44,222 bases of DNA from a virus. The translations under genes were made by a program, and so were the position numbers. Numbering within the stretch: position 1 is the stretch's first letter; each line of letters begins with the position of its first letter. The notes under the pieces were generated by a model. The model was not told the DNA's origin, made no database searches, and saw nothing but the letters and a program-made list of their open reading frames with translations. Positions 1 through 44,222 of the stretch are shown here, one piece after another. Location: the IMG/VR virus record IMGVR_UViG_3300020581_000005, positions 1 to 44,222 of that record. One strand, written 5' to 3'.

Positions 1-124
1 GCCGCGTCTACCGTTACCAGCAACAGCAGCACGCCAGCCGGTTTTGTCGATTTTTCCAGCGATACCGCCAAGAGCGATCTTTACCAAATTACGACTGCGG
101 CCGGGGTTGTGACGCACACCTTTA
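1..124. repeat. Terminal direct repeat, left copy
   Basis: These 124 bases are identical to the last 124 bases of the window. They lie inside a coding frame, and the frame continues without a stop when the two ends are merged. The simplest reading is an assembly overlap of a circular or circularly permuted phage genome. A true short packaging repeat inside a gene is less likely but cannot be excluded from sequence alone. Confidence 0.95.
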
Positions 125-180
125 ATTTCGCCGCCGCCACCGACGCAACCGCTGTAATTGCCGCGTTTACCCACCCATGA
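1..180 (+). CDS. C-terminal end of exported beta-rich phage protein (continues from 42755)
   Basis: This is the open frame entering from the left edge and ending with TGA at 178-180; it gives the last 59 residues of a protein whose N-terminus lies at 42755. Joining 42755-44098 to 1-180 gives one 507-residue frame with no stop. The tail is rich in Thr, Ser and Ala, like a beta-sandwich surface domain. Its stop overlaps the ATG of the next gene (ATGA at 177-180), so the two are probably translated together. Function is not recognised; see the entry at 42755 for the signal peptide and paralogy. Confidence 0.85.
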   Translation, partial: AASTVTSNSSTPAGFVDFSSDTAKSDLYQITTAAGVVTHTFNFAAATDATAVIAAFTHP

Positions 181-1106
181 GGCGATGCCTCATAATCTAT
201 ACGATCTGCGGTCTTGTCGCCTCGACAAGCGCTGCTCTAAGTGCGAGCTGCGGACCAGATGCGCCGCCAGCGCCGGCCGTGGCCCATGGCTTTAATTGCG
301 AAGTGTTCTACGACAATTTTGACCATCCGATTGGCACTACCGTCGATATGGGCCAGACCTGGGCGCCGGGATTTAAGTGGTATTTGCAGGGCGGCCAAGC
401 TTATCCGCTGAACCCGGCTGATGTGGCGATACAGGCGCCCGGTACAGAGATAGGCGGGCTGCGGCTGATCCCGGATATCGATTGGACGGCAGCCAACTCC
501 GCGACCAATTTTAACGGGTTGTGGAATATGGGATCGTGCGCCTGGGTCAGCGTCCCCGATAATGTATGGGTCGGACAACAGAATGTTGTCCAGGGCAGCA
601 TGTACATGCAAGTACAGATGTCATCGATATCCAATGGGACAGGCGGGTACTGGTGGCCGGCTATCTGGAACCTTGCGACAGGCCGGCTGTTTGAGTCGAC
701 CGCGGCGCATAACCCGGAGATCGATTTCTTTGAATTCCTGGGCGGGGGCCGTAACATCCATGATTGGCTCGGTGCTTCTGACCCCAGCCCCACGCCCTAT
801 GGCAACGCCAACACAATTGTCTATCCGACCCCGAAGACCTATGGCGTGCTGATTCTAAAGCCGGGCGACAATGGCGGGGTCGGTACGATAAGAGCCTATG
901 AGGGGGCCGCAGCAGGCACCGAGACGCTCGATAATTCCCATAATGTGACGTGGGCTCCTGGTGGGCTTTATTCGTCGACCTCCGAAATGCCGCTGTGTTT
1001 TCTAATCACCTCTGGCTACAACCAGGCCATCGTAATCCGCTCAATTCGGGTGTGGCAAGTGACACCTCCGGGTGCGGGGATTGGTGGTAGGCGATTTTTC
1101 CCTTAG
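177..1106 (+). CDS. Exported GH16-type glycanase (predicted depolymerase)
   Basis: A 309-residue protein with a Sec signal peptide (Arg-rich start, hydrophobic residues about 5-22). Residues 157-163 (GYWWPAI) and EIDFFE at 181-186 match the glycoside hydrolase family 16 active site, where the first Glu is the nucleophile and the last the acid/base (E181, D183, E186). GH16 enzymes cleave beta-1,3/1,4-glucans or galactans in a jelly-roll fold. The gene overlaps the preceding exported gene by ATGA and sits just before the large terminase, so it is a late gene. Inferred role: digestion of host capsule, exopolysaccharide or biofilm. The substrate cannot be told from the sequence. Confidence 0.75.
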   Translation: MRRCLIIYTICGLVASTSAALSASCGPDAPPAPAVAHGFNCEVFYDNFDHPIGTTVDMGQTWAPGFKWYLQGGQAYPLNPADVAIQAPGTEIGGLRLIPDIDWTAANSATNFNGLWNMGSCAWVSVPDNVWVGQQNVVQGSMYMQVQMSSISNGTGGYWWPAIWNLATGRLFESTAAHNPEIDFFEFLGGGRNIHDWLGASDPSPTPYGNANTIVYPTPKTYGVLILKPGDNGGVGTIRAYEGAAAGTETLDNSHNVTWAPGGLYSSTSEMPLCFLITSGYNQAIVIRSIRVWQVTPPGAGIGGRRFFP

Positions 1107-1112
1107 ATCGCG

Positions 1113-2441
1113 ATGCCGTTTGACGACGGCCTAATCCGTCTGCCGCACAACAACTGGCGACCGCGGCCCTATCAGCAGAACCTTTGGAAATACCTCGAAA
1201 AGAACGGCAAGCGGGCGGTCGCGATCTGGCACCGGCGGGCCGGCAAGGATGAGGTCTGCCTTCACTGGTCGGCCGTCGCCGCGCACACCCGCGTCGGTGT
1301 CTATTGGCATATGTTGCCGGAAGCGAATCAGGCCCGAAAAGCGGTGTGGGACGCGGTTAACCCGCATACCGGGTTGCGCAGGATAAACGAGGCCTTTCCG
1401 CGCGAGTTGCGAGAGAGCACACGCGAGACCGACATGGCGATCCGCTTTAAGAGCGGCTCACTGTGGCAACTGGTCGGTTCCGACAACTACAACAGCCTGG
1501 TCGGCTCGCCGCCGATCGGCGTGGTGTTTTCCGAATTTGCGCTAGCCGATCCGAGCGCTTGGGGCTACTTGCGACCGATCCTGGCCGAGAATGGCGGCTG
1601 GGCGCTGTTTATCACTACGCCTCGCGGTCGCAACCACGCTTCGACGTTTTACGAGGCCGCCAACCAGGACGACACATGGTTTGCCGAGCGTCTGCCGGCC
1701 ACTGAGACCGACGTATTTACTTATGACCAGTTGGAGATTGAGCACCGCGAGCTGTTGCGAGAGTACGGTCCCGACGATGGCGAGGCGCGCTATCGGCAGG
1801 AATACTTGGTCAGCTTTGATGCCGGCGTCATGGGCAGTTATTACGGGAGCCAGATGGAGGCGGCCGAGAAGGAGAAGCGCATCACTCGCGTGCTCCACGA
1901 CCCGGTCTTGCCGGTGCACACGGCGTGGGATCTCGGCATCGGCGATGCAACGGCGATCTGGCTGATCCAGCTGTCCGGCCAGGAAATTCGCATGATCGAC
2001 TACATCGAAAACTCGGGCGTTGGGCTCGACTGGTACACCCGCGAACTCGACCGGCGCCCTTACAAGTGGGGCGAGCACGTCTTGCCGCACGATGCCGAGG
2101 CGCGCGAACTCGGGACCGGCCGCTCGCGGCTTGAGGTGTTGCGCAGCCTCGGTTTTCACCGCGCGCAGGTGATCGCGTCGCAAAAGATCGAGGACGGGAT
2201 CAACGCGGCCCGGATGCTATTGCCGAGGTGTTGGTTCGACGCCGAGAAGTGTGCGCGCGGGATCAGCGCGCTGCAGAACTATCGGCGCAGCTGGAACGAG
2301 AGCCTGCGGACCTACTCAGACCGGCCGCTGCACGATTGGTCGTCACATGCCGCGGACGCGCTCAGATACTGGGCGCTCGCTAATGTGCGTAATGCCGGAA
2401 GCGTCCGACCGTTGAAGTACCCCGATCTTGCCGTGGTTTAA
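1113..2441 (+). CDS. terL: Terminase large subunit
   Basis: 442 residues. An ATPase N-terminal half carries a Walker A-like HRRAGKD (40-46), a Walker B stretch IGVVFSEF (135-142) and a coupling motif ITTPRG (167-172). The C-terminal half is an RNase H-like nuclease, with AWDLGIGDATAIW around 271-283 and a late Asp in SHAADALRYW near 415. It powers DNA packaging into the prohead and cuts the concatemer. It starts 6 bases after the GH16 gene stop and is followed by head genes, the usual order. Confidence 0.95.
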   Translation: MPFDDGLIRLPHNNWRPRPYQQNLWKYLEKNGKRAVAIWHRRAGKDEVCLHWSAVAAHTRVGVYWHMLPEANQARKAVWDAVNPHTGLRRINEAFPRELRESTRETDMAIRFKSGSLWQLVGSDNYNSLVGSPPIGVVFSEFALADPSAWGYLRPILAENGGWALFITTPRGRNHASTFYEAANQDDTWFAERLPATETDVFTYDQLEIEHRELLREYGPDDGEARYRQEYLVSFDAGVMGSYYGSQMEAAEKEKRITRVLHDPVLPVHTAWDLGIGDATAIWLIQLSGQEIRMIDYIENSGVGLDWYTRELDRRPYKWGEHVLPHDAEARELGTGRSRLEVLRSLGFHRAQVIASQKIEDGINAARMLLPRCWFDAEKCARGISALQNYRRSWNESLRTYSDRPLHDWSSHAADALRYWALANVRNAGSVRPLKYPDLAVV

Positions 2442-2457
2442 GGATGGAGGAAGAGCG

Positions 2458-2841
2458 ATGAGCGATTTTGCACGATTGCAGGAATTGGCCCGCCAGGCCG
2501 GCTTGCAGGTTAATGCCCCGAGTGTGGTCGATATCCCGGCGGTTATGCCGCTGGAGGCTACAGTCGGCACCGCGCTGACTTGTACAATGGGGAATTGGAC
2601 CGGCGAGCCGACCGAGTATGCTTATAGTTGGACGAGCAATGGCACAGAGGTCGGGACCGGCGCCAGCTATACCGCGGCGGCAGGCGATGCCGGGCACAGC
2701 CTCGCTTGCGTGGTGACCGCGACCAACAATGTGGGGTCGACCACTGCGTCACCATCGAATGCTGTCACGGTGGCGGCGGTCGCGGCGCGCAGGGCCGAGC
2801 CTGCCGCACATGATGCGCACAGCGATGCGCGGCGCAAATGA
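2458..2841 (+). CDS. Small Ig-like domain protein, possible capsid decoration
   Basis: 127 residues. The start at 2458 is chosen because GGAGGAAGAG lies just upstream. After a short helical N-terminus (to about residue 30), residues 35-115 resemble a bacterial Ig-like beta-sandwich: a TCTMGNWTG strand, a YAYSWTSNG strand, then GHSLACVVTATN and a SNAVTV end strand. Such domains often sit on phage capsids or tails and bind cell-surface glycans weakly. Its place between terminase and portal supports a virion role. The C-terminus is basic and low complexity. Confidence 0.7.
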   Translation: MSDFARLQELARQAGLQVNAPSVVDIPAVMPLEATVGTALTCTMGNWTGEPTEYAYSWTSNGTEVGTGASYTAAAGDAGHSLACVVTATNNVGSTTASPSNAVTVAAVAARRAEPAAHDAHSDARRK

Positions 2842-3047
2842 GCATTGCCGACGCGGTGCGGGCGCGCGAACTCGAAGCTAAGGTCGCCGCGCTCGAACAG
2901 CGCATGACTCAAATCGAGGGAAGGCTTGATGCCGGCTCTGCGGCCGGTAATGGCGCCCATGTGATGCAGCGTATCAATCTGCTGCAGGGTCAAATCAACA
3001 TGCTGCGGCGCGCCTCCGGTGAGCTGAAGACCGACGATGCCGCTTGA
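2838..3047 (+). CDS. Small coiled-coil protein
   Basis: 69 residues, with ATG overlapping the previous stop (ATGA). It is mostly charged helix with heptad spacing (AKVAALEQRMTQIEGRL, then INLLQGQINMLRRA), so probably a coiled-coil oligomer. Its stop overlaps the portal start by 11 bases, showing tight coupling within the head operon. No family recognised; a head assembly or structural role is suggested only by position. Confidence 0.75.
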   Translation: MSIADAVRARELEAKVAALEQRMTQIEGRLDAGSAAGNGAHVMQRINLLQGQINMLRRASGELKTDDAA

Positions 3048-5409
3048 TAACGGCCTGTTTCCCGACCCGGCCTCCGATCTGAAGTCGCCTCGCGCTCGAC
3101 GGCGCGACCCTAAAGACTTGATGCCAGAGGACGAGCTTCAGGACATCATCCGACGCGAGTTGGGTCAGGCCATCGGTGCCGAGAACGGCAAGTTAAGCAA
3201 CGAGCGCCAAGCGCTGATGGAGGCCTATCAGGGCGAGGAGTTTGCCGACCCGCCACCGGGGCAAAATCGCAGCAAAGTCGTGATGTTGACCGTGCTCGAA
3301 ACGGTCGAATGGGTGTTGCCGGCGCTGTTGCGCATCTTTACCGCCAGCGATTCCATCGCCGAACTCGCGCCCATCCGCACGACGATGACCCCGCCGCCGA
3401 CCGCTCCGGGGATGCCACCGCCGCTCGACCCCGAGGAGGCCGCGCGCCAGGCGACGTTGTATGTCAATCATGTCTTCAATGTAGACAACGATGGCTTCCT
3501 TATACTGCACGACTGGTTTAAGGACGGTTTGCTGCAAAAGCTCGGCTGGATCAAGCGCTGGTGGTCGGAAGAGCAAATAAGGGAAACCAACAGTTTTACC
3601 GGGCTCACCGCCGACGAGTACCAGGCCAAGATACGCGATCTCTCCGATCCAAATTCAAGCGCCGAAGTCGAGATCCTCGAAGAGCGCTCTTATCCGGCCC
3701 CGACGAGTTCCGGTATGGGCGAGGATGCGCCGCAGCCGGTACCACCACAAATGCCGGGCATGCCGCCACAGCCGCCGCCGATGCTTTATGACTGCAAGCT
3801 CCGCGTTACGCGCAAGCAGGGCCGCATAAAGATCGCCAATGTGCCGCCGGAAGAGATTTTGTTCAGCCGACGGTCAACGCGCGAGAACATCCCGTTTTTG
3901 TGCCACCGCCAGCCGACCACACGCACCGCACTGCTGCAACAGGGCTACGACGCCGATTGCCTCGATCAGATCGGCTGGACCGATAGCGAGGACTACAACT
4001 CCGAGCGGCTGCAGCGTTTCATGCCCGACGACGACATGCCCTACACCAACGACCGCACCGACCCGCCAATGCGCATGTACTGGGTCGAAGAGAACTACAT
4101 ACAAGCGGATTATGACGGTGACGGGCTAGCTGAGTTGCTCAAAGTAGTAACGGTAGACCGTTCTGCGGTAATCCTAAAGAAGAAAGGAAAAATAGACGTA
4201 GAGGAAGTGGATGAGATTCCGTTCAATTATTTATGTCCTGTACCAATGCCCCACAAACTCGTGGGTATGGCCGTTGCGGACTTGGTTTTAGATTTGCAGA
4301 GGATCAAGTCTACTCTAATCCGCCAGATGTTAGACAATATTTACTTGACGAATAACCCGAGACACCTGGTCGTCGAGAGTGCGGCGACTGACGAAACCTA
4401 CGACGATTTATTGACCAGCAAGCCGGGCGGCATCGTGCGCGCCCGCACGCCTGATGGCGTTACGCCGCTGATCACACCTTTTGTGGCCGAGAAGGCACAA
4501 GGTCTGGTCGAGTACATGGATCAGACTGCGGAGGTGCGCACCGGCATCTCGCGGCACAACCAGGGATTAGACCCTGATGACCTGAATAAAACCGCAACGG
4601 GTGTCAATTTAATACAGCAGGCCGCCGCACAGCGGGTCGAGCTGATCGCCCGGATCTTTGCTTTCAGCGTGCAAAAGGCCGTCCGCGGCATTCTCGGCCT
4701 GATCAAAAAGCACGCCCAGCAAGAGCGCATCATTCGCGTGTCGGGGGCGCCGCTGCAGACCGATCCGGCGCAGTGGAAGAACGACATGACCGTCTCCGTC
4801 AATGTCGGGCTCGGAACCGGCAACCGCGACCAGATTACCTCGCAGTTGATGGCGCTGCTGAGTGTGCAGCAGCAGATTGTCATGAGCCAGCAGGGTATGT
4901 CGGGGCCGCTGGTCTACGCGAAAAATATTTATGACACGGTTGGCCAGCTTAGCCGGAACGCCGGGTTCAAAAGCAATTTCGCCGTCACTGATCCGACCGT
5001 TCCGCCGCCGCCTTCGGTGACCGGCCCGCCGCAGCCGCCCAAGCCCGACCCGACGCAGGCAATCGCTCAGGCCGAGATGCAGCTGCAGCAACAAAAGGCG
5101 GCCTCCGACGCTCAGCTTAACGAGCAGAAGGCGGCGCACCAGCAGCAGCTATCGAGCCAAAAGGCGAATCAGGAAATGACGCTTGCCGGTCAGCAGGCGG
5201 ATCACCAGCAGAAGCTCGACACCACCAAGATGCAGCAGGCGTTTCTGCTGGCGCAGCAAAAGGCCCAGCACGATTTGGAGATCGAGCGGCTGCGCGCGCA
5301 GAACGACATGGCGATTGAGCAGATGAAGGCTGAGAATGCGCATCAGCTCGCCGTCCACCAGGCCTCTCTCGCGGCGCAGAACCAGCCGGCCCAACAGAGC
5401 GCGGGTTGA
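3037..5409 (+). CDS. Portal protein
   Basis: 790 residues, the size of large podovirus-type portals. The core (about 50-650) has the features of this family: an N-terminal region ending in VVMLTVLETVEWVLPALLRIF, a long helix-rich middle (LVGMAVADLVLDLQRIKSTL) and TATGVNLIQQAAAQRVELIARIF. It forms the dodecameric ring at the vertex through which terminase pumps DNA. The C-terminal 130 residues are Pro-rich and then Gln/Ala/Lys-rich coiled coil, possibly the portal barrel inside the capsid. Bases 4130-4350 use more A/T than their surroundings. Confidence 0.9.
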   Translation: MPLDNGLFPDPASDLKSPRARRRDPKDLMPEDELQDIIRRELGQAIGAENGKLSNERQALMEAYQGEEFADPPPGQNRSKVVMLTVLETVEWVLPALLRIFTASDSIAELAPIRTTMTPPPTAPGMPPPLDPEEAARQATLYVNHVFNVDNDGFLILHDWFKDGLLQKLGWIKRWWSEEQIRETNSFTGLTADEYQAKIRDLSDPNSSAEVEILEERSYPAPTSSGMGEDAPQPVPPQMPGMPPQPPPMLYDCKLRVTRKQGRIKIANVPPEEILFSRRSTRENIPFLCHRQPTTRTALLQQGYDADCLDQIGWTDSEDYNSERLQRFMPDDDMPYTNDRTDPPMRMYWVEENYIQADYDGDGLAELLKVVTVDRSAVILKKKGKIDVEEVDEIPFNYLCPVPMPHKLVGMAVADLVLDLQRIKSTLIRQMLDNIYLTNNPRHLVVESAATDETYDDLLTSKPGGIVRARTPDGVTPLITPFVAEKAQGLVEYMDQTAEVRTGISRHNQGLDPDDLNKTATGVNLIQQAAAQRVELIARIFAFSVQKAVRGILGLIKKHAQQERIIRVSGAPLQTDPAQWKNDMTVSVNVGLGTGNRDQITSQLMALLSVQQQIVMSQQGMSGPLVYAKNIYDTVGQLSRNAGFKSNFAVTDPTVPPPPSVTGPPQPPKPDPTQAIAQAEMQLQQQKAASDAQLNEQKAAHQQQLSSQKANQEMTLAGQQADHQQKLDTTKMQQAFLLAQQKAQHDLEIERLRAQNDMAIEQMKAENAHQLAVHQASLAAQNQPAQQSAG

Positions 5410-5735
5410 TGCGCTGGCCTTGGCAAAGGGGTAACGAAAGAAACGAAATAACCCCAGAACAAACGCAATACAACCCGGACGACGAGCCGGCACCTCTTGG
5501 TGACGTACATCGCCGCGGTGAGGCGGCACACCGGCTGCTCAATGATCCCACGCTTGCCGAGGCCTTTAAAGAACTGCGCGAGGATATCTACGGCGAGTTG
5601 ATGGCTACCACTCCCAAGCAGGCCGAGCGGCGCGAAGAGTTGTATTACGAGGCGCACGCACTTGAGCGGGTGACCCAAAAACTGATCGCCTACCGCGCTG
5701 CCGCACGAATCCGCATGGCCGAGCGCGCCGCTTAA
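5409..5735 (+). CDS. Hypothetical head-operon protein
   Basis: 108 residues. ATG at 5409 overlaps the portal stop (TTGATG); a TTG three bases upstream is also possible. The first 35 residues are charged and probably flexible; residues 38-105 are helical with a conserved look (LNDPTLAEAFKELREDIYGEL, then RREELYYEAHALERVTQKL). Genes of this shape between portal and scaffold are common in podophages, but no biochemical role is known to me. Confidence 0.8.
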   Translation: MRWPWQRGNERNEITPEQTQYNPDDEPAPLGDVHRRGEAAHRLLNDPTLAEAFKELREDIYGELMATTPKQAERREELYYEAHALERVTQKLIAYRAAARIRMAERAA

Positions 5736-5749
5736 ATAAAGGTTCCACC

Positions 5750-6841
5750 ATGGCTGAGCTATCGAACGGTGCCGCCGATCCTGGCGGTGCGAGCCCACCT
5801 CCTGCGCCTGCGCCTGTCTCAAATGGTGCTGATCACAGCGCAGACAGCAAAACTTATACGGTCACCGACACGCGCTCGGCTGGCGATGCCATCGCCGGTC
5901 TGCTGTTCGCGGACGGCGACCCGCCGGCAGTCCCTGCCGACAAGCCATCCGGCGAGCCTCCCGTCCAGGAGCCGCCTGATCCCGGAGCCGATGAGAGCCG
6001 GCCCACCGAGGAAGACGACAAAGGCCCAGGCGAACAGCCGCCACCCGCGGCTGCCATCGAACCGCCAGCGTCGTGGAGCACCGACGAAAAGCAGGCGTTC
6101 AGCCAGCTCCCACCCGCTCTGCAGCAGACTGTTGCCCGGCGAGAGAGCCAGCGCGAGGCCGCGCTTACCCAACGCAGCCAGGAGGCCGCCGAGGCCCGCC
6201 GTGCCTATGACGGCGCGCAGCAGGCGGCTGTGGCCCAACACGCCGAATACCTGGCGGGTCTACAAAGGATGATGGTGCTGGCCGCCCCCGAGGCGGCGGC
6301 GTTGCACAACGTCGACTGGGTTGCGATAGCCGCGAATAACCCTGCCGAGGCCGTTCGGCTGCAGGCGCAGAAGGAGTCGCTAAAATCCCGTCTCAACGCC
6401 ATCGACCAAGAGTTCCAGCAAGGCAAACAACAGTTGGAGCAGTATCAACAGCAGCAACTGGCCGAGGTGGTCACTAAAGAGCATCGGGCGCTTAGTGAGA
6501 AGATGCCCGACTTTAGCGACCCAGTAAGAGGCAACCAGCTCCGCAAGGATCTGGGCACCTATTTACAGGATGCCGGCGGGTTCACGCCTCAAGAGATCAA
6601 CAACGCCTATGATCACCGGCTTGTCGTGCTGGCGACCAAGGCGATGCTCTATGACAAGCAACTCGCCGCATCTGCCTCGGCAGACGCCAAACGGAACAAT
6701 GTGGCAGCCCCGGTCCGACCTCCCGGCACCAGCCAGGACAACGACCGCGGGCCGCAGTCCCGCCTCCAACGCCAGGTCAATCGGTTCGGCCGCACGAACA
6801 GCGTGCGCGACGCCGGTTCGCTCATAGCAGAACTCCTCTAA
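5750..6841 (+). CDS. Capsid scaffolding protein
   Basis: 363 residues lying between portal and major capsid gene, where scaffold is expected. The first 110 residues are acidic and Pro-rich (disordered). Residues 110-260 are Gln/Ala/Glu-rich helix and coiled coil, and the C-terminus is basic (PQSRLQRQVNRFGR), as in scaffolds that bind coat protein through a basic tail. It would guide prohead assembly and then leave. Sequence identity to a named scaffold is not visible, so the call rests on composition and position. Confidence 0.75.
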   Translation: MAELSNGAADPGGASPPPAPAPVSNGADHSADSKTYTVTDTRSAGDAIAGLLFADGDPPAVPADKPSGEPPVQEPPDPGADESRPTEEDDKGPGEQPPPAAAIEPPASWSTDEKQAFSQLPPALQQTVARRESQREAALTQRSQEAAEARRAYDGAQQAAVAQHAEYLAGLQRMMVLAAPEAAALHNVDWVAIAANNPAEAVRLQAQKESLKSRLNAIDQEFQQGKQQLEQYQQQQLAEVVTKEHRALSEKMPDFSDPVRGNQLRKDLGTYLQDAGGFTPQEINNAYDHRLVVLATKAMLYDKQLAASASADAKRNNVAAPVRPPGTSQDNDRGPQSRLQRQVNRFGRTNSVRDAGSLIAELL

Positions 6842-6882
6842 TCCACCCGATCGCGCCGGGGGACCCATCCCTCGGAGTAATC

Positions 6883-7851
6883 ATGGCTCTCATCACCAAC
6901 ACGTTTACAACCTACAGTGCAATAGGTTTGCGAGAGGATCTATCTGACATTATATACAACATATCTCCCACAGAGACCCCATTCATGACAGCTATTGCGA
7001 GAGAGAAAGCAACGGCTGTCTATCATGAATGGCAAACTGATGCGTTGGAGACGCCCAACGCTAATAACGCGCAAATCCAGGGCGACGATATCTCGACATT
7101 TGATGCCGTGGTGCCGACCGTTCGCCTTGGCAATTACACGCAGATCAGCCGCAAGACGGTCGTGATTTCGGCGACCGAGGAGGCGGTCGACAAGGCCGGC
7201 CGAAAGAGTGAGAAGGGCTATCAGGTCGCCAAAAAGGGCAAATCGCTCAAACGCGACCTGGAGACGATCCTGCTGTCTAATCAGGCTCGCACGGCCGGCA
7301 CGGTCGGTGCCGCACCGGCCAAGCTCGCCTCGGTTCTGGCCTGGATCAAGACCAACGTCGACGTGGGTGCCACCGGCACTAACCCGGCCGGCGACGGCAC
7401 CAACGCGCGAGGGGACGGCACGCAGAGGGCATTTACCGCCGTCGCGACACCGTCAGGAGAGACACTGTTGCAAAACGTGCTTTCGTCGATCTGGCAGAAC
7501 TCCGGCGACGAGCCCGATTTTGTCCTGGTCAATAGCAACCAGAAAAAGAACATCACCGGCTTTCAAGGAAACAATACGAGATACATCAACGCTGAGGAAG
7601 AAAAGCTGGTTAACTCTATAGACGTATATGTCTATGACTTCGGCAGCGTAGAAATCAAAGCAGACCGCTTTATGCGGCAGCGTGATGCGCTGATTATTAA
7701 CAGCGACTTGTGGGGTCTTGCCTGGCTGCGGCCGATTAACATGACTGAGTTGGCCAAGACCGGCGACAACGACAAGACGATGATCCTCGGCGAGTATACG
7801 CTGACATCACGTAACGAGGCCGGCTCGGGGCTCGTCGCTGATCTGCTCTAA
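6883..7851 (+). CDS. Major capsid protein (SU10 / DUF5309 type)
   Basis: 322 residues. The N-terminus (TNTFTTY, then REDLSDIIYNISPTETPFM) and the middle motif GNYTQISRKTVVIS followed by AVDKAGRKSEKGYQ are hallmarks of the SU10-type major head protein family (HK97 fold). It forms the icosahedral shell. A Shine-Dalgarno CGGAG precedes the ATG. Patches at 6900-7030 and 7560-7660 have noticeably lower GC and different codons than the middle, which may reflect recombination or RNA-level selection. Confidence 0.92.
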   Translation: MALITNTFTTYSAIGLREDLSDIIYNISPTETPFMTAIAREKATAVYHEWQTDALETPNANNAQIQGDDISTFDAVVPTVRLGNYTQISRKTVVISATEEAVDKAGRKSEKGYQVAKKGKSLKRDLETILLSNQARTAGTVGAAPAKLASVLAWIKTNVDVGATGTNPAGDGTNARGDGTQRAFTAVATPSGETLLQNVLSSIWQNSGDEPDFVLVNSNQKKNITGFQGNNTRYINAEEEKLVNSIDVYVYDFGSVEIKADRFMRQRDALIINSDLWGLAWLRPINMTELAKTGDNDKTMILGEYTLTSRNEAGSGLVADLL

Positions 7852-7859
7852 CCTCACAG

Positions 7860-7894
7860 GCGGCCCGTTCTCTCCGGAAGGTTGAGCGGGCCGC
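7860..7894 (+). terminator. Hairpin after the major capsid gene
   Basis: GCGGCCCG (7860-7867) pairs perfectly with CGGGCCGC (7887-7894) around an 18-base loop, 9 bases after the capsid stop. There is no long T tract, only ATTT soon after. It may act as a partial terminator or as an RNA stabiliser giving higher capsid expression than downstream genes. Confidence 0.55.
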
Positions 7895-7936
7895 GCCTAT
7901 TTAACGGACGAGGTCACGTGAAACAATGGATGCGCC

Positions 7937-9379
7937 ATGCCTGACCTGAGTGACGGCGTCAACTGGTCCGAGGTCGACGCCAATAACAATAATCCCGCCC
8001 CCAACGGCTGGCCCGAGGGCATGATGCCGAGTGGCGTCAATGACGCTGCGCGGGCCGATCGGGGCGCGCTCAAACGCTTTTGGGACCGGATCAACCCGGT
8101 TCAGACAATCATACCGTCTGGTGGTCTCTATACCTTTACGACCGACAACCCCGCCTACCCGACCGCCTATGTCAATGGCGAGATCTATTGCTTTAGACCC
8201 AGTTCCGCATCGGTGGGGGGCGATTTCTTTCAAGTCAACGCGCTCGGCCCGAAGCCCATTTTCAAGCGTGTCGCGGCGGGGCTTGGCGGCTCGGCCGCGA
8301 TCCTTGCTCAGGACATCCTTGGAAACGGCGGCACGCTGCTCGTCTATGATGTCACGCTAAACGCCGGCGCCGGCGCGTTTATGCTGATCAACCCGTTTGT
8401 CCCGATCCACGGTAACGGCACGGGCGGCGTCATCGTCACCGGCGGTCTCACCGCTGGCTCGGTCAACGTGACCAGCGGCGATCTGCGGCTCACCCGCACC
8501 GACCAAGCCTATGGCTACATCACCAGACCAGTCACCCCGGCAGGTTATAATAACCTGGCGTTCGCTGGCGACGGGAACGCGCAGCTCAACGATGTGATCG
8601 TCAACACTAGCCAGATGGAGGTGACCGGGAAGCTGAGCGCCATTGGTTATAGCTCACGCTCCGGCGTCTCCGGCCCCTATCAACCCAACCTCTTTAATAT
8701 CCAGTGGACCAGTGGCGCGGCGCATTTGTGGGTCGATACTACGGACCTGGGTCCAATCATCATCGGGTCCGGCGGCACGATCACCGGCAACATAACCGTT
8801 AGTGGACATCTGAGCGTCAGCTCCGGGGTCGACGTTACCGGCGGGATCGTCGCCAGCGGTAACATCACCACTCCTGCGCTCGTGCAAGGCCAGACTCTGC
8901 ACTCGGTCGGCGACAGCTCTGTCGGCGGCGGTCTGACAGTCACCGGGAGCATTACCAGCGGGAGCATCGCCAGCGGCGCTATCCAGGGAAGCTCGTTATT
9001 TACAACAGGTGACGTGCAATGCGGCGGCGCAATGTCATGCGTCAACGGGTTCGTCGTCACGGCTGGCGCGGCTGAATTTAGCGGCGCGGCTGAATTTAGC
9101 GGCACGGCCGAATTTGGCGGCATTCTAAACGTCTATGGCCCCGGAACCAGCAATGTGTGCTTTACGACCAATTTGAGCGTGCCGCATTTCTACGCCCTGC
9201 CGGGGCAGGCCGACGCACTGATCGTCGAAGGCGGGATCACCGATCTGCGGGGCAATGTCGCAATCACCGGCAACTTGACGGTTAGCGGCACACTCAATGG
9301 TCACCCGGCAATGGATATGTTTACCCAGCTCGACGCATTGGCCGCGCGGGTGCAAGCATTGGAGGATCAGCTGCGATGA
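7937..9379 (+). CDS. Tail fibre / head fibre-like protein with beta-repeat stalk
   Basis: 480 residues. The N-terminal NGWPEGMMPSGVNDAARAD and GALKRFWDRINP is the attachment signature seen at the start of many phage fibres. Residues 60-460 are Gly/Thr/Ser/Val-rich repeats (GNITVSGHLSV, SGNITTPALV, GSITSGSI, AEFSG units), typical of a trimeric beta-helix stalk. The last 20 residues are a short coiled coil (LDALAARVQALEDQL), likely a trimerisation clamp. The position directly after the capsid gene is unusual for a tail fibre. No enzyme domain seen. Confidence 0.75.
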   Translation: MPDLSDGVNWSEVDANNNNPAPNGWPEGMMPSGVNDAARADRGALKRFWDRINPVQTIIPSGGLYTFTTDNPAYPTAYVNGEIYCFRPSSASVGGDFFQVNALGPKPIFKRVAAGLGGSAAILAQDILGNGGTLLVYDVTLNAGAGAFMLINPFVPIHGNGTGGVIVTGGLTAGSVNVTSGDLRLTRTDQAYGYITRPVTPAGYNNLAFAGDGNAQLNDVIVNTSQMEVTGKLSAIGYSSRSGVSGPYQPNLFNIQWTSGAAHLWVDTTDLGPIIIGSGGTITGNITVSGHLSVSSGVDVTGGIVASGNITTPALVQGQTLHSVGDSSVGGGLTVTGSITSGSIASGAIQGSSLFTTGDVQCGGAMSCVNGFVVTAGAAEFSGAAEFSGTAEFGGILNVYGPGTSNVCFTTNLSVPHFYALPGQADALIVEGGITDLRGNVAITGNLTVSGTLNGHPAMDMFTQLDALAARVQALEDQLR

Positions 9380-9582
9380 TCGATGCCAACAAGACGGTGA
9401 CCCTCAGCTTGTCGGCGGGTGCCATCGATATGGTAATGCGCGCGCTTTACGAGTTGCCGTACAAGCACGCCGCGCCCATCGTGGACGATCTGCGCCGACA
9501 GATCCTCGAAGCCGAGCCGCAGGCGTTTGATATGGCCGCCGCAGCCCCGCGGGTGAACGGGATCGATGCCGTCCGAGAGTGA
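9376..9582 (+). CDS. Hypothetical small protein
   Basis: 68 residues, overlapping the fibre stop by ATGA. It has a beta start (KTVTLSLSAGAIDMVMRALYEL) then a helix (DDLRRQILEAEPQAF); it resembles small phage proteins with a fold of two strands and helices, but no family is assigned. It overlaps the next gene by 17 bases, so it is part of the head-tail operon. Confidence 0.7.
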   Translation: MIDANKTVTLSLSAGAIDMVMRALYELPYKHAAPIVDDLRRQILEAEPQAFDMAAAAPRVNGIDAVRE

Positions 9583-9904
9583 CTGGCGGTTCCTGTCGCG
9601 CGACCCTCTCACGGGTGCCGTCGAGCACTACAAATATGACGAGGCGGAAGACCGCTGCATCATTCGCCGCACGGTCGACCACGAGCCGGTGATCGAGGCC
9701 AACAAGCGCTCGCAGGACGAAGACGGCTGGAACCGAGACAAGTCGATGCGGCTCGCCGCGCGCATCCCGCCCGATATACAGCTCGAATGGCTCAAACGGT
9801 ATGGCGTTCGAGCGTGGGACAAAAACCACAAGCAGGCGGTGATCAGGCTGCTGAATGACAACGAGTGGCGATACCTGCGCTACGGCCGGCATTTCATTAT
9901 CTGA
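9566..9904 (+). CDS. Hypothetical conserved-looking head-tail operon protein
   Basis: 112 residues, compact and charged, Trp/Arg/Asp-rich (SDWRFLSRDPLTGAVEHYKYD; QDEDGWNRDKSMRLAARIP; WLKRYGVRAWDKNHKQAV; NDNEWRYLRYGRHFII). Proteins of this type lie between capsid and tail adaptor genes in many podophages and are usually left unnamed. A structural or assembly role is inferred from position only. Confidence 0.8.
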   Translation: MPSESDWRFLSRDPLTGAVEHYKYDEAEDRCIIRRTVDHEPVIEANKRSQDEDGWNRDKSMRLAARIPPDIQLEWLKRYGVRAWDKNHKQAVIRLLNDNEWRYLRYGRHFII

Positions 9905-9910
9905 GGCGCC

Positions 9911-10804
9911 ATGCCTTTTGACTCATACGCGAACCTCCAGGCCACGGTGCTCGATTGGCTCGCCCGGCCTGGCGACCCGCTCGTCGCCCCGGCCGTCCCC
10001 GACATGATTGCGATGTTTGAGGAGGAAGCCAGGGACAGATTGCAGACCCGGTTTACCGAGCAGACCGCGCAGCTGTCGCCGATCGCCGGTCGCGATACCA
10101 TCCCGCTGCCGCTCGATTATGGTGAGCTGCGCTCGATCTGGGTCAATACATCCATCGGCAAGCGGCACTTCCAATTCCAGACGCCGCGCAACCTCGACAT
10201 GAACCTCTGGTGTCTCGATAACTATCCGGTCGCCTATACTATCGAGGGGCTCAATCTGCGCATCGTCGGCACACCGGTTCCAGCCACGGACGCCGCGGAT
10301 GGTGAAACGGGGCCACTGGTGACGCTCATTCCGGCTGCGTCGGCGACGCTCTACCAGGACATTCGCATTGTTCCCACCAGCTTTGTCGGTCTGAGCCCGC
10401 AAACCGCCAACGCTGCCGATGCGCTCTCCTCGGTGTGGGTCGAGCCCGGCACCGGCACCGCGGTGATTCATCATGGCAGTAACCCGAACACCGACCAGAC
10501 ATTCGCCATCTCGGTGGTTAACAGTGTGGATGCCACACAGCTGCCGGGGGTCATAAACATCGATTACCTGTCGGGCATTCCCCCACTCGGTGTGGCGACG
10601 CCGACCAATTGGCTACTGACGGAATACCCTTCGACCTACCTCTGGGGTACGCTCAGCTTTGCCGCTCCCTACATCGGCGACGACCCGCGATTGCAGCTGT
10701 GGCTCAGCGCCCGCGAGGCGGCCATCGAACGCATCCGGCTGGCCGATCGCCGGGCCAAATTTCCGCACGGGCTGATGATCCAGACCGACGTGCGGAACCC
10801 GTGA
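9911..10804 (+). CDS. Head-tail adaptor (tail accessory) with inserted beta module
   Basis: 297 residues. The N-terminal helix region (FDSYANLQATVLDWLARPGD, then MFEEEARDRLQTRF) and the C-terminal helix (RLQLWLSAREAAIERIRLADRRAKF) match the SU10-adaptor/gp10-like family that docks below the portal ring. Residues about 138-197 hold an inserted module (DIRIVPTSFVGLSPQTANA ... IHHGSNPNTDQTFAISV) that is nearly the same as the C-terminal half of the protein at 13608-13952. Such an insertion is not normal for the adaptor family; it may project from the connector as a decoration. Confidence 0.8.
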   Translation: MPFDSYANLQATVLDWLARPGDPLVAPAVPDMIAMFEEEARDRLQTRFTEQTAQLSPIAGRDTIPLPLDYGELRSIWVNTSIGKRHFQFQTPRNLDMNLWCLDNYPVAYTIEGLNLRIVGTPVPATDAADGETGPLVTLIPAASATLYQDIRIVPTSFVGLSPQTANAADALSSVWVEPGTGTAVIHHGSNPNTDQTFAISVVNSVDATQLPGVINIDYLSGIPPLGVATPTNWLLTEYPSTYLWGTLSFAAPYIGDDPRLQLWLSAREAAIERIRLADRRAKFPHGLMIQTDVRNP

Positions 10805-11820
10805 CGCTTTTAACCCGGCGCTCGTTGTTGCGGGTTGGCGCGCTCTCGCCGCTGATCATTCCGGGACGGAGCCTTGCGCGAGTTGGCGGGGCGCCCGCGG
10901 TGGTGGCGCAGGTCTGCGGCGGCAGCCCATTGACGGTGCCGAGCAATGGCGTGATCAACACCCCGGGCTGCTACGCGTTGACCGCCGACATGATAACTGG
11001 GGCACCGGGGCTGAACATCCAGGTCAGCAATGTGACGGTGGTGGGCAATGGTCACACCGTTAATGGGGGCATTACTCTTGGTGTGTTTGCTGGTACTGCA
11101 ACCGGGATCTCAATTCAGGACATTGTTACAAATACCGCTCCGATACAGATTTATGGCAATACTTCAGCGACTCAGACGCCGCCAGCGGTCCATCTCAAGG
11201 GGATTACATTAAATAACAACTCACAGTCGTATGGGATAATTATACAAAATAACAATGTCCTCGTCGAGAACTGCACGCTCAACACAGGTTACACGGTGGC
11301 AGGCAGTTCGGGTATTGATGATTGCATTGCTGCAGGAGGCCAATCCGTTATTTCGCGTTATTGCACCTTCGACACCGTGATGTTTGGTTCGAATTTCGAC
11401 GTCGGGCTAGAGGGATTGGGCACCTGGGATCATTTCACGGTCAAAAACTGTACGAGCATCCAAGGATTGATCGCCAGCTTCGGCGGGTATTACAGCTCGA
11501 TCGCCACTGGTAGCCAGACGACGTCGTTCGCGATGACCAATTGCGCCTTTCAGAGCAACACGGTGGAGGCGGCCAGTGCCTGGTATTTTCCCGATGCTAG
11601 CAACAATCTAGTGCTCCGGAACAGCGATGCTGCAGCGAATGCGCAATGGGGTGGCGCGAGCGGTAACGTTTTTGGCGGGTCAGGAGCGCTAGCTAACAAC
11701 TACGTCACCTTGACCCGCGAGGAGTGCGAGAGACGCGCAGCTCTGTTCGCTCAGTTCCGCCGCCACCCGCCGCCGGGACCGCCCCGCCAAGCATGGGATC
11801 GGAAAATCACCTGTCGATGA
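10801..11820 (+). CDS. Tat-signal right-handed beta-helix protein (pectate-lyase-like fold)
   Basis: 339 residues from a GTG start overlapping the adaptor stop by 4 bases. The N-terminus TLLTRRSLLRVGALSPLII is a twin-arginine (Tat) signal: RR pair, hydrophobic stretch, then ARVGGAPAVVAQ as a cleavage zone. The body (45-310) is made of regular Asn/Gly/Ile/Val turns (LNIQVSNVTVVGNGHTVNGG; IIIQNNNVLVENCTL), typical of parallel beta-helix proteins such as pectate lyases and phage depolymerases. The last 30 residues are basic. GC dips around 11080-11320. It would be folded in the cytoplasm and exported, so it is probably not a plain tailspike. Substrate unknown. Confidence 0.75.
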   Translation: MTLLTRRSLLRVGALSPLIIPGRSLARVGGAPAVVAQVCGGSPLTVPSNGVINTPGCYALTADMITGAPGLNIQVSNVTVVGNGHTVNGGITLGVFAGTATGISIQDIVTNTAPIQIYGNTSATQTPPAVHLKGITLNNNSQSYGIIIQNNNVLVENCTLNTGYTVAGSSGIDDCIAAGGQSVISRYCTFDTVMFGSNFDVGLEGLGTWDHFTVKNCTSIQGLIASFGGYYSSIATGSQTTSFAMTNCAFQSNTVEAASAWYFPDASNNLVLRNSDAAANAQWGGASGNVFGGSGALANNYVTLTREECERRAALFAQFRRHPPPGPPRQAWDRKITCR

Positions 11821-11839
11821 TTAATCCGGAGGATCCCTG

Positions 11840-12049
11840 ATGGCGTATCTCGATGCCGCCACCAGGCGATTTATTGAGCGGTATGGCTTTACCACTTCGC
11901 TGCGGGATCGCGATCACTTCAATCTTTACATCAAGGGTTCGGAGGATCATCGGCTGGTGATTGCTTTTGGAGAGGGTTACAGGCTGCGGATCTGGCAGGG
12001 GATGCGCGAACTTCAGCGGGCATGGCTCTCTTCTAGGGAGAACTATTGA
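11840..12049 (+). CDS. Hypothetical small protein
   Basis: 69 residues, preceded by a strong GGAGG. It reads as a compact alpha/beta protein (LDAATRRFIERYGFTTSLRD; DHFNLYIKGSEDHRLVIAF; YRLRIWQGMRELQRAW). It lies between the beta-helix gene and the tail gene and overlaps the latter's possible TTG start. No family recognised. Confidence 0.8.
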   Translation: MAYLDAATRRFIERYGFTTSLRDRDHFNLYIKGSEDHRLVIAFGEGYRLRIWQGMRELQRAWLSSRENY

Positions 12050-12051
12050 GT

Positions 12052-13608
12052 ATGGCCGTCGTTCCGTTTGGCGAATATCTGCCGGACGCGCCGGCCTTTG
12101 GTAACCCCGGCAACCGCAACGCGACCAACGTAGTGCCGCGTACGCAGGGCGCCTATGGTCCGATGCCGAGCCCGGTGCCCAATTCAGCACCGCTGCCCGC
12201 CCGGGTCTGCGGGTCGTATGGCTATCGCGACGCGGCGGAACATGTCTTTAACTTCGCGGCGACGCAGCAACGCATCTATCTGCAGGTGACCGGCACGCCC
12301 ACCTTTAGCGACGTGAGCGGGCCGGGCGCGCCCTATCTTACAGACACACCGCCTGACGGCTACTGGCAATTCACCAGCTTCGGCAACCGGGTCGTCGCGA
12401 CCAACTACAATAACCCGCCCCAGACCTATCTCGCGGGTGTCGACAGCGCGTTTAAGAGGCTCTCGATTGATGCCCCGCGCGCCAAGTTCTGCTGCGTGAT
12501 CCGTGATTTTCTTATGCTGGGCAACACGTTCGACTCCAGGGACGGCGCGGTGCCGTACCGTTTGGCGTGGCCGGCGATTGGCGACCCGACTAATTGGCCG
12601 GTCCCTGGCAGCAACGTGGCGATCGAGCTGCAGTCGGACTATCAGGATCTCGTCCAAACCGACATGGGTGCGATAACCCAGATTGTAGGTGGGCATCTCT
12701 CCGCAGCTGACGGTTGTGCTATTTGCGAGAGGGGAATTTACCGGATTCAGTATAGTGGATCGCCGTCAATCTTCAGCTTTGCCGTGGCCGAGGGCGCAGC
12801 GGGAACCGACTCGCCGCTATCGGTGGTGATGCGGCGGCTGTCCAATAGCAACGGGTTCGTCAACGCGGTGATTTATTACCTCGGCAATGACGGATTTTAC
12901 GCTTTTGACGGTAGTTCATCGAGCGCGATCGGAGCGCAAAAGATCGACCGCAGCTTTTTTGCCGATCTCGATGTGCAGTATCTGCGCAACGTGCAAGGGA
13001 CGTGGGATCCCACTAGAAAGCTGATCCTGTGGTTCTACCACGGTGCCGGCAATAACGGTCTTTTCAACCGCGCCGTCGTCTACAATTGGGAGTTGTCGCG
13101 CTGGTCACTGATTGATCTCACCCCGATCCCGGTTGAGTGGATCGAAGCCAACACCTACTCGGTCGGCGGCTACAACCTCGATCAGCTTGATGTGTTTGGT
13201 AACTTAGAACAACTCAAATTCTCATTTGACAGCTTGGCCTTTACCGGGGGTAACCCGCTATTGGGGTGGTTTGACGCCGCCCATCAGCAGAACTACACGA
13301 CCGGGCCGAGCATGCCGGTGACGATCCTGACAACCGAGGCGCAGCTTTTCCCCGACCGCCGGGCGCGCATCACCGGGGTGCGGCCGCTGCACGATGCGAT
13401 CGTGCCCGCCAATGTCGAGGTCGGCACCCGCGAGACGATGCACCACGGGCCGGTTTACCAGGGCGTGGTGCCCGAGAACATCCTTGGCAATTGCCCGCAG
13501 CGCTGTACCGGGCGCTATGTGCGCTTTCGGATGACATTGCCGGCCGGGGCGAATTTCAATTTTCTGCAGGGTCTCGATGTCGCTGCACGGCCGGAGGGCA
13601 TTCGCTGA
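12052..13608 (+). CDS. Tail / connector protein, stabilisation or needle-like (gp10-like)
   Basis: 518 residues from ATG at 12052; a TTG at 12046 in frame is better spaced from the AGGGAG site and would add two residues. The repeated beta blades (FTSFGNRVVATNYNNPPQTYL; FCCVIRDFLMLGNTFD; GCAICERGIYRIQYSG; GNDGFYAFDG) resemble the beta-propeller-like tail hub proteins that close podovirus connectors (P22 gp10-like). The gene follows the adaptor block and ends by ATGA overlap with the next gene. Exact family not certain. Confidence 0.75.
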   Translation: MAVVPFGEYLPDAPAFGNPGNRNATNVVPRTQGAYGPMPSPVPNSAPLPARVCGSYGYRDAAEHVFNFAATQQRIYLQVTGTPTFSDVSGPGAPYLTDTPPDGYWQFTSFGNRVVATNYNNPPQTYLAGVDSAFKRLSIDAPRAKFCCVIRDFLMLGNTFDSRDGAVPYRLAWPAIGDPTNWPVPGSNVAIELQSDYQDLVQTDMGAITQIVGGHLSAADGCAICERGIYRIQYSGSPSIFSFAVAEGAAGTDSPLSVVMRRLSNSNGFVNAVIYYLGNDGFYAFDGSSSSAIGAQKIDRSFFADLDVQYLRNVQGTWDPTRKLILWFYHGAGNNGLFNRAVVYNWELSRWSLIDLTPIPVEWIEANTYSVGGYNLDQLDVFGNLEQLKFSFDSLAFTGGNPLLGWFDAAHQQNYTTGPSMPVTILTTEAQLFPDRRARITGVRPLHDAIVPANVEVGTRETMHHGPVYQGVVPENILGNCPQRCTGRYVRFRMTLPAGANFNFLQGLDVAARPEGIR

Positions 13609-13952
13609 TGGCTCAGGCGATCCTCGCCCGGCCGCCTGTTGTTCCCTTGGTTCCGGCCGATGTCGGCAATGAGCGCGCGACTAGTGTGCGCCATGCTGCA
13701 GCGATAAATCAGGCGCTGCGCGGGGGCATTGGTGCGACGATTGGCGTAACCTTGGCCGCCAACGCGACCCAGTCGACATTTCAAGACAGCCGCATCGGCC
13801 CTTACACCTTTGTCGGCCTGATGCCCATGACCGCCAACGCTTCGGATGCGCTGCGTTCGATCTGGATCACGACGACGCAAGGCGCGGCCACCATTCACCA
13901 TGCCAACAGCACCAATACCGATCAGACCTTTATCGCCTGCCTCCTGGGCTGA
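13608..13952 (+). CDS. Small virion-type protein sharing a module with the tail adaptor
   Basis: 114 residues; the start at 13608 overlaps the previous stop (ATGA). Residues 52-113 (DSRIGPYTFVGLMPMTANAS ... IHHANSTNTDQTFIACLLG) repeat the module inserted in the adaptor at 9911-10804. The N-terminal half (VPLVPADVGNERATSVRHAA) may be the attachment part. The module looks like a small beta-sandwich. A head or tail decoration role is an inference from its sharing with a connector protein. Confidence 0.75.
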   Translation: MAQAILARPPVVPLVPADVGNERATSVRHAAAINQALRGGIGATIGVTLAANATQSTFQDSRIGPYTFVGLMPMTANASDALRSIWITTTQGAATIHHANSTNTDQTFIACLLG

Positions 13953-14358
13953 CGACATCCGCGTCGAGCTGCCGACGATCGACGAGATCGCCCGCTGCTG
14001 GTCCGTCATCGAGCCGATCCTGAAGCGCGCGACCGATCGGGCAAAAGCCTACGAGCCGATTGACATCCTGTCGTTGGTGATGATGGGGCGCATGTCGCTG
14101 CTCCTGGTGCGCGAAGGCGGCCGGATCGTCGCGGTCGCGGTGACCGAGGTGCACGAGCTGCCCCGCTGCCGCGTGCTCGATGTCATGTTTTGCGCAGGCA
14201 ACGGTGTCAAACGCTGGATCGAGCAGCTGCTTGAGGTCATCGACGCCCAGGCCGAGACTGCCGGATGCTCGGATGTCATGGTGTACGGGCGCAAGGGCTG
14301 GTTGAAATTCGGTTTTAGGCTCGACGGCTTTATTTTGAGCCGCCAAGCCGGAGGGTGA
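13900..14358 (+). CDS. GNAT-like / internal virion protein A-like protein
   Basis: 152 residues from ATG 13900, which overlaps the upstream gene by 53 bases; homology-like sequence begins only at DDIRVELPTIDEIARCW, so a later non-ATG start near 13950-13970 is possible. The core ILSLVMMGRMSLLLVREGG, IVAVAVTEVHELPRCRVL, then MVYGRKGWLKFGF has the strand-helix order of GNAT acetyltransferases, and similar proteins in T7-like phages are annotated internal virion protein A. Whether it binds acetyl-CoA is not evident. Confidence 0.7.
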   Translation: MPTAPIPIRPLSPASWADDIRVELPTIDEIARCWSVIEPILKRATDRAKAYEPIDILSLVMMGRMSLLLVREGGRIVAVAVTEVHELPRCRVLDVMFCAGNGVKRWIEQLLEVIDAQAETAGCSDVMVYGRKGWLKFGFRLDGFILSRQAGG

Positions 14359-14361
14359 GGG

Positions 14362-16095
14362 ATGTCATTTGGAAGCAAGGGCTCAAGTCCAAGCGGCAAC
14401 ACTACCACCACCCAGACCTCCACAAACCCGACCGCCAATGCGCAGCTGCCATATTTGCAGCAGCTCTGGGGTGGGGCGGCTGGGCTGGCGAACCAGGCGA
14501 ACCAGGCGGGCACGCCATCATCGAACAACCTCTACAACCTCCAGAATTACGCGGCGAACCAGGGTTGGAACAACCAGGGGGCCGCGGGCCAGGTTATGCC
14601 CGCTGCGCTGCAGCAATACCTCAACCAGATCAGCCAGGGATCGCCAGCGGCCGCCCAGGCCGGCCAGCTTACGACCAATGCCGGGCAGGCCGTCAATCAG
14701 GGGCTCGGGTTTAGCCAGGGTCTGGCGGGGGCGGCGAACAACGCGCTGGGTCAGGTGTCCGACTGGCAAAACCGGTTTCTAAATGCCGGGCAGCAGGCAA
14801 ACCAGACGCTGCAAGGCCTAGGTAGTGCAGCAACAGGCGCGCTCACCGGGCTCGCACCGGGCGCGCTCGGCGGCGCGCAGAACCTGTCTGGTCAGGCGCT
14901 CACTGCGGGCAACCCCGCGCAAGCCGGGCTCTACGCTAACGCCGCCCAGGCGCTCGGCGGGAACCCGGCGTTAAGTTCCGGACTGCAAGGTCTGGCGAGC
15001 GGGAAGTACATCGACCCATCGACCAACCCGGCCTATGCCGGCATGATCCAGTCAGCGACCCAGCCGCTCGTCAATCAGTACCAGACGGCGGTGGCGCCGC
15101 AGATCGCCTCCCAATTCGAAGGTGCTGGCCGCTATGGCTCGGGGGCGCAGACCAATGCTCAAGGTCAAGCGCAATACGGGCTCGGGCAAGCGCTCGGCAA
15201 CGTCGTCTCGGGCATTACTAACAACGCCTACAACAGCGGGCTCCAGGCGACGATCGGCGCGGGGCAGGCCGAGGGAAACATCTACAACGCGGGCATTGGG
15301 AATATCACCAATGCGCTCGGCACCTCGGGGCAGCTGGCCCAGGCCGGGGTCAACAATGCCGGCAACCTGCTCAACCAGGGCTACACCACCGCCGGGAATT
15401 TGCTCAATCAGGGTTACACGACAGGCGGCAATCTGGCCAATCAAGGGTACGGCCAGCTCAATAATTTTATGGGCAATGCCTCCAGCCAGGGGCTCGGATA
15501 TCTGAACGCGGGGCTCAGCGGTCTGGGGGCCGGGGCCAACGCGGCGCAGGCCGGTTACGGCACCGCCAATACGGCGCTGACCGGCGCCGGCAACCTGCTC
15601 AACCAGGGCAGCCAGGCGCAAACCAATGCGCTGGGGCAGGCGGCGAGCTTTGCCGGCTATCCTCAGGGTGAGTACGCCGCCGCGTACAACGCGCCATGGG
15701 CGCCGTACACCAACCTGGCGGGCATCCTCGGAGGCGCTGTCGGCGGCACCGGGACGCAAACCACCGCACAGCCTTACTACAACAACACCGGAGCCAACAT
15801 CCTCAGCGGTCTCGGGGGCGGGGTTGGCATCGCCAACGCGATCGGCGGCAGTGGCGCAGGCGCCATGTTCCCCGGCGCCCTGGCGGCGCTTTTCGCCTCC
15901 GACCGGCGGATCAAGCGCGACATCAAGCGGGTCGGGATGCTGCGCAACGGTCTGCCGCTCTACACCTTCCGCTATGTCGGCAGCAAGCGCATGCAGATCG
16001 GCCTGATGGCTGACGAGGTCGAGAGTGTCCACCCCGAGGCGGTTGTCCCGGTCCGCGGCATCAAGATGGTCGATTACGCCAGGGCCGTGCAGTAA
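14362..16095 (+). CDS. Tail fibre/spike with C-terminal peptidase S74 chaperone domain
   Basis: 577 residues. Residues 1-500 are Gly/Asn/Gln/Ala-rich repeats (for example LLNQGYTTAGN repeated at 15363-15455), probably an elongated fibre. Residues about 512-577 match the intramolecular chaperone autoprocessing domain (peptidase S74): SDRRIKRDIKRVG, then YTFRYVGSK, QIGLMADEVESVHPEAV and VDYARAV. The Ser and Lys of SDRRIK are the expected autocleavage pair. This domain helps trimer folding and then cuts itself off. The host-binding part is not recognised. Confidence 0.85.
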   Translation: MSFGSKGSSPSGNTTTTQTSTNPTANAQLPYLQQLWGGAAGLANQANQAGTPSSNNLYNLQNYAANQGWNNQGAAGQVMPAALQQYLNQISQGSPAAAQAGQLTTNAGQAVNQGLGFSQGLAGAANNALGQVSDWQNRFLNAGQQANQTLQGLGSAATGALTGLAPGALGGAQNLSGQALTAGNPAQAGLYANAAQALGGNPALSSGLQGLASGKYIDPSTNPAYAGMIQSATQPLVNQYQTAVAPQIASQFEGAGRYGSGAQTNAQGQAQYGLGQALGNVVSGITNNAYNSGLQATIGAGQAEGNIYNAGIGNITNALGTSGQLAQAGVNNAGNLLNQGYTTAGNLLNQGYTTGGNLANQGYGQLNNFMGNASSQGLGYLNAGLSGLGAGANAAQAGYGTANTALTGAGNLLNQGSQAQTNALGQAASFAGYPQGEYAAAYNAPWAPYTNLAGILGGAVGGTGTQTTAQPYYNNTGANILSGLGGGVGIANAIGGSGAGAMFPGALAALFASDRRIKRDIKRVGMLRNGLPLYTFRYVGSKRMQIGLMADEVESVHPEAVVPVRGIKMVDYARAVQ

Positions 16096-16107
16096 AGGAG
16101 CGATCTC

Positions 16108-16497
16108 ATGCCCGACTTCTTCAATTTTGCGGCACCGGGGACAACTGGCGGCCCACAGCAAACCATGGCCAATCCAGGATTGCCTCTGAACTTTACTAAT
16201 CCACCACCATTTCTGACCCCCGGCACCGATCAGCCGGTCCCCGGTATATGGGACAAACTGGTGAACGCCATCGGCCAGGTTGCCCCACCCAAGATGCCCG
16301 GCACCACCATTGGAGCGCCAGCCGGCGCCCCTGGGATGGCCCCGGCGCAGCTTCCGCCGATGCTGCCGCAGACACAGATGCAGAGACCGCCCGGCATCCC
16401 GAACCTCTCGGCTCTGCTCAACCCAACCGCGGGAGCCGGCAGTAACAGTCTGATGGCGCAGTACATGGCGCTGCAGCAGCTGATGCGGGGCGCCTGA
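16108..16497 (+). CDS. Proline/glycine-rich structural-type protein
   Basis: 129 residues, Pro 20 percent or more, with a short ordered motif (PVPGIWDKLVNAIGQV) and a Met/Gln-rich C-terminus (NSLMAQYMALQQLM). It lies one base before the next gene, so it is in the late operon. Low-complexity proteins like this accompany internal virion proteins in podophages; function unknown. Confidence 0.7.
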   Translation: MPDFFNFAAPGTTGGPQQTMANPGLPLNFTNPPPFLTPGTDQPVPGIWDKLVNAIGQVAPPKMPGTTIGAPAGAPGMAPAQLPPMLPQTQMQRPPGIPNLSALLNPTAGAGSNSLMAQYMALQQLMRGA

Positions 16498-16498
16498 C

Positions 16499-19123
16499 AT
16501 GGCCGATCCGCCCGACGGTCTGCTTGGGCGCATCTTTCCCGGCAACGATCCTGCCGCGCTCTATGGTGGCGCGCTGACCGACCCCGCAACCCAGGCACAG
16601 ATGGCTCAGCGCGGTCTGCTGGCGATGGCCGGGAGCTTTGCTGATTCGGCGATGCCGACCCGCATGCCGACACCGTTTGGCGCGGTGCTGGGTCACGCGG
16701 CGGCGGCGTTGGGCACGAGCGGCGACGCGGTCATGCAGGCGCGACTCCAGGCGGCGCAGGCGCAGCAGGCGATGGCCGTAACAGGTGCCTACAACCAGTT
16801 AGGCCCGTTCTATCAGGCGTATGTTGAGGAGGCAAAGCGGCTTGCTGCAGGTGGGACTCCTGGCGGCGGCGCGCCCGCGCCCGGCACCACGGCAGGCGGT
16901 GCTACCGGCGGTTCTGTCCCGTCTACGGGAGGTGTTTCGTTTGATGAACTGGCAGGGGGAGTGAAGGGAAGTTGGTTTGGGAATAGTGAGGGGTGGGAGG
17001 ATAAGAACGACAGCGGGCTACAGGCTAGTGGATTACCGGTAGCGGGCAATCCGGGGATTGCCCTGCCGATCCCCAAGTCGTCACCCGACTTTGGTAAGTT
17101 GTATAATGTGACGACGCCAGACGGTCGGACATTTCAGCTGCGACAGACGGATGTTGGCCCCGCGACAAAGACCGGACGAGGTGTCGATATAAATTCGGAA
17201 GCGGCTAAGGTGATGAACTATACACCGAAGACGTTTCCGACTGATGGTAAATTCAAGGTTGAGTTAGCGGCGAACCAGGTTCTGGCGGGGACGAGCCCGG
17301 GTGGTACTGGTGCGCCGCCAGGAGCTACTCAAACAGCAGCAGCGCCTCGCGGTCTTCTCAACCTGGCGGACCCAACCGGCGCAACAGACCGGATGAATGC
17401 GCCGATACCGGGTATCGCCGGTAACGTTTCACCACCGGTTGCACCCGGAACACCGAGCCCCGCTGCGGCAGCGCTGCCCCCTGGTGCTGCCGGGGCAGCA
17501 TTAGTGGCCGCGCAACAGCGCAATAGCGCGCCGGGCGCGCTGGCAGGAGGCCCGGTGTCTGGCTTGCTGAGCATGGCAGATGCCAGTGGTAAGGTTCCGA
17601 TACCGTCTGGAGCTGCCGCGCCTAACCTCGTGCCGGGAGGCGCGATCGCAGCGCCGCCTCCTGCAGCCCCGGCAGGGTCGCCACAGTCGCTTATTCCGCC
17701 ACCGCCGTCTGCGCCACCCGTTCCGCCGGTCGCCAGACCGCCGCAAGCTGCTCCCGCGCCCTCAGCTGCGCCGACAGGACCGCCTGTCGCGCCGCCGATC
17801 AATCTGCCACCGATCCCGACCAACATGCCGCCGATGCCGGGCGGCATGGGGGCGGCCACAGCGACCCCGCTGCAGATGATCGCGCAGGGCATTGCCGGTA
17901 TCTCATCGCTGACCGGGCATCCGGCACCGCAATTTATGCAGGACATCGCCGCTCAGCCGGTCCAGATGCAGATGGAGCGCTACAAGGCGTGGGTTGGCGC
18001 GCAAGCCAACATGATGACCGAGCAGTACAAAAAGCAGATCGAGATCACCGCCGCCGGCACGATCTCGTACCTGCAGTCGCAGGGTCAGCTCCCGGCCGAT
18101 CTCACCAAGATGACCAACGAGCAGAACCTCAAGTTGCGCAACGAGATGGTGGTCCAGCATGGACTCGTGCAGGGGCCGGACGGCAATTGGAAGCTGGACC
18201 CCGCATGGCTCGACGCGCAAGGGCGGAAGGCGGTGGCGGATGCACAAGCCAAAGCGCAATTTACGATGGTCGATGTGCCGGTGAAGGACCCGGTGACCGG
18301 CCAGATCGTAAACCAAAAGATGACCGCGGCACAGGCCTCCGCTCTTTCACCCGGTGGGGGAGTAGCAGGTCCAGGCATACCCGGAATAGCTGGTGGTACG
18401 GCTGCGCCAGGCACACCAGGCGCAGCAGCACCAAGTACAGCGCCGGGATTTCAGGGTCTCCCACTACTGACACCCGAGCAGGAGATGCAACAGAAGGGTG
18501 TCGGCGAAACCCTCTCGGGCGAGTACAAGAGTGTCGCCGAGGATCAGACAAATTCACAAAAGGCAAAGCCTTTCCTGCTGTCGATCCAGCAGGCGCAGCA
18601 GATTTTCGACTCACCAGGCGCCGGCGCCGCGGAAAGGCTTGGCGCCTGGAAGGCTGTGCAGTCGGCGGCGCAGATGGCCGGTTTGCCGGTCCCCGAGGGG
18701 CTGCAAGACTGGATCGCCAAAGGCGAAATTATGGGCAAGAGCGGCACTAACCTCGGCTTTGAGCTGGCCAAATCGCTAGGCTCGCGCGAGAGCCAGATGA
18801 TTGTTCAACAGGCGGTCGCCAACAATCCGGGTCTCGGAACGTCCGCGCAAGGAAACAAGGATCTGATCGCACTGCTCGGTTCGATCATTGATCGCTCTGA
18901 TGCGAAACGTGCGTTCTATGACAACTGGTATCAGAGCCACAACAAGAGCTTTGTCGGCGCCCAGACTACCTTTAACAAGGCCAACCCGTGGGAGGTCACG
19001 GTCAGCCAGTTCGCGCCCTACCAGGCCGACAAAATAGACAAGGCGACCTATGACAAGCTACCGGCGGGCGTCAAAGTGACAAAGACTGACGGTTCGTACT
19101 GGATCAAGCCGGGAGGCCAGTAA
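16499..19123 (+). CDS. Large virion protein with RlpA-like double-psi beta-barrel domain
   Basis: 874 residues. Residues about 155-262 resemble RlpA/DPBB domains: GSWFGNSEGWEDKNDSGLQA, IALPIP, FGKLYNVTTPDGRTF, then RQTDVGPATKTGRGVDINSE, parallel to the RINDRGPF...IIDLS core of RlpA. RlpA proteins bind or cut peptidoglycan glycan strands; the Asp of TDVGP is the likely key residue. The rest is a Pro/Ala/Gly-rich linker (270-450), helical regions (460-600), another linker and a helical C-terminus. Inferred role: internal/ejection protein that opens the cell wall locally. No other lysozyme-like gene is evident in the window. Confidence 0.75.
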   Translation: MADPPDGLLGRIFPGNDPAALYGGALTDPATQAQMAQRGLLAMAGSFADSAMPTRMPTPFGAVLGHAAAALGTSGDAVMQARLQAAQAQQAMAVTGAYNQLGPFYQAYVEEAKRLAAGGTPGGGAPAPGTTAGGATGGSVPSTGGVSFDELAGGVKGSWFGNSEGWEDKNDSGLQASGLPVAGNPGIALPIPKSSPDFGKLYNVTTPDGRTFQLRQTDVGPATKTGRGVDINSEAAKVMNYTPKTFPTDGKFKVELAANQVLAGTSPGGTGAPPGATQTAAAPRGLLNLADPTGATDRMNAPIPGIAGNVSPPVAPGTPSPAAAALPPGAAGAALVAAQQRNSAPGALAGGPVSGLLSMADASGKVPIPSGAAAPNLVPGGAIAAPPPAAPAGSPQSLIPPPPSAPPVPPVARPPQAAPAPSAAPTGPPVAPPINLPPIPTNMPPMPGGMGAATATPLQMIAQGIAGISSLTGHPAPQFMQDIAAQPVQMQMERYKAWVGAQANMMTEQYKKQIEITAAGTISYLQSQGQLPADLTKMTNEQNLKLRNEMVVQHGLVQGPDGNWKLDPAWLDAQGRKAVADAQAKAQFTMVDVPVKDPVTGQIVNQKMTAAQASALSPGGGVAGPGIPGIAGGTAAPGTPGAAAPSTAPGFQGLPLLTPEQEMQQKGVGETLSGEYKSVAEDQTNSQKAKPFLLSIQQAQQIFDSPGAGAAERLGAWKAVQSAAQMAGLPVPEGLQDWIAKGEIMGKSGTNLGFELAKSLGSRESQMIVQQAVANNPGLGTSAQGNKDLIALLGSIIDRSDAKRAFYDNWYQSHNKSFVGAQTTFNKANPWEVTVSQFAPYQADKIDKATYDKLPAGVKVTKTDGSYWIKPGGQ

Positions 19124-21268
19124 ATGGCTTGGTACGATGATGTGCCTGAGGCGCAAAACGCCAATCCACCACCCGGCGCACCTCCGACCGCACCGCCCGT
19201 CCCCAACGAGAGCGCGGGCAACTGGCAACAGGATGTCACCCCAGAGCCGCCGCAAGCTGCGGCACCGCCCGCCGCTCCTTGGCACGCCAACCTACCCGAG
19301 GCGCAAAACGCCACGCCCGGACCGCGGCAGGACACGCTCCTGCCAAATGCGCCTTATGGCGCCACCGAGATGCTGGGGCATGGGCTCAGCTTTGGTCTCA
19401 CGGACATGGAGCGGGCGGCGGTACAGGCTAGCCGTGACTGGATGCGGGGTGATCCCAACGCACCCCCCGGCGCGCCGTCCGCAGGGTTTGACTTTAACAA
19501 ACGCTGGGAGGAAATCGCTCGGGGCCGCCGCCAGTATCAGGCTGAGCATCCTTACCTATCTACCGGCCTGGACATAACCGGCTCACTGGCCCTGCCACTC
19601 GGCAAGGCGGTGGAACTGACGACCAAGGCGCCATCGCTGCTCGGCGATGTGCTCAAGAGCGCCGGGCTCGGCACGGGTATGGGCGCGGTAACCGGATTTG
19701 CCGACAACCCGGAAGCTCCCGTTAGCGGCGCAGAGAGCGGAGCCGCAATCGGCGCTGCGGGCGGGACGATCATGCCGTTCGCAACGCGCGCCGCCTCGGC
19801 GGTCGCGAATAAAGTGAGTAATTGGTGGGATCAAGCCGGGAACGCGACCACGAACGCAGCGACCAAACTCACCAGCCTGATCAACGACGACATTAAGCAG
19901 GGAGCGCCTACACTCGCCGAGGCCGACACGCGTCTGGGCGACACGAATGCTCCGCTTTCGCTGGCTGACATCTATCCGAGTGTCAAACGCCATCTCGGCG
20001 CGCTCTACGACTCCTGGTCGCCTGCCGCGACCTCGATTTTTAACCAGCTAAACCAGCGGGATCAGGCGGCTGGACAGCGCCTCATCGGCACGACTGATCG
20101 GACGGTGGCGAGCGGCCCCACCAACTTTATGGCAGACCAGGCGCTCCGAACGCAGCAGCAAAACGCCGCGCGGCCCGCTTACGGCAATTTTGAGATGGCG
20201 CCCGCCCCCAACCCCGATCTCTTTGGCCCCGACGGCGATATGACCAAATTGCTCCGGCGGCCGGTCGTTCAGCAGGGCATGAAAGAGGCGTTGACCAATG
20301 TCGCCAACCGAGGAGAGGACCCCAACACTCTGGGGATCACCTTTAATCCGGCGGGCGACCCGGTATTTCAAAGCGTGCCCAGCTGGCGAACGCTCGATTA
20401 TGTCAAGCAAGGCATCGACACCGCGCTCAACAAAAACCTGCGCAACCCGATCACCGGCAAGCTCGATCTCAAAACCGATGGCGGCGCTCAAATGGCCGCG
20501 CATCAAGATTGGGTGTCGCTGATGGACCGCGAAAATCCACTCTATGCACCGGCACGCGCGGCCTATTCGGGACCCGCGGCATCGATGCGCGCGCTGGAAC
20601 TGGGTTCAGACTTTCGCGACCATGCTCCGGATCAGCAGCAATATATCCTCAGCACGCTGGATCCGGCCTCCCGCCAGTTTTATCAGCTCGGCGCCGCCAA
20701 CCGGATCAAAAGCGACATCGAGAGGACGGCAGACAGCGGTGACGAGGCCAAGAGGATCGCCAACAGCGCCATGATGCGTACCCGCCTGCGCCCTGCCTTT
20801 GACAGCGATGCCGACTACAACCAGTTTATGGCGCACGTGAACGACGAGAGAAACGTTTTCCAGACCGGGATCGACATTACCGGAAACTCGGCAACCGCAC
20901 GTCGCCAGGGTGCGATGAACGTAGCAACACCGCCGAGCCCCGCCTCGATGGCAATCCCGGCAGCCGCCATCTCGCTGGTTAGCGGCGGCATTCCACACGC
21001 CATTGCAGCCGGGGCGTTGACAGCAGGGGGGCATGCCGCAAGCGGCTGGTTTAACAAGGCTCGCCAATTGGCCAGCGGAAACAGCCCAGCCGCGCAAAAT
21101 AGCCTTGCTTCGTTCGCGCTTGCCCCCGGTCAGGCGGGGCGCCAAGTTATCGGATTGCTGCAATCCCCGCAGGAAAGGCTGCTGGCCCCGTGGCTTCCAG
21201 GGACGATACTTTCATCGCAGGTGCCATCATTTCTCCAGGCCAATCGCAAGGGGCTTCTGTCAGAATGA
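19124..21268 (+). CDS. Internal virion / DNA ejection-type protein
   Basis: 714 residues, starting directly after the stop of the previous gene. The N-terminal repeat WYDDVPEAQNANPPP / WHANLPEAQNATPGP (about 2-60) resembles the tag-like start of podophage ejection proteins. Residues 80-230 contain Gly/Ala-rich possible membrane-active helices (GLGTGMGAVTGFADN; GAAIGAAGGTIMPFATRAAS), and residues 600-660 another Ala/Gly helix pair. The last gene of the late plus-strand unit; it overlaps the opposing gene by 9 bases. No enzymatic motif found. Confidence 0.75.
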   Translation: MAWYDDVPEAQNANPPPGAPPTAPPVPNESAGNWQQDVTPEPPQAAAPPAAPWHANLPEAQNATPGPRQDTLLPNAPYGATEMLGHGLSFGLTDMERAAVQASRDWMRGDPNAPPGAPSAGFDFNKRWEEIARGRRQYQAEHPYLSTGLDITGSLALPLGKAVELTTKAPSLLGDVLKSAGLGTGMGAVTGFADNPEAPVSGAESGAAIGAAGGTIMPFATRAASAVANKVSNWWDQAGNATTNAATKLTSLINDDIKQGAPTLAEADTRLGDTNAPLSLADIYPSVKRHLGALYDSWSPAATSIFNQLNQRDQAAGQRLIGTTDRTVASGPTNFMADQALRTQQQNAARPAYGNFEMAPAPNPDLFGPDGDMTKLLRRPVVQQGMKEALTNVANRGEDPNTLGITFNPAGDPVFQSVPSWRTLDYVKQGIDTALNKNLRNPITGKLDLKTDGGAQMAAHQDWVSLMDRENPLYAPARAAYSGPAASMRALELGSDFRDHAPDQQQYILSTLDPASRQFYQLGAANRIKSDIERTADSGDEAKRIANSAMMRTRLRPAFDSDADYNQFMAHVNDERNVFQTGIDITGNSATARRQGAMNVATPPSPASMAIPAAAISLVSGGIPHAIAAGALTAGGHAASGWFNKARQLASGNSPAAQNSLASFALAPGQAGRQVIGLLQSPQERLLAPWLPGTILSSQVPSFLQANRKGLLSE

Positions 21269-21493
21269 CCGGTCTGTCACAACCGCCGTAACGACAAGAC
21301 CAAACAGCAACGCGACAACCAGACAGTCAAACACGTATTTCGCGCGAGACAAGTTCCGCCGTGTCCGCTTGGTCGGCCCCGACCAACGGTGCTTTGGCCC
21401 CGACCAATGGTGCTTTGGCACATCGGGTACGTCGGGACGCCAATTCATGGCAGCCCAGAAGACGCCCAAAAGAAATGCTGCCGTTAATGTCAT
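21260..21493 (-). CDS. Small two-span membrane protein
   Basis: 77 residues with hydrophobic spans at about 1-16 and 56-72. Between them is a basic loop containing the repeat KHHWSGPKHRWSGP, encoded by a tandem 21-base repeat (about 21378-21420). It is the last gene of a minus-strand set of small membrane proteins. Holin or spanin-like accessory function is possible from size and place, but no family is recognised. Confidence 0.6.
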   Translation of the reverse strand: MTLTAAFLLGVFWAAMNWRPDVPDVPKHHWSGPKHRWSGPTKRTRRNLSRAKYVFDCLVVALLFGLVVTAVVTDRSF

Positions 21494-21502
21494 CTTGGTT
21501 AC

Positions 21503-21745
21503 TCAGGTGGCGAGAGCGCCGACTTTGGCGGCCACGCGAAGCAGCAGCCAACCGCCCGGAATAATTACGACGCTCATCAGGACATAGATCCCGCCGACCA
21601 TCCATTTGAGGAGCCGCAAATCGCTTTCGATGCCGCCGAGCCGGGTTTCGTAGCTGGCCAGCTCTTCGGCTGCTTTGTTGGCTTTGTCGGGTGCCGCGCC
21701 AGCATCAAGCAGCGCGTCTCGTAGGGCGCCAAGTTGTAGTGCCAT
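21503..21745 (-). CDS. Small membrane protein with coiled coil (holin-like)
   Basis: 80 residues: N-terminal helix and coiled coil (ALLDAGAAPDKANKAAEEL; TRLGGIESDLRLLKW) followed by one membrane span (MVGGIYVLMSVVIIPGGWLL). AAAGGAT precedes the ATG. The architecture is that of XhlA/DUF1640-like phage lysis accessory proteins, and it resembles the neighbour at 21762-22007. A lysis role is inferred. Confidence 0.75.
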   Translation of the reverse strand: MALQLGALRDALLDAGAAPDKANKAAEELASYETRLGGIESDLRLLKWMVGGIYVLMSVVIIPGGWLLLRVAAKVGALAT

Positions 21746-21761
21746 CGGCTTATCCTTTGAT

Positions 21762-22007
21762 TTACCAATGCTTGACGAGCATGGTTACAGTCGCGGCGAC
21801 ATTGATGCCGACCGCCCAGATCAACAGGGTCAGCTTGCCTTCCATCGCGGTGAGCTTCACGTCGAGAGTTTTGATGTCGGCCTTTGTGGCGACATCCTCG
21901 CCGAGAGCATCGTTTAGAGCAGTGGCGGTTGCATCGGCGGCTTCTTGGGTAAAGCCGCCTTTGTCATGAAGCGCTCGCGCGAGCTTTAGTGTATCGATAA
22001 TTGCCAT
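21762..22007 (-). CDS. Small membrane protein with coiled coil, paralogue of neighbour
   Basis: 81 residues; the start at 22007 is chosen because the protein then begins MAIIDTLKLARALHDKGG like related DUF1640-type proteins. It has a helix, then ATKADIKTLDVKLTAMEG (coiled coil), then a single span LTLLIWAVGINVAATVTMLV. The order coiled coil then membrane span is the same as in the next gene, suggesting tandem duplication and divergence. Possibly a holin partner. Confidence 0.75.
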   Translation of the reverse strand: MAIIDTLKLARALHDKGGFTQEAADATATALNDALGEDVATKADIKTLDVKLTAMEGKLTLLIWAVGINVAATVTMLVKHW

Positions 22008-22012
22008 CGGCT

Positions 22013-22225
22013 TTATCGGGGGCTTTCCCGCGGCTGGTAAAAGGCGCGCAGCCGCTCGGCGTAGGCTACCCACAACGCCTTGGTGTCAGCGTCCTGGTTG
22101 CTCCATTCCGGCCGCGGCTCGACCGCGCGCAAAAGGTCTTCGCGACAGAGCCGCGTAGCCATCCAGCTGGACCATAGGATCTCGCCGAGTTCGGCGGGGG
22201 TGGCGTCTCGAAAGTCAAGGATCAT
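22013..22225 (-). CDS. Hypothetical small acidic protein
   Basis: 70 residues. ATG at 22225 overlaps the upstream stop (ATGA). Soluble and helical (LDFRDATPAELGEILWSSWM; AYAERLRAFYQPRE). It is translationally coupled to the exported protein upstream and lies 5 bases before the next gene. No family recognised. Confidence 0.75.
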   Translation of the reverse strand: MILDFRDATPAELGEILWSSWMATRLCREDLLRAVEPRPEWSNQDADTKALWVAYAERLRAFYQPRESPR

Positions 22226-22509
22226 CGCATCCCTGGATTTACGGTCGTGGTGAACATTCCGTCGCCCATCGGTACGGTTGTTGCTCTGAATCCGTTTGGC
22301 CCGGTCGTTGTCGACCAGCCACCGCCCAGCGGCATGGTCGTATAAACTGACGGTGCCGCGGGCGGTTGCGGTAATGAGAAAAGGGTGCGGGGCGGCGTCG
22401 GCATCTGACATTGTGGCATCATCCCCGCGGGCATTGGGGTGCAGGTCTGCGCCTGCGCTGCCGTGGCGGCGATTGCGACAAGACCAAATGCAATTATTGC
22501 TAACTTCAT
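22222..22509 (-). CDS. Small exported protein
   Basis: 95 residues starting at ATG 22509 with GGAGGAGA 6 bases upstream. A classic Sec signal peptide (KLAIIAFGLVAIAATAAQAQ) ends in AQA. The mature part is Pro/Met/Thr/Gly-rich (CTPMPAGMMPQCQMP; YTTMPLGGGWSTTTGPNG) and resembles short periplasmic proteins of Rhizobiales. It heads the minus-strand operon. Role unknown; periplasmic or envelope location is the clear prediction. Confidence 0.75.
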   Translation of the reverse strand: MKLAIIAFGLVAIAATAAQAQTCTPMPAGMMPQCQMPTPPRTLFSLPQPPAAPSVYTTMPLGGGWSTTTGPNGFRATTVPMGDGMFTTTVNPGMR

Positions 22510-22560
22510 CAAAGTCTCCTCCGCGTCGGCCGGCTAAGCCCGGACGCGAATCAGGGGTCA

Positions 22561-22618
22561 CTAAAGAGCGACACCGACGCGGAGAAGTCCGTTGAGGGGT
22601 GTCGCGTCACCGCTTTAG
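22561..22618. promoter_or_regulatory. Nested inverted repeats between divergent operons
   Basis: CTAAAG (22561-22566) and CTTTAG (22613-22618) flank GCGACACC (22568-22575) and GGTGTCGC (22598-22605). This two-part stem lies in the 217-base gap between the divergent genes starting at 22509 and 22727. It could be an RNA hairpin in the minus leader or a binding site. Clear sigma70 boxes were not found nearby. Confidence 0.5.
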
Positions 22619-22726
22619 CCGCAGCGGAAAGCTGAATATGGCACAGACATGTGCTTACGTCAAGTCACGAAAAAGCGTAATCTACAGATAGTATTGTGCT
22701 GCCCGATAACCTCAAGGAGTTGCGAT

Positions 22727-23269
22727 ATGCCGTTAGCGTACATCCAATTTTTGACTGGCCCCGTCGATCCCGGCTATGGGGTACCAGGACAGCCGACACA
22801 CCCGATTGCGCCGGGAGGTTCACCGCCCGGTTATTGGGGCGGTGTCGCGCCACCCTACGTAGATATTGGCGGTCCAGGGCCGCAGCCTCGCCCACCCGGT
22901 TATTGGGGTGGCGTAGCTCCTCCATATGTAGACATTGGCCCACCAGGGCCGCAGCCGGTCCCGCCGGGATATTGGGGCGGCGTTGCCCCGCCTTTGCCGA
23001 CACACCCGATTGCGCCGGGAGGTCCACCGCCGGGCTATTGGGGCGGCGGTAATGTGCCCATGCCCACCCCTCCGATCTATCTGCCGCCCTTGCCGCCCAA
23101 TGCGACGCCACCCTCACCGGGTGATCCGACCACACCGTTGCCGCCTCCTTCGGGGAGTCCGGGATGGCCGGTCCAGCCGATGCCCGTGCCACCCTACGTT
23201 GTGGTGAACTATCCGGGGGTCGGGCCGGTGATTGTGGCGCCGCCCGCGAGCACTACGCCGGCCCCTTAG
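22727..23269 (+). CDS. Proline/glycine repeat protein (PPGYWGG repeats)
   Basis: 180 residues from ATG 22727, with AAGGAG upstream. It contains four PPGYWGG units, two of them followed by VAPPYVDIG and PGPQP, plus a duplicated THPIAPGG block; the repeats cover residues 24-108. The rest is Pro-rich and ends in YVVVNYPGVGPVIVAPP. Such extended, likely unstructured repeat proteins occur in phage genomes of soil alphaproteobacteria, without known role. Followed by a membrane protein gene, so it may be envelope-associated. Confidence 0.75.
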   Translation: MPLAYIQFLTGPVDPGYGVPGQPTHPIAPGGSPPGYWGGVAPPYVDIGGPGPQPRPPGYWGGVAPPYVDIGPPGPQPVPPGYWGGVAPPLPTHPIAPGGPPPGYWGGGNVPMPTPPIYLPPLPPNATPPSPGDPTTPLPPPSGSPGWPVQPMPVPPYVVVNYPGVGPVIVAPPASTTPAP

Positions 23270-23333
23270 CCGCGTCGCCCGAACCACCAGCGCCGCCTGA
23301 GCCACCACGGGAACGGCGCTTCGGACGGCGCAA

Positions 23334-23657
23334 ATGAATGAAGCAACCCCGGCTAACGGCGCGCTTATTCTGCTCAAGCTGCTGTGGCCGGGGTTGGTGC
23401 TGCTTGCAGTTATCATGCTGGGGTCGGTGGGGCTGGTGCTTGGAATCGCTGTGCTCGGCGGCAACGCGCCCGCCGATGTCGGCAAGCTGATCGGCGAGGC
23501 GCACGCGATTAGCCGGCTGGTGCTGCTGCTCCTGGTGGTCCCTTCGCTGGTCGTGCTGACACTGTTGGACAAGATCGACGGCCCGGTCACCGCCTCGGCC
23601 CTCAGTGCAATCGCTGGTTATGTTTTGGGCGGAACGTCCGGTGGCAGCAACCCTTAA
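23334..23657 (+). CDS. Small membrane protein, holin-like
   Basis: 107 residues with two clear spans (ALILLKLLWPGLVLLAVIML with VGLVLGIAVLGG; ISRLVLLLLVVPSLVVLTLL) and a C-terminal small-residue helix (ALSAIAGYVLGGTSGG). The size and hydrophobic pattern suit a holin or similar inner-membrane protein. It is convergent with the gene ending at 23699. Confidence 0.7.
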   Translation: MNEATPANGALILLKLLWPGLVLLAVIMLGSVGLVLGIAVLGGNAPADVGKLIGEAHAISRLVLLLLVVPSLVVLTLLDKIDGPVTASALSAIAGYVLGGTSGGSNP

Positions 23658-23698
23658 GCGGTCGCAGGCTCAAGCAACAGTTCGTGCAACCGTCTGGT

Positions 23699-23935
23699 TT
23701 AGGTGTCTGGCGTCCCGAACCCGGGGGGAGGAGTTCCCCTGGGGGGCGCCCCCTTGGGGGGCGGCTTTAGATGGCCAAACACGTGATCCCAATAGTTGGC
23801 GATATGGGAGATTTCGACGGCGTTTAGGGTGACCTTGTAGGGGGGAAGCTCAAGGATTATGGAGCCGTCCGTTCCAAAATCCCAAAAAACGTCGCCCTCG
23901 ACCGCAGCTGGTTGCGTCCTGTCTTTAACTTTCAT
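23699..23935 (-). CDS. Hypothetical small protein
   Basis: 78 residues with a strong AGGAGGG before the ATG. The N-terminal 55 residues look folded (DVFWDFGTDGSIILELPPYK; EISHIANYWDHVFGHL); the C-terminus is Pro/Gly/Lys-rich low complexity over a C- and G-run-rich stretch (23725-23765). Unknown function. Confidence 0.65.
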   Translation of the reverse strand: MKVKDRTQPAAVEGDVFWDFGTDGSIILELPPYKVTLNAVEISHIANYWDHVFGHLKPPPKGAPPRGTPPPGFGTPDT

Positions 23936-23950
23936 TTGGCGGCCCTCCTA

Positions 23951-24292
23951 TTAATCGAATGGCGTCCCAAGATCGGATGCTCTCCCAAGATCGCCTGATA
24001 CAGGCAGGATATCGGCGTGGCCTGGCGGTGGGTTAAAGGTTGGATCGATAAAGAGAGTGTCTCCGTTGACATTCTCGAACGCGGGGCCTCCGTTATAGGG
24101 GAAGCCCGTATCCGGGGTGAAGTCGGGAATAACGCCGCCGCCCAAGCGAATTGGATTAGCAGACTGGATTGAGGGGTTAAACAAATTTGGGGCCCCCAGG
24201 CGCGGGGGATTTATGAAACTGCTGCCGGACACCAGCTGGAAGCTGGTCCAACTGGAATTGCCAACGATAGGGCTGAATATAACCTGGTCCAA
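23951..24292 (-). CDS. Hypothetical Pro/Gly-rich protein, possible frameshifted gene
   Basis: 113 residues from a TTG at 24292 that has no ribosome-binding site. In another frame just upstream, an open stretch from ATG 24404 (AAAGG before it) reads naturally through PDNALILRIQPITLRIGP to about 24290. Joining both frames near 24290 would give a single protein of about 150 residues, filling the gap to the transporter gene. Either a recent frameshift, a sequencing error or programmed slippage is possible. The product is Asn/Pro/Gly-rich, with no known family. Confidence 0.5.
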   Translation of the reverse strand: MDQVIFSPIVGNSSWTSFQLVSGSSFINPPRLGAPNLFNPSIQSANPIRLGGGVIPDFTPDTGFPYNGGPAFENVNGDTLFIDPTFNPPPGHADILPVSGDLGRASDLGTPFD

Positions 24293-24437
24293 TGCGGAGG
24301 GTAATAGGTTGAATGCGCAGGATCAGCGCATTGTCGGGAGCGCTATCCCAAATTGCGATATGGTCCCGATCGCTTGCCGGGTTTTCCGTGCTGCATACTA
24401 TCATGGAAATAAGCCTTTCAAATCATCGAAGGGAGTT

Positions 24438-25265
24438 TCACGTTCTGCACGGGCAGATCTGCGAAAGACAACAACCGATGATGATTGCACTCATCCCGCA
24501 CCATGCCCACACGCTGGGCAATTCGTGAAACAGGATTAATGAGCCCGCCACGACTACGATCAGCCGGGTATATTCAAACGGCGCAATGATCGATATCGCG
24601 GTCGAGCCTATAGCAACCAGCAATAAATATGTGCCGAGCGGACCGAGGATCATGATCCCGACAAGCTGGGGGTCAGGCCAATTCCAAGACATTCCGATTG
24701 CGGGGAATGTTACGGCGAGATTTGCGCCGGCAACCCACCACATAGTCGTGTTGACCGAGTCGAGCGCAATCGCTTGTTTGTATCCGACGGCCGCCGCCGC
24801 ACCTATGACCGCGGCCCCGAGCGCAGCCAAACAACCGAGATTAGGCGCGGCAAAGCCTGGCTGTATGATCGCCATCGCACCCGCCATCCCAGCCGCTACG
24901 CCAGCCCATTCGGCGGGGCGAGGGGACTCGCCCATGAACAACATCGCGAATAGCGTCATCCACAGCGCGCGTGTGTAGGTTAGCGCTGTAGCAGCGGCCA
25001 ACGGTGCATGGCCAAACGCGTAAATGGCCCCCAGGAATCCCAATGCCCCGAGCAAGCTCCGAGTAATCTGCACGCGAGGCGCAACGCTTCGGACGGCAAT
25101 TTTTTTTGTGACGATAGAGATCACGAGCACAAGGGCTACGCAGCCGAAGCTGCGTAGCAGTGCGATTTGCAAGGCTCCAACGGTGGAGCTGTGGATCAAA
25201 ATGGCTTCTGTTGCCAAACATCCGTAAGCCCCAAGAGCGGCGGCTATGCCGCCATTACGGGACAT
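24438..25265 (-). CDS. EamA/DMT-superfamily transporter (drug/metabolite exporter)
   Basis: 275 residues from ATG 25265, or 293 from ATG 25319. Ten hydrophobic spans fill the chain in two halves, as in EamA proteins: half one has VGALQIALLRSFGCVALVLV, then LGALGFLGAIYAFGHAPLAA and ALTYTRALWMTLFAMLFMGE (conserved helix 4 with downstream Glu); half two has WVAGANLAVTFPAIG and FEYTRLIVVVAGSLILFHEL. It looks full-length and intact. DMT transporters move small metabolites across the inner membrane; the substrate cannot be predicted. It overlaps the HTH gene upstream by 11 bases. Very unusual in a tailed phage; probably acquired from a host. Confidence 0.85.
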   Translation of the reverse strand: MSRNGGIAAALGAYGCLATEAILIHSSTVGALQIALLRSFGCVALVLVISIVTKKIAVRSVAPRVQITRSLLGALGFLGAIYAFGHAPLAAATALTYTRALWMTLFAMLFMGESPRPAEWAGVAAGMAGAMAIIQPGFAAPNLGCLAALGAAVIGAAAAVGYKQAIALDSVNTTMWWVAGANLAVTFPAIGMSWNWPDPQLVGIMILGPLGTYLLLVAIGSTAISIIAPFEYTRLIVVVAGSLILFHELPSVWAWCGMSAIIIGCCLSQICPCRT

Positions 25266-25449
25266 GCTTCCATGATCGTCCCGTGGCGATCGCGTTAACA
25301 ATTGATCGGGAAACGCCATACCGGCGAGCGATTTCTTTTTGTTCGACCTTCTCGGCGAGTAGATGCCGGATTAGCGGAATGTCTGCCTCCGACAGCCGTG
25401 CCGCGTAATGTTCGCCCCCCTGGCTCTTGAGGCCGCGCCCACTCTGCAT
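25255..25449 (-). CDS. Small helix-turn-helix DNA-binding protein
   Basis: 64 residues; the C-terminal two-thirds LSEADIPLIRHLLAEK and KEIARRYGVSRSIVNAIATG form a clear HTH (recognition helix VSRSIVNAIA) followed by RSWKHV, a pattern common in phage HTH proteins linked to HNH or packaging genes. It overlaps the transporter gene and could regulate this cassette. No good Shine-Dalgarno at the ATG. Confidence 0.75.
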   Translation of the reverse strand: MQSGRGLKSQGGEHYAARLSEADIPLIRHLLAEKVEQKEIARRYGVSRSIVNAIATGRSWKHVP

Positions 25450-25456
25450 TTGCCGA

Positions 25457-25648
25457 TTACAAATGCAGCGCGATCATCAGCGCGCGGCCATGCGGCACAT
25501 GGATCGTCATGATAAATTTCTCGTCGACGCCTTTTCGGATCACGAGCGGAGGTATTTCTTCTTCGGTTACCCGGCTTAGTAGTTCGGTGCGAAGTTCGTC
25601 CGACAACGGCGCAATGTCGATATCGACGACTTGTTGTTGCTCTAGCAT
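25457..25648 (-). CDS. Hypothetical small acidic protein
   Basis: 63 residues with AAGGAG before the ATG. It has DIDIAPLSDELRTELLSRV and a beta C-terminus (VDEKFIMTIHVPHGRALMIA). Compact and probably folded; no known family. In a minus-strand run with the HTH and transporter genes. Confidence 0.7.
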   Translation of the reverse strand: MLEQQQVVDIDIAPLSDELRTELLSRVTEEEIPPLVIRKGVDEKFIMTIHVPHGRALMIALHL

Positions 25649-25675
25649 TTGGATTTCTCCTTCATGAGTTTGCTT

Positions 25676-25921
25676 CTAGTGCTTAAGGTTCGCGTCGCCT
25701 CCTTTGCTGGTTGTCGTTGCGATAAGTTCGGCGTTTAGCCCCGCGAGTTGCGAGACGCGCAAAGCGTGCATCGCCAGCATTTTGCCGCGTTGTTCGCCGG
25801 TTAACGCTGGATCGGCCAGCCACATCACCTGCAGTTGAACAAGCACCGCTTCCTGGGTGTGCAGCGAGTGATATGCTAATAGAGGCCATATTTGGTAGAC
25901 GAGCGCTTCGATGTCCGCCAT
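25676..25921 (-). CDS. Hypothetical small helical protein
   Basis: 81 residues from ATG 25921, chosen for its GGGAGGAG site. All-helical (DIEALVYQIWPLLAYHSLH; AVLVQLQVMWLADPALTGEQ; MLAMHALRVSQLAGLNAELI). First gene of the minus-strand accessory run and divergent from the RHH regulator at 26007, which may control it. Function unknown. Confidence 0.75.
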   Translation of the reverse strand: MADIEALVYQIWPLLAYHSLHTQEAVLVQLQVMWLADPALTGEQRGKMLAMHALRVSQLAGLNAELIATTTSKGGDANLKH

Positions 25922-25990
25922 CGGCTCCTCCCTGTAGACGGGAGGCTCACCTTTCCATAAATTTTTGGGCTGTGCAACAAATGTTTGTAG

Positions 25991-26002
25991 CACTATATAG
26001 TG
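25991..26002. promoter_or_regulatory. Perfect 12-bp palindrome, likely operator
   Basis: CACTATATAGTG is a perfect palindrome ending 4 bases before the RHH gene start, in the gap between divergent genes. A looser dyad ACAAATGTTTGT lies just upstream (25977-25988). RHH proteins usually bind short palindromes over their own promoter, so this is the natural operator for the next gene. The inner TATATAG could also serve as a -10 box giving a nearly leaderless RNA. Confidence 0.6.
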
Positions 26003-26006
26003 AGGT

Positions 26007-26189
26007 ATGCGTGGCACATCACCACTAAATCAACGAATTCCCTTCGCGACCGATCGTGACCAATTGCGCGCGATCGACGATTGGCGGCGCAAACAACCCG
26101 ATCTGCCCTCGCGATCCGAGGCGATCAGGCGGCTACTCGATATCGCGTTACAAGCCGATAGGACTGGGGGAAGTGGTCGCTACGGGTAG
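26007..26189 (+). CDS. Ribbon-helix-helix transcription regulator
   Basis: 60 residues. Strand RIPFATD, helix DQLRAIDDWRRKQPDLP and helix SRSEAIRRLLDIALQ give the typical RHH (CopG/Arc-like) fold, which binds DNA as a dimer. The frame has a stop at 25998-26000, so ATG 26007 is the first possible start; GAGG abuts it too closely for a normal ribosome site. Its 3' end overlaps the opposing YkgJ gene by 42 bases. Predicted to autoregulate and to control the divergent gene. Confidence 0.8.
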   Translation: MRGTSPLNQRIPFATDRDQLRAIDDWRRKQPDLPSRSEAIRRLLDIALQADRTGGSGRYG

Positions 26190-26717
26190 TCGGGAATATC
26201 TACCAACCCCCACAGAGCACTCGCTGGTCACCTCGTGCCACTCGCCGGCGGTGTTGATTGGTGGCGGAAATATCGCGGTGGCGATCCGGTTGGACCAGCG
26301 CAACAGGCTCGGCATGCCGTGCTGCTCGGCCATCTTGAGCATGTAGGCGCGAAGCTCGGGATCCTGCGCTGTCTCGGGAAACGCCGGGTCGATCCAGATC
26401 TGCAGCGCATCGAGATCAGTCTGCTCGCCGGTCTCGTTGTTGGTTAACCGCACTGTGTCGGGCAGCGCATCAATCACGTAGTGGGCGCGATCGGGCCGGC
26501 GCATGCCGTGCGTTTCCTCAGCATTGGTGAGCCACCGACAGGACCACAATCGGCACTCATGCGGCCGCCGCGCGTAGATCGTGCAACCCTTGCCGTGCCG
26601 CTGGTGCTGGCAGCGCACCCCGGCGCCCTTGTCGAGCGCGACGACCGGAAGCAATTTGCAGCACGCTGTGCAGCCGCCGCAGCGCCGATTGCCGTCGGCT
26701 GTCGTGGTGATCTTCAT
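26148..26717 (-). CDS. YkgJ-type cysteine-cluster protein (metal-binding)
   Basis: 189 residues. Cys13, 16, 19, 20, 36, 45, 55 and 60 form the CxxCxxCC...C...C...C...C pattern of YkgJ/CxxCxxCC proteins, which bind iron or zinc and are related to FliB lysine methylases. The rest (80-150) is helical (ELRAYMLKMAEQHGMPSLLR). Activity is unproven in the family; protein modification is sometimes proposed. It stands after an AT-richer gap and may be transcribed alone. Confidence 0.8.
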   Translation of the reverse strand: MKITTTADGNRRCGGCTACCKLLPVVALDKGAGVRCQHQRHGKGCTIYARRPHECRLWSCRWLTNAEETHGMRRPDRAHYVIDALPDTVRLTNNETGEQTDLDALQIWIDPAFPETAQDPELRAYMLKMAEQHGMPSLLRWSNRIATAIFPPPINTAGEWHEVTSECSVGVGRYSRLPVATTSPSPIGL

Positions 26718-26998
26718 GATGTTGCCCTCGAACGAATCGGGAAAATCCGCGTCACTCGAATGTGTATGAGTCGGAGTATGGATAGAATGTAAATTCGGCT
26801 CCTAAGTTGTTGAAATTACTTGATGTTAGATGAACACCCCATTTATTGAACTGAAGTCCGCAGCACTCCACCGGAATCCGTAACATGTTGATATACATTG
26901 GGTAATGTTTAGCGCGTCATTCCGTGACGGCGCGCTGTGGTCCACCAGGATATGCCCAAATCCATGTCGCGAATATGGATAGCATGATGGATAGTTTC
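26718..26998. other. Intergenic region, lower GC
   Basis: 281 bases between the YkgJ gene and the HTH gene, clearly lower in GC than its surroundings. It holds an imperfect stem (AGCGCGTCA, about 26911-26919, against TGACGGCGCGCT, 26925-26936) that could end leftward transcription, though no T tract follows. Short repeats of ATGGATAG occur at both ends (about 26777 and 26975). No convincing gene, promoter or attachment site was identified. Confidence 0.5.
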
Positions 26999-27226
26999 TC
27001 AGCGCACCAACCGAGGACGACGCGGCGGCACCAGACCATCCTTCAAAATGCGGATGATCTCGTCTTCAGTGATGCGCGGGGTTCCCGGCGTGAAGCGAAT
27101 GACCTTGATTTGCCCATCGCGCACTAGCTCGTAGCCGAGCGACCTGCTGATGCCCAGAATTTTGAACGCGTCGTTCAGCCGATGTGCGCGCGGGGTCGGC
27201 TGATCCGTCCGAGAGGCGGTTACCAT
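26999..27226 (-). CDS. HTH protein, excisionase/MerR-like
   Basis: 75 residues from ATG 27226 (TGATG overlap with the ERF stop). RLNDAFKILGISRSLGYELV and RDGQIKVIRF are a winged-helix of the HTH_17 type found in excisionases and phage regulators, and TPGTPRITEDEIIRILKDG follows as the expected wing and last helix. It could be an excisionase, but no integrase is present, so a regulator or recombination cofactor role is equally likely. Confidence 0.8.
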   Translation of the reverse strand: MVTASRTDQPTPRAHRLNDAFKILGISRSLGYELVRDGQIKVIRFTPGTPRITEDEIIRILKDGLVPPRRPRLVR

Positions 27227-28413
27227 CACTGCTCACCCATCTTGAGCATTCCATCGAGTTCCTGCCAGTAGCTGTGAAATTCCTTGTTGAGCCTCAGCAT
27301 CTGGCCGTAATTGGCTTTGCGAAACGCCACAAACTGGTGAGGCGGCGAGTTGGCCTGCTGCATCTGGCGCACCCGCGTGCGGGCGCGGGCAAACCATTCC
27401 TGCGGGTTGCCGGTTGCCTCAAACGGCACATGAACGCTGGCCGGCGGCAGCGTATCTTCAGGCTCGTACTCGGGCGGCTCCTCAATCGGCGCGGGGTCGA
27501 GTTGTTCGTCCTCGATAACAGCCTCAGCGGGCACTGGCTCGGTCTTACGCGGTCGCCCGCGTCGTGGCACCCGCGGCAAGAGCGGCCCGTCATCAAGACC
27601 GGTCCTTAGAGGTTCCCCCGGAGGCGCCGCCGGCACCGGCGTTTCCTCCAGGGGCTCCGGGGACGTGGGGACGCGCCCCGAAGCTTGTAGCAGTCGACGC
27701 TGCAGATTGAGCAGGCTGGCCGGCGAGACCTCGGCGACGAGAGCGGCGGCAGCCCGGTAAGGTTCGCCCCATTGTTTGCCATCGTGGACCGCGTGTGCCG
27801 CTTCGGCACTGGCAACCCCTTCGACGATATCTCTCAGAGCCAGGTAAGCGCGCCGGGCGGCATCCTTGTCTGCAGTCTCCACAGCCGGATTGGCTTTTGT
27901 CACAACGGGCCGGGCGTCCGGCACAGCCTCCTGGGCGGCCGCAGCGTCGTCGTCGTCTTCGGCGGTGATCCCGAGCGCCAGCGATAGCCCGTAACGCCGG
28001 GCATAGGTCACGCCTGAGGCAAACCCTTGCGGTCCGCTGCGGTCGGCAAGCACCGGATAATCAGAGAACATCCACTCGCCGCTGCTATGCCGCAAATACG
28101 TTCGCAAAAAGAAATCGCCACCCCGCGTTACCACCAACTGATGCCAACTGATCCGTTGCTTGCCCAAGGGTTCTCTGATGACGCGGGCGATTTCCTCCAG
28201 CGGAGCGTATTTGTACTTGTAGCTATATTCGCGCCCTGATTTTGCCGTGCCCTTAATCTCGCCTTCCTTGGTCCGCCTCGGCGGCTCCATCTCGGCTTGC
28301 GCGGCGGCCAACGCCTCGGCGATCTGACTGGTTTCGGTAGAGCTGTACAGCAGTGGCCGCGACTGGATTGCCGGCACCAGCTCGCCCGTCTGGGCGTCAA
28401 ATTCCTCACTCAT
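27226..28413 (-). CDS. erf: ERF-family single-strand annealing recombinase
   Basis: 395 residues. Residues 20-165 carry the ERF domain: SQIAEALAAAQAEM, YKYAPLEEIARVIREPLGK, ISWHQLVVTRGG, LRHSSGEWMFSDYPV and the diagnostic GPQGFASGVTYARRYGLSLA followed by LGITAEDDDDA. ERF proteins anneal ssDNA ends for phage genome circularisation and recombination. The C-terminal half is a Pro/Glu-rich linker and a small helical end. It overlaps the YqaJ exonuclease gene by 8 bases; together they make a Red-like pair. Confidence 0.92.
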   Translation of the reverse strand: MSEEFDAQTGELVPAIQSRPLLYSSTETSQIAEALAAAQAEMEPPRRTKEGEIKGTAKSGREYSYKYKYAPLEEIARVIREPLGKQRISWHQLVVTRGGDFFLRTYLRHSSGEWMFSDYPVLADRSGPQGFASGVTYARRYGLSLALGITAEDDDDAAAAQEAVPDARPVVTKANPAVETADKDAARRAYLALRDIVEGVASAEAAHAVHDGKQWGEPYRAAAALVAEVSPASLLNLQRRLLQASGRVPTSPEPLEETPVPAAPPGEPLRTGLDDGPLLPRVPRRGRPRKTEPVPAEAVIEDEQLDPAPIEEPPEYEPEDTLPPASVHVPFEATGNPQEWFARARTRVRQMQQANSPPHQFVAFRKANYGQMLRLNKEFHSYWQELDGMLKMGEQ

Positions 28414-29242
28414 CGGCAGGCATCGCTTTTAGTGACATGCGCACGGCTCCGGCTTTGTCGCGGGCTAATTTAAAGCGCCCGCGGGTTAGGGTTCCGACGT
28501 CCTCGGGCACTAGGCTCTTGATGTGTTCACGGGTCAGGGCGTGCAGATCCGCCGCCGGTTTGGTCTCGGCAAAGGTGCGGATCAACCGGGCGCACTCCGG
28601 CCCCCAGTTGAACGCGCTTTCCATACCCTCCTCCAGCCGGACCGTGCGCAATTTTGGCGGTGGCGGGACCGGTAATGGCGGCGACATCGGTGGCTCGCGA
28701 TCGGTCTCGACATAGCTCCAAAATTCTTTACACTTGGCCAGGTAGTCGTTCGCAAAAAACGGGTCAACCTCAGCCTCGGTCAGTTCCCACCGGCTGTTGC
28801 CAACAAAGCAACTGAGCACCCACAAATCGAGACCGAGGATCGCCGCACAGTGCGTGCATTGGCTGGTATAGCGCAGTGTAAGATGGTCGCCGGTTCGCCC
28901 AACGTGTTTAAAATCAATATAGGCGGGTTCTCCGGCGGCAGTCGTGGTGACGCCGTCGAGATTGGCGACAATAAACGGATAATCCGGATGGACGGCGCGC
29001 TCGTTGCGCCGGGTGACCTCGCGCCCAGTCTGCTTTGTATACCAGTAGGCATTTAGCGGCTCGGTAAAGGAGCCCATCTGCACGGCCAGTATATCGGACA
29101 GGTTCTCGGGCGCGGCGCGACCGGTCTTGACGCGCCACAGCTTGCCCCACTCTTCGCCGCCGGCAACGATGGCCCCCGCGTCGCTGCCGCCGAGCGAATG
29201 CCGCCGTTGCGCAACTTGTTTGGCAGTGAGCCCCAATTTCAT
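28406..29242 (-). CDS. YqaJ-type lambda exonuclease family nuclease
   Basis: 278 residues. RRHSLGGSDAGAIVAGG near the N-terminus, MGSFTEPLNAYWYTKQTG, PFIVANLDGV (catalytic Asp) and AYIDFKHVG (D/E-x-K) follow the YqaJ order of the PD-(D/E)XK fold. It resects double-stranded ends 5' to 3' so that the ERF protein can anneal the tails. Residues 185-278 are a Pro-rich linker and a helical, basic C-terminal domain. Confidence 0.9.
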   Translation of the reverse strand: MKLGLTAKQVAQRRHSLGGSDAGAIVAGGEEWGKLWRVKTGRAAPENLSDILAVQMGSFTEPLNAYWYTKQTGREVTRRNERAVHPDYPFIVANLDGVTTTAAGEPAYIDFKHVGRTGDHLTLRYTSQCTHCAAILGLDLWVLSCFVGNSRWELTEAEVDPFFANDYLAKCKEFWSYVETDREPPMSPPLPVPPPPKLRTVRLEEGMESAFNWGPECARLIRTFAETKPAADLHALTREHIKSLVPEDVGTLTRGRFKLARDKAGAVRMSLKAMPADE

Positions 29243-29430
29243 TTGCGATTGTTCCGGCGTTTTAGCGGCAAAAACTCCCTGGCTTGCGGCGGGTCGGGCG
29301 GGCCGACATCGTCGGATAACACAAGCTCAACTCGATGGCTGCCGGTCCAAAAGGTTACCGCCCGCTCGCGGCCGAGTTCGCGCAACTTGGCTTGAGTTAT
29401 TATGATGCGCAGCGAGGGTCTCGTTTGCAT
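29239..29430 (-). CDS. Hypothetical small basic protein
   Basis: 63 residues, with AAAGGGAG before the ATG and ATGA overlap with the nuclease gene. It has a beta/alpha start (LRIIITQAKLRELGRERAV) and a basic tail (LPLKRRNNRK). Probably coexpressed with the recombination genes; no family recognised. Confidence 0.7.
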   Translation of the reverse strand: MQTRPSLRIIITQAKLRELGRERAVTFWTGSHRVELVLSDDVGPPDPPQAREFLPLKRRNNRK

Positions 29431-29534
29431 TGCTCCCTTTCAGGGTCTTGCGATGCCCCGACCCCTCGGGGTTCCCTCCCTGCGCGTCCATTATCAAAAC
29501 GCGCACCGAGACCCGCCCGGCCCCGCACCGCAAG
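29431..29534 (-). other. Untranslated leader between two minus-strand genes
   Basis: 104 bases with no convincing gene. The minus strand holds a short perfect stem ACCCC-GA-GGGGT (about 29460-29471) shortly before the next ribosome site; it might modulate expression of the recombination genes. Confidence 0.4.
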
Positions 29535-29678
29535 TCAGACAATCGATAACACGGCCCAAAACACCAGCCAGAGCAGCGACCACAGCGTGATGGTCACCAA
29601 CAGGCTGCCCAGAAGCGCCATTGGAAGCGGCCAACGATCGGTCTGGTCGGCTAGAGCGTTCCCGATTGTTGGCGCCAT
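29535..29678 (-). CDS. Small membrane peptide
   Basis: 47 residues from ATG 29678, overlapping the end of the PEP-CTERM gene by 28 bases. A single long hydrophobic span (MALLGSLLVTITLWSLLWLV, then FWAVLSIV) ends the protein. Too small for domain assignment. The overlap means it is translated after the exported protein and may be a partner in the membrane. Confidence 0.55.
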   Translation of the reverse strand: MAPTIGNALADQTDRWPLPMALLGSLLVTITLWSLLWLVFWAVLSIV

Positions 29679-30298
29679 CTGATCCAGGCAAACCCGGCCA
29701 ATGCCGCACCCAGGATTATCAGCGATGACGGCTCGGGGATGGTAGTGGGGGTTCCAACGGCAACGATGCTCACTGAGTAGGACGCGGAGGGATTTGACAG
29801 GCAGGTTGGCACCGGAACGGCAGTGCCAGCACAGACGCCTTGGCCAGTCCACTCCCCAATCCACGCCGAGGCATCAAGTCCGTTGCCTGTGACAATCCCC
29901 GCCATGGCAAATTGCAGCGCATCACTGCCGAGGTCGACGATCTCACTCATGTCCAGCGGAGTGCGCGCAATAGCACCGACAGCGCTTACGTCAAAAGTGA
30001 ATCCCCCATAAGTATAGACGGTCCCGCTCGGAGCCAGCAGGTTGATCGTCTCCGCGGAGACCGGGCCGGCAAGGTTGCAGGCAGGGGCAGCGCTGGTGAA
30101 CGAGCCGGCGCAGGCGTTGGCAGCCGGTAGGCCTTGGGTGACGATGTTCAGGCCCGATACAATCGACGTGCTCGGCACTGGCGGCACTGTAACGCCGCCA
30201 TCCGAGAACGAGAGCGCGCCGATAATCGGGTCAGAAAGAGCCGGGGTTCCGGCCAAGAGTGCGGCAGTAAAGACGGCGGTGATAAGCGAGCGTGTCAT
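29651..30298 (-). CDS. PEP-CTERM sorting-signal protein
   Basis: 215 residues from ATG 30298. N-terminal Sec signal peptide (TRSLITAVFTAALLAGTPAL). The C-terminal 30 residues are a textbook PEP-CTERM tail: IPEPSSL, a hydrophobic span (IILGAALAGFAWI) and a basic end (RWRQQ), the recognition site of exosortase (EpsH/XrtA). The middle is Ser/Thr/Gly/Ala-rich with four Cys and looks beta-rich. In bacteria such proteins are cut by exosortase and placed at the cell surface or matrix. No exosortase is in this window, so the host must supply it. Unusual for a phage. Confidence 0.85.
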   Translation of the reverse strand: MTRSLITAVFTAALLAGTPALSDPIIGALSFSDGGVTVPPVPSTSIVSGLNIVTQGLPAANACAGSFTSAAPACNLAGPVSAETINLLAPSGTVYTYGGFTFDVSAVGAIARTPLDMSEIVDLGSDALQFAMAGIVTGNGLDASAWIGEWTGQGVCAGTAVPVPTCLSNPSASYSVSIVAVGTPTTIPEPSSLIILGAALAGFAWIRWRQQSGTL

Positions 30299-30314
30299 TC
30301 GTTGAGTCCTTTGC

Positions 30315-30509
30315 TCATGATTGCCCTTCGGCCCCGGCATCCTCGCAGCAGCTCGCGGTCCCGCCCATGCAGTGGCTGCATGGTGTCCAGATCACCTGCT
30401 TCGGGGGCCGCAGATGCGCCAGTAAGGCGAGTTCGGCGGCGCTATGCTCGACAAACACCGGTAGATAGCCGGGTTTGCCAAACTCCCAACAAAAACGACA
30501 GGCTGCCAT
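30315..30509 (-). CDS. Small cysteine-rich protein (zinc-ribbon-like)
   Basis: 64 residues, preceded by GGGAGAGAGAG. Cys4 and Cys7 (CRFC), then Cys44 and Cys47 (CSHC) and CC near 53-54 suggest a zinc ribbon or knuckle. It is the first gene of the leftward recombination operon, directly after the operator-like repeats at 30604-30639, so it should be expressed early. Role unknown. Confidence 0.7.
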   Translation of the reverse strand: MAACRFCWEFGKPGYLPVFVEHSAAELALLAHLRPPKQVIWTPCSHCMGGTASCCEDAGAEGQS

Positions 30510-30603
30510 GCTTCTCTCTCTCCCTCAGATTACCCGAATTTTTCTCGATGCGAGTAGGATCGCAGACGACCGCCTCATTTTTGTTTCGAACCCCGGGCCA
30601 TCG

Positions 30604-30639
30604 TTCGACCGCATTCGCTATAGTTTTCGACTGCGTTCG
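30604..30639 (-). promoter_or_regulatory. Two 14-bp operator-like direct repeats, 22-bp period
   Basis: TTCGACCGCATTCG (30604-30617) and TTCGACTGCGTTCG (30626-30639) differ at two positions and are spaced two helix turns apart. Between them lies CTATAG, which could be part of a leftward -10 box; TTGACG lies just upstream on the minus strand (about 30642-30647). Likely repressor sites controlling the leftward operon beginning at 30509. The rest of the 296-base divergent gap holds no gene that I trust. Confidence 0.6.
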
Positions 30640-30711
30640 ATCCGTCAAGCCTCTTGGCATGCCGCGGGGGGATGTGCTTGGCGCCGCGCGGCGAATCGCT
30701 TACAAACGAGT

Positions 30712-30740
30712 TGACCTGCTAGCCAAATGGCCGTGTAATC
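30712..30740 (+). promoter_or_regulatory. Sigma70-like promoter, rightward
   Basis: TTGACC (30712-30717), a 17-base spacer, TGTAAT (30735-30740). Five of six bases match in both boxes. It would make a leader of about 60 bases for the membrane protein gene starting at 30806. Confidence 0.65.
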
Positions 30741-30805
30741 TTTTCGTCATTAAACATCGGGCTGATGGATTCGGTCCGTAACCGTCGGACCGGGGAGGGG
30801 GCATT

Positions 30806-31474
30806 TTGGCGCCATCGATGCCGGACGAATTCACCGCAATTGCCCGCCTGCGAGCCGACTGGCGCCACGTTATGGATCAGCACTACCAACAGCGCCGCCG
30901 CACCAGGGCGAGCCGGATCGTCAAATGGACCTTGACCCGGGTCGCGATACCGCTGGCATTATTGCCGCTCGGGCTCGCTCTCGGCCGTTTCCGGCCCCCG
31001 CACCCGCCAACCGTCAATACCGTGTGGTCGGCGCTATTTGTGCTGGTGTTTGCTTGTGTCAGCGGCGGTTATATTGGCGGTGCTGTGGCGCTCACAGGGA
31101 TCTTTGGGCTTGTTGCGGTCGAGATCCTGAACCAGTCCGGGTTTAGCGATCTCAATTCTTGGCTTTGGTGGGCGCTAACGCTGCTGAGCTACGCGAGCGT
31201 TTTGTTGTTGCTGTTTCGCGCCGAGTGGCCGTGGCAGGGTGGCCATCGCGGGCCTTTGATTGGGCCATCTCCCCGGCGAGCATTTCTTCAAAGGCTGCGA
31301 GGATTTCATCGTCGACCGGGCGCCCGTCGCGCTCGCGTGCGGCAAGCGCATTATAAACGCGCGCGTGCAGCAGGATCAGATTTTGTCGGGTCCGCACCTC
31401 GGCGGGCGCCCGCTCTAGCACCCGCTCAGCTACCACAAACGCTTTTTCGGAAAGTTCTGCCGACAGCCCGGTAA
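30806..31474 (+). CDS. Membrane protein with overprinted or spurious C-terminus
   Basis: 222 residues from a TTG start placed by GGGGAGGGG 6 bases upstream (ATG 30818 is the alternative). Residues 40-140 hold three to four hydrophobic spans (WTLTRVAIPLALLPLGLALG; VWSALFVLVFACVSGGYIGG; LTGIFGLVAVEIL; WLWWALTLLSYASVLLLLF). After residue 145 the chain turns Arg/Pro/Ala-rich and lies fully antisense to the repressor gene, so the natural end may have been lost. It sits next to the repressor, where superinfection-exclusion genes often lie; that role is a guess. Confidence 0.65.
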   Translation: MAPSMPDEFTAIARLRADWRHVMDQHYQQRRRTRASRIVKWTLTRVAIPLALLPLGLALGRFRPPHPPTVNTVWSALFVLVFACVSGGYIGGAVALTGIFGLVAVEILNQSGFSDLNSWLWWALTLLSYASVLLLLFRAEWPWQGGHRGPLIGPSPRRAFLQRLRGFHRRPGARRARVRQAHYKRARAAGSDFVGSAPRRAPALAPAQLPQTLFRKVLPTAR

Positions 31475-31682
31475 ACACACCAAAACCCATCACCTCAGGT
31501 AGCGTCCAGTCGACCGCCGCTGCCATTTTTTCCAACGTAGAAACCTGCCGCGAGCCGCTCGGCACCTTATCAAGGGTGTCGTGCCCGAGCCCGCCCTCGA
31601 TCAACAGCTGACGCAGCGGTTTATCCCCGAGTTCAGCCGCCCGCGCCTCAAGACGAGCGCGGAGCGCCTCTTCCGACCACAT
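31152..31682 (-). CDS. Phage repressor (XRE-type HTH)
   Basis: 176 residues from ATG 31682. Residues 1-70 form an HTH domain with SEEALRARLEARAAELGD, LRQLLIEGGLGHDTLDKVPS and VSTLEKMAAAVDWTLPEVMG, as in XRE/CI-like repressors. Residues 75-125 are helical; residues 130-176 are Ala/Lys/Thr-rich and probably disordered. No LexA-like peptidase motif is seen, so induction may not use RecA cleavage. Divergent from the Cro-like gene, giving the classic switch layout. Its 3' part overlaps the opposing membrane gene by 323 bases. Confidence 0.8.
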   Translation of the reverse strand: MWSEEALRARLEARAAELGDKPLRQLLIEGGLGHDTLDKVPSGSRQVSTLEKMAAAVDWTLPEVMGFGVFTGLSAELSEKAFVVAERVLERAPAEVRTRQNLILLHARVYNALAARERDGRPVDDEILAAFEEMLAGEMAQSKARDGHPATATRRETATTKRSRSSAALAPTKAKN

Positions 31683-31906
31683 CGCTAGGTTTCCATCGGC
31701 GTATAGAAAAATTTTCCGAGGTGCATCGAATGCCCTATTTACACGACACCTCCCTACGCCAAAAATCGACCGCGTTCTAGTCCTTTTTATGCGACAAACG
31801 CGTATACGTTGGGTTTTAACCGATCGTGATGGCTCGCCTACGGTCGATTTATAAGTTACCCCACGCTCGCTTGACCGGTTCCCCTGGGGTCGAATATCCT
31901 TGGCGG
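31683..31906. promoter_or_regulatory. Repressor/Cro divergent control region
   Basis: 224 bases without a gene, between repressor (31682) and Cro-like (31907) starts. It contains the palindromic CGTATACG (about 31810-31817), other TATA-like words, and the rightward promoter at 31871-31900. Operator sequences shared by both sides could not be defined by eye, but this is where they must lie if the switch works like lambda. Confidence 0.6.
31871..31900 (+). promoter_or_regulatory. Candidate promoter for the Cro-like gene, nearly leaderless
   Basis: TTGACC (31871-31876), 18-base spacer, TATCCT (31895-31900). The Cro-like ATG is only 6 bases after the -10 box, so the RNA would start at or beside the start codon. 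Leaderless repressor mRNAs are known in lambda-like phages (cI from PRM). A strong inverted CCCC-T-GGGG lies in the spacer. Confidence 0.5.
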
Positions 31907-32203
31907 ATGTACTCAAGGCGCGAACTCGTCATCCTCGCTAAGGCATATCTCGCGGCCACCGGCATGGCGGCGTCGACCCTCGGCACCCGTGCCGCGGGCA
32001 ACGATCGCCTGTTTATCCGACTGTTGGAGGGGCGCGACTGCAAGGCGAGCAGCGCCGAGGCCGCGTCACTTTGGTTCGAACAGAATTGGCCGGCGGGCGA
32101 TCTGCTGCGATGGCCCGTTGAGGTGCGGCGGCTACGGCTTGTCGCCGCCAATCGCAGACATGACGAGCCCGGCGCCAAAGCCGGGATGGCGGCCGGGGCA
32201 TGA
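31907..32203 (+). CDS. Cro-like HTH regulator
   Basis: 98 residues from ATG 31907. RRELVILAKAYLAATGMAAS, TLGTRAAGNDRLFIRLLEG and SSAEAASLWFEQNWP give the small HTH pattern common to phage Cro-like proteins in Alphaproteobacteria. First gene of the rightward early operon, divergent from the repressor. The C-terminal 30 residues are basic and flexible. It probably represses the repressor promoter. Confidence 0.75.
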   Translation: MYSRRELVILAKAYLAATGMAASTLGTRAAGNDRLFIRLLEGRDCKASSAEAASLWFEQNWPAGDLLRWPVEVRRLRLVAANRRHDEPGAKAGMAAGA

Positions 32204-32207
32204 ATGA

Positions 32208-32537
32208 GTGAGCGACTTGGGCAAGCTGAGCCGCGATAAAGGCGCTCGCGCTGAGCGCGAGATCGTGGCGCTGCATGCCGAGATCGGCATCCTTGCCGAG
32301 AAAGTGCCTCTATCGGGCGCCACCAAATATCAGGGCGGCGTAGACGTTGACATTTACCCCTGGGGCAGCGAAGGGCCGCCGCTCGTCAGCGAGGTCAAGG
32401 CGCGCGCTTCGGGGACCGGGTTCAAAATGCTTGAGCAATGGCTCGGCGACGCCGATGTGCTGTTCTTGCGCCGCGATCGTCAAAAACCGCTCGTGGTGCT
32501 GCCGTGGTCTACGTGGCAGCGGCTCCTCAGACGATGA
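32208..32537 (+). CDS. Hjc-like PD-(D/E)XK nuclease (Holliday junction resolvase-like)
   Basis: 109 residues from GTG 32208. SRDKGARAEREIVALHAEIG (catalytic Glu helix), GGVDVDIYPWG (Asp) and VSEVKARASGTGF (E-x-K) are the archaeal-type resolvase core, followed by LEQWLGDADVLFLRRDRQKP and VVLPWSTWQRLL. It likely resolves junctions produced by the ERF/YqaJ system or during packaging. Coupled by ATGA to the next gene. Confidence 0.82.
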   Translation: MSDLGKLSRDKGARAEREIVALHAEIGILAEKVPLSGATKYQGGVDVDIYPWGSEGPPLVSEVKARASGTGFKMLEQWLGDADVLFLRRDRQKPLVVLPWSTWQRLLRR

Positions 32538-32743
32538 CCGAGCCGCGCTCCCGGGCGGTGATCGAGCAGGAAATCGCGACCGCACGCATGGCCGTGGAGA
32601 TAGCCGAAGACGATCTGGCCGGCGCAAAGGATTGGCTCGCCGGACTTGAGGAGGAGCTTGCGGCGCTGCCTGACGACCATGACGAGCGGTGGTACGCGCT
32701 CCGCGACCCGCGGCAACTGAGTCTGGGCTTGTGCCGTGCTTGA
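32534..32743 (+). CDS. Small coiled-coil protein
   Basis: 69 residues, ATG overlapping the nuclease stop (ATGA). Mostly one long helix (RAVIEQEIATARMAVEIAED, DLAGAKDWLAGLEEELAAL) with coiled-coil character, then a Trp/Arg end. Early operon; unknown partner. Confidence 0.72.
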   Translation: MTEPRSRAVIEQEIATARMAVEIAEDDLAGAKDWLAGLEEELAALPDDHDERWYALRDPRQLSLGLCRA

Positions 32744-32828
32744 CCTGCAGATCCTCGCCGGGTGGGTGGTGCTGATCATGCTCAACTTCGGGGTGTGGGC
32801 GCTGGCGCTGTGGGCCATCCTGGGATGA
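32736..32828 (+). CDS. 30-residue membrane peptide
   Basis: Starts at GTG 32736 and overlaps the previous stop by 8 bases. The sequence is a single hydrophobic span (LQILAGWVVLIMLNFGVWAL then ALWAILG). Too short for normal gene finders; tight coupling and clean hydrophobicity support it being real. Similar one-span peptides recur elsewhere in this genome (40053-40154). Confidence 0.5.
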   Translation: MLDLQILAGWVVLIMLNFGVWALALWAILG

Positions 32829-32839
32829 CCACGGGGCCT

Positions 32840-32872
32840 AAAAAAAACCCCGGCAGGGGGAAACCTCCGGGG
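32840..32872 (-). terminator. Rho-independent-like terminator reading leftward
   Basis: On the minus strand, CCCCGG/CCGGGG plus AGG/CCT form a 9-bp stem with one bulge (32848-32872), followed by eight T (32840-32847 in plus-strand A). It would stop RNA polymerase moving left, yet flanking genes run right. It may guard the control region from antisense transcripts, or act as an RNA hairpin on the plus strand. Confidence 0.6.
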
Positions 32873-32897
32873 CAGGTCTAGGGAGGAAACATCCGGA

Positions 32898-32957
32898 ATG
32901 AACCCGATGAATCGCCGCCGTCTATACGCCCGGCGGTCGGGAAAGGCAAGCACATGA
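32898..32957 (+). CDS. Possible 19-residue basic leader peptide
   Basis: ATG at 32898 is preceded by GGGAGGAAA, a very good ribosome site, and the frame ends at 32957 overlapping the next ATG (ATGA). The peptide is NPMNRRRLYARRSGKAST after Met. It may serve only to couple ribosomes into the next gene or as an upstream control peptide. Confidence 0.4.
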   Translation: MNPMNRRRLYARRSGKAST

Positions 32958-33187
32958 CGGCCGAAATCATCCTGTTTCCCAGGCGTTGGATGTCGCGTTC
33001 ATCGCAATTACCGCACGCAATTGACGTAGCGACGGAGCACATCTGGTGGCTGCGTCGGACGCATCCCGAGGTTACGCCACAGACGGCGGCGGCGATGATT
33101 GGTAGACTTGCGGATACTTGGGATGAGGCGATTAGTGCTTACGCTGATCTTTGGGATAACCTGCCAAAGTCCATACGGCTCCGCTAA
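32954..33187 (+). CDS. Hypothetical small helical protein
   Basis: 77 residues: TAEIILFPRRWMSRSSQLPH, ATEHIWWLRRTHPEVTPQTA and MIGRLADTWDEAISAYADLW. Its ATG overlaps the leader peptide stop. Soluble and helical, just upstream of the replication gene; perhaps a replication or regulatory helper. No family recognised. Confidence 0.7.
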   Translation: MTAEIILFPRRWMSRSSQLPHAIDVATEHIWWLRRTHPEVTPQTAAAMIGRLADTWDEAISAYADLWDNLPKSIRLR

Positions 33188-33201
33188 CCTCCGCTGGCCT
33201 C

Positions 33202-33219
33202 TTATCCCCGTTATCCACA
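33202..33219 (+). other. Tandem DnaA boxes, probable replication origin
   Basis: TTATCCACA (33211-33219) is the perfect consensus DnaA box and TTATCCCCG (33202-33210), directly next to it in the same direction, matches at 7 of 9. They lie 2 bases before the start of the replication-type gene. Together with the repeats at 33314-33416 they suggest an origin that uses host DnaA. Confidence 0.65.
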
Positions 33220-33221
33220 GC

Positions 33222-33830
33222 ATGTGGAGGCTAAAAGGTCTTCCTAGGTCCCGGATATTGCGGAATTATGACGATGTGCCGAGCAACTCGCCTGAGTATG
33301 ACCGCCGCTATCGTTCCTTGCGCAAGGAATCGATTAAAAGTCTCACAGCTACAGTGTTGTATATGAAGGCAGATATGGAAAACTTGCGCAAGGAAGTGGA
33401 AAACTTGCGCAAGGAAATTGGTTCTAATGGTTTTTCCCCTCCAAACCTCCCTTTTTCCTTAACTCCTCCTACCCCTCTTGTCTCTCTTTCAGAGAGACAT
33501 TCTCCCCAAGGAGTTATTCGTTCGCTTGATAGCGAATTTGACGAAGTGTGGTCCCTGTTTCCCCGGAAAATCGACAAGGGGCATGCTCGGCTAGCCTATC
33601 GGTCGGCGCGCAAGAAAGCCGCCTTCGATCAAATCCTAGACGGCATTCGCCGACTTGCGCTCAAGCATCAGACCACTGAACCGAAATTCATCCCGTATCC
33701 CGCCACCTGGCTCAATGGCGAGGGCTGGCTGGATGAGGACAAGCCGAATGGACACGACTCCGGAAGCGCCATTCCCGAGCGAAGCAAACCGACAGGCCCT
33801 CCGCCGCCACTCGTACAGCGAGTTGAGTGA
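33222..33830 (+). CDS. Phage replication protein with origin repeats inside the gene
   Basis: 202 residues from ATG 33222; a longer frame from TTG 33099 overlaps the upstream gene and its extra part does not look natural. Residues 25-70 are charged with a coiled coil (MENLRKEVENLRKEIG). Residues 105-180 resemble the C-terminal domain of phage replication initiator or helicase-loader proteins: FDEVWSLFPRKIDKGHARLA, AFDQILDGIRRLAL, KFIPYPATWLNGEGWLDED. As in lambda O, repeats that could be iterons lie within the coding sequence, followed by a C/T-rich low-G stretch (33430-33490). Confidence 0.75.
   Translation: MWRLKGLPRSRILRNYDDVPSNSPEYDRRYRSLRKESIKSLTATVLYMKADMENLRKEVENLRKEIGSNGFSPPNLPFSLTPPTPLVSLSERHSPQGVIRSLDSEFDEVWSLFPRKIDKGHARLAYRSARKKAAFDQILDGIRRLALKHQTTEPKFIPYPATWLNGEGWLDEDKPNGHDSGSAIPERSKPTGPPPPLVQRVE
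33314..33416 (+). repeat. Three TTGCGCAAGGAA repeats (candidate iterons)
   Basis: The first copy is a perfect 16-bp palindrome TTCCTTGCGCAAGGAA (33314-33329). Two more copies, AACTTGCGCAAGGAA, lie at 33381-33395 and 33402-33416 with a 21-base period. They encode repeated LRKE words, but the identical codons in all copies suggest that the DNA itself is selected. Confidence 0.65.
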
Positions 33831-34089
33831 GCGTGATAAGTGGCGCCACCACGCCTACGACTACGCGTTTCGTCGGAGGTTTCTGAAGGACTTTGAGCGA
33901 TCCTCACCCATTGATCCTTTCGGTGACTGGTTCAACGAAGGCTATGTCGAGGCCGCTGAGCGAATGGAATGGCGCAAGGTATGCGAGACGAAGTTTCCGA
34001 CTTGCGGTCATCGCTGGCGCAAGACTGGGTTCGTCTGCTGCTCGGCATGCAAGTCGACAATCCCCGATTACCGGATGGTGCTCGAATGA
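33748..34089 (+). CDS. Zinc-ribbon-like small protein
   Basis: 113 residues from ATG 33748, overlapping the replication gene by 83 bases. The N-terminal part is helical and charged (SELSERDKWRHHAYDYAFRR); the end holds Cys residues in CETKFPTCGHRWRKTGFVCC then SACKS, fitting a small zinc ribbon. It may act in replication as a DNA-binding helper. The stop overlaps the next ATG. Confidence 0.7.
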   Translation: MDTTPEAPFPSEANRQALRRHSYSELSERDKWRHHAYDYAFRRRFLKDFERSSPIDPFGDWFNEGYVEAAERMEWRKVCETKFPTCGHRWRKTGFVCCSACKSTIPDYRMVLE

Positions 34090-34535
34090 CCAGTGAGGCC
34101 AACAAATGGCGCTTCCGCGTCGCCGCCGCTTATCGCTGGGCATTCGCCAACGGCAAGCCGATGCCGCGCGATCTGGACAACCGCTCGCAAACGGTTCGTG
34201 ACTTGGTGACCGAATATGAAAACAACTCGGTCTATGCGGAGCAAGACCGTGAACGTGAAGCCGCCGCGTCCCGCATCATCGGTGACGGGCGCAATCCCGA
34301 TGGAACCCCAACTTCCGAAGCAATCGCCTATGTCGAACTCTGCTCGCGCCAAGTGGCGGCCAACATGAGGCAGTTTTACGATCGGAACACCCAAGCCTTC
34401 GCCGAGCCCAAGGCAAACCCGGTATCACCCCAGCCCGCTCCCAAGCGCGAGCCGAATTACCCCGACGAGCGTAGCATCGAGGAATTGCTCGCGTCACTTG
34501 GCGTCCGCGCCATCGAGCAGGAGCCGCCTCCATGA
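34086..34535 (+). CDS. Hypothetical protein in replication operon
   Basis: 149 residues, start overlapping the previous stop (ATGA at 34086-34089). WRFRVAAAYRWAFANGKPMP, RDLVTEYENNSVYAEQDRER and EAIAYVELCSRQVAANMRQF are helical; the C-terminus has a Pro-rich linker and an acidic end (ERSIEELLASLGVRAIEQE). Unrecognised; the flexible linker plus terminal helix looks like a protein-binding tail. Confidence 0.75.
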   Translation: MTSEANKWRFRVAAAYRWAFANGKPMPRDLDNRSQTVRDLVTEYENNSVYAEQDREREAAASRIIGDGRNPDGTPTSEAIAYVELCSRQVAANMRQFYDRNTQAFAEPKANPVSPQPAPKREPNYPDERSIEELLASLGVRAIEQEPPP

Positions 34536-34690
34536 CCGAAATCGCCGAGATGCTCGAAACTATGCGACGCATCGAGAAACACCTCGCCCATATCGCCAGC
34601 CTGCTTGACGGCGTCATCAAGCACGGCGAAGCGGCCGAGTTCGTCGAGTGGGGCGAGCCGCAGCAGCTGCACCAACCCGAGCAGCCCTGA
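34532..34690 (+). CDS. 52-residue helical protein, tandem paralogue A
   Basis: Starts by ATGA overlap at 34532. MTEIAEMLETMRRIEKHLAH then IASLLDGVIKHGEAAEF is a helix hairpin-like peptide. It closely resembles the next protein (MTEFAEMLECLKRIEHRLAN), so the two arose by tandem duplication. Function unknown. Confidence 0.65.
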   Translation: MTEIAEMLETMRRIEKHLAHIASLLDGVIKHGEAAEFVEWGEPQQLHQPEQP

Positions 34691-34703
34691 AGAGGGGGCC
34701 AGC

Positions 34704-34874
34704 ATGACCGAATTCGCCGAAATGCTCGAATGCCTCAAACGCATCGAGCACCGCCTCGCTAACATCGAGGCCAACATCAAGCGCTTCGTTGTCGAAATCG
34801 CTAAGGCCGCCGACATTGACGTCGAATGGGCCGAGCCGGAGAACCACGCCCAATGCCAAAAGGACCAAGTATGA
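34704..34874 (+). CDS. 56-residue helical protein, tandem paralogue B
   Basis: MTEFAEMLECLKRIEHRLAN then IEANIKRFVVEIAKAADIDV, with GAAGAGGGG upstream of ATG 34704. About 12 of the first 20 residues match paralogue A. The end is acidic and diverged. Its stop overlaps the start of the next gene (ATGA). Confidence 0.7.
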   Translation: MTEFAEMLECLKRIEHRLANIEANIKRFVVEIAKAADIDVEWAEPENHAQCQKDQV

Positions 34875-35164
34875 AACCCCTCGACAGCTGGGCGCGCCAG
34901 TTTGGCTACGCCGATTTTGACACGTACATCCAAGCCGGCGGCAGCATCAACGACGTTAGGCGCGATATCGCCAAGCGCATCCACAATCTGCAGATCGCCC
35001 TGGATGCGCTTGACTTCACCCCATCGCCCCCTATGGCGGAAACCCCACCTCCCAAACCGCCAAGTAATTTCCATACCGAGCCCCCCGGCCATACCCTCGA
35101 ACTGCGGCACGACGAGCCGCCCGACCCCGACAACGCCCAAATCCAAGGCGCCGAGTTTGGCTGA
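34871..35164 (+). CDS. Hypothetical protein with helical N-terminus and Pro-rich tail
   Basis: 97 residues. The N-terminal 50 residues (LDSWARQFGYADFDTYIQAG, VRRDIAKRIHNLQIALDAL) are helical; the remainder is Pro-rich and flexible. ATGA overlap at the start and 8 bases of overlap with the next gene. No family known. Confidence 0.7.
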   Translation: MKPLDSWARQFGYADFDTYIQAGGSINDVRRDIAKRIHNLQIALDALDFTPSPPMAETPPPKPPSNFHTEPPGHTLELRHDEPPDPDNAQIQGAEFG

Positions 35165-35642
35165 CGTCAACGCCCCAACACCCGAGCGCCGCCGCCGCTC
35201 GGCCTTCGCCGTCAGCCCTGGCGTCGGCACCGAGGCCGGTCCCGCTCGTGCCGGAACTCGCGTCTATCGCGCCTTGTCCTCGCTTGAACGGCTCGTGCGC
35301 AACGGCACCATCGACCCGCGCCAAGCCCAAGCCGGTGAACGCTATCGCGATGATTACGAACTCGGCGTCGAAGGTGCCCGTGAACCCGCCAGCGGCTCCG
35401 GCGGTACGACTGGATGGCATTTCTCCCAAGCTCAACTCGCCGCCCTAGAGCGTTGCCGAAAGGCCAGCGCCGTCCTGGGACCCCTGGAACCCTATGTTGC
35501 TCCCGTGGTTCTTGGCTGGCCTGGGTTCGGCGATGTTTCAATCGCCCAGCTCGCCCGGACCCTCTCACGCAACCGCCAAGAAGTCGCCGGCATCCTCAAG
35601 CTCGGATTGACCGCACTCGCCGACCATTACGGCTTGGATTAA
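35157..35642 (+). CDS. DUF6456-like protein, possible late regulator
   Basis: 161 residues from TTG 35157, the only reasonable start near the overlap. VYRALSSLERLVRNGTIDPR and AGERYRDDYELGVEGA, then VAPVVLGWPGFGDVSIAQLA and RTLSRNRQEVAGILKLGLTA followed by LADHYGLD match the pattern of a domain common in Rhizobiales phages and genomes (DUF6456-like). The C-terminus looks like a sigma-region-4-type HTH. A role in late transcription is possible because it stands next to the alpha-CTD-like gene. Confidence 0.65.
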   Translation: MADVNAPTPERRRRSAFAVSPGVGTEAGPARAGTRVYRALSSLERLVRNGTIDPRQAQAGERYRDDYELGVEGAREPASGSGGTTGWHFSQAQLAALERCRKASAVLGPLEPYVAPVVLGWPGFGDVSIAQLARTLSRNRQEVAGILKLGLTALADHYGLD

Positions 35643-35645
35643 AGC

Positions 35646-35912
35646 ATGACCAATCACCTGGAACGTTCAATCGATGATTTGGAAATCTCGGTCCGAGTGG
35701 CTAAGTGCTTGAGCCACCTCGGTATCGCAACCGTCGGCGAGTTGCTGCAGAAGACCACCAAGGCCGAACTGTTGTGGCAGCCGAATTTTGGCCCGCGCTC
35801 GTTGCGCCAGCTTGAGCTGATCCTTGAGGCGATGGGGCTTAGGTTGCGTTCCGGCCGAGATCAGCCACACGATGTTGACAAGCCGAAACAACCGGGCGTA
35901 GAGATTTGTTAA
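35646..35912 (+). CDS. Stand-alone RNA polymerase alpha-CTD-like protein
   Basis: 88 residues. IDDLEISVRVAKCLSHLGIA, TVGELLQKTTKAELLWQPNF and GPRSLRQLELILEAMGLRLR align with the alpha subunit C-terminal domain (DLELTVRSANCLKAE..., IGDLVQRTE, LLKTPNLGKKSL, ...LGL). Alpha-CTD binds UP elements and many activators. There is no alpha-NTD, so it cannot enter RNA polymerase as a normal subunit; it could compete with or mimic alpha-CTD. It lies 3 bases after the DUF6456-like gene. This is strong fold-level similarity; the function is inferred. Confidence 0.8.
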   Translation: MTNHLERSIDDLEISVRVAKCLSHLGIATVGELLQKTTKAELLWQPNFGPRSLRQLELILEAMGLRLRSGRDQPHDVDKPKQPGVEIC

Positions 35913-35935
35913 TCGGCCATAGCCGCGAGGAACCG

Positions 35936-36223
35936 ATGGCAAAATCACGTGGCCTCTTCCCCGGCCCACGCTCCCGCCCCAAACGCACCTTCGCAAGCGC
36001 CGCCGGCAACAGCGAATACAACGCCCCCGAAGGTCCGCATACCCACGATTACCGCGATGGCATGCTCGGCTGGCGCGGCTCCAGACCCGGCGGCGGCGCG
36101 AAAATGTCGGACAAGTCCGCCGATCGCCCGAAAATCAGCGGCAAGGGCGAACTCGCCGGTGACGGCGGTCTCGCCTGGGATGCCTCAGCTGCAATCGCTA
36201 TGAGCGACAAAGGCAAATCGTAG
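35936..36223 (+). CDS. Hypothetical basic Gly/Ser-rich protein
   Basis: 95 residues, ATG 35936 with GAGG upstream. Arg/Gly/Pro/Ser-rich with little hydrophobic core (SRGLFPGPRSRPKRTFASAA; WRGSRPGGGAKMSDKSADRP), so probably disordered and nucleic-acid binding. Late position in the early operon. Unknown function. Confidence 0.6.
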   Translation: MAKSRGLFPGPRSRPKRTFASAAGNSEYNAPEGPHTHDYRDGMLGWRGSRPGGGAKMSDKSADRPKISGKGELAGDGGLAWDASAAIAMSDKGKS

Positions 36224-36225
36224 AT

Positions 36226-36546
36226 ATGGCGCGTGGGTTGAAAATGAAGGCCCGCATGAAAATGCCCGGTAGAAATGCCCCAGGAGCCCCGGGGAAGCTC
36301 GCTGGTGCGATTCGCGCCGCCGCGGCTATGCAGGCACCAGACGGGATGGTTCCGACCCCTCCTGAGCCTCCGCAGAGCCCTGCAGGGCCATTGCCTGCGC
36401 CACCTATCCCCGATGCTCCGATGACGCCACCAACCGGCGCCACCGACGGGCTCGGCGCCGGAACCGGTGGTCTCGCCGTACACCCAAGCCTCAAGGGCGC
36501 CAAAATCGCCAGCTACGAGCCGCGGCACTCAAGTAAGCACCGGTGA
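36226..36546 (+). CDS. Hypothetical Met/Pro-rich protein
   Basis: 106 residues with a basic N-terminus (ARGLKMKARMKMPGRNAPGA) and Pro/Gly-rich middle. It ends the rightward early unit and overlaps the opposing gene by 34 bases. No recognisable fold. Its composition could be a shadow of something else, so confidence is moderate. Confidence 0.55.
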   Translation: MARGLKMKARMKMPGRNAPGAPGKLAGAIRAAAAMQAPDGMVPTPPEPPQSPAGPLPAPPIPDAPMTPPTGATDGLGAGTGGLAVHPSLKGAKIASYEPRHSSKHR

Positions 36547-36695
36547 TTGGGGCCAGGGCATTCGGACCATGGTGTCAAGGTATATTCGTCCTGGCCGCAA
36601 ACCGTGCAGCGCCGCTCCAACGAGTAGCCCGGCGTAAACGGCAGGCGCTCTAGCGGATGCTCCCACTGGTGAAACCTAAAGGGTTCAGATTTCAT
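36513..36695 (-). CDS. Small cysteine-containing protein (zinc-binding-like)
   Basis: 60 residues from ATG 36695: RFHQWEHPLERLPFTPGYSL then RRCTVCGQDEYTLTPWSECP and HRCLLECRGS. CxxC followed by two further Cys fits a small zinc finger. Last gene of the leftward small-gene run and convergent with 36226-36546. Confidence 0.65.
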   Translation of the reverse strand: MKSEPFRFHQWEHPLERLPFTPGYSLERRCTVCGQDEYTLTPWSECPGPNHRCLLECRGS

Positions 36696-36709
36696 GGCGA
36701 CAGCCCTAA

Positions 36710-36847
36710 TCATCCCGCAAACAATTTCACAAAGACATCCGTCAGGACCCCAATGGTCAGCGCAAAGGGCAAGAAAACCATGATGACCAGCGCAAAGGGC
36801 AAGAAAACAATAAGGTCGTCCAGCAATCCCCTCAGCATTGTTTCCAT
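36710..36847 (-). CDS. 45-residue membrane peptide with internal repeat
   Basis: Read on the minus strand: METMLRGLLDD, then the duplicated hydrophobic word VFLPFALVIM / VFLPFALTIG, ending VLTDVFVKLFAG. The duplication is in the DNA as a 30-base tandem unit (36750-36809). It is preceded by the shared leader element at 36862-36885, like its neighbours, which supports expression. One membrane span or hairpin; function unknown. Confidence 0.5.
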   Translation of the reverse strand: METMLRGLLDDLIVFLPFALVIMVFLPFALTIGVLTDVFVKLFAG

Positions 36848-36861
36848 CACGCAGCCTTGTC

Positions 36862-36885
36862 GTGTGCGTGCCAATGATTAGAATT
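36862..36885 (-). repeat. Shared leader element, copy 1
   Basis: On the minus strand the element reads TCTAATCATTGGCACGCACAC and lies across the stop of one gene and before the next. The same element precedes the genes at 37066 (shorter, 37081-37095) and 37270 (37284-37310). Probably a repeated regulatory or RNA-processing site. Confidence 0.55.
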
Positions 36886-37066
36886 ACGGTGCGCGATTGG
36901 TCAGCAGGCTGATCCACCAGCGGCCATCGCTCATTTGCCAGACATACCAGTCGCCAGGGTGCGCCTGCAGCTGCCGCGCCTCGCGCGCGCTCTCCTCTGC
37001 GTGGTAGCCATAATTAGCAGCTTTGAAGGCCACACTCGTGAAGTAGCCTGCTGGATAGTCGGTCAT
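36884..37066 (-). CDS. Hypothetical small Trp/Tyr-rich protein
   Basis: 60 residues from ATG 37066, with AGGAA upstream. DYPAGYFTSVAFKAANYGYH, ESAREARQLQAHPGDWYVWQ, then MSDGRWWISLLTNRAP. It looks folded (helix then strand pair). It belongs to a minus-strand series of one-gene cassettes sharing leader sequences. Confidence 0.7.
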   Translation of the reverse strand: MTDYPAGYFTSVAFKAANYGYHAEESAREARQLQAHPGDWYVWQMSDGRWWISLLTNRAP

Positions 37067-37080
37067 TTGCTCATTCCTGT

Positions 37081-37095
37081 GTGTGCGTGCCAATC
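37081..37095 (-). repeat. Shared leader element, copy 2 (short)
   Basis: GTGTGCGTGCCAATC on the plus strand matches the core of the elements at 36862 and 37284 and again overlaps the stop of the upstream gene (37094-37096). It lacks the ATTAGAAT half. Confidence 0.5.
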
Positions 37096-37270
37096 AAACA
37101 GGCGTCAATTCGTTGGGCTCGCACAGCATGACGTTGCCTGACTTGTCGAGTCTGACGCGCGCCATCCCCTGCCGCGTGTAGCTCTCAATCGTGCCGTAAC
37201 GATCGCCACGCATCCAAGCGTCAGTGTATGCAGGGATTTGAACACGCTCTTCGTAGTTTGGCTTGGTCAT
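37094..37270 (-). CDS. Hypothetical small protein
   Basis: 58 residues from ATG 37270 with AGAAGGAA upstream. TKPNYEERVQIPAYTDAWMR, GDRYGTIESYTRQGMARVRL, DKSGNVMLCEPNELTPV: a small beta-barrel-like sequence typical of phage proteins that bind nucleic acid or ligands; no family assigned. Driven by the promoter at 37309-37337. Confidence 0.75.
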   Translation of the reverse strand: MTKPNYEERVQIPAYTDAWMRGDRYGTIESYTRQGMARVRLDKSGNVMLCEPNELTPV

Positions 37271-37283
37271 CTCAATGTTCCTT

Positions 37284-37310
37284 CTGTGTGCGTCGTTCCA
37301 ATGATTAGAA
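37284..37310 (-). repeat. Shared leader element, copy 3
   Basis: TGTGTGCGTCG then TTCCAATGATTAGAAT (plus strand) repeats the element at 36862 with a 3-base insertion. Here it starts within the promoter's -10 box, so it forms the first part of the transcript. Confidence 0.55.
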
Positions 37311-37337
37311 TATATGCGCACTCTGCGCTTAAGTCAA
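37309..37337 (-). promoter_or_regulatory. Strong sigma70-like promoter, leftward (A)
   Basis: On the minus strand: TTGACT, 17-base spacer, TATATT (five of six in each box). The spacer carries the dyad GCGCA-GAG-TGCGC. Twenty-one of 29 positions, including the GCGC pair, are shared with the promoter at 37854-37882. The gene at 37270 follows after about 38 bases. Confidence 0.8.
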
Positions 37338-37345
37338 GGGCTTTA

Positions 37346-37573
37346 TCATAATGGTGGCGGATTTCTTTCGTGCCAGCGTAACTCGACATGCGCTAGCCGA
37401 TCACACATCCGCGCATACCGCCGCAGCCACTCAGCCTTGGCCGCAGGTAGCACCTGTAACCCCGCCTCAACCTGACGCAATGATGTCTCCGATGAATAAC
37501 CCAAACGCCGCGCTAACTGGCGCCGCGAACACCCGGTCAATGACATCAAATGCTCAAATTCAGTCGGCGTCAT
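37346..37573 (-). CDS. HTH transcription regulator
   Basis: 75 residues from ATG 37573. TPTEFEHLMSLTGCSRRQLA, RRLGYSSETSLRQVEAGLQV then PAAKAEWLRRYARM is a lambda-repressor-like HTH of the type that recognises dyads. It lies between the two look-alike promoters, so it is a good candidate for the protein that binds their shared spacer. Stop lies 9 bases before the next promoter's -35 box. Confidence 0.75.
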   Translation of the reverse strand: MTPTEFEHLMSLTGCSRRQLARRLGYSSETSLRQVEAGLQVLPAAKAEWLRRYARMCDRLAHVELRWHERNPPPL

Positions 37574-37598
37574 CGGCCTATTGCTCCGACGCAGGCAC

Positions 37599-37817
37599 TC
37601 ATGCGCCTTCCGTGACGCGCCGTCGACAAAACGCCAGCAGCGCCGCAATCGCCTCAGTCGAGGCACAGCGAGCGGCTGCTTCACTTTCATACTGCGTCGC
37701 CATCCACTCATGGATCAATCGCTCGTCTTCGTCCGATACCCCCTCGGCGGCAGTGCGCTCAATCGACGTGAAGTCCCACCCGCCTTCGATGGCGTATTGA
37801 TGCGGATCAAATCTCAT
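37599..37817 (-). CDS. Hypothetical small acidic protein
   Basis: 72 residues with GGGAAGAG before the ATG. RFDPHQYAIEGGWDFTSIER, DEDERLIHEWMATQYESEAA, TEAIAALLAFCRRRVTEG: helical and compact. First gene behind promoter B. No family recognised. Confidence 0.75.
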   Translation of the reverse strand: MRFDPHQYAIEGGWDFTSIERTAAEGVSDEDERLIHEWMATQYESEAAARCASTEAIAALLAFCRRRVTEGA

Positions 37818-37853
37818 AACTCTTCCCTTCCCGGCGAAACCTCGTCCAAGTCA

Positions 37854-37882
37854 GATATAAGCGCAGCCCGCGCGTATGTCAA
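37854..37882 (-). promoter_or_regulatory. Strong sigma70-like promoter, leftward (B)
   Basis: On the minus strand: TTGACA (perfect), 17-base spacer, TATATC. The spacer holds GCGC-GGGCT-GCGC, aligned exactly with the dyad in promoter A. Leader to the gene at 37817 is about 30 bases. The -35 box ends 14 bases before the divergent gene at 37896. Confidence 0.8.
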
Positions 37883-37895
37883 TGGCTGATGCGAA

Positions 37896-38342
37896 ATGCC
37901 AGCACGAAATATCAGAGCACCACGTGATTCAATTCAGCTGGGCACCAAAGCTCGCGAACACATCAACGCGTACATTCTGATCAAGCGCTTGCAGCAATTT
38001 GTGTTAATCGATCCCGATCATCCAAAACCGGGTGATACACGACTCACAAGGACACAGGCGTTCATCGCACTCGCGTTATTGAAGAAAGTGTTGCCAGATT
38101 TGGCTAGCGTAGAGGTTTCGGGCAACCCTGAGAAGCCCCTTATGGTTCAGGTGGTTAGATTTAGCGACGGTGAGCAGCTGTCTGAGCCGCGTCCAATTGT
38201 CGACATGAGCAAGCTCATTGAGATGGAAAAGGGCGAGAAAGCGGCGATCGAGACTGAGATAGAAGCTGAAGCCAGCAAGGCTGCGAAGCCGAGAGGTGGT
38301 GGCTCGCACCGATACAAGCGGCTGAACGGTGCCAGCAAGTAA
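37896..38342 (+). CDS. Possible terminase small subunit / phage DNA-binding protein
   Basis: 148 residues. SIQLGTKAREHINAYILIKR, TRTQAFIALALLKKVLPDLA then SVEVSGNPEKPLMVQVVRF is a pattern often seen in phage small-terminase-like proteins (the LLKKVLPDL...VEVSG stretch). The C-terminal 40 residues are charged and end basic (PRGGGSHRYKRLNGASK). It opens the plus-strand unit that leads to the packaging genes. The assignment is tentative; a general regulator is the alternative. Confidence 0.6.
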   Translation: MPARNIRAPRDSIQLGTKAREHINAYILIKRLQQFVLIDPDHPKPGDTRLTRTQAFIALALLKKVLPDLASVEVSGNPEKPLMVQVVRFSDGEQLSEPRPIVDMSKLIEMEKGEKAAIETEIEAEASKAAKPRGGGSHRYKRLNGASK

Positions 38343-38364
38343 GGCGGATCTGGCATCCGCCTTA
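38340..38364 (+). terminator. Hairpin at the end of the small-terminase-like gene
   Basis: TAAGGCGGAT (38340-38349) pairs perfectly with ATCCGCCTTA (38355-38364) around a five-base loop. The stop codon is part of the stem. No T tract follows, so termination may be weak or may need Rho. Confidence 0.6.
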
Positions 38365-38738
38365 CACCCGCGCAAACCCTGGTGTTTCTCAGTATCTTGC
38401 AGTCTGCCCATACTTTAGTCCATCTGCTGCTCTCTGTCTGTTCTGGCCTTGATAGGGTGGTACGGCACCCGGCACCGGGGTGCCGGGGTACCATCGAGGA
38501 TGGCTAGGGCAAGGGTCGATGTCTCGGGCCGGGGTACCTCCGTCCATCGTGTTTCGGGATTTTTTTTTTACAACTGTCGGCGGTGCGTTTTGGTTAAGCA
38601 ACGTGTTTAGCCGAGCGGGGATAATTTAGTTGAGGAGAGAGAATTAACCCCCCCTTACCCCCCCTGATAAGAGAGAGGGGGGGGGTGATCGCCGCTTGCG
38701 AGGGAGCTACCCCTTCTACTGACTTTGGCGAGCGGGTC
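38365..38738. other. Non-coding region with hairpins and homopolymers
   Basis: 374 bases with no gene I trust. Contents: hairpin 38459-38492 (GGTAC/GTACC and GGCACCC/GGGTGCC, with a 3-base bulge); direct repeat CCGGGGTACC at 38483 and 38529; a run of ten T at 38560-38569; two runs of seven C (38648-38654, 38658-38664) facing nine G (38677-38685), which could pair into a GC stem. It is the largest gene-free stretch in the window and could hold a packaging site, late promoter or terminator. Confidence 0.6.
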
Positions 38739-38894
38739 TTACCGAAGAGGGTAGTAGCGGGTAGCCATAGCGTCCCGCTGTTTTTTCCATTTCTTTTTGA
38801 GTTGGCTGAATTTGTGTTTTGGGTCGTGTTTGGCGAGCCATCGGGCGGCGACGGCTCTTTTGAGTGGGGTTGGGGGGTTGGACGGCAGGTTCAT
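38739..38894 (-). CDS. Possible small basic protein
   Basis: 51 residues on the minus strand: NLPSNPPTPLKRAVAARWLA, then KHDPKHKFSQLKKKWKKQRD and AMATRYYPLR. The composition (Lys/Arg/Trp, helical) looks like a real DNA-binding peptide, and the plus-strand reading of the same bases looks unnatural. Upstream in frame the sequence stays open (DNRVLFREIAPR), so a longer form with a non-ATG start is possible. No ribosome site is obvious. Confidence 0.4.
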   Translation of the reverse strand: MNLPSNPPTPLKRAVAARWLAKHDPKHKFSQLKKKWKKQRDAMATRYYPLR

Positions 38895-38935
38895 ACGAGG
38901 GGCGATTTCTCTGAAAAGGACGCGGTTGTCAAGGG

Positions 38936-39397
38936 TTGGACGAGGAGTCGCGCTTTCGCAGGGAACTGGATCGTTCTTGGGAGGCGGTACAGGCTGTTGC
39001 CTGGCACTATCGTGGGTTGGGCTATCGGGTAGCGATACCGGATCCTCGGCTGCGTCCTTCGCGGGGGGATCGGGCGGGGTATGGCGACGAGTATGACCTG
39101 GAGGTTGAGGGTCGCTGGCGGTTTGAGGTCAAGTGGCGGGGGCTGGATTTCACGTGTGCTGAGGATTTTCCGTATTTGACGATGATGGTTGATCGGGCTG
39201 AGAAGGTGGCGCGCGTAGTTAAGCGGCTTGCTGGGTATCTGATGGTCAACCGGGGGCTGAGCCATGCTGCGCTGATCCGTGCGGCGACGCGGCCGCAGTG
39301 GGTTGAGCGGGAGACTTTGGATCGCATTAAAGGCTATCGCTTGCGGGTATTGGAATGCCCGATGAGGCTGGTTGTCATAAAGTCTATCGTGGGGTGA
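38936..39397 (+). CDS. Small PD-(D/E)XK-type nuclease-like protein
   Basis: 153 residues from TTG 38936. RFRRELDRSWEAVQAVAWHY and GDEYDLEVEGRWRFEVKWRG carry a D...E-x-K signature of restriction-type nucleases; the remainder is helical (MMVDRAEKVARVVKRLAGYL) with a beta end (RLRVLECPMRLVVIKSI). It could cut DNA during packaging or recombination. Start codon uncertain. Confidence 0.65.
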   Translation: MDEESRFRRELDRSWEAVQAVAWHYRGLGYRVAIPDPRLRPSRGDRAGYGDEYDLEVEGRWRFEVKWRGLDFTCAEDFPYLTMMVDRAEKVARVVKRLAGYLMVNRGLSHAALIRAATRPQWVERETLDRIKGYRLRVLECPMRLVVIKSIVG

Positions 39398-39401
39398 GGC
39401 G

Positions 39402-39575
39402 ATGATTGAGATAATTTTTGTAGTATTGATGATATTTTTACTGATAGCGGCGCCGTGGCCGGGTAGTCCGGTGGCGAATTATCCGTATGCTGGGCACATT
39501 ATTTATTTTTTGTTGTTTTTGTGTTTGGGGTTGGAGTTGTGGGGATTTGGCGGGCCACGGATGCCGTTGCGATGA
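39402..39575 (+). CDS. 57-residue membrane protein
   Basis: Two hydrophobic spans (IEIIFVVLMIFLLIAAPWP and AGHIIYFLLFLCLGLELWGF) with a short Pro/Gly loop. It is A/T-richer than its neighbours because of Ile/Leu/Phe codons. ATGA overlap with the next gene, 4 bases after the previous stop. Unknown function. Confidence 0.65.
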   Translation: MIEIIFVVLMIFLLIAAPWPGSPVANYPYAGHIIYFLLFLCLGLELWGFGGPRMPLR

Positions 39576-39871
39576 CTGAGGCTGATCTTGAGCTGCTTGC
39601 TGAGGTTGATTTGGCTGCGGGGTGGTTAGTGGACGCATTGGATGGGCTGGAGGGTGAAGATGTTGTTGCGGCTGGGGTATCGATTGTGAAGGAGCGGCTT
39701 CATTTGGATGGCTGGCCTGACGACGAGCCCGAATCGGCCGAGGAGTCGGGTGAGCCGTCTGATCGGCCACCGGCGGTGTATTACGCGCCGCGGGGCGAGT
39801 GTGCGTACTGTGATCGGCGGCGGGCGGCGGCGGCGCGGAGCATGGCTCGGACGCGGGAGCGTGAGGGATGA
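39572..39871 (+). CDS. Hypothetical acidic protein with CxxC motif
   Basis: 99 residues from ATG 39572 (ATGA overlap). TEADLELLAEVDLAAGWLVD, ALDGLEGEDVVAAGVSIVKE are helical, then an acidic linker, then GECAYCDRRRAAAARSMAR with a single CxxC. Probably cytoplasmic; no family recognised. Confidence 0.7.
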   Translation: MTEADLELLAEVDLAAGWLVDALDGLEGEDVVAAGVSIVKERLHLDGWPDDEPESAEESGEPSDRPPAVYYAPRGECAYCDRRRAAAARSMARTREREG

Positions 39872-39872
39872 A

Positions 39873-40052
39873 ATGGCGGACACCAAGAAGAGCGGGAGCT
39901 TTCGGGGTAAGTCGAACAAGTTGGGGATGGGCGGTCGAGCGGCGCAATTAAAGGCGCAGGGCGTACCGGGCGGTGTGATTGGCGAGATTGCACGGAGCAA
40001 AGGAGCCGCTCCCGGTCAGCGCAACTATAAGGGTGGTAAGTCAAAACGGTGA
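39873..40052 (+). CDS. Small basic Gly/Lys-rich protein
   Basis: 59 residues from ATG 39873 with GAGGGA upstream. DTKKSGSFRGKSNKLGMGGR, AAQLKAQGVPGGVIGEIARS, KGAAPGQRNYKGGKSKR. Many podophages have such a small basic protein near the tail genes; it may bind DNA or be packaged. No enzymatic motif. Confidence 0.7.
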   Translation: MADTKKSGSFRGKSNKLGMGGRAAQLKAQGVPGGVIGEIARSKGAAPGQRNYKGGKSKR

Positions 40053-40154
40053 ATGAAATGGCGCGAATTGGTGTTCGAGGTGGTGCTCGGGCTAGTGCTG
40101 GGGATCGGCGTGTTTATGGCGCTGATCGCGGTGATCTGGGCGATCGGGATATGA
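40053..40154 (+). CDS. 33-residue membrane peptide
   Basis: ATG 40053 directly follows the previous stop. KWRELVFEVVLGLVLGIGVF then MALIAVIWAIGI is one clean membrane span with a basic/Trp start. Too short for standard calling, but placement and hydrophobicity support it. Confidence 0.5.
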   Translation: MKWRELVFEVVLGLVLGIGVFMALIAVIWAIGI

Positions 40155-40160
40155 GGGCTG

Positions 40161-40376
40161 ATGGCTGACGGTTCCGGCCCGCATCCAGGTCTGACGGCGA
40201 CCCCGATCGTCGGGCCGCTGTCGGTCACTCCTTTATATACATCGACCGGCGACGACATCGTGTGGTGGGACGGGGTGCAATGGCAGACGCTGATAGCGGG
40301 CGCGCCGCAGTCGCCTCCGGTATGGGATGGCGGTAGCACGATTTGGGACGGCGGTTTGACGGTGTGGAGCTCATGA
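40161..40376 (+). CDS. Small virion-type Trp/Gly-rich protein
   Basis: 71 residues. GLTATPIVGPLSVTPLYTST, DDIVWWDGVQWQTLIAGAP, then WDGGSTIWDGGLTVW: beta-rich with a repeated WDGG word. It lies one base before the tail fibre gene, so it is probably a fibre-associated or baseplate peptide. Confidence 0.7.
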   Translation: MADGSGPHPGLTATPIVGPLSVTPLYTSTGDDIVWWDGVQWQTLIAGAPQSPPVWDGGSTIWDGGLTVWSS

Positions 40377-40377
40377 T

Positions 40378-42243
40378 ATGACCAGTGCAATCAATCCGGC
40401 CTTCCCGGTCAGCGGATCGACGCCTGGACCTACGACAGCTTCGGTCCGCAACAACTTTTCGATTGCTCAGAGCGAGATAACGCAACTGCAGAACGTGACG
40501 GCGGGCGGGCCTTTTATCTCGACCGCGGGCGGAAATATTACCGGCACGGCGCCCGGCATGCTGACGGTACAGCGCGCGACAAATCTGCCGCCGGCGCCGG
40601 CCAACACCGCTCCGGTGTTATGGGGTGTCGGGGTCGGCGGCAGTCCCGGCGAGAATCCGACGGTGGTGGTCGACGGCGTCGGCGGGGCGCCGGGAATGGT
40701 GTTGCGCCGGGTCAACAACATCGTGATCAGCCCGACTCCGGTCGTTTCTGGCGATCTTATGGGCATCATCGGCGCGCGCGGCTATTACAGCGGTGCGCCG
40801 AGCGCCTATAGCGACACCGGCAACGCGCAGATCGAATTTCAAGCACTCGACAATTTCACCACTGGCACGCGCGGCGCCAACATCTTGCTACGGGCGACCC
40901 CGTTTGGCTCGTCGGTTATCCGAACTGAGGCGACGATCGGGCCGGGGCTGACGATTGGGCCGGTGACCGGAACGGTTCCGGGTGGGATGCAGCAGGGCGA
41001 CCTGAATGTGTTCGGCCGGATCATGCAAAACGGGTCGGTGATTGGCTCGGGTGGTGGCGGCGGGAGCGGCACCGTTACTAGTATCGTCTTTAGCGCTCCG
41101 CTAACCGGTGGGACGATCGTGACTTCGGGCACGGTCGGGTTGGGCAATGTCCCGGTGACCAATCTCGCCGGTGGCGCGGGCGCCTCGGCAGCTACTTTTT
41201 GGCGCGGTGATGGCACTTGGGCGACGCCCGCCGGTAGCGGTGGCAACGTCAGTGCAGGCGCTGCCTTGCCCGCCAATCAACTCGTACTCGGCGCTGGTGC
41301 ACAAGCGGTCGCGGCGCTCGGATCGCTCGGCACCGCGGGTCAGGTGTTGACCTCAAACGGTGCCGGGCTTGCGCCGAGTTTTCAAACCGGTAGCGGCGGC
41401 GGTGGCGGATTGCCGCTGACCGGCGGCACGATCACCGGCACCGCACCGGGCAATGTCATCGTGCAGCGCGGCAGCGCGCTGCCGATTGCGGCAGCTGGTG
41501 CAACCGCTGTCTTTTGGGCCGCCGGCAACACTAACGAAGTTGCCTCCGTGGTGGTCGATGCGATTAACAATGTCCCCGGCATGATCATTCGCCGGGCCAA
41601 TGGGACGGGCGCGACTGCGATCGCGGCCACTGATGTCATCGGCAACATCGGATTTCGCGGCTGGTTTTCCGGCGCCTCGCCAGGCTACGCCGCCGTCGGC
41701 AATGCGCGCATCCTGGTTACTGCGGTCGAAGCATTCACCGATGTCGCTCAGGGCACCAAAGTCGATATCATGACGACACCCGTCGGCCAGACCGCCCCTC
41801 AAGTGCAGGCGACCTTTGGTGGGCTTAATCCCGGTCTGACGGTGGGCACGCCCGCGGCGCAAAGCAGTCCGGTGATCGGCGATATCAACTGCCAACGGTT
41901 GTTTATCAATGCGACCCAGGTCACTCCCGGTGGTGGGGCCGCCGAAACCTATGCCGCCATCGCCGCGAACGGTGCGACGCTCGGGACCGCCGCCGCGCTC
42001 AGCGCCGATTTTAGCGAGGTGACGAGCCAAACCGGCGGCGGAACGGGGGTGATCTTGCCGACTGGGAGCCCGTGTCTAAAGCGCAAAGTCCGCAACAGCC
42101 TGGTGGGTATATCGATCCTGATTTATCCGCCCAGCGGCGCGACGATCAACACTCAGGCGGCCAGTGCGCCGATCACGCTGATCCCCAACAGCACCGCCTA
42201 TTTCGAAGCAGCCTCGGCGACAAAGTGGTTCACCATCCCATGA
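40378..42243 (+). CDS. Tail fibre with internal 140-residue duplication
   Basis: 621 residues. The N-terminus (VSGSTPGPTTASVRNNFSIA, SEITQLQN) is a common attachment region of phage fibres. Two similar modules occur at about 50-200 and 340-500: NITGTAPGMLTVQRATNLP / TITGTAPGNVIVQRGSALP, VVVDGVGGAPGMVLRR / VVVDAINNVPGMIIRR, and GARGYYSGAPSAYSDTGNA / GFRGWFSGASPGYAAVGNA. A Gly-rich linker separates them. The last 70 residues form a distinct beta domain (VILPTGSPCLKRKVRNS). Likely a trimeric receptor-binding fibre. Confidence 0.8.
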   Translation: MTSAINPAFPVSGSTPGPTTASVRNNFSIAQSEITQLQNVTAGGPFISTAGGNITGTAPGMLTVQRATNLPPAPANTAPVLWGVGVGGSPGENPTVVVDGVGGAPGMVLRRVNNIVISPTPVVSGDLMGIIGARGYYSGAPSAYSDTGNAQIEFQALDNFTTGTRGANILLRATPFGSSVIRTEATIGPGLTIGPVTGTVPGGMQQGDLNVFGRIMQNGSVIGSGGGGGSGTVTSIVFSAPLTGGTIVTSGTVGLGNVPVTNLAGGAGASAATFWRGDGTWATPAGSGGNVSAGAALPANQLVLGAGAQAVAALGSLGTAGQVLTSNGAGLAPSFQTGSGGGGGLPLTGGTITGTAPGNVIVQRGSALPIAAAGATAVFWAAGNTNEVASVVVDAINNVPGMIIRRANGTGATAIAATDVIGNIGFRGWFSGASPGYAAVGNARILVTAVEAFTDVAQGTKVDIMTTPVGQTAPQVQATFGGLNPGLTVGTPAAQSSPVIGDINCQRLFINATQVTPGGGAAETYAAIAANGATLGTAAALSADFSEVTSQTGGGTGVILPTGSPCLKRKVRNSLVGISILIYPPSGATINTQAASAPITLIPNSTAYFEAASATKWFTIP

Positions 42244-42752
42244 AAAAGTTCGCCCTTGTCGCCTGTTGCATGCTGTGGTCGGTCACCTGCTGGGCACAGA
42301 CCGCGATGCGGCCAGATCAGATCTCGCCGGCCACACCCGACATCACCTGGGGGCAGAATGGCACCGGCACCGGCTACCAGATCGGGACCATCATCCCATG
42401 GCGTACCGACAGCGCGACGCCGCCGGTGTTCAGTCCAACCGATAACGCTCGGATCGTCGAGGTGACCGGCTGCGCGGCCGGGTGCGCCACCGCGACGCTG
42501 CCGGATGCGACTGGATCGAGCGGCGCATATCCCACCGGTTTTGCGTTTAAGATTCAGGTCAAAACCGGCACGCTCACCCTCAACCGGGCAAGCGCTTCGC
42601 TGATCAACGGCAAGACCGCCATCAAGGTGGGGGCGTATCAGAATGTCAGTCTGGTCGCGCGCGGCACCAATTGGTACGCGTGGCTGGGTGCGCCGCAGCC
42701 GGCCGCGCAGACCGGCGCTTCGAAACTCTCCGACAGCATGGCGTGGCAATAA
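42240..42752 (+). CDS. Exported virion-region protein, paralogue of next gene
   Basis: 170 residues; ATG overlaps the fibre stop (ATGA). KKFALVACCMLWSVTCWAQT is a Sec signal peptide, with Cys at 9-10 and 17. The mature part begins AMRPDQISPATPDITW and continues as a beta-rich domain (GFAFKIQVKTGTLTLNRASA; KVGAYQNVSLVARGTNWYAW). It is about 45 percent similar to the first 170 residues of the next protein. Exported fibre-linked proteins are rare; function unknown. Confidence 0.78.
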   Translation: MKKFALVACCMLWSVTCWAQTAMRPDQISPATPDITWGQNGTGTGYQIGTIIPWRTDSATPPVFSPTDNARIVEVTGCAAGCATATLPDATGSSGAYPTGFAFKIQVKTGTLTLNRASASLINGKTAIKVGAYQNVSLVARGTNWYAWLGAPQPAAQTGASKLSDSMAWQ

Positions 42753-42754
42753 TA

Positions 42755-44222: not shown

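Follow-up and report, generated by a model that had tools for sequence, protein, structure and literature searches.

Phages are known to use Sec or holins for moving proteins out of the cytoplasm. In the literature searched, no native Tat-exported phage protein was found, and an endolysin was only artificially fused to a Tat signal (PMC9527704). Among bacterial proteins, WceF of Pantoea stewartii is a Tat-exported, tailspike-like beta-helix stewartan hydrolase of 736 aa, which is trimeric by crystal structure and acts on the exopolysaccharide of its own species (PMC7949094). TIGR03808 (RR_plus_rpt_1) is a Tat-translocated repetitive protein family of Hyphomicrobiales, found in 43 of the 61 genomes of that order surveyed. 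Here, we describe a phage gene whose product combines a predicted Tat-type signal with a putative beta-solenoid body. That a tailed phage exports a folded, tailspike-like beta-solenoid via the host Tat pathway, within a wider set of exported proteins, is proposed tentatively, with somewhat less than even confidence.

The window, i.e. the whole IMG/VR viral contig of 44,222 bases, has the same 124 bases, directly repeated without mismatch, at both ends (1-124 and 44099-44222), and is therefore probably a complete genome of ~44.1 kb. The SU10 portal, major capsid and adaptor that define the SU10-like class were all matched by profiles (Table 1), which assigns the phage by protein similarity to the SU10-like podoviruses; the portal and major capsid genes lie upstream of the adaptor and of the gene under study. 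Relatives of the protein encoded at the downstream border carry nozzle or stabilization annotations, and proteins of Rhizobium and Bradyrhizobium phages are among them; from these relatives we infer an alphaproteobacterial host. The Hyphomicrobiales are one plausible host group, and their genomes were rich in Tat signals in 26 of 26 cases.

Table 1. Features of the phage genome, in window coordinates
Feature	Coordinates	Strand	Basis or remark
ORF upstream of the large terminase	177-1106		Sec-type signal peptide (MRRCLIIYTICGLVASTSAALSA)
SU10 portal	3037-5409		PF23899, 6.5e-179
SU10 major capsid	6883-7851		PF17236, 5.9e-90
Longer fibre-like protein	7937-9379
SU10-type adaptor, upstream border of the slot	9911-10804	+	PF24175, 4.5e-17; phrog_2941
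Slot gene, 339 aa, intact ORF	10801-11820	+	Tat-like signal and beta-rich orphan body
Candidate Tat signal peptide, residues 1-26 (MTLLTRRSLLRVGALSPLIIPGRSLA)	10801-10878	+	Motif, shuffles, host Tat signals
Beta-rich body, residues 38-305	10912-11716	+	Composition; AF2 single-sequence models
Basic, proline-rich C-terminal tail (TLTREECERRAALFAQFRRHPPPGPPRQAWDRKITCR)	11707-11817	+	Sequence
69-aa orphan ORF, fills the remainder of the slot	11840-12049	+	Preceded by GGAGG
Nozzle/stabilization-type virion protein, downstream border of the slot	12052-13608	+	phrog_3287, 1.1e-50
Longer fibre-like protein	14362-16095
EamA-family transporter	24438-25319	-	PF00892, 1.4e-13
ORF with PEP-CTERM motif	29651-30340	-	Sec-type signal peptide; PF07589, 4.3e-6, above cut-off
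Longer fibre-like protein	40378-42243
First of two paralogous ORFs	42072-42752		Sec-type signal peptide
Second of two paralogous ORFs	42671-44222 (end)		Sec-type signal peptide

Among relatives with ~80% identical capsid proteins, the interval between the adaptor and nozzle genes proved variable. The gap was 2-6 bases in L003 and L008-L010, i.e. the slot is empty, and 382-1,918 bases in other relatives, where it holds different genes. In the phage studied, the slot comprises the 339-aa gene and the 69-aa ORF, and the latter had no relative among the related phage loci compared. The slot genes of L002, L012, L013-L016 and L087 encode 411-543-aa proteins with no assigned function, and some relatives' slot proteins have a common segment, PPLGQSMM.L.S.VAPYL.GGAPGGSMSAGMRLPGK. 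Because the slot is variable, empty or otherwise filled in relatives, the 339-aa gene is accessory and outside the core virion machinery, and its product is dispensable for virion assembly in those relatives. The GC content in the middle of the gene is 0.45-0.52 versus 0.61 for the genome, consistent with a recent acquisition.

The preliminary description had located the gene inside the virion gene block, which is right by position yet misleading for such a slot; lying among structural genes does not in itself imply that the product is part of the virion. The product could remain in the cytoplasm as a virion component, either a small tailspike or a beta-helix associated with the tail; its RR-rich N-terminus would then attach it to the virion or be left over from the signal of a recruited host gene, and would not work in export. 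The site between adaptor and nozzle genes, the short hydrophobic core described below, and the phage tailspikes and pectate-lyase-like phage proteins among the sub-threshold structural neighbours would all suit such a component. However, the neighbouring genes are intact in those close relatives that lack this gene, other and longer fibre-like proteins are already encoded in the genome, and no homology to any virion family was found. We consider a virion component unlikely, and an accessory exported role the more likely one.

The ORF limits given in the preliminary description were recovered exactly. The gene starts with GTG at 10801, whose last two bases open the adaptor stop codon (GTGA), and no clear Shine-Dalgarno sequence precedes it. 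The slot genes of L013 and L015 (411 aa, unrelated) start with GTG at exactly the same base, that of L014 starts there with ATG, and those of L002, L004, L005, L012, L016 and L087 start 1 or 2 bases later (TGATG or TAATG). Since relatives' slot genes begin at the same overlap (GTGA/ATGA/TGATG), a translation start upstream of the twin arginine is well supported by this comparison, and the overlapping arrangement supports translational coupling to the adaptor gene. A start downstream of the twin arginine, which the preliminary description had raised against its own Tat assignment, would lie at TTG 10825/10828 or at GTG in residues 34-35, and would yield a cytoplasmic protein with the RR segment arising by chance. 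Although the missing Shine-Dalgarno sequence agrees with this, and RR is common in coding sequence of high GC and arginine content (2,163 sites near the starts of 4,625 ORFs in related phage loci, 13 of them scoring at least as high as the phage N-terminus in the matrix given below), the start position common to relatives speaks for the upstream codon, and none of the high-scoring sites listed combined a credible gene start with a similar hydrophobic run behind the arginines. We regard a chance RR behind a downstream start as very unlikely.

As had been claimed, TRRSLLRVGAL is present at the extreme N-terminus. Residues T5-R6-R7-S8-L9-L10-R11 are followed by VGALSPLIIPG and then by a possible cleavage site after SLA and before RV, placed by eye. 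The layout is T-R-R-x-L-L-R, an uncharged core, an arginine as the basic residue of the c-region, and S-L-A, and residues 5-11 (TRRSLLR) conform to the Tat pattern (S/T)RRx(F/L)L(K/R) in the n-region. The twin-arginine motif is genuine, and composition alone would seldom produce it: when this N-terminus was shuffled, 0.012% of trials gave the strict form [STND]RR.[FLM]x[KR] near the start, and 0.17% gave a relaxed one. A motif matrix was derived from 30 Tat signals of Hyphomicrobiales, with nine TIGR03808 proteins kept out of the building; on this matrix the phage N-terminus scored 2.2, inside the range of those nine (-5.1 to 8.7). An arginine in the c-region was also found in several host Tat signals.

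The hydrophobic stretch behind the motif is present, but weaker than had been stated. It comprises only 11 uncharged residues, fewer than any of the 39 host signals compared (17-25 residues in 30 profile-selected Hyphomicrobiales Tat signals and 12-24 in nine TIGR03808 members examined), and falls below the ~13 or more uncharged, moderately hydrophobic residues expected of a Tat h-region by the TATFIND rule. The Tat profiles TIGR01409 and PF10518 gave no match to the phage protein, which counts weakly against Tat because TIGR01409 recognised only four of nine genuine TIGR03808 N-termini, two of them above its cut-off; Tat profiles thus overlook about half of genuine Tat proteins. Taking the motif, the arginine at the K/R position, the basic c-region residue, the S-x-A and the start together, the N-terminus is best read as a Tat-type signal, which remains a prediction because it is atypically short and undetected by any Tat profile. 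Recognition of the predicted signal by the host Tat system is judged likely, somewhat above an even chance, though not secure.

Alternatively, the protein might be exported via Sec, or anchored in the membrane by an uncleaved N-terminus, with the twin arginine being incidental. This would agree with the core hydrophobicity of 1.62, which lies at the top of the range in the 30 profile-selected Tat signals (0.55-1.70), with the shortness of the core, a trait of Sec signals, and with the Sec-type signals on other ORFs of the same phage. However, a twin-arginine consensus and a basic c-region residue favour Tat over Sec, and the phage N-terminus carries both; two prolines in or beside the core also argue against Sec or an anchor. 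We hold this alternative to be distinctly improbable, and retain the Tat-type signal.

A crude scan of the same genome yielded the ORFs with Sec-type signal peptides listed in Table 1, while no convincing one was found by the same scan in ~94 kb from three related records. These ORFs may lend support to an export theme in the genome. The ORF upstream of the large terminase contains the motifs WWPAIWNL and PEIDFFEFLGG and is GH16-like on motif alone, and had no Pfam, PHROG, PDB-sequence or phage match. The minus-strand ORF at 29651-30340 ends in its PEP-CTERM motif, by profile a sorting signal for a host exosortase system carried by a phage gene. The two paralogous ORFs near the end of the record are neighbours, each with QTA(M/L)RPDQISPATPDITW after its signal, and adjoin the last fibre-like gene. 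The EamA-family transporter is probably a captured host gene.

The body of the protein is rich in G/T/N/A/S/V/I and low in K/R/E, with seven Cys in residues 38-300, a composition that suits a beta-solenoid. Two AF2 single-sequence models were mostly strand at low confidence (pLDDT 42), and a helix was modelled at residues 306-321 of the C-terminal tail, also with low confidence. The opening of the body (INTPGCYALTADM ... SNVTVVGNGHTVNG) presumably resembles that of bacterial parallel beta-helix repeat proteins. The periodic Asn/Gly/Val pattern that the preliminary description had invoked was not recovered, as autocorrelation of hydrophobic or N/G residues gave no positive peak near 20-25 residues. 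Pfam, PHROG and NCBIfam searches matched no beta-helix family (PF13229, PF05048, pectate-lyase-like), and the trimmed body matched PF20585 only at E 1.3; an NsrR-like NCBIfam match (E 0.1) was rejected as chance. Foldseek against the PDB and viral models returned no E below 0.2, hence no significant fold match, and its sub-threshold lists hold many solenoids, including isopullulanase, PL6 lyases, pectin methylesterases, WceF and tailspikes. As to stacked parallel-strand coils, the observations comprise the strand-rich models, at pLDDT 42, and the many non-significant solenoid matches. On composition, the beta-rich models and the kinds of fold that crowd the sub-threshold matches, a beta-helix body is plausible, with roughly two chances in three in its favour.

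By sequence, the body appears to be an orphan. No relative was detected by tblastn in 50,697 phages or 72,556 plasmids, by pattern scans of IMG/VR and GTDB contigs, which reach close relatives only, in 25 related phage records, or in ~1,100 proteobacterial genomes (six genomes, 397 Hyphomicrobiales, 398 phylum-wide and 317 order-wide). The weak matches in genomes covered short segments biased in composition or were interrupted by stops, and were rejected. Across 161 related loci (4,625 ORFs of at least 100 codons), no other credible gene with a Tat-like start was observed, and TIGR01409 revealed no Tat-type protein in the 25 related phage records. The rarity of Tat targeting among phages, asserted beforehand, is borne out within these loci, these records and the literature searched.

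We propose that the gene represents accessory cargo in a variable slot, flanked by the adaptor and nozzle genes and coupled in translation, and that its product is synthesized late, alongside the structural proteins, because the gene would belong to the structural operon. The first ~26 residues would serve as a twin-arginine signal; the protein would fold in the cytoplasm, be recognised by host TatBC, cross the inner membrane in folded form and be cleaved near the SLA-RV junction. The beta-solenoid-like body might then bind or trim a host envelope or extracellular polysaccharide, possibly to loosen the matrix so that progeny are released, or to mask receptors and thereby hinder superinfection. 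This combination of a coupled accessory gene, predicted Tat export and action on an envelope or extracellular glycan comes close to an even chance without quite reaching it. A start resembling an 'export folded' tag suggests that the host would place a phage protein outside the cytoplasm. If true, a native Tat substrate would mean that the phage needs a protein folded before export, as with glycan enzymes that are trimeric or tightly folded, and would link infection to a host pathway open to clean knock-out. The variable adaptor-nozzle slot also marks a definite site at which further phage cargo may be sought.

Compared with known systems, the phage protein belongs by sequence to neither WceF nor TIGR03808. 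It would resemble TIGR03808 in its twin-arginine signal and proposed beta-helix-like repeats; membership was rejected, as the model (cut-off 120 bits) gave no match and a profile of 12 members gave 0.8 bits. With P22, Sf6 and HK620-type beta-helix tailspikes or depolymerases it shares a likely beta-solenoid body and a gene in the structural region, but it differs in having no significant fold or sequence match, an apparent export signal, and a gene absent from close relatives. As in 'moron' genes, presence and absence vary at one site with conserved flanks and the base composition deviates; whereas a moron has a promoter and terminator of its own and forms an independent unit, this gene appears from its arrangement to be coupled into the operon. 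WceF shows no sequence relation to the phage protein (no match in the PDB sequence search), and its structural match to the phage model was non-significant (rank 17, E 1.7). The likeness lies in a Tat-type signal before a right-handed beta-helix, as proposed here, and as a working analogy WceF offers a plausible model for a phage protein acting on an extracellular glycan. The gene would thus combine two known kinds, a phage cargo gene and a predicted Tat-exported beta-helix protein.

Follow-up and report, generated by a model that had tools for sequence, protein, structure and literature searches.

A reading frame in a soil phage raises the question of whether a virus can supply a protein for its host's exosortase to sort. 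In the literature searched, by titles and opening abstracts, exosortase sorting is known from cellular genomes only, and no phage-encoded PEP-CTERM substrate is apparent. The window, by which we mean the whole stretch of 44,222 bases analysed (a virus record), carries at 29651..30298 (-) a gene with its ATG at 30298, its stop at 29651 and an AAAGGA ribosome-binding site at its start. The encoded protein of 215 residues (MTRSLITAVFTAALLAGTPALSDP...TTIPEPSSLIILGAALAGFAWIRWRQQSGTL) consists of a signal peptide (about residues 1-22), a cysteine-containing exported domain and a PEP-CTERM tail (residues 186-215). By inspection, the N-terminus (MTRSLITAVFTAALLAGTPALS-D) has a hydrophobic core and A-x-S before the likely cut. 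At the other end of the protein the PEP motif is followed by the hydrophobic span LIILGAALAGFAWI and then RWR; with only two arginines after the span, in a longer end that reads RWRQQSGTL, this part of the tail is weaker than usual. A six-frame search placed the PEP-CTERM homology region, made up of the IPEPSSL motif, the hydrophobic span and a basic residue, at 29678..29740 (-).

A preliminary description of this DNA had proposed a PEP-CTERM sorting signal here and named a TIGR02595 search as the check. The proposal held: PF07589 scored the protein at 27.3 bits against a gathering cut-off of 20.7 (E 3.6e-6, residues 186-207), and TIGR02595 scored it at 21.9 bits against a cut-off of 16 (residues 187-207). 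Other NCBIfam PEP-CTERM families aligned to little beyond the tail, with scores far below their cut-offs. The body of the protein had no match in Pfam, NCBIfam, PADLOC or the sequences of solved structures, and its one match in PHROGs was insignificant. Furthermore, a defence library gave no significant match, and no superinfection exclusion family was matched by sequence. The AlphaFold models had very low confidence (pLDDT 31 and 37), helix 190-212 being the only part predicted with a pLDDT near 76.

We generated 60 first-order randomisations of the window and scored them by a simple three-part rule, not by HMM: P[ED]P, a hydrophobic stretch and then at least 2 K/R, all inside the last 45 residues. 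Such a tail was found in 4 of 28,445 random ORFs, or 0.07 per window. Among the 7,641 stop-to-stop ORFs of the window and the compared phage DNA, it was carried only by the PEP-CTERM ORF, its homologue in a second phage and one frame of 76 residues. Both this rule and the HMM score leave the signal peptide, the ribosome-binding site and the homologue out of account.

The second phage, G019, is a viral contig of 74,260 bases, and its homologue (locus L057) is a protein of 217 residues ending IPEPSSLALLGGALLGLGFMMHRHGFRRR. It was found only when viral contigs were scanned with a core fragment; the whole-protein scan gave none, and a scan with the alignment of the two sequences gave no third homologue. 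Identity between the two proteins is 75% across the full alignment and 77% across 204 residues. By inspection the homologue likewise has a signal peptide, and four cysteines of the exported domain (C63, C74, C156 and C166) are conserved in it, consistent with a folded exported domain. Its tail scored 22.9 bits with PF07589 and 19.3 bits with TIGR02595, both above cut-off, placing both phage proteins among C-terminal PEP-CTERM members by both curated models, and its basic end reads HRHGFRRR. The IPEPSSL motif is the same in the two phages, although their hydrophobic spans have diverged, as expected for a signal that is read by a sortase, and the tail, this motif excepted, is freer than the core. 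Taken alone, the identity of the motif would be modest evidence, since it adjoins a well conserved core. Between the two sequences the core has a dN of 0.10 and a dS of 0.70, a ratio of about 0.14 (overall dN/dS about 0.2), and thus the PEP-CTERM protein is under purifying selection.

We next consider the setting of the gene. A cysteine-containing ORF of 64 residues (30315..30509, (-); no Pfam match), probably the first gene of a leftward operon, ends 17 nt before the PEP-CTERM gene. On the other side, a small single-span membrane ORF of 47 residues (29535..29678, (-)), which matched no family over almost all of its length, has its start out of frame within the end of the PEP-CTERM gene, the overlap being 28 nt. 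The operon continues with a 63-residue ORF (29239..29430, (-)), the end of which resembles an ORF of the related phage G006 (PPDPPQAREFL), a YqaJ / RecE-like exonuclease (28406..29242, (-); PF09588, E 1.3e-14; phrog_434, E 1.3e-33) and an Erf-type single-strand annealing protein (27226..28413, (-); PF04404, E 1.7e-16; phrog_2324, E 6.9e-32). These two adjoining genes confirm, as first proposed, that the PEP-CTERM gene lies in a leftward operon alongside genes for recombination; gene order and spacing are the basis for assigning operon membership and early expression. Upstream lies a control block for the operon (30603..30651, (-)) with a sigma-70-like TTGACG box and a repeated CGAAYGC-N3-CGAA, which is conserved in G006. 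This phage is the closest long relative (TerL 97%); its control region aligns with window 30603-30996 by blastn at 69% over 409 columns, and it also shares a divergent membrane-protein gene and the exonuclease (30%). Despite the common control region, G006 has no PEP-CTERM gene; the window gene thus has the appearance of an accessory insertion placed behind conserved control sequences. A sigma-54 -24/-12 site, sought with the simple pattern TGG[CT]-N6-8-TTGC, was not found in the 533 nt upstream of the gene; such a site is not universal, accompanying 99 of 167 proteobacterial PEP-CTERM genes (PMC1569441). Given its close neighbours, ribosome-binding site, 28-nt overlap, shared control region and place in a leftward recombination operon, the ORF is a genuine phage gene.

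Further features lie around the operon. An EamA-type membrane transporter gene (24438-25319, (-)) stands near its end, roughly at the position of the integrase in related phages, and an excisionase-like ORF (26999-27229) scored below cut-off. Two overlapping ORFs on opposite strands encode a membrane protein (30806-31474, (+)) and a regulator-like protein (31152-31916, (-)); both are 54-58% conserved in G006, and the latter is also 33% similar to a stretch of G019.

A structured non-coding element of about 95 nt is conserved at window 29440..29534 (-), L057 5275-5365 (+) and L043 19071-19182 (+). A long and strong hairpin is predicted for it (-52.6 kcal/mol, z -3.24), and changes on both sides of a pair, in one of the three sequences, were seen at 4 of the 29 predicted pairs. 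The element is 83% identical between the window and L057 and lies downstream of the PEP-CTERM gene in both; the G006 copy sits upstream of the exonuclease. It had no match in Rfam and has no terminator-type T-run, and two pattern scans, the second too strict for the L057 copy, added no phage to those already known to carry it. It is possibly an antitermination or processing RNA of the early operon.

The two phages that carry the gene are not relatives by their structural genes. The window encodes a portal protein (phrog_1216), a terminase, and scaffold, head and DNA-ejection proteins. In G019 the portal and the capsid each belong to a different family, and a tape-measure protein, RecT and an exonuclease are present; since the portal, capsid and tape-measure families differ, we do not regard G019 as related on this basis. 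Its PEP-CTERM gene likewise lies within a leftward recombination operon. Directly upstream of that gene is one resembling SciP (a CtrA inhibitor)/DUF1153 (L059 13852-14145, (-)), which scored 53.8 bits with PF06627 and fell below the cut-off of the NCBIfam SciP equivalog; this regulator may influence the cell cycle of alphaproteobacteria. Tail-fibre modules are common to the podovirus-like window phage and the siphovirus-like G019: the window tail genes at 40378-42243 and 42671-44221 (+) have homologues in the giant tail fibre of G019 and in the gene that follows it (L059 278-8572 and 8554-10302), and the shared modules are repeated many times in the G019 fibre of 2764 residues. G019 shares its source metagenome with G005, a close sister of the window phage (portal 93%, TerL 95.7%); the G005 contig stops short of the PEP-CTERM region. 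The common tail-fibre modules and the occurrence of G005 and G019 in one metagenome suggest shared hosts, and the window phage and G019 probably encounter one another in these hosts and exchange genes.

In 18 related phage records, many of them fragments, there was no PEP-CTERM match, which argues that the gene is accessory. Thus, the preliminary description's suggestion that the same gene be sought in related phages was borne out in part: a second copy was found at L057, but in a phage that is not a close relative, and the related records gave none. Neither the window protein nor its homologue matched any of 50,697 named phages, and the window protein matched none of 72,556 plasmids. Short PEP-CTERM peptides gave no match in named phages, low-complexity filtering being a possible cause. 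A scan of genome contigs with the protein core, sensitive to close relatives only, gave no relatives, and nor did a scan of genome contigs with the portal alignment.

If the tail is a sorting signal, which exosortase would read it? The window was said to encode none, and a PF09721 search agrees, with no match in any of the eight phage records searched, the window and G019 included. The absence of an exosortase from either phage fits a protein that uses the host's enzyme. Among named phages, terminase relatives infect Acetobacter (57.5%), Rhizobium and Stenotrophomonas (49%) and Bradyrhizobium (47%), and a Burkholderia replicon matched at 50.6%. A DUF6456 match in the window was sub-threshold (25.1 against 26.3); we take the SciP-like and DUF6456 families to point to alphaproteobacteria. 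Based on the terminase relatives, the SciP-like gene of G019 and the sub-threshold DUF6456 match, our best guess is that the host is probably an alphaproteobacterium. Caulobacter vibrioides, the control alphaproteobacterium, had no exosortase match. PEP-CTERM/EpsH systems are reported from soil and sediment Proteobacteria of the alpha, beta, gamma and delta groups, and the alphaproteobacterium Acidiphilium cryptum has 14 PEP-CTERM proteins (PMC1569441). Five related phage records matched a tyrosine integrase model at E <= 0.1, three of them above cut-off, so that use of the gene in lysogeny is possible and the group is probably temperate. Because no tyrosine integrase match was found in the window, lysogeny of the window phage itself is doubtful.

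Together, these data support well the identification of the window gene as a phage-encoded exosortase substrate. We consider it somewhat more likely than not that the host exosortase sorts an early phage gene product and that this product alters the exterior of an infected or lysogenic cell. The protein would be made from the early leftward transcript and routed through Sec by its signal peptide, and its C-terminal hydrophobic span would retain it in the inner membrane, the PEP motif facing the periplasm. A host exosortase of the EpsH/XrtA type would then cleave at the motif, and the domain of about 165 residues with its four conserved cysteines would be passed to the cell surface or the exopolysaccharide. 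The altered surface, for example through a hidden receptor or a changed exopolysaccharide, may then allow fewer phages to adsorb. To our knowledge, the purpose of most PEP-CTERM proteins is not known. That the protein coats the surface and blocks other phages, as first proposed, is a reasonable guess, and exclusion of other phages is the leading, though unproven, reading of the gain to the phage. More tentatively, and with a probability well short of even, this would be a mobile early gene, carried by phages that infect exosortase-bearing soil bacteria, whose product the host exosortase sorts to the surface, where it excludes other phages, and the first viral client of an exosortase. Such a mobile exclusion gene would be the Gram-negative counterpart of surface-anchored exclusion proteins.

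Sec export, retention in the membrane, cleavage by exosortase and delivery to the surface or exopolysaccharide are the established model in bacteria (PMC1569441, PMC12188702). Bacterial PEP-CTERM proteins work where the cell surface meets the exopolysaccharide, either raising flocculation and the amount of bound polymer (PMC9850573) or fastening the cell to its polysaccharide in an exosortase-dependent manner (PMC12188702), and this favours a surface role for the phage protein. The window protein resembles substrates of the PEP-CTERM/exosortase (EpsH, XrtA) system of Gram-negatives (TIGR02595, PF07589; Haft et al. 2006, PMC1569441) in its signal peptide, PEP motif, hydrophobic span and basic end, and also in its divergent, Ser/Thr-rich body without known homology. 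In contrast to bacterial PEP-CTERM proteins, it is phage-encoded and belongs to a multi-gene operon in which no sigma-54 site was found, and it occurs once per genome, without a sortase. With the flocculation protein PepA (NF033554; PMC9850573) it has no more in common than the C-terminal signal (16.0 bits against a cut-off of 80); the PepA body was unmatched, and the window protein is not a member of that family. The sorting logic is analogous to that of the LPXTG/sortase substrates of Gram-positives, as proposed by Haft et al. (PMC1569441), although signal and enzyme differ. By its proposed role, the protein may be likened to the Ltp-type superinfection exclusion lipoproteins of temperate Streptococcus thermophilus phages (PMC3952083), which are also phage-encoded, exported and exposed at the host surface; these differ in having a lipoprotein anchor and a Gram-positive host.

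Alternatively, the product could be a type I membrane protein, its C-terminal span a permanent anchor, with a periplasmic domain that acts from the inner membrane without exosortase, for example against DNA entry by other phages. The signal peptide, the C-terminal helix (190-212, pLDDT near 76), the small membrane ORF that adjoins and overlaps the gene, and a host exosortase that is so far presumed all agree with this. However, a plain anchor needs no IPEPSSL, which both phages keep while the span has diverged, and both proteins exceed the curated PEP-CTERM thresholds; we therefore regard a plain anchor as unlikely. We give slightly less credence to a matrix protein taken from a bacterium, which would alter host exopolysaccharide or aggregation by lysogenic conversion and so aid spread or survival, not phage blocking. 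Bacterial PEP-CTERM proteins do favour flocculation and the binding of polymer (PMC9850573); several related phages have an integrase, and the gene is accessory, with no match in the 18 related records. However, no bacterial homologue was found in the one genome scan (close relatives only) and none on plasmids, the window has no integrase match, and the recombination-operon position in both phages suggests use during infection. That the resemblance is due to chance, or that the ORF is not a gene, is very improbable: the PEP-CTERM model spans just 24 residues and the body has no family match, but a chance origin of the tail is in practice ruled out by the homologue with the same tail, a core dN/dS of about 0.14 and 0.07 look-alikes per randomised window, and the curated thresholds are passed and the neighbouring genes tightly spaced.

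Sorting by the host exosortase thus remains our preferred reading. If it is true, viruses exploit the exosortase pathway, with a client under selection in two unrelated phages. The phage PEP-CTERM protein would then be a small, testable model substrate, and the exopolysaccharide surface would be indicated as a place where phages come into conflict with one another or with their hosts.
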